Positions 1 through 42,543 of a stretch of 42,543 nt of DNA are shown in pieces. The translations under genes and the position numbers were made by a program. How positions within the stretch are numbered: the first letter of the stretch is position 1; each line of letters opens with the position of its first letter. The stretch spans positions 1-42,543 of the forward strand of contig CANBTI010000015.1 in NCBI GenBank assembly GCA_947372355.1, written 5' to 3'. The notes under the pieces are model-generated. The model saw only the letters and a program-made list of their open reading frames with translations. It had not been told where the DNA came from and ran no database searches. The DNA comes from Bdellovibrionales bacterium. GTDB taxonomy: Bacteria; Bdellovibrionota; UBA1018; CAIMNF01.

Positions 1-108
1 AATTTGATTCTTCTGCTTACGAGCGATGAAGGCATCCCGAATCCATTGTCTGGGTTCAGTTGCGATATCCTGACCGGCTTTCCGATCGTGATGAAGTTGC
101 GTTTCCAT
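1..108 (-). CDS. N-terminus of a TIGR02147-like regulator (partial)
   Basis: An open frame runs from an ATG at 108 to the window edge, giving 36 residues. The part containing RQWIRDAFIARKQKNQ resembles the start of TIGR02147-family proteins, which typically open with a (Y/R)xxFLxDxFxxRKxxNP stretch before a helix-turn-helix-like domain. These putative regulators are numerous in Bdellovibrio and Fibrobacter. No Shine-Dalgarno sequence is obvious. The start is supported by a perfect 12-bp inverted repeat 7 nt upstream and by a 29-bp block whose near-copy lies at the same distance (48 nt) from the ATG of the secreted-protein gene ending at 11676. The family call rests on a short fragment and is tentative. 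Confidence 0.55.
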   Translation of the reverse strand, partial: METQLHHDRKAGQDIATEPRQWIRDAFIARKQKNQI

Positions 109-114
109 GGAGCG

Positions 115-141
115 AATAATACATAATTTTTATGTATTATT
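115..141. promoter_or_regulatory. AT-rich perfect inverted repeat upstream of the partial regulator
   Basis: AATAATACATAA (115-126) and TTATGTATTATT (130-141) are perfect complements separated by TTT. The repeat sits immediately upstream of the ATG at 108. There is no GC stem or T-tract typical of a terminator, so a protein-binding operator, possibly autoregulatory, is the better guess. Confidence 0.5.
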
Positions 142-150
142 CAACCGTAA

Positions 151-206
151 TTAATCACTGTGATTAATTAGTGATTACAAATGTTAAGTATATGTAATCA
201 TGATTA
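151..206. promoter_or_regulatory. Operator-like cluster, copy 1 of a shared 29-bp block
   Basis: TTAATCACTGTGATTAA (151-167) is palindromic around one central base. GTGATTA then recurs 11 bp on, about one helical turn, and TAATCATGATTA (195-206) is a further palindrome. Positions 156-184 match 12332-12360 at 26 of 29 bases. Both blocks lie 48 nt upstream of a minus-strand ATG (108 and 12284), so they may bind the same regulator or carry the same promoter. Confidence 0.5.
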
Positions 207-442
207 TTTTTGTGAACTTAATCAAATGTGATCAATAACGAAATCCCTTAAAGATATTTTTGGTTTTAACCAGGACAAGTATAACCGTGAATTCATATTA
301 CATGATTGAAGAGTCGATGAGAGATGTTTCTGAGCCGTATTCCCAGTCCACGAGAATGTGATGATTAAAGCTTGTAGTCTTGCGCGGGATTTTTTTACTT
401 TAATGAACGTTGATTAAATTTATGATTGGTTCAAAATCCACT
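207..442. other. Intergenic stretch with a decayed copy of the 80-bp repeat
   Basis: No gene is visible. Around 328-402 there are scraps of the repeat found at 4751 and later: TTTCTGAGCCGTAT at 328-341, and AGTCTTGCGCGG followed by a T-run at 376-397. They match the copy at 4751-4833 in order but without its middle. They lie just beyond the stop of the gene at 443-1264. Confidence 0.4.
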
Positions 443-1264
443 TCATTGTAGACAAGCCCGATCAAATCGAAAAGAAAAGTATTTTTCTGAAAGTACCCTC
501 CAAAGCGCATAAGTTCCAACTGCGCTCATACCTGCGTTTAAATCTGCCCAATCGGTATTCTTTCGTTTTGTGATTTGATCTAAAGATCTACCATTTGCAC
601 TAACTTCTTCTAGAATATTTGCAAGAGCACCACCAGCCATGCCAATAACCGGTGATTTTTTCAAACAACGATTAATCATCACCATTAGAGGAATCGTCAT
701 ATAAAAATTATCACCATTTTCCGTTAATTTATTATGAATTCCTGCAGCACGAAGTCCGCTTGTACCAAACCAAAGAACATAAGAACCTGAAAAATAGCCC
801 ATCTCTTTGAGACATTTATCTGTACCAGAAATCAACTTCTCTTTTGAAATTATTTCTTCCAGTGATCGTTGCATTTTTTTAAAATTTTTATTTTTTGCTA
901 GTTCTAGATATTGACCACAAATTAATTTTTTTGCTCTTGGTTTATCGATTTCAACAACAGGTTTTACTTGTTGTTCCAAGTTTTTAGGAGGCTCTCTTGT
1001 ATCTTCCAGTATCCTTGGTTGTACATGTTCAGAGTCAAAAGCATGCAAGGTACCATCCGATGACTCAATAAGATGAATGTTATAATCATCAGAAAGCTTC
1101 AAGATCGTACTATTTTTTCCCTGAATGAATTGAGTGTTGTTAATTTGATAATAATGACCTTGATTAACTCCCAAAACTTTTCGAAGAGCCCCAATAAAAT
1201 CGCACTCAGTTGCCACTGAGGAAGAAATATTTAAGAGTGATAGGAGTACGAAAAGTGAGCTCAT
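443..1264 (-). CDS. Putative exported protein, 273 aa, function unknown
   Basis: I do not recognise this protein. It begins with a hydrophobic stretch (MSSLFVLLSLLNISSSVATE) that looks like a short Sec signal peptide, although its n-region lacks lysine or arginine. The mature part has several cysteines (for example ECDF, LICGQYL, DKCLKEM, NRCLKKS, RACLQ), which would fit disulfides in the periplasm or outside the cell. A weakly hydrophobic glycine/alanine-rich segment (VIGMAGGALANIL) lies around residue 205. The start has no good Shine-Dalgarno: an AGG lies about 25 nt upstream, and the ATG overlaps the preceding ATGTCAATGTAA. The gene is divergent from the large exported protein at 1501, with 236 bp between them, so the two could share control. 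Nothing in the sequence shows a partner or immunity role. Confidence 0.75.
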   Translation of the reverse strand: MSSLFVLLSLLNISSSVATECDFIGALRKVLGVNQGHYYQINNTQFIQGKNSTILKLSDDYNIHLIESSDGTLHAFDSEHVQPRILEDTREPPKNLEQQVKPVVEIDKPRAKKLICGQYLELAKNKNFKKMQRSLEEIISKEKLISGTDKCLKEMGYFSGSYVLWFGTSGLRAAGIHNKLTENGDNFYMTIPLMVMINRCLKKSPVIGMAGGALANILEEVSANGRSLDQITKRKNTDWADLNAGMSAVGTYALWRVLSEKYFSFRFDRACLQ

Positions 1265-1500
1265 TACATTGACATATCGGCAATTTTTTACCTCGTCTTA
1301 ATTCTATTTTGGAAGCGTCAAACTCATGACCAATATTCCAATGATTAGCGATCAAATCATGCTTCTAATTTTTTTGTAAATCCTCACGAAATTAAATTGA
1401 TGATCCTAATTTCGAAATAAATCGACGCATTTTTGACGTCTTCTTTGGTAGCCCAAACTTCTTCTTACACAAAGTAAAGGGAAGCTGATCAAGATTTCAC

Positions 1501-3705
1501 ATGTTTTTACCGATAAGAATCAAAGTGATACCGTTCAAAGTACACCAGTATCTAAGCCTTTTTCTAGTCATCGTTCATGTGTGCACTTTTGCGCGCGCGG
1601 AGCAACCATCCCCCAACCAATCTTTGTCTGATCAATACTGGAAAGAAATTCAAGCGGCGAAACTCCACGTCGCCAATCCGGAAGCAATCTCGGGTTTTGA
1701 TCGCTGGAGACTCGTCTACACGATTCCGTCGAAAGATGTTTCAGAACAAATCGGACGAGTCCTCTTCGTTGAAAAATCTCAATCCTCGGTGGTAAGTTCT
1801 TACGCTAATAAGATCACTCAAAATAACCTTGGATTTAAAAATGATTTAAAGACTGGCTTAGGCCTTAACTTAGTTGAAATAGGCATGAGACGCCGATGTA
1901 AGGATTTCGTTTCACCCGCTGAATTGGAAAAATGCAAAGAAGCAGCTTCGCAACTGATTAAGATTCTCGACATCAAAAATGCAGGAGATGGTTTTAGCGG
2001 CTTACCATTTTTTTCTCGCGTACAAGAAAGATTCTCCCAACCGGCGTTTCAAGAACAAACTTTGGCTTTCAATGCCGAGATTCAAAAACTCATCGATCAG
2101 TTTACCCAGAATCCTAAATTTCATCTCACCGAAGACGTGTACACTGTGGCGCTGAAAGCATGCAAAGGGGACTCTCGCAAAGCAGTCGAGATGCTTGGCA
2201 TCTTAACGAGTCGGGATGTCTTGGTCACTCGATACTTGAAACATCTCACGGCCGATAATAAAGAATTCATCAACGCATTCGGAAATCTCTCTCTTCGCAT
2301 TCGCCTCGTAGCCGATTTGGATAGAAAAGCCAGAAACTCAATTGATGACGTTTTCAGTTTTACCAATAAATTTTCAACGCAGACCGAAAAGAATTACTAC
2401 TACTGGAGTGCCGCCCTCGCCAGCCAGGAGTTGAAAGATCTCGGCTATTCGGATCAACTCATTAGCAAGCTTGCAGCTGAGCTTCCTCGTCAATACAAGG
2501 CATATCGTTATTTGGAATTTAAGGGCCCACTTCAAAGTAAGGAATGGCTCAAGGAATTTAAACGGGATGCCGTTAGTACGATGAACATTTCGGCCCATGG
2601 AGCTGAAGTCGGCACCAAAAGCGCAAGCACACCAGCAGTCTCTGACGACAAACGTTTCGAGTCCTTCATCTCCGCTCTCAAAGAAAAGAAAAATACCGAG
2701 AGCCTCTCCAAGATCCGTGCTCTCAGAACAATGACGGCGGCAAAAGGAACCACTACCCCATTCATTCAGATCCTGTATTACGACATGGCTCATTCCAAAA
2801 TTGGTCTCTCGCACATGAAGATGGTGGTCGATGGCAAAGTGTACGAAATTCACCGATCCACAAACTCCGATGGAGGCTACCTTCGCGATCGTGAGCTCGT
2901 TCAGGGGCTCACGGATTCAAAAGTCGGTGTGCTCCCTACTGGTATTTTGGAACTTCCAGCAACCGAAGAGCAAAAAGCAAAGATGATTCAATTCCTGCAA
3001 TCGGAATCAACAGCCGACATGCAGTATTCATACTTTAATAAACTACTGAATCGAGATGCCTACAACTGCGGGGGCATCATGTACGATGCTCTGAAAGAAG
3101 GCGGATACGCTTTACCTGAGCTCCCTCGAAGTAAGACGCTGGCTTCCCAAGTATTTAACGAAATCACAAAACGCCTTCCTGAGGGTCGGGTGATTGGAAA
3201 CACCACTGAAACCGCAAAAAGTCTGCTCCACGCAAACTTTAGCAAGACTACAATCACTGGTTTTAATCCAGCAGTGAACCGTGAATTCAGCCCTCTTGTT
3301 GGTCATGATTTATTACAAGCGGAGCAAGGATTCAGCGACACTACCCCATTATTTTCAAATCCTAGAAAAGTATTTGGAAAATTTTCCAAGAGTTTTTCGA
3401 ACACCGGAAATCTTGCAGAAGAGTATTTACCCAAAAATGGCAAGACGATGAAACTCATCACCCTCATTGTGCCGCAGGAAGAATTTGAAATGACCTTACT
3501 TTCAAAAAATGCAAGTGAGTTCAGTAAAAACATTTTGTTTGTGAATAAAGACAAAAAAAACAAGTGCGTTTCTTCATTCATCCCGATGAAGTTGGACAAT
3601 ACAACGAATGGATCAAAAAATTTCCGAAAGACGAAACCCAGTGGCTTGCCACTCCCAGCTCGTCTGCTCGCAGTTTATATGTCGTCGACAGCGAGAAGAA
3701 GATGA
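1501..3705 (+). CDS. Large exported protein, permuted papain/NlpC-like domain (first frame of a split gene)
   Basis: The zero frame encodes 734 residues. A signal peptide ends near ARA-EQ (residue ~33), and a long helical region covers about 40-390. A domain with a His-then-Cys arrangement follows: SHMKMVVDGKVYEIH has His438, and AYNCGGIMYDAL has Cys523 at the head of a helix. This order is that of circularly permuted papain-fold enzymes (LRAT/NlpC-P60/DUF4105-like), whose known members are amidases, peptidases or acyltransferases. The substrate cannot be inferred. The last ~48 residues after the A8 run at 3553-3560 look like nonsense (basic, ending SSTARRR), whereas the -1 frame continues with a recognisable domain. 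The true product is therefore probably a ~1067-residue fusion with the 3564-4703 frame, unless the gene is broken. It looks more GC-rich than the small genes around it. Confidence 0.8.
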   Translation: MFLPIRIKVIPFKVHQYLSLFLVIVHVCTFARAEQPSPNQSLSDQYWKEIQAAKLHVANPEAISGFDRWRLVYTIPSKDVSEQIGRVLFVEKSQSSVVSSYANKITQNNLGFKNDLKTGLGLNLVEIGMRRRCKDFVSPAELEKCKEAASQLIKILDIKNAGDGFSGLPFFSRVQERFSQPAFQEQTLAFNAEIQKLIDQFTQNPKFHLTEDVYTVALKACKGDSRKAVEMLGILTSRDVLVTRYLKHLTADNKEFINAFGNLSLRIRLVADLDRKARNSIDDVFSFTNKFSTQTEKNYYYWSAALASQELKDLGYSDQLISKLAAELPRQYKAYRYLEFKGPLQSKEWLKEFKRDAVSTMNISAHGAEVGTKSASTPAVSDDKRFESFISALKEKKNTESLSKIRALRTMTAAKGTTTPFIQILYYDMAHSKIGLSHMKMVVDGKVYEIHRSTNSDGGYLRDRELVQGLTDSKVGVLPTGILELPATEEQKAKMIQFLQSESTADMQYSYFNKLLNRDAYNCGGIMYDALKEGGYALPELPRSKTLASQVFNEITKRLPEGRVIGNTTETAKSLLHANFSKTTITGFNPAVNREFSPLVGHDLLQAEQGFSDTTPLFSNPRKVFGKFSKSFSNTGNLAEEYLPKNGKTMKLITLIVPQEEFEMTLLSKNASEFSKNILFVNKDKKNKCVSSFIPMKLDNTTNGSKNFRKTKPSGLPLPARLLAVYMSSTARRR
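3553..3561 (+). other. Candidate -1 frameshift or slippage site, A AAA AAC
   Basis: Eight adenines (3553-3560) followed by C place an exact in-frame A AAA AAC heptamer at 3555-3561, the X XXY YYZ form used for -1 ribosomal frameshifting. A shift here moves translation from the 1501 frame into the 3564-4703 frame after residue 687 and restores a continuous protein. An A8 run also permits transcriptional slippage. It is equally a hot spot for indel mutation and for sequencing error. I did not see a clear downstream stimulatory hairpin. Confidence 0.5.
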
Positions 3706-4703
3706 AGCCCTTCATCGTTAAAACCTCATTGACTGAAAAAATGGGTGGAGCGAGCCGGGTGATAACGGCGGAACAAACCGAGCGGGCAATTGTGATCAAC
3801 GATGTTGTGGATCAAGTTTATCAAGATTCCAATGGCAAACTGCCTCTCTCTGGAAAAACCTGGCAGTTCTTTAAAGAACCAGCGTCAGCACTGCCTAAAA
3901 ACGGTGGTGGCATGATCTTACGCGAATTTAAAGACGCAGTTCAAAACGATATCGTATTACCCTGGTATTCACTCATTTCTGAACGACCAGCATCTGAACA
4001 TTGGATCGACGAACTTTATCGTTACTCGGGACACAAGAACATGAAAGAGTTTATCTGGAATGATCTCGCTAAACCAGTGATGGAAATGCATTCAGAGCTC
4101 GCCCTCAAAAACGGAATCACCACCGAACTTCACCAACAAAACTTGATGATTGTGATAGATAAAGACACTAAAAAAGTAAAAGGCCTCATGCTCCGAGACA
4201 TGGATGGGAACTGGGTAGATCACTCTCTCCGAGTGAATTACCTCCATAAGGCATCAACCGGAACTGGCTCACTCTATGAAGACGCAAAAACTCTGAACTA
4301 CGTTTGGGCTCAGGATAACCAATTCAACAGTTACGCTGAAATCATCCGGGAAAGAAGTTTTGGAAATATATTCAAATACGCAATGCCGATCGACGATGTT
4401 CAGTGGATCCAAAAAAAATCGGATCAGTTTTATGTAGAGGAGTTCAACAAGACTTTTCCAAAATACAAGGTCGAGGATGTTACCAAGCTCAAGGAACGTT
4501 GGCAGCAAATCCATGCCGACTTCACCACCGATGCAGAGAGTTTAGTTTACAATCAGATCAAGGCTGAAAAATATAAGCCAATAAGTGTCATGGGTAAGAC
4601 CTTACAAAATTATCGAGATGAGATGGTCACTAGAAAGCTTTCCGGTGCGTTATCCAATCCTGCCGACTGCCTCAGTGTTTTCCTAAAACAGATTTTTAAA
4701 TAA
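3564..4703 (+). CDS. IucA/IucC (NIS siderophore synthetase)-like domain, second frame of the split gene
   Basis: This is an open frame of 379 residues, -1 relative to the 1501 frame and overlapping it by 142 bp. It has no independent Shine-Dalgarno, and its nominal GTG falls directly after the A8 run. Features in order match the IucA/IucC fold: FFIHPDEVGQY (like the family's HPWQ segment), KPFIVKTSLTEKMGGASR (like the LSL..TN.LRT strand), GGMILREFKD (like ILRE), then LKNGITTELHQQN and LMLRDMDGN (like the family's HGQN and LRDxxG nucleotide-binding region). Known members condense citrate or dicarboxylates with amines or alcohols using ATP in the cytoplasm. Here the domain seems attached to a signal peptide, so it may be non-catalytic, delivered to a host or prey cell, or part of a broken gene. 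The family match is by eye. Confidence 0.7.
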   Translation: MRFFIHPDEVGQYNEWIKKFPKDETQWLATPSSSARSLYVVDSEKKMKPFIVKTSLTEKMGGASRVITAEQTERAIVINDVVDQVYQDSNGKLPLSGKTWQFFKEPASALPKNGGGMILREFKDAVQNDIVLPWYSLISERPASEHWIDELYRYSGHKNMKEFIWNDLAKPVMEMHSELALKNGITTELHQQNLMIVIDKDTKKVKGLMLRDMDGNWVDHSLRVNYLHKASTGTGSLYEDAKTLNYVWAQDNQFNSYAEIIRERSFGNIFKYAMPIDDVQWIQKKSDQFYVEEFNKTFPKYKVEDVTKLKERWQQIHADFTTDAESLVYNQIKAEKYKPISVMGKTLQNYRDEMVTRKLSGALSNPADCLSVFLKQIFK

Positions 4704-4750
4704 AAATCCGAACTTCAAAATAATTTCCCATTCTTTCAGTTCATAAAAAA

Positions 4751-4833
4751 ATGATTATTTCTGAACCATGTTTCGAAATTCTTTATTTAACCGCGCAAAA
4801 CTGAATCTCAAAAGTCTTGCGCGGAAATTTTTT
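4751..4833. repeat. 80-bp repeat, copy A; + strand terminator-like hairpin
   Basis: This is the leftmost clear copy of the repeat (ATGATT..TTTCTGAACC..TTTCGAAATTCTTT..CCGCGCAAAACT-loop-AGTTTTGCGCGG). Here CCGCGCAAAACT (4791-4802) pairs with AGTCTTGCGCGG (4813-4824), with one mismatch, followed by AAATTTTTT. On the + strand that is a plausible Rho-independent terminator 88 nt after the stop of the 1501-4703 gene. No minus-strand gene starts next to this copy. Confidence 0.7.
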
Positions 4834-4861
4834 ACATTAACAAACACCAATTGAATGAAAC

Positions 4862-5008
4862 TTAGTCTATTTGAGACATGCCACCGCAAACTAAGATCTT
4901 ATTTCTAGCTCCATAAGACCAATCTGAGATGATTGCAACTTGTTTGCCTTTGATAAAAAGAGTTTCTCCTGATTCACAATCCAATGTTATCGAGTCAGAA
5001 CTCAATCG
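4862..5008 (-). pseudogene. Remnant C-terminus of a small secreted protein
   Basis: This minus-strand frame of 48 codons ends at a TAA (4862-4864). It reads like a real protein tail: SITLDCESGETLFIKG, then VAIISDWSYGARNK, then ILVCGGMSQID, with two cysteines. It has no start codon of its own, since an in-frame stop lies at 5009-5011 just upstream. The mature-domain style (beta-rich, paired Cys) resembles the intact small secreted proteins nearby. The first residues and the sequence upstream are duplicated at 5770-5833, so the piece looks like debris from duplication and deletion. Confidence 0.55.
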
Positions 5009-5045
5009 TTATTTCTTAACTTTAAAAACCTAATCACACTCATTC
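4981..5045. repeat. 62-bp direct repeat, copy 1
   Basis: The segment starting CCAATGTTATCGA and running through ACTCAATCGTTATTT and CTAATC to CACTCATTCA recurs in the same orientation at 5770-5833, with about seven differences over ~62 aligned bases. Confidence 0.75.
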
Positions 5046-5152
5046 AATTGTGAAACTACATTACTTAGGATCAGAGTACAGTTGTACACCTTACTCGTGA
5101 CTCGATAAATTTAACTTCGTGTATTTACACTTTTGAACAACCATCGGGTAAA

Positions 5153-5191
5153 TAATGAACAGGATATTCCAAAGGAGTATCCTGTTCATTA
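5153..5191. terminator. 14-bp perfect stem-loop downstream of the 134-aa gene
   Basis: TAATGAACAGGATA (5153-5166) pairs perfectly with TATCCTGTTCATTA (5178-5191) across an 11-nt loop. It lies 38 nt after the stop of the minus-strand gene at 5229. The T-tract on the minus strand is weak (TTTACCC a few bases later), so it may be a terminator, an mRNA 3'-end stabiliser or a protein site. Confidence 0.5.
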
Positions 5192-5228
5192 AAGCTTTGA
5201 TTTTATATTTTGTTGAGTTGAATTAAAA

Positions 5229-5633
5229 TCAGGGATTGTTATAGCAAGAAAACCTCAAATAAGAACCGCCGTCACTTCCTTGCACAGCGATTACTGCTTT
5301 GAACTTATTTTTCTGATAAAAATCTTTTTCAAGTAAAATTTTACTAATAACCAGATCGTTATTCCATTTATCGGTCATTTTAAGCTCACCCATCACAGAA
5401 ATAAAATTCGCATAGGTTGCACTTGGACGGTAAGCAACTTGCTCAAGTATTTTAGATGTAAAATACACATTTCCAACTTTTTCTTTATAAACAAAGTCTT
5501 TAATAGAGGTTGGTGAAGTAATGGTTGCTGTAAAAACAACTGCATCTTGTGTGTATGAGTTAGTACAATAAATAGTATTCGCACTTGCAGAAAGCGAACT
5601 TAATAAAGTTAATCCAATAATAAAAATTTTCAT
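5229..5633 (-). CDS. Small secreted protein, 134 aa
   Basis: No family is recognised. MKIFIIGLTLLSSLSASANT is a clean Sec signal peptide with likely cleavage after ASA. The mature part (~115 residues) reads as beta-strand-rich, alternating polar and hydrophobic residues, with one Cys near each end (TIYCTNS and RFSCYNNP). These could form a disulfide closing a small beta-barrel or sandwich. GAGAG precedes the ATG by 6 nt. The gene belongs to the minus-strand series of small exported proteins between 5229 and 12284. Its 5' region lacks the 80-bp repeat carried by many of the others, and a strong stem-loop follows the stop. Confidence 0.85.
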   Translation of the reverse strand: MKIFIIGLTLLSSLSASANTIYCTNSYTQDAVVFTATITSPTSIKDFVYKEKVGNVYFTSKILEQVAYRPSATYANFISVMGELKMTDKWNNDLVISKILLEKDFYQKNKFKAVIAVQGSDGGSYLRFSCYNNP

Positions 5634-5769
5634 AATTCTCTCACTTTATTTTTTAATAATTAAAAAATTTGTTTGCGGTTTCATATCAACGTCAACCAGT
5701 TGCGTCAAGTGATTTATATCGATTTTCAAATACCATTTTAACTTAATATCTTTTCGATTATTCCTTAGT

Positions 5770-5833
5770 CCAATGTTATCGATTCAATACTCAATCGTTA
5801 TTTTTTAACTTTAAGACCTAATCTCACTCATTC
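5770..5833. repeat. 62-bp direct repeat, copy 2
   Basis: This is the partner of 4981-5045. It begins 6 nt beyond the stop codon of the minus-strand gene at 5839. It carries a fragment of the frame that is longer in the remnant at 4862-5008 (minus-strand reading RLSIESITLD then stop). Confidence 0.75.
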
Positions 5834-5838
5834 ACTGG

Positions 5839-6168
5839 TTACTTAATTTCTGCACCAGAAAATTTCACACTTTCACCAGGATACCTGCTTCCGCTCGGAG
5901 ACATTGAAAAACTGGCGATGTCTAAATCAAGCTTGTATGACTCACCTTTAAATAGCTTCTCAGAAAGCACTGTAAATTTATCGAATAATTTTGGATCTGT
6001 TCTTTTTAAGCGAACGTAAAAGAAGGACCTTTCAGGACCAGTACTTGCGTGAAGTTTAAATTCCGTATCGTTTAAAGTATGCGAAACATCCATCACACTT
6101 ACATTTTCGAGCTTTGCCGCAGATGCCGAGCTTGCAAACCACAAGGCAATTATGAATAATTTTTTCAT
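5839..6168 (-). CDS. Small secreted protein, 109 aa, coupled to the isochorismatase-like gene
   Basis: No family is recognised. MKKLFIIALWFASSASAAK is a signal peptide cut near ASA. The ~90-residue mature protein has no cysteine, is rich in charged residues and alternating hydrophobics, and ends KFSGAEIK. The start codon overlaps the stop of the upstream isochorismatase-like gene by the ATGA arrangement (6165-6168), and AAGGA sits 7 nt before the ATG. The two are therefore almost certainly co-translated and may act in the same compartment. The pairing of an exported hydrolase with a tiny exported partner suggests a binding or regulatory role, but nothing in the sequence proves it. Confidence 0.85.
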   Translation of the reverse strand: MKKLFIIALWFASSASAAKLENVSVMDVSHTLNDTEFKLHASTGPERSFFYVRLKRTDPKLFDKFTVLSEKLFKGESYKLDLDIASFSMSPSGSRYPGESVKFSGAEIK

Positions 6169-7052
6169 TTTTTTCCTTCTAAAAAATCTATCGTTTTTAC
6201 GGAAAAATCTCGCATTTTCGTGCCGACAGTTGGAGTTTCACACGATTTTTTTAGGGCTTTTTTACTTGTTTCGGCCTTAGCAACAGCAGGCTTTAATCCT
6301 CTATGGATAGCAGGGGGTCCAAAGATATCACCCAATTTAGTTACTTCGATAAATTTGGGATTCGCTCGCATATCATTAAATTGATTCGTATAGGGATAGA
6401 TAAAGTCAGGATAGTTAAAATCTGCAATTCCATTATCATATGCGATTACTTTATAATTATGCCTGAGCGCACCATAGATGCTTGCATATACACACGCGCC
6501 TCCGTTGGCACCAGTAATAATGAGAGTATGAATTCCCCTACCTTTTAAAAATTTATCTAGTTGAGATGACGAGCTATTTCCATCGTCGAACATTCCCTCT
6601 GTATCTTTTATGAATACTGACGTATGAACATAGCCTTTTGTCGCATTCTTTAGTCTAGTGTCGATTAACCCGAAATTGTCAAAAGCGATCAAGATGATAG
6701 AAGCATCTGCCTTCTTAGCGGCTTGAATTGCCGAAAGTTGGGTCGCAATAATTTGTTTAACTTTTTTTTGATTTTCAGGCTTTTCTTGGTTGCCATCACG
6801 GGTTACAAACTCCGGTTGCATATCTATAATCACTAACGCAGGTTTATTGGATTGAGCAAAACTTGTCGTCTGAATTAACGATAGGAACAGAAAGAAAAAT
6901 CTCAAAAATAGATAAAACGAGGAAAACTTCTTCATTCCCCTAGCGTTTCGGCATTGCGGGATGAATTCTAAAGTTTTTGCGCCTCCTTTTTCTGCATTTT
7001 GCCTGACTGGATTTTGACGAAAATATCGAGTGTGAGCTGTTATTTTGAGCAC
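6165..7052 (-). CDS. Exported isochorismatase-family cysteine hydrolase
   Basis: The core domain from ~residue 72 matches the isochorismatase-like fold: PALVIIDMQPEF carries the catalytic Asp, and IITGANGGACVYASIYGAL carries the cis-peptide region and nucleophilic Cys. Family members are nicotinamidases, isochorismatases and ureidoacrylate hydrolases, and the substrate here is unknown. There is a start conflict. The GTG at 7052 has an excellent AGGGGGAA six bases upstream. However, the next ATG (6935) opens MKKFSSFYLFLRFFF and a signal peptide ending SFA-Q, which would be buried 39 residues in if 7052 is used. The ATG at 6935 has only AGGGG one or two bases away. Export is inferred from that hydrophobic segment. 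Extra C-terminal residues (~55, Lys-rich) follow the domain. Confidence 0.8.
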   Translation of the reverse strand: MLKITAHTRYFRQNPVRQNAEKGGAKTLEFIPQCRNARGMKKFSSFYLFLRFFFLFLSLIQTTSFAQSNKPALVIIDMQPEFVTRDGNQEKPENQKKVKQIIATQLSAIQAAKKADASIILIAFDNFGLIDTRLKNATKGYVHTSVFIKDTEGMFDDGNSSSSQLDKFLKGRGIHTLIITGANGGACVYASIYGALRHNYKVIAYDNGIADFNYPDFIYPYTNQFNDMRANPKFIEVTKLGDIFGPPAIHRGLKPAVAKAETSKKALKKSCETPTVGTKMRDFSVKTIDFLEGKK

Positions 7053-7393
7053 CGTATCTTCCCCCTTTGTCTAACCACTTGAAGTAGTTATTAAACAAAT
7101 GATTCATTTCCGAACCGTTTATCGAAATTCTTTGTTAATCCGCGCAAAACTGAATTTCAAAAATCTCGCGCATCATCTTTTCTGATTGGATAAATTTATT
7201 CTATTTAAAATCGAAGTAGGAAAAAAATTATCCAATTTTACTTTTCAATTAATTAAACTATTTTAATTTAGTGTTTTAAGCATACAGTGCTTATGAACAA
7301 CGATTATTTTCCTAATCAGGTTTCAAAGTCCACTATTTTACTAAGTTTTAATTGAACATTTCCCACTCTTTCATTAACTACAAATTTTTCGAA
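7053..7393. other. Intergenic stretch: repeat copy B and an inverted repeat
   Basis: It holds repeat copy B (7099-7172) and a 9-bp inverted repeat, ATTGGATAA (7185-7193) with TTATCCAAT (7228-7236), around a 34-nt spacer. I see no open frame of note; the rest is plain AT-rich sequence. Confidence 0.5.
7099..7172. repeat. 80-bp repeat, copy B
   Basis: It runs ATGATTCATTTCCGAACCG, then ATCGAAATTCTTTGTTAATC, then CGCGCAAAACTGAATTTC, with a weakened right arm (AATCTCGCGC). It ends 47 nt upstream of the GTG at 7052. Confidence 0.8.
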
Positions 7394-7828
7394 TTAATGC
7401 ATGTGTAGCTTTAAGCACTTAAGATTTGAAATTTCATTTACAGAATGAGGATCGCTGGTGTCAGCCCACCCGTCGTCTGAAGTTCCAAGATAAGCCAATA
7501 CTTTAGATTTATTTTTTAAGGGTGTTTTTGTATAAAACGCTCGACGATATCCAAATTTATTGCATCTATATAATGATAAATCGTTTTTAAAGAAAATTGG
7601 CGACTCTTCTACCCCATTTGTTTCGAAATGATCGACCTTAAATCCACCATCTGAGTCATCTTTCCCTAACATACACTCTCTAGTTTCATAGGTTGAGTTA
7701 GTGTAAAGATTCCGAACTTCACAGAGTTCAATCATATTTTTTGCCACATTAAAGTTTCTGTGTATTGAAGCTTCAGCAGTAGCAGAAATAGCCCCTATAG
7801 CCAATAACGCGATCATTAAATTTTTCAT
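7394..7828 (-). CDS. Small secreted protein, 144 aa, four-cysteine
   Basis: No family is recognised. MKNLMIALLAIGAISATAEAS is a signal peptide with cleavage near TAEA. The mature part has four cysteines (ELCEV, RECMLG, YRCNKFG and LKCLKLHMH), an even number that fits two disulfides in an oxidising compartment. Several aromatic and charged segments suggest a compact beta-rich fold. The Shine-Dalgarno is CGGAGATATT immediately before the ATG, the same spacing as in the other small secreted genes. The 5' flank (7829-7974) has no clear repeat copy. Confidence 0.85.
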   Translation of the reverse strand: MKNLMIALLAIGAISATAEASIHRNFNVAKNMIELCEVRNLYTNSTYETRECMLGKDDSDGGFKVDHFETNGVEESPIFFKNDLSLYRCNKFGYRRAFYTKTPLKNKSKVLAYLGTSDDGWADTSDPHSVNEISNLKCLKLHMH

Positions 7829-7974
7829 AATATCTCCGTAATCAATTTAATTAATAATGATCTAATCATTTTCTAATTCATCTGAATTTGCCTAAGCAAA
7901 AGTTGAAAATGATCCCAACGTTAAAAATTATATAATTATATTCTTAATACTGATTCCTCGAGCTTTTTGCTCAG

Positions 7975-8406
7975 TTATTTAACTTCTTTCAAGTTACATA
8001 CAACAGTTATATTTTCACCATTAAGCTCAACTTGTGAGCGAACATTAATTTCAGAATCACCTAAAGAGTATTCCGTATATTCAGATCCACCTTTTGCCGA
8101 TCGCACTATTCCAATCGTTTTCATATCTTCAGAGATTGCGGCCTGAGACTTTTGAAAACCATCGCTATGAGTACGAGATATAACACCCAAATCATTGGGT
8201 GTTTGTTTTGAGTTAAATTTAAACTTTTCACCATTGATCGTAATCGAAGAACCAGTAACTTTTAGGCTTAAGTTGTAATTTTCAGTTGTAGTTGGAGAAA
8301 CGTCACTAGTCGTAACACAAATTCCAGCGAATTTTCCTTTATACAGTGTGCTTGCATATGTTGATGTCGATGCTACAGTAAGTGCGATTGCGATAAATAG
8401 TTTCAT
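7975..8406 (-). CDS. Small secreted protein, 143 aa
   Basis: No family is recognised. I take the ATG at 8406, which gives MKLFIAIALTVASTSTYAS, a standard signal peptide, and is preceded by GGAG at proper spacing (TGGAGTATTT). A longer frame to 8454 would put 16 polar residues before it. The mature protein is beta-rich and has two cysteines (GICVTTS and VVCNLKEV). The signal peptide resembles those of the genes at 9079 and 11207 (STSTYA versus STSAFA). Two perfect palindromes (8441-8455 and 8466-8483) lie in its upstream region and may be its operators. Confidence 0.85.
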   Translation of the reverse strand: MKLFIAIALTVASTSTYASTLYKGKFAGICVTTSDVSPTTTENYNLSLKVTGSSITINGEKFKFNSKQTPNDLGVISRTHSDGFQKSQAAISEDMKTIGIVRSAKGGSEYTEYSLGDSEINVRSQVELNGENITVVCNLKEVK

Positions 8407-8440
8407 AAATACTCCATTGCCCTGTGGGCGTTTGTTGTTT

Positions 8441-8507
8441 GATGGGTAACCCATCGTTTAATAATCGATTAGTTAACTAATCGTGTTTCGAAATTTTTTG
8501 TAAATTT
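8441..8507. promoter_or_regulatory. Two palindromes next to a partial repeat copy
   Basis: GATGGGTAACCCATC (8441-8455) and CGATTAGTTAACTAATCG (8466-8483) are perfect inverted repeats separated by 10 nt. The second runs into GTGTTTCGAAATTTTTTG, a fragment of the 80-bp repeat. They sit 35-77 nt before the ATG at 8406 and just after the stop of the 8513 gene. They could be operators, or a terminator for the latter. Confidence 0.5.
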
Positions 8508-8512
8508 AGTGG

Positions 8513-8974
8513 CTAGATATCTAAGAGCAGCAGAACTCCAGCTGCAGCTGCTTCATTTTCGGAGCAATTTCCTTCCACACTGCCAACGACTTTTCCCATT
8601 TGAATTGTCGAGCGGATGATACCATTCTCTACACTGCCAATGAGTTGCCCCATTCGGATCGGAGTATTGTCATTAGTGGGAGCCGAGCGAATCATGCCGT
8701 TTTCTACACTGCCAACGAGTTGCCCCATTCGGATCGGAGTATTGTCATTAGTGGGAGCCAAGCGAATCATGCCATCTTCCACACTACCAACAAGTTTTCT
8801 CATTCTGATCGGGGTATAATCATTGGAGGGAGTCAAATGGATAAGGCCATCTTCGACGCTACCAACGATTTGTCCCATTTGAACTGAGTCATCAAAATTT
8901 GCAACTCTGATTAGGCATTCGCCAGCATGTGCTGTTGAGATAAGAAATGTGCATGTAAACAATAAAATCTTCAT
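8513..8974 (-). CDS. Secreted tandem-repeat protein with 25-residue units
   Basis: From the ATG at 8974 (AAGGAG eight bases upstream) the protein opens with the signal peptide MKILLFTCTFLISTAHAGEC. The frame extends to 9007, but that adds a poor N-terminus. The mature part is a tandem array with period exactly 25 residues (75 bp). Each unit reads (I/V)xMxx(L/I)VGSVE(D/N)G(M/L)I followed by a linker ending in NDxTP. There are four units and a shorter fifth, in which the spacing is 18 residues. The chain ends with NCSEN and a very hydrophobic AAAAGVLLLLDI tail. Two adjacent units are almost identical at the DNA level, which indicates recent tandem duplication. The repeat spacing would fit a beta-solenoid or stacked hairpins. 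I know no matching family. Confidence 0.85.
   Translation of the reverse strand: MKILLFTCTFLISTAHAGECLIRVANFDDSVQMGQIVGSVEDGLIHLTPSNDYTPIRMRKLVGSVEDGMIRLAPTNDNTPIRMGQLVGSVENGMIRSAPTNDNTPIRMGQLIGSVENGIIRSTIQMGKVVGSVEGNCSENEAAAAGVLLLLDI
8597..8878 (-). repeat. 75-bp coding tandem repeat
   Basis: The conserved Met codon of each unit (CAT on the + strand) falls at 8597, 8651, 8726, 8801 and 8876, so three intervals are 75 bp and the terminal one is 54 bp. The units at 8651 and 8726 differ at very few positions and the outer ones more. Confidence 0.9.
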
Positions 8975-9013
8975 CCAATTCTCCTTAGCATCAATGAAGA
9001 TGCTCATTTATCT

Positions 9014-9057
9014 AATGATTCATTTCTAAACCGTGCAAAACCAAATTTCAGAAGTTT
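9014..9057. repeat. 80-bp repeat, copy C (internally deleted)
   Basis: AATGATTCATTTCTAAACCG joins directly to TGCAAAACCAAATTTCAGAAGTTT, with the middle ~26 bp (TTTCGAAATTC..TTAATCC) missing. It lies 40 nt upstream of the ATG at 8974. Confidence 0.7.
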
Positions 9058-9078
9058 AGTATGTGAAATATTTCAAAC

Positions 9079-9438
9079 TTATTTGGCCTTAAACACTTTG
9101 AGTTTTTCTCCGTTAACAAAAGTGAGAATCCCCGAAAAAGGAGAGTCCATTTCAAAAGTCTTAGGAGCATAACCAAGATTTTGACCTGTACGTACTACTA
9201 AATCTTTTTCTTTTTCACAAATCATTAAGCCATCTGCTTTGACGTTACAATTAGCACCTCTGGTTTTAGTTATTGTCGAACCATCTTTAGTCTCTGCATC
9301 GACTAACAAGTACGCATTAAATTCTTGTGAATAGCTTGGAATGATATTTAGTTCTAGATTCATTTCTTTCGCGACGAAAGTTTCAGCAAAAGCAGACGTT
9401 GAAACAACTAGTGTAATTGCGATGATCATTGTTTTCAT
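9079..9438 (-). CDS. Small secreted protein, 119 aa
   Basis: No family is recognised. MKTMIIAITLVVSTSAFAETF is a textbook signal peptide, and its STSAFAE end is identical to that of the protein at 11207 although the mature parts are unrelated. About 100 mature residues follow, with two close cysteines (ANCNVKADGLMICEK), probably one small disulfide loop. Strand-like segments end in NGEKLKVFKAK. The start has the shared AACGGAGAATTT leader, and repeat copy D begins 22 nt upstream. Confidence 0.87.
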   Translation of the reverse strand: MKTMIIAITLVVSTSAFAETFVAKEMNLELNIIPSYSQEFNAYLLVDAETKDGSTITKTRGANCNVKADGLMICEKEKDLVVRTGQNLGYAPKTFEMDSPFSGILTFVNGEKLKVFKAK

Positions 9439-9459
9439 AAATTCTCCGTTTGTTATTCT

Positions 9460-9540
9460 AATGATTCATTTCTGAACCGTTTATCGAAATTCTTTGTTAA
9501 TCCGCGCAAAACTGAATTTCAAAAGTTTTGCTCGGAAATT
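9460..9540. repeat. 80-bp repeat, copy D
   Basis: This is a near-consensus copy: AATGATTCATTTCTGAACCG, ATCGAAATTCTTTGTTAATC, then CCGCGCAAAACT pairing with AGTTTTGCTCGG (one mismatch) around the loop GAATTTCAAA. It begins 22 nt before the ATG at 9438. Confidence 0.9.
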
Positions 9541-9632
9541 TGTCACTTAAAATAGTACCGATTGAATCGATGATCAGTGGTATAGAGTGAGCCCTTCTCA
9601 TCAGATAATTGAATTAACGTTCAGTTTTTTCA

Positions 9633-10088
9633 TTAAGGACATTTCGTTGGAATGAATTTCACTTCCCAGCTGATGACTTTATTTTTCTCGACATATACAT
9701 CCAGTACTTTAGTGCGGCATACCTTAAATGAGTTCCCAGCAAATTCAATTTCTCCATTGTTGATTTCTTTAAGTTCAATTTCGAAATTACCAATTTGACT
9801 ATAAACAAATCCATCGATTCTTGTGCACAAATCATTTAAGTCCTCACTATCGTAGGCATCTGCATAATCGTGAAAACCAAAGCGAAGACTTCGTCCATTA
9901 TTTGTAACTATTGGAAGGTCTCCATGTACGATCATATTGCCAGGATGACGTTTGAATGGAGTGCATCTAAGCTCAGCCTCTGCAATTACCTTTACACTGT
10001 TCTTATCAATCCTAACAACCTCGGCTTGAACGAATGAACTCATCATCAATCCTGTAAGCGTACAAATTAAGGCAATCATTTTTTTCAT
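9633..10088 (-). CDS. Small secreted protein, 151 aa
   Basis: No family is recognised. MKKMIALICTLTGLMMSSFVQAE is the signal peptide. The mature part has four cysteines (LRCTPFK, DLCTRID, KVCRTKV and PTKCP) and strand-rich segments such as NFEIELKEINNGEIEFAG, so a disulfide-stabilised beta fold is likely. AACGGAGAATTT precedes the ATG, and repeat copy E starts 22 nt upstream, the same geometry as at 9438, 11096 and 11524. Confidence 0.87.
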   Translation of the reverse strand: MKKMIALICTLTGLMMSSFVQAEVVRIDKNSVKVIAEAELRCTPFKRHPGNMIVHGDLPIVTNNGRSLRFGFHDYADAYDSEDLNDLCTRIDGFVYSQIGNFEIELKEINNGEIEFAGNSFKVCRTKVLDVYVEKNKVISWEVKFIPTKCP

Positions 10089-10109
10089 AAATTCTCCGTT
10101 ATTTTATCT

Positions 10110-10182
10110 AATGATTCATTTCTGAACCGTGTTTCGAAATTCTTAGTTAATCCACGCAAAACTGAATTTCAAAATTCTGCGC
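10110..10182. repeat. 80-bp repeat, copy E
   Basis: AATGATTCATTTCTGAACCG, GTTTCGAAATTCTTAGTTAA, then CACGCAAAACTGAATTTC with a shortened right arm (AATTCTGCGC). It begins 22 nt before the ATG at 10088. Confidence 0.88.
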
Positions 10183-10240
10183 TTATTTAATAAATATTAT
10201 GGTTCATTTCAAGCGAGCAATCGTTGCTCGGAAAATCAAT

Positions 10241-10498
10241 TTAGATTTTGGCACAAATCTTAGCCACACCCAAACCATCCTCATCGATAGATAAGTCATA
10301 TTTTTTTGAATCAAGTAGAAAACAAGTAGAAACTTTTTTCTCATCATCAATGGATTTAACATTGGCGCATAATACTGCTCTAACTTCAGGGCTAGTAACA
10401 TTAGCCATATCCTTTAAGCATTTAAATGCCGCTCCAGTGTCCTGAGCAAACACGGTTTTACTTACTAATAGCAAACTTAAAACAATTACATTTTTCAT
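10241..10498 (-). CDS. Small secreted protein, 85 aa, four-cysteine
   Basis: No family is recognised. MKNVIVLSLLLVSKTVFAQDT is the signal peptide, leaving a mature chain of only ~65 residues with four cysteines (FKCLKD, VLCANV, STCFLL and KICAKI). That is the size and cysteine density of a small two-disulfide protein. AAGGAAAATTT precedes the ATG, a variant of the leader seen in the neighbours. No 80-bp repeat lies in the 43 nt between it and the next gene upstream, so it is probably transcribed together with the 10542-11096 gene. Confidence 0.82.
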   Translation of the reverse strand: MKNVIVLSLLLVSKTVFAQDTGAAFKCLKDMANVTSPEVRAVLCANVKSIDDEKKVSTCFLLDSKKYDLSIDEDGLGVAKICAKI

Positions 10499-10541
10499 AA
10501 ATTTTCCTTTGTTAGTGAATTAAACTAATCAAACTTTCATA

Positions 10542-11096
10542 TTATTGGGGCAATACTTCTTCCAGAAGATCAGCAATTTCTAAAACATCGGAGTTTGATT
10601 TTGTATAGATTTTGATGGATTTAAGACCTTCTTCATCTAAAACGTCAGCTTGAGCGAATTGATGAATTGGATTTAATTTATCAAACCACATTGGTACAGT
10701 GCCAACAGCCGCTCCTGTTCCGTAGACCATCACACCTGCTGCAATAGAATCACTGGCAACTCCTGTTGCGAAAACCATTCCAAGGCCGTACACTGCCCCA
10801 ACATAGCCACCAACTAATCCAAAGACAACTACACCACCGGTTTTCCAACGCGCTTCGATCAGTTCGTCATGCTTAATTTCATTAAGTTCTGATTGGGAGT
10901 AGCCTGAAGCTCTTCCAATTCTTTCACATATTTCTGGGATTTTTTTATTGTCACAAAATCTGAAGCTGATTTTCCCATTAGTTTTAAAAGAAGTTTTGAT
11001 CGAATACCTTGAACCTTTGATGTCTTTCGTAGAGGCGTTGGCGCTAGGTACTGTCAACAAGTGGGCAAGGGCTAAAAATGCGCTTAGAAATTTCAT
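10542..11096 (-). CDS. Exported protein with glycine-rich membrane segments, 184 aa
   Basis: No family is recognised. MKFLSAFLALAHLLTVPSANAST is the signal peptide. A polar domain with two cysteines (RFCDNKKIPEICERIG) follows. Residues ~90-135 are very hydrophobic and rich in Gly and Ala (GGVVVFGLVGGYVGAVYGLG, then AAGVMVYGTGAAVG), a pattern of glycine-zipper membrane insertion seen in small pore-forming or membrane-associated proteins. The tail is acidic and helical (LEIADLLEEVLPQ). It shares the AACGGAGAATTT leader, with repeat copy F 22 nt upstream. A membrane-active role is only inference. Confidence 0.82.
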   Translation of the reverse strand: MKFLSAFLALAHLLTVPSANASTKDIKGSRYSIKTSFKTNGKISFRFCDNKKIPEICERIGRASGYSQSELNEIKHDELIEARWKTGGVVVFGLVGGYVGAVYGLGMVFATGVASDSIAAGVMVYGTGAAVGTVPMWFDKLNPIHQFAQADVLDEEGLKSIKIYTKSNSDVLEIADLLEEVLPQ

Positions 11097-11117
11097 AAAT
11101 TCTCCGTTAGTTTGTTT

Positions 11118-11196
11118 AATGATTCATTTCTGAACCGTGTTTCGAAATTCTTTTTTAATCCGAGCAAAACTGAATTTCAGAAGTTTTGCGTGGAAT
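11118..11196. repeat. 80-bp repeat, copy F
   Basis: AATGATTCATTTCTGAACCG, GTTTCGAAATTCTTTTTTAA, then CCGAGCAAAACT with AGTTTTGCGTGG. The stem keeps nine contiguous pairs next to the loop or its closing region. It begins 22 nt before the ATG at 11096 and ends 11 nt past the stop of the next gene. Confidence 0.88.
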
Positions 11197-11206
11197 ATTT
11201 AATTTG

Positions 11207-11524
11207 TTAAAGTGAGCTAGAAATCATCTGGTGAATGTCACCTTGGTTTTTATGAGAAATTTTATATTCAATTATTGCTCTCTTGATTCCATTGAATATA
11301 TATGGATTATTCGCTTGATCGCGAATTGTTGTGTACTCACTGATTAAGCATTCTCTTTCCACAACGTTTAATATTTTTTGTTCAATTTGATCTTTAGTTA
11401 AAGTCGCATTTCCCGCTTCCAATGCCAATGTCGTTGCATCATATGCACATGATTCAAGTGATTGTGATTCTGCAAAAGCAGATGTAGAGCCTAATAACAG
11501 CAGTGTGATTATAAATAGTTTCAT
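11207..11524 (-). CDS. Small secreted protein, 105 aa, helical
   Basis: No family is recognised. MKLFIITLLLLGSTSAFAES is the signal peptide, closely matching that of the gene at 9079 (both end STSAFAE). The mature part differs in kind from its beta-rich neighbours: it reads as mainly alpha-helical (YDATTLALEAG, DQIEQKILNVVER, GIKRAIIEYKI) with two cysteines (ESCAYD and RECLIS). The AACGGAGAATTT leader and repeat copy G, 20 nt upstream, are present. Confidence 0.86.
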   Translation of the reverse strand: MKLFIITLLLLGSTSAFAESQSLESCAYDATTLALEAGNATLTKDQIEQKILNVVERECLISEYTTIRDQANNPYIFNGIKRAIIEYKISHKNQGDIHQMISSSL

Positions 11525-11543
11525 AAATTCTCCGTTTAATTTA

Positions 11544-11622
11544 AATGATTCATTTTTTGAACCATGTTTCGAAATTCTTAGTTAATCCACACAAAACTGA
11601 ATTTCTGAAGTTTTGCACGGAA
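11544..11622. repeat. 80-bp repeat, copy G
   Basis: AATGATTCATTTTTTGAACC, GTTTCGAAATTCTTAGTTAA, then CCACACAAAACT, loop GAATTTCTGA, and AGTTTTGCACGG. The outer stem has three mismatches here. It begins 20 nt before the ATG at 11524. Confidence 0.88.
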
Positions 11623-11675
11623 TTCTTTTACTTTATCGATTACTTATTAGGAGATGATCAATAACATTAAAACAT

Positions 11676-12284
11676 TTAGGGGATACTTGTTGATTTACTA
11701 GGCTCATATCTTGGAGCATCTAAATTATTGCAAAGAATACCTTTAGGAAGTGATTCATCTACATATACATTTTGGCCTAAATTATTATCGTAACCTAACT
11801 TAATCATCTTATTCGTAAATGGAAGTATGGTATGAATGGTGGTTACTTTAAATCCATCATTCCAAATTCTCTCAGCCCGCAATATCCCAACATCAAAAGC
11901 ACCAGATTTAGAATCTTCACAGTAAAACTCAAGATCGGCTACTTCCATTTTCGTACTACCTGTTTGAGAGTAAAAAACCTGATCAAATTTAAGAAGATCG
12001 TATCCAGCGCCGTCACTGGCAAGTACTTTTGTTTCGGAGCCAGTCGATACCACTGTTTTACAAGTTGAGTATTGCGTATCTTTTTTTGCCTTATATTCAA
12101 TCCAGTTGCCGGCGTATTGAAATCGCAATGAATAACCGCTCTCACTGTCATAACAACTTATTATATTAGCATTCGGATCATAAGCATGCGCAAAGGTAGC
12201 GGCGCCCATATCAAACATTAATCCAATGACTAATAATTCTGCGATTTTAATTTTTAATTTTTTACTGTTTTTTAGTTTCATCAT
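11676..12284 (-). CDS. Exported protein, ~202 aa, function unknown
   Basis: No family is recognised. ATGs at 12284 and 12281 are both possible. I prefer 12284 because the operator-like block at 12332-12360 then lies at the same distance as in front of the gene at 1-108. The frame formally reaches a TTG at 12302. The N-terminus is basic (MMKLKNSKKLKIK), followed by a hydrophobic core to AHA-YDP, a long but plausible signal peptide. The mature part has four cysteines (ISCYDS, STCKTV, EFYCEDS and ILCNNL) and strand-rich sequence in the style of a lipocalin or beta-sandwich protein. It is the first gene of the minus-strand secreted series and differs from the others in its upstream region. Confidence 0.8.
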   Translation of the reverse strand: MMKLKNSKKLKIKIAELLVIGLMFDMGAATFAHAYDPNANIISCYDSESGYSLRFQYAGNWIEYKAKKDTQYSTCKTVVSTGSETKVLASDGAGYDLLKFDQVFYSQTGSTKMEVADLEFYCEDSKSGAFDVGILRAERIWNDGFKVTTIHTILPFTNKMIKLGYDNNLGQNVYVDESLPKGILCNNLDAPRYEPSKSTSIP

Positions 12285-12326
12285 GAAATGAACTATACAC
12301 AACGATTGTGTATTAATAAACTATAT

Positions 12327-12360
12327 TTAAACACAGTGATTAAATAGTGATTACAGATGT
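12327..12360. promoter_or_regulatory. Operator-like cluster, copy 2 of the shared 29-bp block
   Basis: TTAAACACAGTGATTAA (12327-12343) is a near-palindrome with two differences from 151-167. GTGATTA repeats at an 11-bp interval, and 12332-12360 matches 156-184 at 26 of 29 bases. It lies 48 nt upstream of the ATG at 12284. Confidence 0.5.
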
Positions 12361-12373
12361 AATACTTCTGAAT

Positions 12374-13315
12374 TCAAGTAGTCGGCTTATTCGCTACAAA
12401 CACCAAGCCCTGAGCATTTACTCTTAGATCTAAATTCAGAACTTTCAGATCTTCAGAATCAAACAATATTCCTTGGCTGGAAAAATATTGAATCACCCAC
12501 TTTTGAATGCGTTCAAAAACTTGAGTTTCATTGAGTGCCTCTGTTTTAATTTCCGAAAGCAATTCAATTGAAAACTTCAAATAATCAATCAACTGATTTC
12601 CTGCAATTTGAATTTCTGCACCTTTTAACAATCCATAATGCGTAGGCGCTACCTGCAACAGATCTTGATTCAAAATCCATTCCACCGTTTCTATTGCTGC
12701 CGGCCCATCAAAATCAGTGGGGCTGGTGGAAGGAATCGCCACAATTCCATGTTTTTCATTCAACACTGGATAAGAAACTCCAAAGGAATCTCCAGAAAAT
12801 AAAGTTTTGGTCGTGGGTTCAATCACACAAAGATGATGATTAGCGTGTCCACGAACATGTTTCGTGAGTAATTGAACTCCGGTTTGAACCCAGTCTACCT
12901 TGGCGCCATCTTCTAAGATGACGACTCGATCCGCTGGGCAGGGCAAAATGGTTCCATACATTTTTTGCATGAAGGATTCACCATAGACTTGTGTCGCACT
13001 CGCAATTAATTTTGATGGATCAATGGCATGACGAGCAGCTCTGGGATGCGCATAAAGTTTAGCATTCGGAAATTCTTGTAAAAACAATCCCGCCCCACCC
13101 GCATGATCCAAATGTACATGGGTGATGATGAGACCATCGATTTGATCCGGAGTGAGACCCTCATGAAGTGCCGCTTCTTTTAAATAGGGAATCGCATAGT
13201 TGGTATTGCACTCAACAAACATCCCTCTCAAGCCCTGGGGGCCTGCTTTAATCATCAAATAACTGGCTGCAAACTCTTTTTCTACGTAATTGCAATCCAC
13301 TGCAATAATCTTCAT
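12374..13315 (-). CDS. Metallo-beta-lactamase-fold hydrolase
   Basis: The protein is about 313 residues. THVHLDHAGG is the canonical HxHxDH metal motif (~residues 66-71). A further His in RGHANHH and an Asp in LFSGDSFG supply the other ligands, and THYG near residue 228 gives the last. This is the glyoxalase-II/RNase-Z-like superfamily, dinuclear zinc hydrolases acting on thioesters, lactones or phosphodiesters; the substrate here is not evident. An ATG at 13315 is preferable to the in-frame TTG at 13321. It is divergent from the EEP-family gene at 13330 with only 14 bp between start codons, so each promoter must lie inside the other gene or upstream in shared DNA. There is no signal peptide, so it is cytoplasmic. 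Confidence 0.9.
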   Translation of the reverse strand: MKIIAVDCNYVEKEFAASYLMIKAGPQGLRGMFVECNTNYAIPYLKEAALHEGLTPDQIDGLIITHVHLDHAGGAGLFLQEFPNAKLYAHPRAARHAIDPSKLIASATQVYGESFMQKMYGTILPCPADRVVILEDGAKVDWVQTGVQLLTKHVRGHANHHLCVIEPTTKTLFSGDSFGVSYPVLNEKHGIVAIPSTSPTDFDGPAAIETVEWILNQDLLQVAPTHYGLLKGAEIQIAGNQLIDYLKFSIELLSEIKTEALNETQVFERIQKWVIQYFSSQGILFDSEDLKVLNLDLRVNAQGLVFVANKPTT

Positions 13316-13329
13316 ACTCAAATGATATC

Positions 13330-14136
13330 ATGAAGCTAAAGTTTCTCACTTGGAATATCAGTTTTGCATACGGACCAGGCTCCGACGGAATTAAGAAAGA
13401 AGGACTGCCTTCTTACCAACAACTTCCTGCGTCTCATTTTGAATCCGGACTTAAATCCATCAGCCAACTCATCAAAGATTTAAATGTCGATGTGGCTTTT
13501 TTACAAGAAGTGGATTTTGACTCTAGGCGCTCTCATCATGTGAACCAACTTGATTGGATCGCACGCACCTCTAGCCTTAATTATCGTTTACCCATCGTTT
13601 CTTGGGATCGGGAATACGTTCCCTACCCAGGGTTGAATCCTCTGCATCAATTCGGAAAAGTAGTTTCAGGGGGTGGCGTGATTTCTCGTTTTCCACTCAC
13701 AACGATAAAAAATAACCTATTACCAAAACCACGAGAAAATTCATTTTTATATAATTTTTTCTACCTTCATCGTTATTTGCAGATTTTTAAAGTGGTACTC
13801 CCTACCACTGAAATCAATTGTGCAAATTTGCATTTAGAAGCTTTTTCACAGGATAATCGTGAACTCCACATCGTGCGTTTGCAAGATCGGTTGGTGGATT
13901 ATGATTTGTCAATTTCGGGTGGAGATTTTAATGGTGGAATCGAGCTCTCTCCTGAAAGAATGAAAAAATGGGAATTGAACATGACTCCCCTTCCTTCATT
14001 TCCACAGGAGAATCAAATTCTCGACGGATGGATCACCAAAAAAGATCAAATTAAGATAGAAAGAATTACGACCTTAGATACGGGTACGATCTCAGATCAC
14101 TTACCTGTACTAATTGAAATAGATTTAAAAGATTGA
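13330..14136 (+). CDS. Endonuclease/exonuclease/phosphatase (EEP) family protein
   Basis: The 268-residue protein shows the EEP fold markers in order: FLTWNIS at the N-terminus, AFLQEVD (metal-binding Glu), a central NLHLEA strand, SGGDFNGG (the Asp/Asn pair) and a C-terminal SDHLPV (catalytic Asp-His). Family members cleave phosphodiesters in DNA, RNA or phospholipids, or dephosphorylate inositides, and the actual substrate cannot be told. There is no signal peptide. The last 40 bp overlap the end of the convergent S1/P1-nuclease-like gene. Confidence 0.9.
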   Translation: MKLKFLTWNISFAYGPGSDGIKKEGLPSYQQLPASHFESGLKSISQLIKDLNVDVAFLQEVDFDSRRSHHVNQLDWIARTSSLNYRLPIVSWDREYVPYPGLNPLHQFGKVVSGGGVISRFPLTTIKNNLLPKPRENSFLYNFFYLHRYLQIFKVVLPTTEINCANLHLEAFSQDNRELHIVRLQDRLVDYDLSISGGDFNGGIELSPERMKKWELNMTPLPSFPQENQILDGWITKKDQIKIERITTLDTGTISDHLPVLIEIDLKD

Positions 14137-15179
14137 TCTAATTCTGAAAAAGTAATCTTAGTTAAATTTTTCATTAAATCACAAGTCGTTTTTAAAATCT
14201 GATTTACCGATTCAACATCTTGCTTTTGATTATTTTCTTCCGCATTTGCGTGAAGATAGGAGTAATAATCTAAGGCACCCATTCCTTCAGGCAAATTCAT
14301 CACTGGATCTTTGAGATCCCGATCCCAAAGTTGATGCAAAGGAACACCAATCTCATGAGCGTGCTTACGTGATAATTGCACTACTTCTGCAACCATGGCT
14401 GCATTGATTTCTGGAAACTGTGGCGCAGCTTCTAGCTCAAAGCACGGCACCAAAGTAGAGAGTTTTCCCTCATGAACCGATTCATTCACTAAGCCTTCAT
14501 AAGCATAATGATAATTGGCGATCACCTGGGTAGAACGAGCAACAAACTTACGAAACAAATCCTTCCAAGGAAGCATTTTAAAATAAGGAACCTGCATCAC
14601 GTGAAAAGGTTGATGAAGATCTTGAATGAAATGCAATTCCCAAAGAAGTGTGCGTAATCCCCAAAAAATATTTTTCTCCTCAAAGAATTTTTTAGAAATA
14701 GAATGTAGTTTTAAAATTCTTTCTGGAGATTGACCAATTCCGTGAAAAGGAATTTGAAGAGTTCTGAGTGGACTACTCCATTCAATGCCTTGAAAAAACA
14801 TATGTCTAAAACCTTGAGAAGTAGGCCCAGTTTTTCCACCCATCCAAGCCCGATCATTTTTAGGATCCGTGGAATCAGGTAAATCTTGATCCATTCCAAA
14901 ATCAGGTTCATCTATGGATTCCCCTTGAATGAAATCTGCTGCCGAAACTTTTCCCACTTTTTGTAGTGGAATTTTTTCCGCGTTCACTTCTAATTCTTTA
15001 ACCAAAGTTTCTAAGGTTTTCTTTTGATCTTCCTCAGAAGGAATTACTACCATCATCTTTAAATAATCACGCGAGCTTGCAGCCTTGGTATCCATCAATT
15101 GCGACATGATCGCTTGATGATGATCCCAAGCTTGAGCCGAGTTCAAACCAATTAAAAATGAGACCAGAAATAAAACCAT
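14097..15179 (-). CDS. Exported S1/P1 nuclease / zinc phospholipase C-like protein
   Basis: The 360-residue protein has an N-terminal signal peptide (MVLFLVSFLIGLNSAQA) followed directly by WDHHQAIM. The mature N-terminal Trp and nearby His are hallmarks of the P1-nuclease/phospholipase C fold, where the amino-terminal Trp binds zinc. LWELHFIQDLHQPFHV matches the family's HxxxDxHQPxH zinc motif. Further His occur in RKHAHEIGVPLHQLWD, which matches the family's later HxxxLWD segment. The protein would act in the periplasm or outside on nucleic acid or phospholipid. The start overlaps the gdh stop as TAATG, so it may be translated from the gdh transcript. Confidence 0.85.
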   Translation of the reverse strand: MVLFLVSFLIGLNSAQAWDHHQAIMSQLMDTKAASSRDYLKMMVVIPSEEDQKKTLETLVKELEVNAEKIPLQKVGKVSAADFIQGESIDEPDFGMDQDLPDSTDPKNDRAWMGGKTGPTSQGFRHMFFQGIEWSSPLRTLQIPFHGIGQSPERILKLHSISKKFFEEKNIFWGLRTLLWELHFIQDLHQPFHVMQVPYFKMLPWKDLFRKFVARSTQVIANYHYAYEGLVNESVHEGKLSTLVPCFELEAAPQFPEINAAMVAEVVQLSRKHAHEIGVPLHQLWDRDLKDPVMNLPEGMGALDYYSYLHANAEENNQKQDVESVNQILKTTCDLMKNLTKITFSELDQSFKSISISTGK

Positions 15180-16468
15180 TAAGGGAAAAGACCACGAAGG
15201 AGCATTGCTTTACTCAAGCGCTCTACTGAAGTGATCAATGCCGCAGATTTCATTCCACAGTTGTATCGTTCAGCATTGGCAGCAACACGGTTGAACGCAT
15301 TCAACATGATTTCAGCCAATTTCGCATTCACTTCGTTTTCGTTCCAGAAAAACTGTTGTAAGCCTTGAACCCATTCAAAGTAAGAAACGATCACCCCACC
15401 GGCATTGGCTAAAATATCAGGGATGATGTAACAACCATTTTGTTCTAAATAAGTTTGAGCTTCAGAAGTGATGGGTCCGTTTGCACCTTCTGAAATGATT
15501 TTTGCTTTTACATTTTTCATGTTTGCATTCGTAATCACGCCATCAATCGCAGCAGGAATTAAAATATCAATCGGAAGAGCAAAGAGATCTTCATTGGTGA
15601 TCACTTGTGCTTTTTCATAGCCCTTTAAGGTTCTATTTTGATTCATGTACTCAATCACTTCAGGAACATTGAGTCCGTTTTTATCGTACAATCCGCCGAA
15701 GAAATCAGAAACGGCAACCACTTTGCAACCACGGTTGAAAAGTTCAAGAGCAGCCACGGCTCCCACTTTACCAAAACCGTTTACTGCAGCAGTCATGTTT
15801 TTTAATACGTATTTATGGCCTTTTTTATTTAAAAGTTCGATTGCATGTTCAATCACGTAAACCACACCACGACCTGTACTTTCAGGACGTCCCAGTGATC
15901 CACCGATTTCAACCGGCTTACCGGTAACCACACCTGGAACTGCATGACCTTTTGCCATAGAGTAAGTGTCCATCATCCAAGCCATGTGTTGAGCATCGGT
16001 TCCGATGTCTGGAGCAGGGATATCTTGCTCAGGCCCAATCATGCTGATGATTTCCATCGTGAAACGACGAGTGAGTGCTTGATGTTCAGCTCTAGATAAT
16101 TGCGCTGGATCAACACGAATTCCACCTTTTGCTCCACCGAGTGGCAAACCAACGAGTGAACATTTCATGGTCATCAACATTGCTAACGCTGAAACTTCAG
16201 AAAGATTTACTTCAGGATGAAAACGAATTCCGCCTTTACCGGGCCCGAGGGTAGTGCTGTGTTGTACGCGATAACCTTCGAAAGTTTTCACACTTCCATC
16301 ATCCATCCGCACAGGAATGCTCACGCACATTGCTTTTTTTGGCATTCTCAAACGCTCAAGAACGTTTGAATCCAAACCCATTTTTTTCCCGGCCATGTCT
16401 AAATCTAAAACTGCATTTTGATAAAGCGGACTAGTATCCCATAAACCTGATCTTAAATTGTGACTCAT
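15179..16468 (-). CDS. gdhA: Glutamate dehydrogenase (Glu/Leu/Phe/Val family)
   Basis: The 429 residues fit the NAD(P)-dependent Glu/Leu/Phe/Val dehydrogenases, which convert glutamate to 2-oxoglutarate and ammonia and back. The dimerisation domain carries GPGKGGIRFHP and LGGAKGGIRVDP, the latter with the catalytic lysine, then PAPDIGTD. The Rossmann domain has VNGFGKVGAVAA (GxGxxG-type), and EGANGPIT is the later conserved segment. It is a cytoplasmic enzyme of nitrogen and carbon metabolism. It is divergent from ddl with 50 bp between and is followed by an overlapping exported nuclease-like gene. The gdhA symbol is used in the general sense; cofactor specificity was not assigned. Confidence 0.95.
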   Translation of the reverse strand: MSHNLRSGLWDTSPLYQNAVLDLDMAGKKMGLDSNVLERLRMPKKAMCVSIPVRMDDGSVKTFEGYRVQHSTTLGPGKGGIRFHPEVNLSEVSALAMLMTMKCSLVGLPLGGAKGGIRVDPAQLSRAEHQALTRRFTMEIISMIGPEQDIPAPDIGTDAQHMAWMMDTYSMAKGHAVPGVVTGKPVEIGGSLGRPESTGRGVVYVIEHAIELLNKKGHKYVLKNMTAAVNGFGKVGAVAALELFNRGCKVVAVSDFFGGLYDKNGLNVPEVIEYMNQNRTLKGYEKAQVITNEDLFALPIDILIPAAIDGVITNANMKNVKAKIISEGANGPITSEAQTYLEQNGCYIIPDILANAGGVIVSYFEWVQGLQQFFWNENEVNAKLAEIMLNAFNRVAANAERYNCGMKSAALITSVERLSKAMLLRGLFP

Positions 16469-16518
16469 AGTGTTTCCTTATTATTCCCAAAAAGTAGCAG
16501 AGATGATAGAATTCTTCC

Positions 16519-17625
16519 ATGAGCAAAATCATAGTGGGTATCATTTACGGTGGACGCAGCAATGAGCACGAAGTTTCTCTTCGCTCTGCAGCAAGTGTAT
16601 TCAAACGCCTCGATCGCAGTCGTTTTGAAGCGAAGACTATATATATAGACAAAAATGGAGTTTGGCGTTGGGTTGAAATTCCTGAAAGTTTCATCACTGA
16701 TAATGACGCATCACTTCCCATCATGACCAGCGCACCTGAAGTGGTACTCCTTTCTAAGGGTGTATTTAGCTTTCAAGATCAAAAAAACTTCGGCCGCAAA
16801 GAGAAAGTGGATGTGATGATGCCCATGCTTCACGGAAAAAACTGTGAAGACGGCACCCTTCAAGGATTATTTGAAAGTGCTGAAGTTCCTTACACCGGAA
16901 GTGGCGTTTTAGGATCTGCAATTGGAATGGATAAAGAAATTTCAAAGCGATTGGCCGAAATCGCAGGAATTCCGATTGTTCCATATCGAGTGGCTCACTC
17001 TTGGGATTCCAAAGAGAAAATTTTAGCCCTACTCGAGGATGCGGAAAAAAATCTACATTTTCCGATGTTCATCAAAGCTGCACGCGAAGGCTCCTCGGTT
17101 GGAGTTTACAAAGTAAAAACCCGTGATGAATTTGTTTCAAAAATTTCAGAAGCTTTTAAGTACGATCAAAAAGTTTTAATTGAGCAAGCCATTGAAGCGC
17201 GCGAAATTGAATTTGCAGTGCTTCAAAACGCGGATCGTTCAAAGCTTCCATTAGTGAGTATCCCAGCTGAGATTGTTCCTTCTGGGGGGCATGAGTTTTA
17301 TAGTTACGATGCCAAATACAATGATGAGAACGGAGCCATCGTTAAAGTTCCGGCTGAAATTAGCCAGAGTTTGACTCAAAAATTAACGCAACTCGTGCAA
17401 AATATTTTTATCGCGCTCGAACTCGAAGGTTATGCACGCATCGATTTATTCTTAGATAAGAACTCTACTCCTGAAAAACCAGTGTTTTATTTGAATGAAG
17501 TGAATACGCTGCCTGGCTTCACCAGCATCAGCATGTTCCCTCAACTTTGGGAAGCTAGCGGTACGCCCTATACAGAACTCTTGACGAAACTACTCGATCT
17601 AGCGTTACTTCGTAGTAAGGGATAA
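16519..17625 (+). CDS. ddl: D-alanine--D-alanine ligase
   Basis: This 368-residue cytoplasmic ATP-grasp enzyme makes D-Ala-D-Ala for peptidoglycan. GGRSNEHEVSLRSA is the signature N-terminal motif (Glu of the EHEVS segment). PYTGSGVLGSAIGMDKE is the second. The ATP-grasp region follows with FIKAAREGSSVGV, and the C-terminal FYLNEVNTLPGFT carries the Asn/Glu metal ligands. Length is at the usual 300-370 range. It is followed after 28 bp by topA on the same strand. The Shine-Dalgarno is weak (GAGATGATAG ~10 nt upstream). Confidence 0.96.
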   Translation: MSKIIVGIIYGGRSNEHEVSLRSAASVFKRLDRSRFEAKTIYIDKNGVWRWVEIPESFITDNDASLPIMTSAPEVVLLSKGVFSFQDQKNFGRKEKVDVMMPMLHGKNCEDGTLQGLFESAEVPYTGSGVLGSAIGMDKEISKRLAEIAGIPIVPYRVAHSWDSKEKILALLEDAEKNLHFPMFIKAAREGSSVGVYKVKTRDEFVSKISEAFKYDQKVLIEQAIEAREIEFAVLQNADRSKLPLVSIPAEIVPSGGHEFYSYDAKYNDENGAIVKVPAEISQSLTQKLTQLVQNIFIALELEGYARIDLFLDKNSTPEKPVFYLNEVNTLPGFTSISMFPQLWEASGTPYTELLTKLLDLALLRSKG

Positions 17626-17653
17626 TCACTCTGATCGGGTGAAGGTGTAAAAA

Positions 17654-20311
17654 GTGTCAAAAAACTATTTAGTGATTGTGGAGTCTCCGACAAAAGCAAA
17701 AACGATTCGTAAGTTTTTGCCAAAAGAATACGTAGTGGAAGCCAGCATGGGCCACATTCGTGATCTTCCTCAATCTGCAACCGATATTCCTGCAAAATTA
17801 AAAGCCGAAGAGTGGACCAAAATCGGCGTGAACGTTGAACAAAATTTTGAACCTCTCTATGTAGTGCCCAAAGGTAAATTCAAGATCATTCAAGATCTGA
17901 AAAAAAAGATGGCGGATGCAGACATCCTCTATCTCGCAACCGATGAAGACCGCGAGGGAGAAGCGATTTCTTGGCATTTAATGGAAGTATTAAAGCCAAA
18001 AATACCGGTAAAACGAATGGTTTTCCATGAGATCACGAAAAGTGCAATCATGAAGGCGCTGGAAGATACCCGCGATGTAGATATGAACTTGGTTTATGCG
18101 CAAGAAACCCGCCGGATTTTAGATCGCTTGGTGGGTTACACGGTCTCCCCATTAATTTGGAAAAAAATTGCTTACGGTCTTTCCGCCGGACGCGTTCAAT
18201 CCGCTGGTCTTCGCTTGATTGTGAATCGCGAACGCGAACGCATTCGTTTTAAAAGTGCAACTTATTGGGATCTAGAAGCGGAATTATCTAAAAATAAATC
18301 TAAATTCAATGCTAAATCCATTTCTTGGAATGGCAAACGCATTGCTACGACTAAAGATTTTGATGAAACTACAGGTAAACTTTTAGAAGGAAAAGAACAC
18401 ATCCTTTTATTAGATGAGAAGAATGCAAATAATCTACTCACCACTTTAAATCGCGGAACATTTACGGTTCAATCCGTTGAAGAAAAACAATTTACCCAAA
18501 AACCATCGATTCCTTTTATTACTTCTAGTTTACAAATGGAATCGAATCGAAAACTCGGTATGAGTGCTCGCGATACCATGAGAACAGCTCAAGGATTGTA
18601 CGAGCAAGGTTTCATCACCTATATGCGTACCGATTCCCCGAATCTTTCCCAAGAAGCGATTAAGGGTGCCCGGAATGCGGTGAAAGAATTATTTGGAGAA
18701 GAGTATCTTTCTCCCGAACCACGTCAATTCAGTTCAAAAAATAAAGGTGCTCAAGAAGCCCATGAAGCGATTCGTCCGGCTGGAGCTGATTTCAAACATC
18801 CTCGCGAAACAGGCTTATCTGGCCGTGATTTATCACTTTATGAACTGATTTGGATGCGTACGGTTTCTTGCCAAATGGCGGAAGCAAAAAAACTTTCACT
18901 CAGTGTACGCATTGAAGGAAAACATAACTCTGATTCTGTGGTATTTGGTGCCAACGGATCACGTATTATTTTTCCAGGATTTTTACGTGCTTATGTTGAA
19001 GGCAGTGATGATCCCGATGCAGCACTCGAAGATAAAGAAGTATTACTCCCTGAAATGAAACAAGGAGACACTCTCACCTTAGAACAAATCAATGCTCTCA
19101 CCCACACCACTAAACCACCGGCTCGTTTTACGGAAGCTTCGATCGTTCAGCAATTAGAGAAGGAAGGCATTGGCCGTCCGTCTACTTATGCTTCGATTAT
19201 CGATACGATTTTAGATCGTGGTTATGTTCGTAAACTTGGGAATGCACTTTGTCCTACTTACACTGGTTTTGCCGTAGTGCAGTTACTTGAAAATCATTTT
19301 AATAAACTCGTGGATTACAAATTTACCTCAGCGATGGAAAATTCTTTGGATGAAATTGCCGAAGGAAAAATTGAACATTTGCCTTATTTAAAGGGGTTTT
19401 ACCTAGGTAAAGAAGGCTTAGCCACACTCGTAAAAGAACAAGATAAAAAAATTGATCCAGGCGAATCCCGCACTGTTGTTTTAGAACAAATTAAAGACGT
19501 GGATGTGAAGATTGGCCGTTACGGCGCTTACGTGATTAAGCCCAAGACGGAAACTCACGAAGAAATTCATGCAACGATTCCTGATGATGTAGCTCCAGCA
19601 GATCTCACTTCGGAAACGATTCAAGATTTATTGATCGCCTCTGAAAAAGGCCCTCAAAGCATTGGTAAAGATCCTGCCACTGGTATGGATATCTATTGCT
19701 TGAGCGGAAGATTTGGACCTTACGTTCAACTCGGACAAGTGACCGAAGAAGAACCAAAACCACGCCGTGCATCTGTTACCAAAGGTATGGATCCAAAAAC
19801 CATTACTTTAGAACAAGCATTAAAACTACTGAGTTTACCTCGTGATTTGGGAATACATCCTGAAAAAAATAAACCCGTACTCACCAACATGGGCCGCTTT
19901 GGGCCGTACGTAATGTGTGATGGTGATTTCAGATCTCTAAAAAAAGAAGACGATGTTTACACCGTTACTTTTGATCGAGCGATGGAACTCTTGAAAGAAG
20001 AGAAAAAATCCCGTCGTGGGGCTCAAGCCCTTCGTGAAGTGGGAAAATTAGCCGATTCAAAAGGAACCGAAGAAAAAATTGAACTCATGGATGGTAAATT
20101 CGGCATGTACCTCAAATGGGGAAATGTGAATGCCACTCTTCCAGAAGGTACAGACCACGAAAAACTCACTTTAGAACAAGCGATTGAAATTGTGAAAGCT
20201 CGTGCCGAAGTGGTGGGCGAAAATGGTGGTAAAAAAGGCGGCAAAAAACCTGCAAAAACTACAAAAGCTGCTAAAAAAGCACCCGCTAAGAAAAAGAAAA
20301 AAGAAGAATAA
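17654..20311 (+). CDS. topA: DNA topoisomerase I (type IA)
   Basis: The 885-residue enzyme relaxes negatively supercoiled DNA. The Toprim domain opens with YLVIVESPTKAKTI and includes ATDEDREGEAISWH. The catalytic tyrosine is Tyr323 in FITYMRTDS. RILDRLVGYTVSPLIW and LSAGRVQSAGLRLI are typical. Instead of CxxC zinc ribbons, the C-terminus has four repeats of the GRxGxYV type (GRYGAYV, GRFGPYV twice, GKFGMYL). It then ends in a ~25-residue Lys/Ala tail (KKPAKTTKAAKK, then KKKKKEE) like histone H1-type tails, probably for DNA binding. The start is a GTG with GAAGG upstream. A pcp-like gene begins 3 nt after its stop. Confidence 0.97.
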   Translation: MSKNYLVIVESPTKAKTIRKFLPKEYVVEASMGHIRDLPQSATDIPAKLKAEEWTKIGVNVEQNFEPLYVVPKGKFKIIQDLKKKMADADILYLATDEDREGEAISWHLMEVLKPKIPVKRMVFHEITKSAIMKALEDTRDVDMNLVYAQETRRILDRLVGYTVSPLIWKKIAYGLSAGRVQSAGLRLIVNRERERIRFKSATYWDLEAELSKNKSKFNAKSISWNGKRIATTKDFDETTGKLLEGKEHILLLDEKNANNLLTTLNRGTFTVQSVEEKQFTQKPSIPFITSSLQMESNRKLGMSARDTMRTAQGLYEQGFITYMRTDSPNLSQEAIKGARNAVKELFGEEYLSPEPRQFSSKNKGAQEAHEAIRPAGADFKHPRETGLSGRDLSLYELIWMRTVSCQMAEAKKLSLSVRIEGKHNSDSVVFGANGSRIIFPGFLRAYVEGSDDPDAALEDKEVLLPEMKQGDTLTLEQINALTHTTKPPARFTEASIVQQLEKEGIGRPSTYASIIDTILDRGYVRKLGNALCPTYTGFAVVQLLENHFNKLVDYKFTSAMENSLDEIAEGKIEHLPYLKGFYLGKEGLATLVKEQDKKIDPGESRTVVLEQIKDVDVKIGRYGAYVIKPKTETHEEIHATIPDDVAPADLTSETIQDLLIASEKGPQSIGKDPATGMDIYCLSGRFGPYVQLGQVTEEEPKPRRASVTKGMDPKTITLEQALKLLSLPRDLGIHPEKNKPVLTNMGRFGPYVMCDGDFRSLKKEDDVYTVTFDRAMELLKEEKKSRRGAQALREVGKLADSKGTEEKIELMDGKFGMYLKWGNVNATLPEGTDHEKLTLEQAIEIVKARAEVVGENGGKKGGKKPAKTTKAAKKAPAKKKKKEE

Positions 20312-20313
20312 AG

Positions 20314-20910
20314 ATGAAGCGCGTTTGGTTGATCACTGCATTTGAGGCATTTGCCGGGCGCCCAGAGAATAATTCTCAATTTGTTTTAAATGAAATCAAA
20401 AAACTGGCTGAAGAAAACACTAATCAACCTGATTGGCCCTTTCAGTTTTTCTTTCACATTCTCCCCACTGAATACGATCAGTGCCATCTTGAACTGATGA
20501 AGAAAGTAGAATCACTTTCGAAAGAAAAAATTAAACTCGAAGGCATTCTATCGCTGGGTGAAGGCGCTGAAGAGTTTAAATTAGAAACCCAAGCGAATAA
20601 CTTGGATGATGTTCCAAATTTTCCGGATAACAAGGGTGTGATTCGTGTGGAGCAGAAAATTTTTCCTAAAATGAAGGAAGAGCTCATTCCACTTAGGTTT
20701 CCGTTTGAGGCATTTGCCAGAATCAGAAGCTCAAAGAGTCCAGGGTTTTACGTTTGCAATCATCTTTGCGCTCGCATGGGAGTGGAATTTGCAGGCGAGA
20801 AAAAGCCTTATTTCGGCTTCATTCACGTTCCTCGCACTGGAATGGGCGGAATTTTTACGGCTGAAGTTTGCGCGGCCATGATTGTGAATGGGTTTAAGAA
20901 AATAACCTAA
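20314..20910 (+). CDS. Pyroglutamyl-peptidase I-like (peptidase C15) protein
   Basis: The 198 residues match family C15 in order: the N-terminal LITAFEAFAGRPENNS (like TGFxPFxGxxxNPS), LSLGEGAEEFKLETQANNLDD with the catalytic Glu region, GFYVCNHLCARM with the nucleophilic Cys (canonical VCN motif), and FGFIHVPRTG with the catalytic His. Such enzymes remove N-terminal pyroglutamate from peptides in the cytoplasm. The segments around the substrate pocket differ somewhat from classical Pcp (FEAFAG instead of FxPFGG), so specificity could have moved. It is translationally linked to topA, starting 3 nt after the topA stop, and is convergent with the photolyase gene. Confidence 0.82.
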   Translation: MKRVWLITAFEAFAGRPENNSQFVLNEIKKLAEENTNQPDWPFQFFFHILPTEYDQCHLELMKKVESLSKEKIKLEGILSLGEGAEEFKLETQANNLDDVPNFPDNKGVIRVEQKIFPKMKEELIPLRFPFEAFARIRSSKSPGFYVCNHLCARMGVEFAGEKKPYFGFIHVPRTGMGGIFTAEVCAAMIVNGFKKIT

Positions 20911-20911
20911 T

Positions 20912-22312
20912 TCACTTCTTAAATAACGCAATCGCCTTCAAGCGCTGCTCACCATGATCTACGATTGGAGCCGGATAATTCTCAGGCGCACTCGCAAACA
21001 ATCCATCTTCATGAGGCCAATGAATTTTTTTAGCGCTGAGTTTTTTTAATTCAGGTACCGATTTACGAATGTACTCACCCTCAGCATCAAACCGTTCACT
21101 TTGAGAAATTGGATTCATCACTCTGAAATAGGGCTGAGCATCGCATCCAGTAGAAGAACTCCACTGCCATCCCCCATTATTCGAAGCCAAATCAAAATCT
21201 AATAGTTGTTCAGCAAAATATTTTTCACCCATTCGCCAATCAATCAGTAAATCCTTGGTAAGAAACATCGCCACCACCATCCGCAAGCGATTGTGCATCC
21301 AGCCCGTGAGTTTAAACTCTCTCATCGCTGCATCGATGATCGGGTAACCCGTCATTCCATCTACCCAGGCTTGGAAATGCTCTTTTTTTCCGGTCCATTT
21401 AATCTGATCGCAATCTTTTTTAAAGCAACCATTCACCACATGCGGGTATTGATCTAAAATCATTTGATAAAATTCACGCCAAATGAGTTCTTTGATCCAA
21501 ACCTTCGTTCCAACCGATAAATTTTCAACTCCAAACCGCATCAGCTCACGAATGGAAATGGTTCCAAATCGCAAATGCATTGAAATTCTGCTGGTTCCAC
21601 TCTTAGCCGGAAAATCACGAAGCTCATGATAATGGGAAACGAGATCCGTAAATTTTTTAAGCGCCTTATGGGCTGCTTTTTCACCGGGCTCCACCACTAA
21701 CTCTTGTGGTTCAAATCCAAGATCCCAAAACGATTTACTCTTTTCTTTGATCTCGCTTGAATCCCACAGACTACCCATTTTTGGTTGATATTCTTTTAAA
21801 TGAAGAGTTTTGTTTGCTTCAAATTTCTTCAGCCAATTATTGGAATATGGCGTGAAAACACGATAAGGCTCATCACTCCCATTTAAAATCTCTCGTCTTT
21901 CAAAAATCACCTGATCTTTGAAGGTGAGAAAACTCACTCCTTGAGCTTCTAAAATCTTGGCAACTTCGGCATCCCGTTTTTTTGCATAAGGCTCATAATC
22001 ATTAGCAGTGAACACGCCTTCAATTTTTAATTTTTTAACGAGAGCGGGAATCACTTCTACCGGATCACCACTCAAAACCAGTAAGCGAGATCCTTGTTTT
22101 TCTAGTCCTGCGGCTACTTCATCCAGTGATTTTTGAATGAAGGTGATGCGACGATCGTTTTTGGGAAGTTTTCCTACAATGTTTTCATCAATGATAAAGA
22201 TGGGCAGTACATTTTTAGAAGCATGAGTGGCTTCAAAAAGAGCCCGATGATCTTTTAATCGCAGATCCCGCCTGAACCAAACAATCGATCTCTCGAAGGC
22301 GCCTAAACTCAT
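20912..22312 (-). CDS. phrB: Deoxyribodipyrimidine photolyase (class I CPD photolyase)
   Basis: The 466 residues show the cryptochrome/photolyase layout. An N-terminal antenna domain begins SIVWFRRDLRLKDHRAL. The FAD domain has MTGYPIIDAAMREFKLTGWMHNR, DFDLASNNGGWQWSSSTGCD and AQPYFRVMNP, and ends at SERFDAEGEYIRKSVPEL. These strongly match CPD photolyases, which repair UV pyrimidine dimers using blue light. The start overlaps the stop of the ZIP transporter gene as ATGA (22309-22312), so the pair is one transcript. It is one of two photolyase-family genes here; the other is at 24942. Confidence 0.95.
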   Translation of the reverse strand: MSLGAFERSIVWFRRDLRLKDHRALFEATHASKNVLPIFIIDENIVGKLPKNDRRITFIQKSLDEVAAGLEKQGSRLLVLSGDPVEVIPALVKKLKIEGVFTANDYEPYAKKRDAEVAKILEAQGVSFLTFKDQVIFERREILNGSDEPYRVFTPYSNNWLKKFEANKTLHLKEYQPKMGSLWDSSEIKEKSKSFWDLGFEPQELVVEPGEKAAHKALKKFTDLVSHYHELRDFPAKSGTSRISMHLRFGTISIRELMRFGVENLSVGTKVWIKELIWREFYQMILDQYPHVVNGCFKKDCDQIKWTGKKEHFQAWVDGMTGYPIIDAAMREFKLTGWMHNRLRMVVAMFLTKDLLIDWRMGEKYFAEQLLDFDLASNNGGWQWSSSTGCDAQPYFRVMNPISQSERFDAEGEYIRKSVPELKKLSAKKIHWPHEDGLFASAPENYPAPIVDHGEQRLKAIALFKK

Positions 22313-23211
22313 AGGTTAACGCCAATGGTGTTTAGGATTACATGAGAACCAGCAAAAAGTAATGAACCTAAAATGATCCAAATCGGAGCATGTTTTAAAC
22401 GCAAAGCTGTGGGCAGTAATTGAACCAGAGAAACAAACAATAAAATTCCAGACGACATGGCAATAAACACTGGTTCAAATCCTGTGATCACAAAAGGAAT
22501 GAGTGATCCCAAAACAAATGAACCACCAATAAACATGAGTACTTTTCTTGCGGCTTTAAAACTTGCACCACCACTGAGCGCCATCACTCCAGATAAAACT
22601 CCTTCAGGTAGTAAATGTAAAACCACTCCGAGAATTAAAACCACTCCGAGTTTGTGATCCACGGCCTGAACAGAGGAAAGCGTGATTCCATCAAAAAATG
22701 AACAAATCATGAAGCATCCAATTGCGGAACAAACTTGCCCCACACCTAAAACTTCAGGATGCGTATGTGCATGTAAATGGGCGTGATCGTGGGAATGAGC
22801 GCAGTCTTCCGCTTGATCCATGTGTTCATGATGATCATGGGCATCGTGTTCATCGTGCACAGTTTCATCATGAGTATCGATCGTTTTTAAAGCTTCATTT
22901 TCAGGAGTAAAAAATCGGTTTACGAAATCTAATCTTGGAAGAACATAACGCTCAAATCCCGCCACTAAAATTACGCCAAACAAACTCCAACGAAAAAACA
23001 CATGAGTGCCACCTTTGTAATTTTCGACACTTTCAGGAAGGAGATCAAAAAAGAGCGCGGTGAGAATAAAACCCGCTGCAACGGCGATGAAAATTTTAAG
23101 CCGATCAATATTCAAATGCTTTCCACCCATACCGTGCATGAGGAGGAGTCCGAGAAGAATCATCAAAACAGCAATGGTGGTAGACGCGGCAAGTAAAATC
23201 ATGTGCCCCAT
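22309..23211 (-). CDS. ZIP-family metal transporter
   Basis: About 300 residues from the ATG at 23211 (TAAGG/AGG upstream); the frame reaches a TTG at 23274. The protein has roughly eight hydrophobic segments. A cytoplasmic-type loop very rich in histidine (DEHDAHDHHEHMD, HSHDHAHLHAHTH) lies between the third and fourth. LHLLPEGVLSGV in the middle matches the ZIP TM4 metal-path motif (H-x-x-x-E/H). Family members import zinc, iron or manganese across the inner membrane. The stop overlaps the photolyase start. It is divergent from the rluA-like gene with ~27 bp between starts, so shared or internal promoters are likely. Confidence 0.88.
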   Translation of the reverse strand: MGHMILLAASTTIAVLMILLGLLLMHGMGGKHLNIDRLKIFIAVAAGFILTALFFDLLPESVENYKGGTHVFFRWSLFGVILVAGFERYVLPRLDFVNRFFTPENEALKTIDTHDETVHDEHDAHDHHEHMDQAEDCAHSHDHAHLHAHTHPEVLGVGQVCSAIGCFMICSFFDGITLSSVQAVDHKLGVVLILGVVLHLLPEGVLSGVMALSGGASFKAARKVLMFIGGSFVLGSLIPFVITGFEPVFIAMSSGILLFVSLVQLLPTALRLKHAPIWIILGSLLFAGSHVILNTIGVNL

Positions 23212-23238
23212 CCTAACCTTAATTGACCTATACGCGCA

Positions 23239-23880
23239 ATGGGGGTAACACTGCCTATAGTGGAATTTCCTCAAATTATATTTGAAAATGATGATTATCT
23301 CGCATTAAACAAGCCTGCTGGCTGGTTTTCTATTCCTGCGCGTGAGCCAAGCGCTAAAGATTTAGTACTCACGGAGTGGATTAAAAACGAGCATAAAACG
23401 GAAGCGTGGACAATCCATCGCCTGGATCGATATACGAGTGGAATTATCCTCTACGCAAAAAATAAATCCTCACAAGCCGAAGGAAATACTTGGTTTCAGG
23501 ATCGAAAAATAAAGAAAACTTATCAATTTTTTGCAGCGCCTCCTCCCCGCATGCCTGCCATTCAGATTCGCGAACCAGTAGAAGGCAAAGCCTCTCAAAC
23601 ATTATTTGAAGTGATTCAAAAAAATGAAATTGCCTGTTTTGGAAAGGCCACTCCACTCACGGGTCGCTTTCACCAAGTGAGAGATCATGCAGCGTTTGGA
23701 GGATTTCCCATTTTGGGAGATCAAAAATTTGGAGGACTCACCTCTCTCCTCATCAAAGACGAAATCTATTCCATTCCTCGTGTGTGTTTACATGCATTTG
23801 AATTACAACTTCCTTTTGGAACTTTTCAAGCACCACTCCCCAAAGATCTGCTAACATTAAAGCAAAAACTATTTCCATGA
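23239..23880 (+). CDS. RluA-family pseudouridine synthase
   Basis: The 213 residues cover the catalytic core without an S4 domain. It has FENDDYLALNKPAGW near the N-terminus, WTIHRLDRYTSGIILYAK carrying the catalytic Asp of the HRLD motif, and GRFHQVRDHAAFGGFPILGD, the conserved RNA-binding and fold segment. Such enzymes convert uridine to pseudouridine in 23S rRNA or tRNA; the target site cannot be called. The residues after the HRLD motif are less conserved than in RluA/RluC. The stop overlaps the next ORF by 4 bp (ATGA, 23877-23880), giving a two-gene RNA-modification operon. Confidence 0.9.
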   Translation: MGVTLPIVEFPQIIFENDDYLALNKPAGWFSIPAREPSAKDLVLTEWIKNEHKTEAWTIHRLDRYTSGIILYAKNKSSQAEGNTWFQDRKIKKTYQFFAAPPPRMPAIQIREPVEGKASQTLFEVIQKNEIACFGKATPLTGRFHQVRDHAAFGGFPILGDQKFGGLTSLLIKDEIYSIPRVCLHAFELQLPFGTFQAPLPKDLLTLKQKLFP

Positions 23881-24812
23881 AAACTTCATTTGATTGGCGT
23901 AAAAAATTAGGACTTCTAGAGAACACGGAAACTCTTCGTATTTTTTACGATCCTGCCACCATCGCGATCGATTTATTTCAGGAACATGCTTGGATCACTC
24001 AATGGGGCAACCTCAGAGCAAATGTGATTCCTGAAGCAATTGCTTTTTTAAAAGAACTTTCTCCATGGGGGAAAAAAATCGAGAGCATCGTACTCATGGA
24101 TCGCTCTAAAGTTGCAAGTTCGAGTGAGGTTCAAACTCTTTGGGGAACTCCACCGGCTCAACGATTTAGTGTGACTGAAAATAAAATTCCTTACCTCATT
24201 GAAATGAACCAAGGAAAACACCCTGGATTATTTTTAGATCATGCCCCACTTCGCGAGTGGCTTGCACGCTCACAATCAGGCATGCGTGTATTAAATTTAT
24301 TTTCATACACTGGAAGCTTATCCGTTGCCGCAGGGGTTTCTGGTGCTGAACATGTGACCACTCTAGATTTATCAAAAAGTACGATTGAATGGGCTGAGGC
24401 CAATTGGAAAAATGCCGGACTCAATCCCGAAAAAGCTCGTTTCATTTATGGAGATGTTTTTGAGTGGCTTCCGAAGTTCATCAAAAAATCAGAACAATAC
24501 GATACTATTCTTTGTGATCCGCCTTCTTTTTCTCGCTCTAAAAATGGTGTTTTTTCCACCAATAAGGATTCCGGGCGTTTGCACGAATTAATTTTGCCAC
24601 TCTTACGCGTGGGCGGAGTGCTCGTAACCTCCATCAACTCTGAAAACTATCCCGAATCAGCCTTCTTACGCGATATTCATCAGGCCAGTGAAAAAACAGG
24701 GGCATCACTTCAGGTGATTAAACGCATCGATTTACCAGAAAGTTTTTCTACTTCTACTCGTGATCTGGGTGAGCGCTATCTCAAGGGCTTTCATCTCATC
24801 CGACTAAAGTAA
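23877..24812 (+). CDS. RlmI-like SAM-dependent methyltransferase
   Basis: The 311 residues hold a class I Rossmann methyltransferase: MRVLNLFSYTGSLSVAAG is the SAM-binding motif I, and LDLSKSTIEWAEANWKNAGL is post-I. ILCDPPSFSRSK is motif IV, as in RlmI/RlmK/RlmL-type rRNA cytosine-5 and N2-guanine enzymes. RVGGVLVTSINS follows. The PUA domain of E. coli RlmI is absent, since the 110-residue N-terminal part is unlike it. It probably modifies rRNA, given its coupling to the pseudouridine synthase. A Rho-independent terminator ends the operon at 24913-24937. Confidence 0.88.
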   Translation: MKTSFDWRKKLGLLENTETLRIFYDPATIAIDLFQEHAWITQWGNLRANVIPEAIAFLKELSPWGKKIESIVLMDRSKVASSSEVQTLWGTPPAQRFSVTENKIPYLIEMNQGKHPGLFLDHAPLREWLARSQSGMRVLNLFSYTGSLSVAAGVSGAEHVTTLDLSKSTIEWAEANWKNAGLNPEKARFIYGDVFEWLPKFIKKSEQYDTILCDPPSFSRSKNGVFSTNKDSGRLHELILPLLRVGGVLVTSINSENYPESAFLRDIHQASEKTGASLQVIKRIDLPESFSTSTRDLGERYLKGFHLIRLK

Positions 24813-24912
24813 TCATCAATAACACTAGTTACTTTAACGATCCATCGATTCTCTGCATGCGAGACTTAAAAACTCCCAGCTTAAATTCACGAGCCTCTCG
24901 ATCTTTTAGTTT

Positions 24913-24937
24913 GCCATTTTCATGAAAGTGGCTTTTT
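24913..24937 (+). terminator. Rho-independent terminator of the rRNA-modification operon
   Basis: GCCATTTT (24913-24920) pairs with AAAGTGGC (24925-24932, one G-U) across a CATG loop, followed by TTTTT (24933-24937). It lies 101 nt after the stop of the 23877 gene and just before the convergent gene end at 24942. Confidence 0.75.
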
Positions 24938-24941
24938 CATC

Positions 24942-26447
24942 CTATTGCCTTTCGCTTGTTGTATTTTTAAAGTTTTCGGCGAGAGAAAATATTTTCTCTC
25001 TTTTGCGAGAATCCATTTTTTCGAGAATTTTAGACATCATGGATAAACGAGGTTTTTTACTAAAAAAATCTTGATGATTTCTCACAAAACTCCAATAGAG
25101 ACCATCCCAGATATCGCACCAGTCGCCCTTGGGGTAATGGCTCATTTTTAAAATATAATTTGATCCAGAAAAATAAGGTTTAGTCGCAAAAATTCCTCCA
25201 TCACTGAATTGTCCCATTCCATAAACGTTGGGGCCCATTACCCATTCGTAGGAATCGAGATACATTTCCATGAACCAGCGATGCACTTCATGTGGGTGCA
25301 ACTCGGTTAACAACATCGCATTACTCACAATCATGAGTCGCTCAATGTGGTGGTTGTAGCCCAATCGCAAAGCCTTTCGAATCGCATCATCAAGGGGCGG
25401 AAGACCAGTGCTTCCCTCATACCAACATGCTTTCATTTTTCTTTGATGATCAAAAAAGTTTGCACTGGATTGAACTTCAGAAAACTCTTGATGAATTCCA
25501 CAGATGAACTCTCTCCAACCTACAATTTGCCTGACAAAACCCTCTAATGATTCAAGGGGCACCTTGTGCTTCATGGCAAAGGTAGTGGCTCGATCAATCA
25601 CTTCTTTAGGGTTTAACAAACCTAAATTAATCAGTGGCGATAACCCTGAATGAAATACAAAATCAAAGCGTGGATCAATCGCATCTTCATAGGGGCCAAA
25701 CGAATGAAATCGGCTTTTTAGAAAATGATTAAAAAACTCGAGCGAATCTTTGCGATTAGTAGGCAACCATAATTCCAAACTTTTTCCTTTTGAAATTTCC
25801 CCCGGATGATTTGAGAAGTGCTTCTTGATGAGTTTCTCCACTGCATCTTGGTGATGGCTCTTAGTTTGAATTCCTAATTCTGAAACCTCAATGTTTTTTG
25901 GAAGTTTTTTCCTATTTTCTGTATCGAAACTCCATCGTCCACCAACGGGATTTCCCTCTCGATCGATGAGGATATTTTTATTTTTTCTCACCGTTTCATA
26001 AAAATATTTCATGAAGGGCTTTTTATACTTTTTTAGATAAGCCTTAAACTCTATTTGGCTCACCATAAACTGGGGTGAAGGTAAAAAACTCAATTCAATC
26101 TGATGAAGCAAACAAAACTGAATTAACTGATTTCGAAATCCAAGATCTGGAATCTCAGGTGTATTTAAGTGTGCTATCACTAGTTCATTTAATAACTTCA
26201 AAATTCTTTCAAAAAATATAATGTTTTTTGATTGCTCTAACTCGTAATAATGAACTTCGAGGCCCTGTTTGATGAGCTCATCTCTAAACTCTCTCATCGC
26301 TACAAATTGGTGAAGGATCCTTAATTGATGATAGCGATAATGGCTTGCTACCCCAAAATCCTCAATCATCACCACAGGGCCATCATGATAAAAATCTGCA
26401 AAAAGCTGATTTCCTAATATTAATGTTAGTACCTTTTGTTGTTTCAA
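24942..26447 (-). CDS. Photolyase-related (PF04244/DPRP family) protein lacking the Fe-S ligand motif
   Basis: The 501 residues match the deoxyribodipyrimidine photolyase-related family (FeS-BCP/PhrB type): LTLILGNQLF opens it, GPNVYGMGQFSDGG and ATKPYFSGSNYI are the FAD-domain signatures, and MSHYPKGDWCDIWDGLYW is the C-terminal region. In classical members that region carries the cysteines of a 4Fe-4S cluster (MSDYC-x-x-C type, and ACPFN). Here the first two are replaced (YPKGDW) and only Cys444 remains, so the cluster is probably absent. Classical relatives repair (6-4) photoproducts. The start is a TTG with GAGGGA five nt upstream. It diverges from the 26482 gene, with a perfect palindrome between the starts. 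Confidence 0.88.
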   Translation of the reverse strand: MKQQKVLTLILGNQLFADFYHDGPVVMIEDFGVASHYRYHQLRILHQFVAMREFRDELIKQGLEVHYYELEQSKNIIFFERILKLLNELVIAHLNTPEIPDLGFRNQLIQFCLLHQIELSFLPSPQFMVSQIEFKAYLKKYKKPFMKYFYETVRKNKNILIDREGNPVGGRWSFDTENRKKLPKNIEVSELGIQTKSHHQDAVEKLIKKHFSNHPGEISKGKSLELWLPTNRKDSLEFFNHFLKSRFHSFGPYEDAIDPRFDFVFHSGLSPLINLGLLNPKEVIDRATTFAMKHKVPLESLEGFVRQIVGWREFICGIHQEFSEVQSSANFFDHQRKMKACWYEGSTGLPPLDDAIRKALRLGYNHHIERLMIVSNAMLLTELHPHEVHRWFMEMYLDSYEWVMGPNVYGMGQFSDGGIFATKPYFSGSNYILKMSHYPKGDWCDIWDGLYWSFVRNHQDFFSKKPRLSMMSKILEKMDSRKREKIFSLAENFKNTTSERQ

Positions 26448-26459
26448 AATTCCCTCATG

Positions 26460-26483
26460 ATAGTTTAAGATACCTTAAACTAT
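26460..26483. promoter_or_regulatory. 10-bp inverted repeat between divergent genes
   Basis: ATAGTTTAAG (26460-26469) and CTTAAACTAT (26474-26483) are perfect complements across ATAC. They cover the start codon at 26482 and lie 12 nt upstream of the TTG at 26447. This is a strong candidate operator for coordinated control of the photolyase-related gene and its divergent neighbour. Confidence 0.6.
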
Positions 26484-27273
26484 GGTTAAAATCAATACTT
26501 GGATTGGAATCGATCAGACTGGATCCAAGAAGCCACTTCCTCTGGCATTGCTAACAAAAACAAGTAATGGACATTTCAAACTTGAACTTTTTAAGCTAAC
26601 TGCATTTACTCAGGAAGACATTGAGAAATTGAACATCCCCATTCAAAGCAATCAAACTTGGATCACGGCAGATTGCGTTTTATGGCCACTCATAAAGCCT
26701 TCTGTTCAAGGAATGTGGTTAACCTTTGCTGAAGCACAATTACATCGAAATGCTGGAAATGAATTAGGAAGAAAATCATCAGAAAATTTCTTTGAGAGTT
26801 TAAAATTAAAAAAACACTTGGATCATACATCGATCTACCGACCAGTAGAATTAAAGGCGGGATCAAATTCTGTATTCACCATCTATCCTTATCAACGCAA
26901 CATTCAAACCGGAACCTACCGCATCTGGAGTGAAATCGGTTCAAGGCCTTGGCTCAATATTTGGCCATTCAATAAAAAGGGAATCAAATCTCGGGCTTGG
27001 CTTGCCGAAGGTTACCCTACTTGGTTTTGGAAAAAAATCTTTGAAACTAAAACTCGCTCACCGGAACTGCTCCATGAATTAATCAAAAGTAAATTCAAAG
27101 AGAAAATTGAATATGATCAGAATACCAAGGATACCATTACTCGATCACCCGATTTTGCGGATGCAGTGGTCTTGGCAATCGGCACTTGCATCCTGATGCA
27201 AAATCAACCTTCTCTGATTACTGAAAAACGAGGAAAACACCCAAATCATGGCTGGATTTTAGGAGTGGATTAA
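26482..27273 (+). CDS. Predicted RNase H-fold protein, DUF429-like
   Basis: The 263 residues begin with WIGIDQTGSKKPLPLALL, an RNase H-type first strand with the invariant Asp. ITADCVLWPL may carry a second acidic residue, and SPDFADAVVLAIG resembles the last helix with an acidic residue, as in DUF429 and RuvC-like families. Members are predicted nucleases with no assigned substrate. No Shine-Dalgarno precedes the ATG, which lies inside the palindrome, so the message may be leaderless or the start may be later. Its position opposite a photolyase-related gene suggests DNA repair. The family call is by eye and uncertain. Confidence 0.75.
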   Translation: MVKINTWIGIDQTGSKKPLPLALLTKTSNGHFKLELFKLTAFTQEDIEKLNIPIQSNQTWITADCVLWPLIKPSVQGMWLTFAEAQLHRNAGNELGRKSSENFFESLKLKKHLDHTSIYRPVELKAGSNSVFTIYPYQRNIQTGTYRIWSEIGSRPWLNIWPFNKKGIKSRAWLAEGYPTWFWKKIFETKTRSPELLHELIKSKFKEKIEYDQNTKDTITRSPDFADAVVLAIGTCILMQNQPSLITEKRGKHPNHGWILGVD

Positions 27274-27292
27274 TCACTCTAGTGATAGCGCT

Positions 27293-28132
27293 TTATAAAT
27301 TAAACTTTAAAGCATGCTCAATAAAATCTTTTGAACAACGAGCGACTAATTTTTTTGGATCTCCATCCGCATGATCTCGAAGTAAGGTTCTTACCCACTC
27401 CGCACTCCATACATAATGGGAGAAAACGGGATCGATTCCATAAAATACACCGAAATCACCATCGAGATCACGGATTTCTTTTTTAATGATTCGATTGAGC
27501 ATTTCGCGCTCTTGATAAACAAGTTCCAAACTCTCACGCGATTGATACGTATATTTCCATTTATCTTCATTAGGTATTAAAATTTCTGAAACTAAACAGC
27601 TAAATCCCTCACCCAACAAATGTTCAATCACCGTTTGATTTTCCAAGTATTCAGAGCGAGACATTTTTGGATCTAGTCCGTAACCTTGCCAAACTTCTGG
27701 GCGGGATTCACGGGCAACGTGAGTGAGCTCATGCGTGGTGAGAACATCAAGATATCGGCCGTTCAAATGATTTTCATCAAAACCAAGATAAACCCTGTGT
27801 TCACCTTTTTCAAAACGAGCAAACCCATCCATGCTGTGAAATGTTCCCAACAAAAAAACTTCCCCACCTAGTTTGAATTCAAAAAGATCTTCTACCTTTT
27901 TTAGGTTTTCATAAAAACGCGACTCTTCAAAAACAGGATCTAAGGTAAGAGCATGCTTACGGTACTTTTTCCAATCCAAATCCGTAAGCACATCATGAAA
28001 ATCATCAAAGAAAGTACCCATCGTTGCCCGTAAGGGCTTAGCATATTCCTCAATGAATTGCTTTTCAGACGGACATTCTTTCCATCGATGAAGACAATCA
28101 ATGAGAAGTGGTAAGTGATTATGAACTTTCAT
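27293..28132 (-). CDS. Predicted zinc metallopeptidase (HELTH), cytoplasmic
   Basis: The 279-residue protein carries TTHELTHVARE, an HExxH zinc site with His134 and His138, and an acidic LLGEGFSCLVSE further on that could supply the third ligand as in gluzincins. I do not recognise the specific family; DUF2268-type predicted Zn proteases are similar. There is no signal peptide. The start overlaps the stop of the upstream exported protease gene as TAATG, so the two are coupled. The protein is rich in acidic and aromatic residues. The substrate is unknown. Confidence 0.75.
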   Translation of the reverse strand: MKVHNHLPLLIDCLHRWKECPSEKQFIEEYAKPLRATMGTFFDDFHDVLTDLDWKKYRKHALTLDPVFEESRFYENLKKVEDLFEFKLGGEVFLLGTFHSMDGFARFEKGEHRVYLGFDENHLNGRYLDVLTTHELTHVARESRPEVWQGYGLDPKMSRSEYLENQTVIEHLLGEGFSCLVSEILIPNEDKWKYTYQSRESLELVYQEREMLNRIIKKEIRDLDGDFGVFYGIDPVFSHYVWSAEWVRTLLRDHADGDPKKLVARCSKDFIEHALKFNL

Positions 28133-29346
28133 TATTGCTTGGAGTAATTTTTCTTCAGTTCATTCCATTCGTCTTGCATGACCATACCCAGAGAATCACT
28201 CATAATATCCATGGTGTTGCCTTCAGTAGAGTAAATGCATTTCTGATCATTCCACATTGTATAATAATGATCACGAAACCCTAATACGTGTCCAAACTCA
28301 TGAGATATCGAGGCAGTTCTAGTACCTGGAAAAAGATGAACTTCTTGATCATTCCAGCTAACATAAGCGCGAGTTCCTGGGCTGTTTATATCAAAAAACA
28401 TTTTAAATATTCCTTGAATGGGCTCTACCCAGTTTAATTTAAATAAAAAATCTGATTTCGACCAAAAATTTTCAACATAACTATTAATTTGCTCACGCTG
28501 AAGATCATTGAAGTTTTCAGCATAGATCGGCAAAACATTCTCAGATATTCCGTTATCCATACTGGAAATGATTGTATTATTTTTTTTAAAACTATAACGA
28601 TTTGAATCGAAAGAAAGTCTTTTTAAGAACTTCTCTAAGTAAATCTTTACATTCGAATGACTGGATTCTTTCTTCATTTTAAATGCATAATAATAGTAAT
28701 AAGGAACTCCAAACACAAACGATTCCATTCCTGTTTCAAAATCTGGATATAAACATTGATCAGCATTCAAACAATCTTCTACTGATTTTTTTACGCTATC
28801 GATTTTAGCTCCAGATTCATGATTTAAACTCATGTTCATGCCGTCCAAAACTCTCATCTCATCATTTGAAAGTAATGAACGAACATCTTGATTTAAATAG
28901 ATCCAATCTTGATTGACCGGTTGATCTTTAATTTTTAGATAATTGGCATAAGCACTAGCCCAAGATTCATCATCTTTTTTCCATTCATTTTTTTGAGCGT
29001 AAGGGCGAGTCACCATTTCTCTTAAATAAGAATTTCCAAAGGGTATTATTTTCCAATATTTAGAAGGAGCAAACTGGTTAGCAACTGTATTGGATTCAAA
29101 TGCATTGATTTCATTTACTTTAGAATCTAATGCAAAACTAAGCTCTCTCATGATTTGTTCTTGTGAACGATCGCAATCTTCAATCCATTGATCACTCAAA
29201 ATTGTTTTAGCTGTTTTACCCAATTCACCTGTTACAGGAAACTTGCGCTCTATGTCCGTTTCACTTCTTACATCCGCTCGATCATTACTTGAACAAGCGG
29301 ATAAACAAAAAAGACTCAATAATAATACAGCATAGCTTTTAATCAT
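28132..29346 (-). CDS. Lipoprotein metalloprotease, metzincin-type
   Basis: From the ATG at 29346 (AGGAA upstream) the protein starts MIKSYAVLLLSLFCLSAC, a lipoprotein signal with lipobox LSAC. The chain to 29373 is a longer frame without merit. The C-terminal part has SHEFGHVLGFRDHYYTMW with His349. This HExxHxxGxxD pattern is that of metzincins with Asp as third ligand (snapalysin-like M7 has HETGHVLGLPDHY). A Met-turn could be the later DIMSDSLGMV. It is predicted to be a membrane-anchored periplasmic or surface protease. It is coupled (TAATG) to the 27293 gene. Confidence 0.8.
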   Translation of the reverse strand: MIKSYAVLLLSLFCLSACSSNDRADVRSETDIERKFPVTGELGKTAKTILSDQWIEDCDRSQEQIMRELSFALDSKVNEINAFESNTVANQFAPSKYWKIIPFGNSYLREMVTRPYAQKNEWKKDDESWASAYANYLKIKDQPVNQDWIYLNQDVRSLLSNDEMRVLDGMNMSLNHESGAKIDSVKKSVEDCLNADQCLYPDFETGMESFVFGVPYYYYYAFKMKKESSHSNVKIYLEKFLKRLSFDSNRYSFKKNNTIISSMDNGISENVLPIYAENFNDLQREQINSYVENFWSKSDFLFKLNWVEPIQGIFKMFFDINSPGTRAYVSWNDQEVHLFPGTRTASISHEFGHVLGFRDHYYTMWNDQKCIYSTEGNTMDIMSDSLGMVMQDEWNELKKNYSKQ

Positions 29347-29510
29347 AAAATTCCTGATTTCAGGCTGTAACATACGAAATTCCCATACATTTTCAACATT
29401 ATTCTATCAACTAATTCGGTTAACAATAACAAGGAGTTGTCTAAAAATTGTTCACCACTGATCACAATTTGCACATGAATGGCCTGTCTTCAATTATAAC
29501 AGGCAACCAG

Positions 29511-29527
29511 TTGGCATAACTCTCGCT
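29511..29527 (+). promoter_or_regulatory. Possible sigma54 promoter upstream of the 141-aa gene
   Basis: TTGGCA at 29511-29516 has GG (29513) and GC (29525) exactly 12 nt apart (first base to first base), with CGCTA at the -12 element. This fits the TTGGCAC-N5-TTGCW consensus in the -24 part but only partly at -12. The gene starts at 29559. A GCCTGT/ACAGGC inverted repeat (29482-29504) lies just upstream and could be an activator site. Confidence 0.35.
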
Positions 29528-29558
29528 ATGTATAGGAGGAGAGACTGAGGTATTTTTT

Positions 29559-29984
29559 ATGAAAAACTTTTCAATTTATAGTGTGATCGTGATGCTCGCT
29601 TCTGCAATCCTTACTTGGAGTGCGATTGCGATCCCCGTCACTAAAGTTCATATGCTTGAAAATCTTACGATTGAAGAAGCTCACCTTGCTCAAAAAATTA
29701 TTGAGAAAAAAGGATACAAACTTTCTCATCAACCACTCTTTGATGAATCAAAAGAAGTTCTCGTGATTACAAAAGCTATTGGCAATGAATCTGAACCTGC
29801 TTCGATTCAAATTGAGATCGTTCATCAAGAAGACGCTAAAGCTCTTCCTAAAACGATTTATAATTTAAAATTAGAAACAAAAAATATTGTTGAAGTTCTT
29901 GAGAAATTACCTTCTCCAGAAAAACTAAAACAAACAATCAATCACCCAAGTGAAGATTCTATCCCTGTGGCGTTTCAGAACTAG
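29559..29984 (+). CDS. Small exported protein, 141 aa
   Basis: No family is recognised. MKNFSIYSVIVMLASAILTWSAIAIP is a likely signal peptide or N-terminal anchor. The rest alternates charged and hydrophobic residues and is predicted to be mixed alpha/beta (TIEEAHLAQKIIEKKGY, PASIQIEIVHQEDAK), with no cysteines. It has a Shine-Dalgarno-like GAGG 8 nt before the ATG. The 3' end overlaps the convergent RGG-protein gene by 26 bp (29959-29984). A possible sigma54 promoter lies upstream. Confidence 0.75.
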   Translation: MKNFSIYSVIVMLASAILTWSAIAIPVTKVHMLENLTIEEAHLAQKIIEKKGYKLSHQPLFDESKEVLVITKAIGNESEPASIQIEIVHQEDAKALPKTIYNLKLETKNIVEVLEKLPSPEKLKQTINHPSEDSIPVAFQN

Positions 29985-30753
29985 CCACTTCAGTTGTAGG
30001 CGCCGCAGTTGCTGGGCCTGAACCTTGAAGAGTCGATTGACTTTGACCTTTCAAAACCAATCTTAATTCCGCAGCACCTTTAGGGCCTTGATTTTCACGA
30101 GTTTTACGTTCAGGACGTGGTCCGCGTGGAGCTGCTGTTGCATCTCTTGGCGCACGAGCCGGACGAGGTTTACGCTCACCTTGTGGTGCATGTTTTGGTT
30201 TAAAATTTGGATCAGCAGGATTCACTACAAACGGACTAGGTGCTCCGCTTACCGCTGGACGATCATTACGGGGAGCATACGCTGGTCTTTCACTGCGTTC
30301 ACCACCACGTTCATTTCCACCGCGTCCGCCGCCTGGACGACCGCGATCATTTCCTCTTCCACCACCATCACGAGAATTTCCACCACGACCGCCGCGTCCG
30401 CCGCGATCATTACGATCAAAACGATCATCTCCACGGCCAGCACTCATCGCACCGCCTTGAGAGAAAAATTCTACGAGATAAAAATTTCCTTCACGTTCTG
30501 AAAATGCTTCAGGAACTTTTTCAGTTTCAGTAGATTTTACTGCCACTACTACACGCTTCACTTGATCAATGCGTGACTTAGACATATCCACTGCGTTTTT
30601 ATAAAAACTCACTTTGGTTTCATCGAGCAATTTTAATTGTTCACTGATCACGGCTTGAGCTTCGTCTTCAGTTTTGCCTTCAGTGATGAGAGCAGCTTTT
30701 TTATTAATCGCTTCTTTTAGCGTGAAACCGGAAAATTCTGTGATTGTTTTCAT
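29959..30753 (-). CDS. Protein with helical N-domain and RGG-rich disordered tail
   Basis: The 264-residue protein is two-part. Residues 1-100 are helical (FTLKEAINKKAALITEG, then DEAQAVISEQLKLL). Residues ~105-155 are an arginine/glycine run (DRGGRGGRGG, GGGRGGNERGG), followed by a proline/alanine/basic region to the C-terminus. RGG stretches in eukaryotes and in bacterial RNA-helicase and cold-shock proteins bind RNA and promote condensates. Here no helicase or RRM precedes it. I do not recognise the N-domain. A nucleic-acid-binding role is an inference from composition. Confidence 0.8.
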   Translation of the reverse strand: MKTITEFSGFTLKEAINKKAALITEGKTEDEAQAVISEQLKLLDETKVSFYKNAVDMSKSRIDQVKRVVVAVKSTETEKVPEAFSEREGNFYLVEFFSQGGAMSAGRGDDRFDRNDRGGRGGRGGNSRDGGGRGNDRGRPGGGRGGNERGGERSERPAYAPRNDRPAVSGAPSPFVVNPADPNFKPKHAPQGERKPRPARAPRDATAAPRGPRPERKTRENQGPKGAAELRLVLKGQSQSTLQGSGPATAAPTTEVASSETPQG

Positions 30754-30769
30754 AAGGGAAAACTTTAGG

Positions 30770-31576
30770 TTAGTTAAAACGTAAAGTCAAACCAAGGCGA
30801 TGATCAGGGATCCCGTGATATTCATAAGTAATGAGCAAAGATTCGGCGAGTTTAATTCCAAGACCACAGGTCAAACCCTGATGAATCAAAAGATCGGATG
30901 CGCCTTTATAACGCAGGCCATACGAGGCACTGGCTTGAACTCGATCCGTGTGAAATGTGATACCCGGCTTAAGATTGCCTGCAGCGGATGTAGAATTATA
31001 ATCTGCGTCAACCACTAGTTCAACCGCGTCTTCCAAAAGATAGCTGAATCCACCACCAAAGGTATGAGCATTTTGAGTAAAATTAGGAATCATGAACCCC
31101 AGACGAACCCTTTGGACTGGCTCAATAAGCAATCCAGCATCGTAAGAAGTTCCGCCGCCTTTTAATGTGTAATGCGAAGAAACACCGATCGTGGTCATGA
31201 TGGGCTGCAAACGGCCAGCCAAACCCCAATTAATTTTACCCTGTGTTGAGCCTGTTCCAGAATAATGATTATAATTTTGATATTCCACTCCGGAACCTAA
31301 CATCCCATTTCCCAATAAAATTGCGCCCGAACCATAGTTTTGATTTCCACTATAACTTCCTGCGCCAATTTGGAGTTTTGTCGTTTGATTGGAGACCAAT
31401 CCTGCAGGATTTTCTCCTTCAATCCCATTCCAAAACCCTGGGGCAACGATTCCTTGTCCGTTAGAAATCATGGAGTGATCCTCACTCATTCCTAAACCTG
31501 ATCCACCTCGGGCTGCATAGGCATCCGCACTTAAAATCGACAAAAGACTCACCAGGGAAATTAAAATGGTTTTCAT
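30770..31576 (-). CDS. Predicted outer-membrane beta-barrel protein
   Basis: From the ATG at 31576 (CGGAG upstream) the protein opens MKTILISLVSLLSILSADAYA, a signal peptide, and has ~268 residues. The body is glycine- and serine-rich with alternating hydrophobic strands (LQIGAGSYSG, GSGVEYQNYNHYSG, FGGGFSYLLEDAVELVVDAD). It ends RLGLTLRFN, a terminal aromatic strand like the BAM signal of outer-membrane proteins. This is consistent with a small porin-like or OmpA/PorV-like barrel. The frame reaches 31648, but the upstream residues look spurious. It would be inserted in the outer membrane. Confidence 0.75.
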   Translation of the reverse strand: MKTILISLVSLLSILSADAYAARGGSGLGMSEDHSMISNGQGIVAPGFWNGIEGENPAGLVSNQTTKLQIGAGSYSGNQNYGSGAILLGNGMLGSGVEYQNYNHYSGTGSTQGKINWGLAGRLQPIMTTIGVSSHYTLKGGGTSYDAGLLIEPVQRVRLGFMIPNFTQNAHTFGGGFSYLLEDAVELVVDADYNSTSAAGNLKPGITFHTDRVQASASYGLRYKGASDLLIHQGLTCGLGIKLAESLLITYEYHGIPDHRLGLTLRFN

Positions 31577-31735
31577 AAAACACTCCGAGTTTAATTCTAA
31601 CTGAATAGCCTCCCTAAGCACCATCTCTATTAATTTTTTGACAGTCATAAAATTGGCGCATCACTTTTCAACAAATATTTCATAGTTTTACTATTTAAAG
31701 CGGCACAAAATCGGTTACACTTAAAAGATATAATT

Positions 31736-32572
31736 ATGAGCATGGTTTATTTTATTCCCGCATCCCAACGTAAAATCGCACTCACTGCCGCACAAGCAGA
31801 TGATGAACCCGTTCTCGTGATCGGTGGATCAGGAACAGGAAAAGGTGCACTTGCAAAATGGATTCATAGCAATAGCCCTCGTGCTGCACTTCCGTTTCAC
31901 TCTGCAACTCGTGAGAGAACTCTTGCAGAACAAATTCGCGAATGCAAAGGCGGCGGAACACTTTTCATCGATGATATTGCTAATTATCCAATGTCGGAGC
32001 AAATGGTGCTTCTCAATTTTTTAAAAACTAAAGCAGTGAGTTCAGGTTCAGTGCCGATGATTGTGAATGTTCGAATCATCACCACCTCCGTTCCACAAAT
32101 TGATTCCAGAGCTCGCGCGGGAATGTTTAACGATGAATTACTTTTGCGTTTAAGCAAAAACCGCATTGAAATGCCAAATTTGGCAAATCGTACGGAAGAG
32201 TTCGAAGATATCACTATGGGTATCTTAGAAGAAATCACTCGCGAACTTCACAAAGAATACATCAAAGGTTTTGGCGAACAAGTTTGGCGCCAACTTCGCG
32301 ATTACGATTGGCCAGGAAATTTACGCGAATTGCGTAACGTTCTTCGTATGGCTGTTGTTTCTTGTGAAAAAGAACGCATCGAAATGAAAGATCTTCCTGA
32401 TTTTGGTCACGATAAGATTAACTTTCAAGCAACTCGTTCTGAGTTTGAAAAAATCTATCTCAGTGAATTATTAAAATCATTTAATCATGATTTAGATAAA
32501 GTAGCGCGTGCAGGCCGCATGGAAAAGATCACCCTACTCGAGAAACTTAAGCGCTTAGGCTTAATGCACTAA
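31736..32572 (+). CDS. Sigma54-activator-like AAA+ protein without GAFTGA loop
   Basis: The 278-residue protein is a bare AAA+ module plus a C-terminal Fis-like helix-turn-helix. GGSGTGKGALAKWIHSNS is Walker A and GGGTLFIDDI is Walker B (DD rather than DE). FNDELLLRLSKNRIEMPNLANR matches the sensor/arginine region, and DYDWPGNLRELRNVL is the family-typical WPGNxREL motif. The canonical segment between Walker A and B with the GAFTGA loop that contacts sigma54 is missing, and the spacing is shorter. The N-terminal receiver is also absent, so it is unlikely to be a classical sigma54 activator. TATAAT (31729-31734) sits 8 nt before the second ATG (31742), so the mRNA may be leaderless. Confidence 0.85.
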   Translation: MSMVYFIPASQRKIALTAAQADDEPVLVIGGSGTGKGALAKWIHSNSPRAALPFHSATRERTLAEQIRECKGGGTLFIDDIANYPMSEQMVLLNFLKTKAVSSGSVPMIVNVRIITTSVPQIDSRARAGMFNDELLLRLSKNRIEMPNLANRTEEFEDITMGILEEITRELHKEYIKGFGEQVWRQLRDYDWPGNLRELRNVLRMAVVSCEKERIEMKDLPDFGHDKINFQATRSEFEKIYLSELLKSFNHDLDKVARAGRMEKITLLEKLKRLGLMH

Positions 32573-33212
32573 TCACTCGCTCTTTAATTTCATCGCGAGT
32601 CATGCCTTTACTTAGATATTCATTTGATCCAGCAGAGATGGCTTGAGCCTTTTCTTCTTCGCTTGGCACAAGATTAGTGATGGCTAAAATCTTCGTTTTT
32701 TTCACATTCTCTGGTTGAGCATCACGAATTACCTTAATCGTTTCCACACCACTCATCCCCTTCATTTGGAGATCCATCAAAATCAAATCAAAGGATTGGC
32801 GAGTAATTTTTTCAATCGCTTGCTCACCACTATTCGCAAATTCAAGGGTAGTAGGAGTATTTTTAAATAAATGCCCCATCAATAAACGATTGATTTCGGC
32901 ATCATCGACGATCAAGATTTTTTTCTTTTCACCGATGTGAACCACTGGCGCTGGAACTGTCTTACTTTTCTGAGGGGATTCTGATTTTACAGAAACCGGA
33001 GTTTGCGGCATCGACTGCTGCGCCACTTGCAACTCTTGAATAGTAACCAGGGCATCATTCACCTGTTGAACAAAGTTTGAATAAATTGGGAATAACTCTT
33101 TGGCGTGATTAAAGAATTTTTCATATTCAATGAGAGTTGTATTTTGATTCTCAAAACGAGAATTCAAATCGGCAATAAACTCATTAAATTTAGTTTCAAA
33201 TTCCTTTTGCAT
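32547..33212 (-). CDS. Response regulator with C-terminal receiver domain
   Basis: The 221 residues begin with a helical/coiled N-terminal part (to ~residue 70), a low-complexity linker (SVKSESPQKSK), and a C-terminal receiver domain: KKILIVDDAEINRLLM (acidic pair), FDLILMDLQMKGMSG (phospho-acceptor Asp in LMDLQM), ILAITNLV and YLSKGMT (conserved Lys). There is no output domain, so the helical N-terminus may bind a partner or dimerise. It is convergent with, and overlaps by 26 bp, the AAA+ gene, so a partner relationship is not implied. A histidine kinase is not visible in the window. Confidence 0.9.
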   Translation of the reverse strand: MQKEFETKFNEFIADLNSRFENQNTTLIEYEKFFNHAKELFPIYSNFVQQVNDALVTIQELQVAQQSMPQTPVSVKSESPQKSKTVPAPVVHIGEKKKILIVDDAEINRLLMGHLFKNTPTTLEFANSGEQAIEKITRQSFDLILMDLQMKGMSGVETIKVIRDAQPENVKKTKILAITNLVPSEEEKAQAISAGSNEYLSKGMTRDEIKERVISALSLSA

Positions 33213-33246
33213 TCATCAAAAGAAGTATCATGATGAATTCGAATAA

Positions 33247-33747
33247 TCAACCAGCCTCGGGAATCTCGAGATGAGAGGCTACTTCTAAGATGAAATTTTG
33301 GTGATATTTACCATCAGCATGTAGATTACAGCAAGCCGCACAGGCAGCCCCTTGGAGGCGCTTTCGCACTAAAATCTTCTGATCACAGTGTTTGCAAACA
33401 TAGCAATATTTGAAGGGCCGGTGTTTGGGTACCGAATTATAACGACTCACTCCGAGCTCATTCATTTTTTCATGAAAAGTGGGTGTATGCCCATAGGGTT
33501 GTTTCATTTCCCACAACCAGTAATGAATGATTTCGTGACCAAGGGTATCTCGGATCAACTCTTCCGCATTGGGTTCATCTAAAAGGTAGGATGCAATTTC
33601 GATCACCGATTTTTTTCTGTTAGGAATAAACCGTCCGGCTGAAGTTTTCAAACGAGAATTCCATCTCAGTTCAGGGATCGGAAGAATCCCCTCGAAAGAT
33701 TTTAAATTCCACTCTGTAAAAATTCTTACTAGATCAAATTGAATCAT
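33247..33747 (-). CDS. SprT-like zinc metalloprotease domain protein
   Basis: The 166 residues match the SprT/SPRTN family: IFTEWNLKSFEGIL at the start, TLGHEIIHYWLWEM with HExxH (His71, His75) as the zinc site, and GHTPTFHEKM with the third His. A C-terminal zinc ribbon follows, with cysteine pairs in YCYVCKHCD and GAACAAC. Spartan-type proteases cleave DNA-protein crosslinks in eukaryotes; bacterial SprT is uncharacterised. The length is typical. The protein is cytoplasmic, and the neighbours give no further clue. Confidence 0.88.
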   Translation of the reverse strand: MIQFDLVRIFTEWNLKSFEGILPIPELRWNSRLKTSAGRFIPNRKKSVIEIASYLLDEPNAEELIRDTLGHEIIHYWLWEMKQPYGHTPTFHEKMNELGVSRYNSVPKHRPFKYCYVCKHCDQKILVRKRLQGAACAACCNLHADGKYHQNFILEVASHLEIPEAG

Positions 33748-33897
33748 CCTAGAAATAGGATATGAAGAAGTAATTTATTACACAAATGTAGTTTAATTGA
33801 CTAGGCAAAATCGAACAACATTATTTTGACGAACTACATTAAACCCTGATCTGTACCCCATCTTGCTTTTAGCGGGTCTCCAAAGTAACTTACAGGC

Positions 33898-35643
33898 ATG
33901 ATTACTTTTAAAACTTTAAAGCAACTTCTCAGCTTACTCTTGGCCATTGGATTCAGTATCCCTTCTTCTGCATCAACAGATCTTAGAACTATTGCTGAAA
34001 TAACGAACTGGAAACAAACAGGTCGTGCCGATGAAACGGAAAGTTTGTGCAAAAGCTTTGCAAAAAAATACCCTGAACGGGTGAAGTGTAGCAGTTATGG
34101 CGTAACACCAGAAGGCCGCAATCTCATGTACTTGGTGGTGAGCGATCATCAAAACAAATTGAATCAACAAAAATCTCCGGTGATTTGGATTCAAGCTGGT
34201 ATCCACTCTGGAGAAATCGATGGTAAAGATGCTGTGTTTTTGCTTCTCCGTGAAGCCCTAACTCAAGAGCTAAAACCCGATCCATTCAAGGGGCTAACTT
34301 TTGTTTTCATTCCAATTGTAAATTTAGATGGGCATGAACGATTTGGTAAATGGAATCGCCCGAACCAAGTTGGACCGGAAGAAATGGGTTGGAGAACTAC
34401 AGCACAAAACTTAAACATGAATCGTGATTTTACAAAATTAGATGCACCGGAAACGAAAGCACTTTTAAAGCTTTGGCATCAGTTTGATCCGATTTTTAGT
34501 GCCGATCTTCATGTGACTGATGGTGCTCAATTTCAGCCTGAAGTGGGATTAATTGTATCTCCCACTGATCAAGAACCGAGTGAATTGCAAAATTTCGGAA
34601 AGCTAATTGAATCCAATTTAGTGAATAAAATGAAGAATCGATCTCATCTTGCCCTTCCCTATTACCCTGATTTTGAAAAAACAGATCAGCCACTCTCTGG
34701 GTTTTCACGTTCCGTATCCACTCCAAGATTCTCACAAAGCTATTGGTCAAACCAAAACCGATTGGGAATGCTCGTGGAAAGTCATTCCTGGAAAGATTAC
34801 GCCACTCGTGTTCATGTGCATCATGATGTTGTTCTTTCAGTGCTGGAACTTGCACAAAAAGATGCTGCGAAATGGATCAAAGCTGCAAAAATTCTCGATG
34901 AAAATAAATTATCAGAAAAACCAGTGTCATTAGAGTTTAAACACACTGATCTATCTCATCCGATTGATTTTCCTGGTTATCATTATACAAAAGAAAAATC
35001 GGAAATCTCTAGTGCTGAATCGATTCACTATTTCCCTGAAAAACCTGAAATTTGGCATACAGCACTTTTTGATGAAGTTAAGCCGAGTCTCACGATCACC
35101 GCTCCTAAAAATGGTTACCTCATTCCGCCCTCAGAAGCCGAATGGATGATTAAAAAATTGGATGTTCATGGAATTAAATACTCTATTTACAAAAAAGAAG
35201 CGCCCTCAGGATTAGAAGTTTTTCGCGCAACAGGAAAAGAGTTCTCACCAAAATCCTATGAAGGGCATCAAACACTTTCGGTAAAAGGTGAATGGAAAGC
35301 AGAAAAAAGATCCATCGCTAAAGGAAGCATTTTTGTTTCCATCGATCAACCCCACGCCCGTTTACTCATGCAAATCTTAGAACCATTGGCTAGTGATTCC
35401 TTCGCATCATGGGGATTTTTCAATCGCTTTTTTGAGCAAAAAGAATACATGGAAGATTATGTGACCGAAGTCGTAGCAAAAGAAATGCTTTCAAAAGATC
35501 CTGAAATGAAAAAAGAATTTTACGCTCTCCTTAAATCAGATCCATCTTTCGAAAAAGATTCAAAAAAACGATTGGAATTCTTTTATAAAAGGCATCCATC
35601 CTATGATGAACGTTTTAATCTTTATCCAGTGTATCGATTTTAA
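33898..35643 (+). CDS. Exported zinc carboxypeptidase (M14 family)
   Basis: The 581 residues have a signal peptide (LLSLLLAIGFSIPSSAS) and a catalytic domain with WIQAGIHSGEIDGKDA (zinc ligands His103 and Glu106), FIPIVNLDGHERFG, LNMNRDFTKLDAPE and SADLHVTDGAQFQPE (third ligand His205). This is the carboxypeptidase A/murein-peptidase fold, which removes C-terminal residues from peptides or peptidoglycan stems in the periplasm or outside. The C-terminal ~250 residues are of unclear fold. It is preceded by ~150 nt of non-coding DNA and has a weak Shine-Dalgarno (AGG). The catalytic Glu was not assigned. Confidence 0.9.
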   Translation: MITFKTLKQLLSLLLAIGFSIPSSASTDLRTIAEITNWKQTGRADETESLCKSFAKKYPERVKCSSYGVTPEGRNLMYLVVSDHQNKLNQQKSPVIWIQAGIHSGEIDGKDAVFLLLREALTQELKPDPFKGLTFVFIPIVNLDGHERFGKWNRPNQVGPEEMGWRTTAQNLNMNRDFTKLDAPETKALLKLWHQFDPIFSADLHVTDGAQFQPEVGLIVSPTDQEPSELQNFGKLIESNLVNKMKNRSHLALPYYPDFEKTDQPLSGFSRSVSTPRFSQSYWSNQNRLGMLVESHSWKDYATRVHVHHDVVLSVLELAQKDAAKWIKAAKILDENKLSEKPVSLEFKHTDLSHPIDFPGYHYTKEKSEISSAESIHYFPEKPEIWHTALFDEVKPSLTITAPKNGYLIPPSEAEWMIKKLDVHGIKYSIYKKEAPSGLEVFRATGKEFSPKSYEGHQTLSVKGEWKAEKRSIAKGSIFVSIDQPHARLLMQILEPLASDSFASWGFFNRFFEQKEYMEDYVTEVVAKEMLSKDPEMKKEFYALLKSDPSFEKDSKKRLEFFYKRHPSYDERFNLYPVYRF

Positions 35644-35704
35644 TTTTCTAAAAAATTCATCTGATTACAAACTATTATGCATAAAATTTTGACGTGCAAT
35701 CGGC

Positions 35705-36058
35705 CTAAGTCTTAATTCCAATTTTCCTTCGATCGGGTGATCGAATTGGATCGTCTTTTTCGATAGTATCTAGTCTTTCAAAAACGATTTTAAATAATTG
35801 ATTCGTATTTTGTTTGAGTTCGATGAGTTCTGAACCAAGATCCCGCCCCTGTCGGAAATGATCTCGCAGTTCGATAAACGTACGCATGATTGAAATGTTG
35901 ACTTGAATTGCGATATCGCTTCGAAGAACGCCTGAGAGCATTGCAATGCCGTGTTCGGTGAAAGCAAATGGTAAATAGCGACGCCCGCCATAGTCCAAAC
36001 TTGAGATCCCAATTTGGGATCTCAAGTTTTCTCCTTCAATTTCAGATAGTTGGAACAT
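35705..36058 (-). pseudogene. N-terminally truncated ORF6N-domain gene
   Basis: The 117 residues match the second half of the ORF6N/KilA-N-type module common in phages and toxin-linked genes: FMFQLSEIEGENLRSQI, GGRRYLPFAFTEHGIAML, and AIQVNISIMRTFIELRDH. The usual first half (for example LDSDLAELYGVETRALN then RFPED) is missing. Upstream only S-G-D-F-M-F remains in frame, preceded by a stop codon. The C-terminal tail is coiled and basic. The upstream sequence is an insertion-sequence scar (36130-36224), so insertion or deletion probably removed the start. It could still be expressed as a short protein. Confidence 0.7.
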
Positions 36059-36129
36059 AAAGTCGCCGGATTAAGCTGTGAAGTGCAACGGGTATTCTAG
36101 GTGTTTGTTATATTAGATCTTTTTTTCTT

Positions 36130-36224
36130 TCAAGCTGCAACTTCTTCGTTGATTTCTTTGGTTACCTCTTTCGAATTGACCCCATGATAGGCCTCATTTG
36201 GGGTGAGGAATCCTAGTTTTGTTC
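36130..36224 (-). mobile_element. Remnant C-terminus of an IS transposase (integrase-core type)
   Basis: The minus-strand translation gives TKLGFLTPNEAYHG then VNSKEVTKEINEEVAA and a stop. The LTPNEAYHG segment matches the C-terminal (N/G)-x-x-(T/S)P-x-E-x-(Y/W) tail of rve/IS3-IS481-type transposases. An in-frame stop lies just upstream, and the rest of the protein is gone. It is a degraded scar left by an insertion or recombination. Confidence 0.65.
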
Positions 36225-36248
36225 ATACCGCTAACAAAGCAAGATCTG

Positions 36249-36285
36249 TGATAATGAACGCGATGGATTGAACCATTCATTATCA
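36249..36285. repeat. Perfect 10-bp-arm stem-loop
   Basis: TGATAATGAA (36249-36258) pairs with TTCATTATCA (36276-36285). Inside it ATGG/CCAT can extend the stem past a CGCG bulge. It lies between the IS scar and the toxin-antitoxin promoter. It may be an end of the lost element, or a terminator for a lost upstream gene. Confidence 0.5.
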
Positions 36286-36378
36286 AAAAAATAGGCGGTG
36301 ATATTGGGACATCTATAGCACACCGGTTGCGGCGCGTTTTTGAGCGTTATTTCGGCATAAAATTTTGACTGATATCTC

Positions 36379-36392
36379 TGCCACATGTGGCA
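36379..36392. promoter_or_regulatory. Palindrome TGCCACATGTGGCA
   Basis: A perfect 14-bp palindrome about 55 nt before the -10 element of the TumE-like gene. It is a candidate operator for toxin-antitoxin autoregulation. Confidence 0.5.
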
Positions 36393-36445
36393 ATATATTG
36401 AAAATACAGGTTATTTTATGTATGGTATTTAAACCTTATATTGGG

Positions 36446-36451
36446 TATAAT
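36446..36451 (+). promoter_or_regulatory. -10 element TATAAT of the toxin gene, leaderless start
   Basis: TATAAT (36446-36451) ends 8 nt before the GTG at 36460, so transcription would begin at or within a base or two of the start codon. There is no Shine-Dalgarno and only a weak -35. The flanking GGTTATT/AATAACC inverted repeat overlaps it. Confidence 0.45.
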
Positions 36452-36459
36452 AACCATAA

Positions 36460-36765
36460 GTGAAAGCAAAACTGAAATTCCATCGTAAATTGACTTTAAT
36501 CCACGGAACTACCAACGAAGCGGCGGTAGCCGAGCTTAAAGTTTTTGAAGTGCCAGTTTCTTCGCATTACCCCGATGGTCTTAAGTTTTCGATGTTCCTC
36601 GTACTGAAAGAATCAGGAAGAGTACTTCTTGGTTTCGATAATCATAAGCCCAAGGGGCCGCATCTTCACCTGCATGATCGAGAGATTCCTTACGAGTTCG
36701 ATGGAGTTGAACAACTCGTTGAGGATTTTTGGCGATTCGTAAAAAAGGAAGGGTTTGTAATATGA
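36460..36765 (+). CDS. TumE-like toxin (DUF6516) of a toxin-antitoxin pair
   Basis: The 101 residues match the TumE/DUF6516 type: an N-terminal LTLIHGTTNEAAVAELKVFE, a central FSMFLVLKESGRVLLGFDN, and GFDNHKPKGPHLHLHDRE, the DN...HxHxH segment typical of the family. Members are predicted to be RNA-acting toxins paired with an HTH antitoxin. The GTG start has TATAAT directly upstream and no Shine-Dalgarno, so it looks leaderless. The stop overlaps the antitoxin start (ATGA, 36762-36765). The family call is from remembered motif order; activity is not tested here. Confidence 0.75.
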   Translation: MKAKLKFHRKLTLIHGTTNEAAVAELKVFEVPVSSHYPDGLKFSMFLVLKESGRVLLGFDNHKPKGPHLHLHDREIPYEFDGVEQLVEDFWRFVKKEGFVI

Positions 36766-37130
36766 AGCTTAAAAAAGTAAAAATTATAGTTCGGCCTATT
36801 GAAGATGTTAAAAAAGAATGGACTCAAGCTCTGAAGGGGAAAGTGAGCTCGATTCAGCCAAAAGGTGTAATCGTATTTACAAGCCTGGGTGCCATTGCCA
36901 AGGCACTCTCACCAGCACGTCTTGAACTTCTCGGTGTGATCTTGAAGCAAAAGCCCGCTTCCATCTACGCACTAGCAAAACTTGTGGAACGGGATTTCAA
37001 AAATGTATACTCCGATATCAGACTTCTTGTTGAAATAGGTTTGGTTGACCTCAAACTTCATGAAGGTAAGCGGGATGCTGCTCGCCCTGTAGCTAAATAC
37101 AGTGGCTTCGAAGTTGATTTAGCGGCTTAG
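36762..37130 (+). CDS. TumA-like antitoxin with winged-HTH, overlapping the toxin
   Basis: The 122 residues (from ATG 36762; the frame extends to 36729 with no Shine-Dalgarno support) have a basic N-terminus and a winged helix (SPARLELLGVILKQKPASIY, ALAKLVERDFKNVYSDIRLL) typical of HVO_A0114/MarR-like DNA-binding antitoxins of DUF6516 pairs. The start overlaps the toxin stop as ATGA, so the two are translationally coupled. The antitoxin probably represses the promoter via the nearby palindromes. The toxin comes first in the operon, the less common order. Confidence 0.72.
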   Translation: MKLKKVKIIVRPIEDVKKEWTQALKGKVSSIQPKGVIVFTSLGAIAKALSPARLELLGVILKQKPASIYALAKLVERDFKNVYSDIRLLVEIGLVDLKLHEGKRDAARPVAKYSGFEVDLAA

Positions 37131-37160
37131 TATATAGTTAGTGAACTTCAAAATAAGAGA

Positions 37161-37673
37161 TTACTGGCATTCTTGGATCTTAAAAAAGGCATCTCCATTG
37201 CTAGCTTTTCCTGGCAGGTCCGCAAAAACAGAAAAGTGGTAATCACTGGACACACCGCTTGGTGTCTCAGAAGTTTCATATTTATTTTGAATTACTGATA
37301 ACACTTGAATTTGATCTATTTTGTTACCAGTTTCATCAAAAAATTCTACATTTGTGTTACCGCTATTTGGGTCGGTCGCACATACAGAAACCGGACTTTT
37401 GTTCGAACTAAACTTACACTCGCTAGACTGGAAAGAAAATCTCATTTCCTTTGCGAATATTGAATTCCGAAGTCCCAAATCGCTAGCAATGACCCCGATA
37501 ATGAAGGCAGATTGTACAGAAACAATATATCCTGATTGGGTTGCATCGACCTTAACTTGCTCATGATATGATGGATTTGATCCATTGTACTTACAGAAAA
37601 AACCTCCAGCCCATGAAGTGGAAGATATAGTAATTGCTGCTACTGCAAGAGTTGTGGTCACAAGGTTCTTCAT
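37161..37673 (-). CDS. Small secreted protein, 170 aa, of the island type
   Basis: No family is recognised. MKNLVTTTLAVAAITISSTSWAGG is a clean signal peptide. The mature part has four cysteines (FFCKYN, SECKFS, VCATD and QECQ) and strand-rich segments, in the style of the small exported proteins at 5229-12284. It is separated from them by 25 kb and lacks the 80-bp repeat upstream. It sits next to the toxin-antitoxin/IS scar, so it may belong to the same accessory pool. An AAAGGAGGTAAAT lies about 90 nt upstream, before a tiny TTG-initiated frame of seven codons. Confidence 0.8.
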   Translation of the reverse strand: MKNLVTTTLAVAAITISSTSWAGGFFCKYNGSNPSYHEQVKVDATQSGYIVSVQSAFIIGVIASDLGLRNSIFAKEMRFSFQSSECKFSSNKSPVSVCATDPNSGNTNVEFFDETGNKIDQIQVLSVIQNKYETSETPSGVSSDYHFSVFADLPGKASNGDAFFKIQECQ

Positions 37674-37891
37674 ACGAGTTCCTTTTCCTACGAATGTATT
37701 TTTAGTCGGGATCTGAATATTAGTGTCACATATTTAAAAAGCTTGGGTAATAGGCAATATTTACCTCCTTTGTCTTGATGACTAACTCAGCCACGTAGAT
37801 GATATAACGACAGCATTTTTGCACAAAAGTTGTGTAATAGAATGGCCATTCAATCCTGTGTTTTTTTATTTATAATTCTTGAAAGGTTTGG

Positions 37892-40336
37892 CTATCTTAA
37901 ATTAAACCGAACGAGAGTTGCACCCGATGATCCGGCATTTTGATAATGAGCCACAAAGTTTGTGGATTTCAAAATCTTGATCACTCCTTCACGAAGGGCA
38001 CCGGTGCCGAGTCCATGAACTATCGTCACTTCACCCTTGCCCGATAAAAACGCCTGATCAATGTATCGGGTTACGGCTCTCATGGCTTCATCAAGTCGTT
38101 GGCCGCGAATATCCATTTGATCGGAAATGGATGAAGGTGAAACAGATTGCACTGTTACATTTTTAGAAACCTTACTGGAGCCAGGAACGCCTTGTTGAAC
38201 TCCAATCACTGTTCGTTTTTCACGATCCGAAAGCACTTCCATTTCCATGGGATAAACACTCACAATAAAGGCTTTACCAAATCCTGAAGTTTGCTGAACC
38301 CCCAGTGCAACTTTTGCCTTTTTTCCATCCCACTCAATGATTTCGCCTACATTTTTCCATTTCGGAACACGAACCCAAACACCCTGCTCAAATTTTACCT
38401 CTTCTACAGGTGCAGCCGGCACTTTATCTAAGGCCTCATTAAGTTCGGGGGCAGCTTCAGATACGGCCGTTTCAATTCTTTTTTCGCCTGCCTCAAAAGT
38501 TTCATTTAATTCACGTCTTAAATCATCGAGTTGCTTATGCGATTTAGTGGATTGAATTTTACGGAGCGTTTCTCTCACTTCAATTTGCGCAAGCTCCAAA
38601 ACATGCTTTAATTTAGAACGTGCTTTTTCAATGGATTCAGCCACTGTTTTTTGAACTTTTTCTTCCCACTCGATCTTCAGTTTTTCTGTTTCAGCCTTAT
38701 AATGATTTGCTTCTTGGCGGGCTTTATCTACCGTACCCAATTGTAATTGCAATTGCTGAAGCACACCCTCAAAGGATTTATGTTCAGCGGTTAAATATGT
38801 TTTAGCCAAACTCAAAACTTCATTGGGCATTCCCAATCTTTCCGCAGTTTCAAGAGCGCGAGATCTTCCCGGTGCACCAAACACCACTCGGTAAGTTGGC
38901 CTCATGGTTTCTTCATTGAATAAAATACTCGCACTCAAAACTCGAGCATCATTCACTCCCATGGCTTTCAAACGTGGATCATGGGTTGTGGCGATGAGAA
39001 TGGCGCCTTCTTTTTTTAACACTGTTTCCACAAATGCTTGTGCAAGCGCCGCACCCTCTTCTGGATCAGTGGCAGAATTCATTTCATCCACCAAGATCAA
39101 ACTACGAGCGCCTAGTCCCTCTAAAATACGTTTCATTTTTAATACGTGGCCCGAGAACGAAGAAATGTGTTCTTCAATGGATTGTGGATCGCCGAGATCA
39201 ACGAAAAATGAATCAAAAAATGGAACTGATAATTTTCCGAGTGCCGGGTAAAAGAACCCAGTGCGAGCAGCAACTGCGGATAAACCCAGTGTTTTTAGTA
39301 AAACCGTTTTACCGCCAGTATTTGGACCAGAAAGTAAAATCATTTGCTGAGGGGGCGACATTTCCAGTGTGTTACGAACGATCTCTGAATTTTCTAAGTT
39401 CCAAAATAAAATTGGATTCGTAGTTTCTTCTAATATCCAAGCACGATCTATTGAAAGATGAATGGGTTTTCCTGAATATTTTTTAGCCAATCGCGCTCGC
39501 GCTTGAACACCATCCCAATAAGATACGAGCATCACGGATGCAGAAATTGCATCAACATGAGGATGAAGCTGACGAGCCACATCGGTAAGAATGATGTAAA
39601 TTTCTTCGGAAGTTTCCGCTTCTTTTCTTCTTAATTGAGTTTGAAGTAATTCTACTTCTTTCGGCTCGATGAATACCGTTTGTTTACTCACCGATAACTC
39701 AGCCACGCGACCTTCCACCTGGCTTTGATCGGAAACTTTCACCGGCAAAACATAACGTCCATCGCGAACATCCGTATATTTTTCTTGAAGAATACCCTTA
39801 TGCGCATATTCCTTCATCAAGGTTTCCATGCGAGCGGAGATCTCTTGTTTTAGCCCACGAACCTGACTAAACAGAGATTGAAGCTTCGGTGATGCTTTCT
39901 CTGATAACTCTCCCTGAGGCGTGATCACGCGATCGAGCACCCGCACACACTCAAAGGGATCAAAAATCTGAGCGAGTGCATTTTTAAAGTTTTTTCCAGC
40001 TAGTTCTTTTGGAAAATGATTCCAAGAATCAAAACAATAAAGCCATGCACGAATTTTATGAAGAGCATGCACTTCTAAAACCGCACCTTTTTGTAAAATT
40101 TCTAACTCATCGTGAATCTCTTCCAAATCACGGAGAGGCCCCCATAGAGCTTCACGCTCTATGATTGAAAAAACTTCATGCGTTTCGGTTTGTAGCTCTT
40201 GGGCGCGTTCAATTCCTTCAGCAAAGTTTTCAACGAAATTAAGATCATGAAGACGAGACTTTCCATAAGGAGTACGCGCTTCATTTGCGGCGTAACTCAA
40301 TAATTTGGGCCAGTCTAAATCTTCGAACGGATACAC
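37892..40336 (-). CDS. mutS2: MutS2 endonuclease / ribosome-rescue factor
   Basis: The 814-residue protein has the MutS2 layout: an N-terminal lever/core region, MILLSGPNTGGKTVLLKTLGL (Walker A), SFSGHVLKMKRIL and ILVDEMNSATDPEEGAALA (ABC/Walker B), a long coiled insertion (DKARQEANHYKAE then KLKIEWEEKVQK), and a C-terminal Smr domain beginning QMDIRGQRLDEAM with VTIVHGLGTGALREGV. MutS2 antagonises homologous recombination in some bacteria and in others splits stalled ribosomes. It has the full length. The start overlaps the NUDIX gene upstream by 22 bp. Confidence 0.95.
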   Translation of the reverse strand: MYPFEDLDWPKLLSYAANEARTPYGKSRLHDLNFVENFAEGIERAQELQTETHEVFSIIEREALWGPLRDLEEIHDELEILQKGAVLEVHALHKIRAWLYCFDSWNHFPKELAGKNFKNALAQIFDPFECVRVLDRVITPQGELSEKASPKLQSLFSQVRGLKQEISARMETLMKEYAHKGILQEKYTDVRDGRYVLPVKVSDQSQVEGRVAELSVSKQTVFIEPKEVELLQTQLRRKEAETSEEIYIILTDVARQLHPHVDAISASVMLVSYWDGVQARARLAKKYSGKPIHLSIDRAWILEETTNPILFWNLENSEIVRNTLEMSPPQQMILLSGPNTGGKTVLLKTLGLSAVAARTGFFYPALGKLSVPFFDSFFVDLGDPQSIEEHISSFSGHVLKMKRILEGLGARSLILVDEMNSATDPEEGAALAQAFVETVLKKEGAILIATTHDPRLKAMGVNDARVLSASILFNEETMRPTYRVVFGAPGRSRALETAERLGMPNEVLSLAKTYLTAEHKSFEGVLQQLQLQLGTVDKARQEANHYKAETEKLKIEWEEKVQKTVAESIEKARSKLKHVLELAQIEVRETLRKIQSTKSHKQLDDLRRELNETFEAGEKRIETAVSEAAPELNEALDKVPAAPVEEVKFEQGVWVRVPKWKNVGEIIEWDGKKAKVALGVQQTSGFGKAFIVSVYPMEMEVLSDREKRTVIGVQQGVPGSSKVSKNVTVQSVSPSSISDQMDIRGQRLDEAMRAVTRYIDQAFLSGKGEVTIVHGLGTGALREGVIKILKSTNFVAHYQNAGSSGATLVRFNLR

Positions 40337-40722
40337 TTTAATTTCTCCAATGCTTCCTTTTGTGAATCAAAACTCAATTCCCGATCTGCACGCTTAAGAC
40401 TTACCCATTTAAAATCAGTGTGTTCTTTTGAATCAATTTTAATCGACGCAGGTTTTTTCTTTAAAATAAAGGCGTACCCATGTTCAATGGCATGCCCCCA
40501 TCTCCCATCATACTCGAAAGAGAAATCTAAGGGTAGCATCTCTCCATGTTTACCCGTGAGACCAGTCTCCTCAAAGGTCTCTCGCATGGCGCAGTCCAAT
40601 AACTTTTCTTTTTTCTCTACATTTGCAGTGATGGGATGCCAACCACCACCTCGATCGGAAACCACTTTCAAGAGGAGTACTTCATCATCGTGAACTACCC
40701 AAACCTGAACTTTTTTAATCAT
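40315..40722 (-). CDS. NUDIX hydrolase (NudB/MutT-like)
   Basis: The 135 residues carry a NUDIX box variant: ANVEKKEKLLDCAMRETFEETGL, given here as ANVEKKE and AMRETFEETGL, where the usual first Gly is replaced but the REUxEExGU core is intact. VVSDRGGGWHPIT resembles the substrate loop of dihydroneopterin-triphosphate or dATP pyrophosphohydrolases (NudB). Such enzymes hydrolyse nucleoside diphosphates linked to other moieties. The gene overlaps both neighbours (mutS2 by 22 bp and the MFS gene by 4 bp), so the three are co-transcribed. Confidence 0.88.
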   Translation of the reverse strand: MIKKVQVWVVHDDEVLLLKVVSDRGGGWHPITANVEKKEKLLDCAMRETFEETGLTGKHGEMLPLDFSFEYDGRWGHAIEHGYAFILKKKPASIKIDSKEHTDFKWVSLKRADRELSFDSQKEALEKLKCIRSKI

Positions 40723-41939
40723 ACATGCTCAACATAATTGAGATCTTTTCCGAAAGAATCTTTTAAGAAATAAACGGAGATGAAAGCAACCACACTCATC
40801 ACACCACCCACTAAAAGAGCCGAGTTCACTAACCCAAAATGAGGTTTTAACGTGAGTAGTACCAAACTCATGGGAACCAGTGAAAATCGAATGAAGTTAG
40901 GAACGCTGGTAGCAACCGTAGCCCTCAAATTAGTTCCGAATTGTTCTGCAGCCATAGTTACAATCACAGCCCAGTAGCCGCCTGTGATCCCAAGCAAAAT
41001 GCAAACACCATAAAGTACTTTTGAGCTCACGCCATTCATTCCAAATAAATACAAAATTGAAACGAGAAAATTCAAAACCACAAAAAGTTTAACTGCCTGA
41101 TTTCTACTCTTGATCAACTGGCTCAGCACGCCACTTCCAAAATCTCCAAACACAAAACCCAAGTAGCAATACATGATCGCTTTTGAGGTGAGGATGGGAT
41201 CAGCGATATTAAAAGTTTTTGCAAATTCGGGAGAATAAGTCACTAAAATCCCAATCGTGAACCAAATTGGAACTCCTGCAAGAATACAAAAAACAAATCG
41301 TCTAAATCGATCTGCATGAGTAAATAACTTTAAAAAATTTCCGCGGGATACCGCATGCGACTTCTTAGATTCATGAAAGATTCCCGATTCCACCACACCA
41401 ATGCGAAGTAAGAGTAATGCAAAACCAAGTGCCCCACCAATTTTAAAGGCTAAACGCCAATCAAACACTTGAGCCACCCATCCACCTACCACTGCGCCAG
41501 TCACTCCCACCGTTGCAACAAACATTGTTCCATAACCACGAAGATGAGTGGGCAACACTTCGGCAACCAATGTAATCCCAGCACCAAGTTCACCCGCTAG
41601 ACCAAGTCCTGCAAAAAATCGGCAAAAAGCATATTGAGTAAAATTTCCTGCATAACCGTTTAGAAAGTTGGCTACGGAATAAATGAAAATCGAACCAAAC
41701 AATACAGAAAGACGTCCTTTTTTATCAGCAAGCATCCCCCATCCAATTCCACCTAACATGAGGCCTGTCATCTGGATGTTATTGAGCATGGCTCCCACTT
41801 CAAGCTCACGTCCCGCATAACCGATGGAACGCAAACTCTCTACACGAACAATACTAAATAAAAGGAGATCATAAATATCAACAAAATAACCTAAAGCTGC
41901 AACGATCACTGCCGCATTCAAGAAACTTATTTTTTTCAT
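40719..41939 (-). CDS. MFS transporter, metabolite:H+ symporter-like
   Basis: The 406 residues form about 12 membrane segments in two halves. MLADKKGRLSVLFG is the MFS loop 2-3 motif (GxLaDrxGRr), and GLGLAGELGAGITLVAEVLP is the conserved TM4-5 stretch with a charged residue. The order LGYFVDIYDLLLF at the start and the size fit the metabolite:H+ symporter/sugar transporter group. The substrate is unknown. It is coupled to the NUDIX gene by a 4-bp overlap (40719-40722). Confidence 0.88.
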   Translation of the reverse strand: MKKISFLNAAVIVAALGYFVDIYDLLLFSIVRVESLRSIGYAGRELEVGAMLNNIQMTGLMLGGIGWGMLADKKGRLSVLFGSIFIYSVANFLNGYAGNFTQYAFCRFFAGLGLAGELGAGITLVAEVLPTHLRGYGTMFVATVGVTGAVVGGWVAQVFDWRLAFKIGGALGFALLLLRIGVVESGIFHESKKSHAVSRGNFLKLFTHADRFRRFVFCILAGVPIWFTIGILVTYSPEFAKTFNIADPILTSKAIMYCYLGFVFGDFGSGVLSQLIKSRNQAVKLFVVLNFLVSILYLFGMNGVSSKVLYGVCILLGITGGYWAVIVTMAAEQFGTNLRATVATSVPNFIRFSLVPMSLVLLTLKPHFGLVNSALLVGGVMSVVAFISVYFLKDSFGKDLNYVEHV

Positions 41940-41947
41940 CTTTTCGA

Positions 41948-42543
41948 TTACTTATTCGTTGCTGAAATCGCTTGATGAGCCGGCGCTACAGCCAACCAAT
42001 CTTTCATGATGTTGATTGATTCTTGAAGGTACGGATTTTTGAGCCACAACTCACGACGACCTTGAGCGGTGTTTCCTTTTTCCTTCTTCTCTTTGCGCTT
42101 GTCTTTATCTTTGCCAGATTTATTCATGATATCTGCAACTTTAACCCAGCCCTCATTTTTCTTGATGTCTTCAAGATCTTTTACAATTTCTTTGAAGTCT
42201 GAATTATCAACAACACGCTTAGAAGATTTTTCTTTCAAAACTTTCACCAAATCATCATTGATGGGCTTCCATGCTTCATGAGGATCTTTAGAGTTAGCGG
42301 TATCTACAGTAATGAATGCTTCTGTTTTAGTAGGAGGAAGAGCATAATCCATATACTTCTCGCCCATATCATCGATATCCAAGTAAGTTGGCATCGTCAC
42401 ATCGGCACTCACTCCACCAAATTGAGTGGAAACACCTGCAGGAAGATAAAACATTTGCGTTGTTAATTTCATTGCGCCTAATCCTAGAGGAAGTGGATTC
42501 AACACTTGAACGCTACCTTTTCCGTAAGTGTGATCTCCACCCA
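41948..42543 (-). CDS. C-terminal part of a tail-specific (S41) protease (partial)
   Basis: The coding frame runs to the window end without a start, so the N-terminal part lies outside. At the edge it reads GGDHTYGKGSVQVLNPLPLG. The GKGSVQ segment, with its catalytic lysine, is diagnostic of C-terminal-processing proteases of family S41. The next part, QFGGVSADVTMP, is the family's conserved substrate strand. The rest has a charged helical tail with DKDKRKEKKEKG, similar to E. coli Prc. Such proteases degrade periplasmic proteins from the C-terminus. The gene ends 9 bp before the MFS gene. Confidence 0.85.
   Translation of the reverse strand, partial: GGDHTYGKGSVQVLNPLPLGLGAMKLTTQMFYLPAGVSTQFGGVSADVTMPTYLDIDDMGEKYMDYALPPTKTEAFITVDTANSKDPHEAWKPINDDLVKVLKEKSSKRVVDNSDFKEIVKDLEDIKKNEGWVKVADIMNKSGKDKDKRKEKKEKGNTAQGRRELWLKNPYLQESINIMKDWLAVAPAHQAISATNK

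Follow-up and report, generated by a model that had tools for sequence, protein, structure and literature searches.

A putative pseudoknotted leader RNA placed before unrelated exported-protein genes in a Bdellovibrionales bacterium

Compact H-type pseudoknots are familiar as riboswitches, those of the preQ1, SAM-II, fluoride and guanidine-III classes among them, and the ompA leader is an example of a 5' leader that stabilises its messenger. In Bdellovibrio, merRNA is a c-di-GMP riboswitch RNA (PMC3627812). The stretch considered here, hereafter the window, comprises 42,543 nucleotides from a Bdellovibrionales bacterium and carries a repeat of about 80 bp, which the original prediction placed at the head of a cassette made of repeat, leader and signal peptide. 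The repeat is better understood as encoding a pseudoknotted leader RNA than as part of such a cassette: we propose, with a probability of about 0.8, that each repeat would be the DNA of a cis-acting structured leader at the start of the mRNA of an exported protein.

Six full copies, all on the minus strand, are present in the window (Table 1). With 9433-9537 as the BLAST query against its own genome, the five other full copies were found at E-values of 1e-34 to 2e-20, which excludes chance for the repeat. The six full copies and one partial copy confirm the seven full or partial copies announced beforehand. A part of this last, probably degraded copy, at 9011-9034, was retrieved with E 2.4e-4, and its pseudoknot descriptor score (32.1) is no higher than that of its own shuffles.

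Table 1. Features of the window; leader RNA elements are predicted, R1 and R2 scores are in bits, A4 is an alignment
Feature	Position	Strand	Remarks
Leader RNA element, P1-pseudoknot-P3	11543..11622	-	R1 88.3, R2 83.2; 22 nt 5' of gene 11207-11524
Leader RNA element	11117..11195	-	R1 95.2; 24 nt 5' of gene 10542-11096
Leader RNA element	10109..10186	-	R1 85.4; 24 nt 5' of gene 9633-10088
Leader RNA element, top score	9459..9537	-	R1 99.2; 24 nt 5' of gene 9079-9438
P1 5' strand of 9459-9537 element	9524..9535 (3' strand 9502-9513)	-	A4 columns 3-14/25-36
P2 5' strand GAAATTC in P1 loop	9514..9520 (3' strand GAATTTC, 9486-9492)	-	A4 columns 18-24/46-52
P3 hairpin GGUUCA-GAAA-UGAAUC, GNRA tetraloop	9463..9478	-	A4 columns 60-66/71-76
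Leader RNA element	7097..7175	-	R1 90.1; 165 nt 5' of exported isochorismatase-family gene
Leader RNA element, geneless	4748..4826	-	R1 85.7; points at convergent gene
Probable degraded element, P1 with some of P2	~9013..9066	-	R1 23.3; 5' of gene 8513-8974
Possible diverged remnant (3' part and P3 recognisable)	8463..8526	-	R1 30.6, R2 32.4; 5' of gene 7975-8406
Weak possible remnant (P3 region)	7298..7353	-	R1 24.6; no gene directly downstream
Weak possible diverged element	1339..1421	-	R2 33.3, E 0.005; ~75 nt 5' of ORF 443-1264
Secreted protein, 105 aa, helical in low-confidence model	11207..11524	-	
Secreted protein, 184 aa, glycine-rich segment	10542..11096	-	
Secreted protein, 85 aa, own element absent	10241..10498	-	
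Secreted protein, 151 aa, mature part with 4 cysteines	9633..10088	-	
Secreted protein, 119 aa, beta-rich by inspection (model uninformative)	9079..9438	-	
Secreted tandem-repeat protein, 25-aa repeats	8513..8974	-	
Secreted protein, start MKLFIAIALTVASTSTYAS	7975..8406	-	
Exported isochorismatase-family protein	6165..6935	-	Pfam PF00857, E 1.5e-15

About 79 nt long, the element is predicted to comprise a hairpin of 8-12 bp (P1), a 7-bp helix (P2) in which the P1 loop pairs with a stretch 3' of P1, making an H-type pseudoknot with an A-rich crossing loop, and a short 6-bp hairpin (P3) with a GNRA loop in most copies. This structure was proposed from 16 copies, and covariance searches then added eight divergent ones, five of them in other families. 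In the 16-copy set 92.7% of cells are paired and the covariation score is 0.342, against 0.224 +/- 0.015 in shuffles (none of 500 reaches it) and at most 0.098 when slid; with 24 copies it is 0.420 (shuffled 0.228 +/- 0.014, slid at most 0.133), the slid controls being the better guard, since related sequences, as the covariation tool itself warns, may beat shuffles without any structure. Changes on both sides are seen at 15 of 25 pairs in the 24 copies, a number reached in 8 of 500 shuffles (11.1 +/- 1.6). Taken alone, P2 is paired in 98.2% of cells, with a covariation score of 0.290 (shuffled 0.184 +/- 0.018) that is carried by two pairs, and with both-side changes in 14 cells, where shuffles have 5.2 +/- 2.2; its both-side-changed pairs (2) and further pair types (8) are not above shuffles. 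The models that retrieved the eight later copies contained no P2 pairs, the P2 letters being entered as unpaired columns, and in these copies P2 is paired in 55 of 56 cells, while any slide yields at most 36. A tree-based test placed pairs of the structure at five of the ten best-scoring column pairs, all three helices being represented, with no single column pair at E < 0.05 over the roughly 2,900 tested (best 0.075). For the pairs taken as a set, the secondary structure is conserved and backed by compensatory changes. P1 has its irregularities: its two outer pairs are missing from 13 and 14 of the 24 copies, and a G-G mismatch is found within it in four (L068, L069, L086, L089). With the two frayed outer pairs left out, G-U occupies 51 cells and A-C 9, and it is therefore the gene-sense strand that folds.

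These features bear directly on a quite improbable reading, in which the repeats would be DNA operators or promoters, inverted repeats that bind transcription factors or form a promoter and so define a transcriptional regulon. Inverted repeats in a conserved element 20-28 nt 5' of the ATG would suit such a role, as would AT-rich motifs such as TAAAGTAAAAGAT directly 5' of some copies, and a transcription start downstream of the element is possible. Binding sites, however, keep sequence and not complementarity, whereas here the P1 sequence varies at most positions with its complementarity kept, the interlocked pairing of P1 and P2 covaries, and one strand shows a preference for G-U rather than A-C.

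In most copies the element is fixed in position and orientation 5' of start codons. The repeat is not scattered without regard to secreted genes, the case that would have gone against the original prediction: 19 of the 24 strong copies directly precede a gene (one placement being read by eye), which starts 20-42 nt after P3, and 20-28 nt after it in 15 of the 19. Signal-peptide genes are associated with it: 17 of these 19 genes satisfy a crude signal-peptide rule, two further copies have a signal-peptide gene 86-165 nt away, and three (window 4748, L073, L077) have none within 170 nt, no ORF of 55 aa being found within that distance downstream of the 4748-4826 element. These geneless copies, one of which (L073) has a tyrosine recombinase gene some 0.5 kb away, are what might be expected of a miniature mobile element, a non-coding transposable sequence that came to lie upstream of genes by accident. 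We consider this very improbable, as it is at odds with the single orientation and near-constant start-codon distance of 19 of the 24 copies, and with the compensatory evolution displayed by diverged copies in several families.

Within the window, the regularity that had been anticipated was recovered: the genes starting at 9438, 10088, 11096 and 11524 begin 24, 24, 24 and 22 nt after the last hairpin, all four have the ribosome-binding stretch AACGGAGAATTT, and two signal peptides end in STSAFAE. Among the seven occurrences of AACGGAGAATTT in the genome, five are beside the element. The place of the signal peptide in the cassette is less straightforward. On contig C19, a gene that also encodes a signal peptide carries exactly AACGGAGAATTT, yet its 160 nt upstream show no element, which speaks against it; signal peptides 40% alike in element genes versus 29% in 16 hand-picked element-free genes (label permutation, P 0.009) lean in its favour. 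Ribosome-binding stretch and signal peptides are, in part, a matter of genome style. The comparison of 5' and mature divergence that had been called for was made over the nine gene-bearing copies of the own genome, as mean pairwise identities each set against shuffled sequences: the element reaches 78% (shuffled 57%), the 80 nt 5' of it 58% (57%), the spacer 39% (39%), the signal peptide, in amino acids, 40% (19%) and the mature part 20% (19%). Identity in the 80 nt before P1 does not rise above chance, so that no shared promoter is seen there, although short gapped motifs could escape. A sequestered Shine-Dalgarno, suggested by one predicted fold in which UUCCG of P1 pairs with CGGAG, was considered and dropped, the outer P1 bases not being conserved.

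The mature domains had been described as unlike each other, and no significant sequence similarity was detected among them; extended to 20 proteins, the comparison gave one similar pair of 190, both members in genome G003. Pfam returned nothing above the curated cut-off for ten window proteins, and no family is common to the downstream genes examined (the Pfam search left out the downstream proteins of L055:5319, L056, L062, L063:2576, L063:1483, L064 and L067). Single-sequence AlphaFold models of two window proteins, with mean pLDDT of 37 and 60, are too poor for fold comparison. No shared downstream pathway, ligand or protein partner is evident. The isochorismatase-family gene is followed by a secreted gene at 5839-6168, and a similar pair, read by eye, is present in G015; the gene at 10241-10498 is perhaps the second of the 10542 unit, and the 10542 gene itself has a match of 26% in G029, in the vicinity of which no element is convincing.

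It is at this point that local duplication must be considered, whereby an ancestral leader and its gene would have been copied, selection acting on the leader as the coding parts diverged in situ. We regard this as doubtful, yet as an account worth keeping in mind: the small genes form same-strand clusters, signal peptides resemble each other somewhat more among element genes than among other genes, the G003 pair is related, and some of the genes may have a common fold. Against it stand the 189 of 190 mature pairs without significant relation, the copies at 7097-7175 and 9459-9537, which are 98% identical over 65 nt and precede the isochorismatase-family gene and an unrelated small protein, respectively, and the 47% identical homologue of the 11207 gene, in G004 of the same genus, which stands without any detectable element and speaks for the independence of leader and gene. 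Duplication concerns origin, and is compatible with the leader-RNA reading. As a conserved 5' module precedes unrelated exported proteins at several loci and in several genomes, that part of the original prediction which proposed one shared control element is likely to hold; its further idea of a diversifying system found no counterpart, neither donor set nor exchange being found.

Outside the window, the element is found at five further places in its own genome and, when related genomes were searched as had been proposed, in four others. It is patchy, being present in 3 of 12 genomes of the genus and 5 of 58 of the class, and in two other families copies that had escaped BLAST with a window copy were picked up by a covariance model. 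Same-strand arrays in which small genes are separated by structured sites, a patchy distribution and few homologues in relatives would also be in line with folded DNA sites of the attC type, set between mobile single-gene cassettes as in integrons, the position next to a gene then reflecting the next cassette. We hold this to be very improbable. Of the attC core boxes, GTTRRRY is present close to the 3' end of 3 of 24 copies and RYYYAAC close to the 5' end of 1 of 24, both being found in 1 of 24; an integron integrase above the TIGR02249 cut-off is found in none of five genomes (drafts, in which absence is not absolute), each of which has weaker tyrosine-recombinase matches. A covarying pseudoknot is not known from attC, and the distance here is near constant to the downstream start codon, whereas the upstream stop may be as close as 4 nt or as far as about 400 nt. 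Here it is the gene-sense strand that is favoured, while attC, according to PMC8876359, recombines on the bottom strand; the same review warns that attI1 had at one time been misidentified as a riboswitch.

The leader RNA is most likely a new, cis-acting family. Rfam 15, searched at E up to 10 with the window copies and loci L067, L068, L069 and L086, gave nothing near a gathering score, and a literature search largely confined to papers readable without subscription brought up no description of this RNA. A degenerate pattern scan gave four matches in genome contigs and one in viral contigs, of which covariance model R2 accepts the viral one only, at 18.3 bits; the phage collection had no match to the element. 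A 24-nt match in two Bacillus records of the plasmid collection was taken as chance, and a phylum-wide match in G274 (37.9 bits) was rejected by eye, the pseudoknot strands being absent.

A second, less certain sequence class has the same architecture, at times in tandem with the first, and several of its copies are placed like the first class relative to genes. The covariance model used for it, R3, was built from three sequences and also matches class A copies and wrong-strand palindromic P1 stems (24-34 bits), and matches below about 35 bits were not counted as certain. Covariation in this class is not above shuffles because its pseudoknot is mostly invariant. A home-made pseudoknot descriptor recovered 23 of the 24 known copies; at 29 sites 5' of other secreted genes (two mis-indexed) L057 4477 was the one place where it clearly exceeded 20 shuffles (48.2 versus 32.3), with a smaller rise at L058 5011 (35.8 versus 30.9), which has no likeness to the element family, a score not above shuffles at L057 ~5030-5072 (33.5 versus 35.6), and no match at L059.

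We may now propose how such a leader would operate. Transcribed with its downstream gene, it would fold just upstream of an exposed Shine-Dalgarno, the end of P3 lying typically about 24 nt 5' of the start codon, and would set either translation initiation, through the access of the 30S subunit to an upstream landing region, or the stability of the messenger; transcription termination is disfavoured because 20-28 nt are too short for a terminator. The most likely logic would be that one shared trans factor, protein or small ligand, stabilises the pseudoknot, creating a post-transcriptional regulon of otherwise unrelated exported proteins which genes would enter or quit by gain or loss of the leader. 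Within the leader-RNA reading, a bound protein is what we would lean to, at somewhat short of even odds, a ligand-bound riboswitch and a constitutive 5' stabiliser each coming below it as equal possibilities. We also entertain, quite tentatively, the idea that the RNA is a portable regulon tag: two related classes of pseudoknot leader, singly or in tandem, would be attached to new, lineage-specific exported proteins and act as one post-transcriptional switch for a common signal, so that orphan genes would be recruited into a coordinated export programme by an RNA of about 80 nt and not by a promoter.

Should the leader act in this way, it would single out a regulon of exported proteins (of no assigned function) that is invisible to protein similarity searches, and the RNA would provide a handle for finding the signal that governs it. 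It would add a compact pseudoknot family whose natural variants, namely several sub-classes, tandem arrangements and a probable second sequence class, make mutational analysis easy to design, and it bears on the way orphan genes gain regulation soon after their origin or arrival.

How, then, does the element compare with what is known? With integron cassette arrays it has in common small genes interspersed with structured sites, but it departs from them in core boxes, integrase and folding strand. Like preQ1, SAM-II, fluoride and guanidine-III riboswitches, it is a short hairpin in a 5' leader with a loop pseudoknot and an A-rich crossing loop, near a ribosome-binding site; unlike them, it has no Rfam match (window copies, L067, L068, L069 and L086), its ribosome-binding site is not visibly sequestered, and it stands before genes of unrelated exported proteins, where theirs encode enzymes or transporters of one metabolite. 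PMC3627812 presents merRNA, likewise structured, as proposed for lifestyle control in a predatory bacterium; it belongs to a different sequence and structure class and is one abundant RNA with no conserved gene after it, whereas here many copies are predicted to act in cis before genes. The ompA leader has, as is predicted here, a folded 5' end lying 5' of an open Shine-Dalgarno on the messenger of an exported protein, and the present element differs from it as a conserved pseudoknot family common to many unrelated genes.

The repeats of the window are as the original prediction described them, six full copies and a seventh, partial one, on the minus strand, and the four genes it named have AACGGAGAATTT in common and start 22–24 nt past the end of the last hairpin. 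Three further matches in the window are weak (see table). BLAST with one copy found five more strong places in the same genome (two on contig C48, one each on C77, C85 and C36) and five in G003, another genome of the genus. A covariance model, R1, with the pairs of hairpins P1 and P3 only, searched against 58 genomes, that of the window included, added eight strong copies. G016, of another family in the same order, contributed four of them, G014, also of another family, and G005 one each, and G003 the remaining two. BLAST for the element matched nothing in G014 or G016, and in G005 no more than 17 nt. Some copies may well have arisen by local duplication, a process compatible with reading them as leader RNAs.

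Coordinates of element-related features and of other features noted alongside
Feature	Location	Observation
Weak match	window 8463-8526	
Weak match	window 7298-7353	
Weak match	window 1339-1421	
Weak match	L057 4378-4459	secreted-looking gene at 18 nt
P1/P2 core without P3, by eye	L057 ~5030-5072; L059 2645-2703	before secreted genes; neither above shuffles in a descriptor scan
Two-class pairs	L086:1420-1579; 2121-2278	G003, contig C67
Copy without secreted gene	L140:4250-5776 (G016 C2:333249-334775)	tyrosine recombinase gene ~0.5 kb upstream
79-nt repeat, unlike the element	window 106-184; 12282-12360	76% identical; TGATTAA/TTAGTGATTACA palindromes; flanks both ends of the secreted-gene region
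46-nt repeat, unlike the element	window 4980-5025; 5769-5814	91% identical; beside secreted genes 5229 and 5839
Tandem 75-bp repeats	window 8609-8833	encode 25-aa repeats of a secreted protein; copies 73-92% identical to the first
379-aa ORF	window 3564-4703	IucA/IucC-type domain match, E 1e-6, barely over cut-off; overlaps ORF 1501-3705 at its start, in a different frame, a possible frameshift or unusual gene pair

Read in the direction of the gene, 16 aligned copies form the hairpin P1, seven loop bases of which (GAAATTC) are complementary to GAATTTC, 21 nt further on, making helix P2; the second hairpin, P3, is GGTTCA-GAAA-TGAATC. Other copies show GAAATCC with GGATTTC or GAAGTCC with GGACTTC in P2, and GATTAG-GAAA-CTAATC in P3, so that the letter changes keep pairing and compensate each other. 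With loops of 3, 0 and 9 nt, a P1 of up to 12 bp and a P2 of 7 bp, the lengths are those of an H-type pseudoknot. In the 16 copies 92.7% of cells are paired and the covariation score is 0.342, as against at most 0.098 with slid partners and 0.224 ± 0.015 in shuffles (reached by 0/500), a null that here and below ignores the relatedness of the copies. In the covariance models P2 was represented by unpaired letters, never by its pairing; in the eight later-found copies 55 of 56 P2 cells pair, while slid partners give at most 36. The 24-copy alignment, made by MAFFT with no structure used, scores 0.420 against 0.228 ± 0.014 shuffled, with changes on both sides in 15 of 25 pairs against 11.1 ± 1.6 (8/500 reach this). 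P2 alone scores 0.290 against 0.184 ± 0.018, two of its pairs having changed on both sides, which is not above shuffles. Under a tree-based null of 120 simulated alignments none of all ~2,900 column pairs is significant (best E 0.075); in the ranking, structure pairs stand at 1, 2, 5, 8 and 10 and cover all three helices. There are 51 G-U and 9 A-C cells when two frayed outer pairs are excluded (55 and 14 when included), and it is therefore the gene-reading strand that folds, as expected of RNA. If the elements were DNA operators, the compensatory changes within interlocked helices would be left unaccounted for. At P1 columns 11/28 of the alignment (A4) four related copies (L068, L069, L086, L089) have a G-G mismatch in place of A-U or G-U, perhaps a conserved non-canonical pair.

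The view that the elements are integron recombination sites deserves care, since attI1 was formerly mistaken for a riboswitch, according to a review (PMC8876359); yet the core boxes are absent, both being present in one copy of 24, none of the five genomes has an integrase over cut-off, and the element folds on the wrong strand. The likeliest reading of the element is a pseudoknotted leader RNA, with targets unusual for that kind, and the window copies and those at L067, L068, L069 and L086 match no family of Rfam 15.

A gene starts 20–42 nt past P3 in 19 of the 24 strong copies (20–28 nt in 15 of them), and 17 of these 19 genes pass a crude signal-peptide rule, the start chosen at L064 being uncertain. 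Of the other two, the gene at L063:142, at a contig end, was read by eye, and that at L063:2576 fails the rule, yet has a plainly hydrophobic N-terminus. At L067 the signal-peptide start is ~86 nt off, the window copy at 7097 is followed after 165 nt by a gene for an exported protein of the isochorismatase family, and the copies at window 4748, L073 and L077 have no such secreted gene downstream. The L140 copy in G016 adjoins what by eye resembles an integrated conjugative or mobilizable element, and L077 is nearly identical to it; the element might serve as a site of integration. Weak matches also precede secreted-looking genes, at L059 (9 nt), at window 9013, 8463 and 1339 (~38–75 nt) and in G016 at L087 (26 nt) and L084 (57 nt). 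Others of similar or lower score (window 7298 and 33174, L060, L058 5732) lack such a gene or were not followed up, a group that includes some wrong-strand matches to P1 stems and L071, L074 and L078 of G022; the weak match L070 of G002 lies inside a coding frame.

In nine copies of the window's genome, identity is at chance level in the 80-nt stretch preceding the element, in the spacer and in the mature coding part, and the upstream stop codon lies 4 to ~400 nt from the element. Four G016 copies (L067, L073, L077, L081) have a common stretch like CCCTAATCTTTAG...TTAAAGCAAAAGAT ~45 nt upstream of P1, possibly a promoter, found in part at L058 of the window's genome; a separate conserved stretch (AGGTCAACCCAGATATGCTGCGTTGAAA...) is common to three G003 copies (L062, L063), ~80 nt upstream of P1. 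Among the mature parts of 20 downstream proteins there is one related pair, both from G003 (E about 5e-6). Pfam was nearly silent on the proteins scanned: the window gave an isochorismatase, while G003 gave one TPR/transglutaminase-like protein and an Lcl_C match under threshold, and there were further matches below cut-off. A loose search of relatives with 21 proteins as one joined query, which may lose weak homologues, matched three outside their genome of origin: 11207-11524 in G004 (47%), 5839-6168 in G015 (42%; isochorismatase-like neighbour kept, by eye) and 10542-11096 in G029 (26%). The G004 homologue adjoins a gene read by eye as groEL and has a ribosome-binding stretch of similar sequence (AAAGGAGAATTT), but lacks the element, the models scoring at best 10.8 bits; leader and gene can therefore be parted. 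The earlier proposal of a modular cassette is partly right, in that a single control element precedes exported proteins that are not related to one another; the element itself is better taken as a pseudoknotted leader RNA.

With a further covariance model, R2, at E 0.01, the element is found in five of the 55 genomes of the order and five of the 58 of the class (G000, G003, G005, G014, G016); within the genus nine of 12 genomes have no match, four of these being >95% complete. When 290 genomes were sampled evenly across the phylum, a single extra match came up, rejected for its missing P2. An exact degenerate pattern, allowing no mismatch, gave nothing credible in viral contigs or named species genomes (GTDB 220), where records near the window are perhaps absent.

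The gap from P3 to the start codon is too short for a terminator and the Shine-Dalgarno lies under no conserved helix, so that on anatomical grounds transcription attenuation and simple sequestration are unlikely mechanisms. The leader might instead act on ribosome landing or on mRNA stability. As the shared part is a fold without recognisable promoter, co-regulation would be post-transcriptional, perhaps via a protein or ligand.

Weak R1 matches led to a likely second class of element, with a P1, a loop (GUUCAC) that pairs with GUGAAC, and an A/U-rich P3: the order of parts is that of the first class, whereas the letters differ. A model built from three copies, R3, found seven more in G003 (E < 1e-3), with a signal-peptide gene at 17–19 nt in three, at 93 nt in one and at 179 nt in another, and none in two. 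This class is not certain, because its covariation is not above shuffles and low-scoring R3 matches are not trustworthy. On C67 of G003 two secreted genes unrelated to each other are each preceded by a pair of elements, the second-class one immediately 5′ of the first-class one, an arrangement that we liken to tandem riboswitches.
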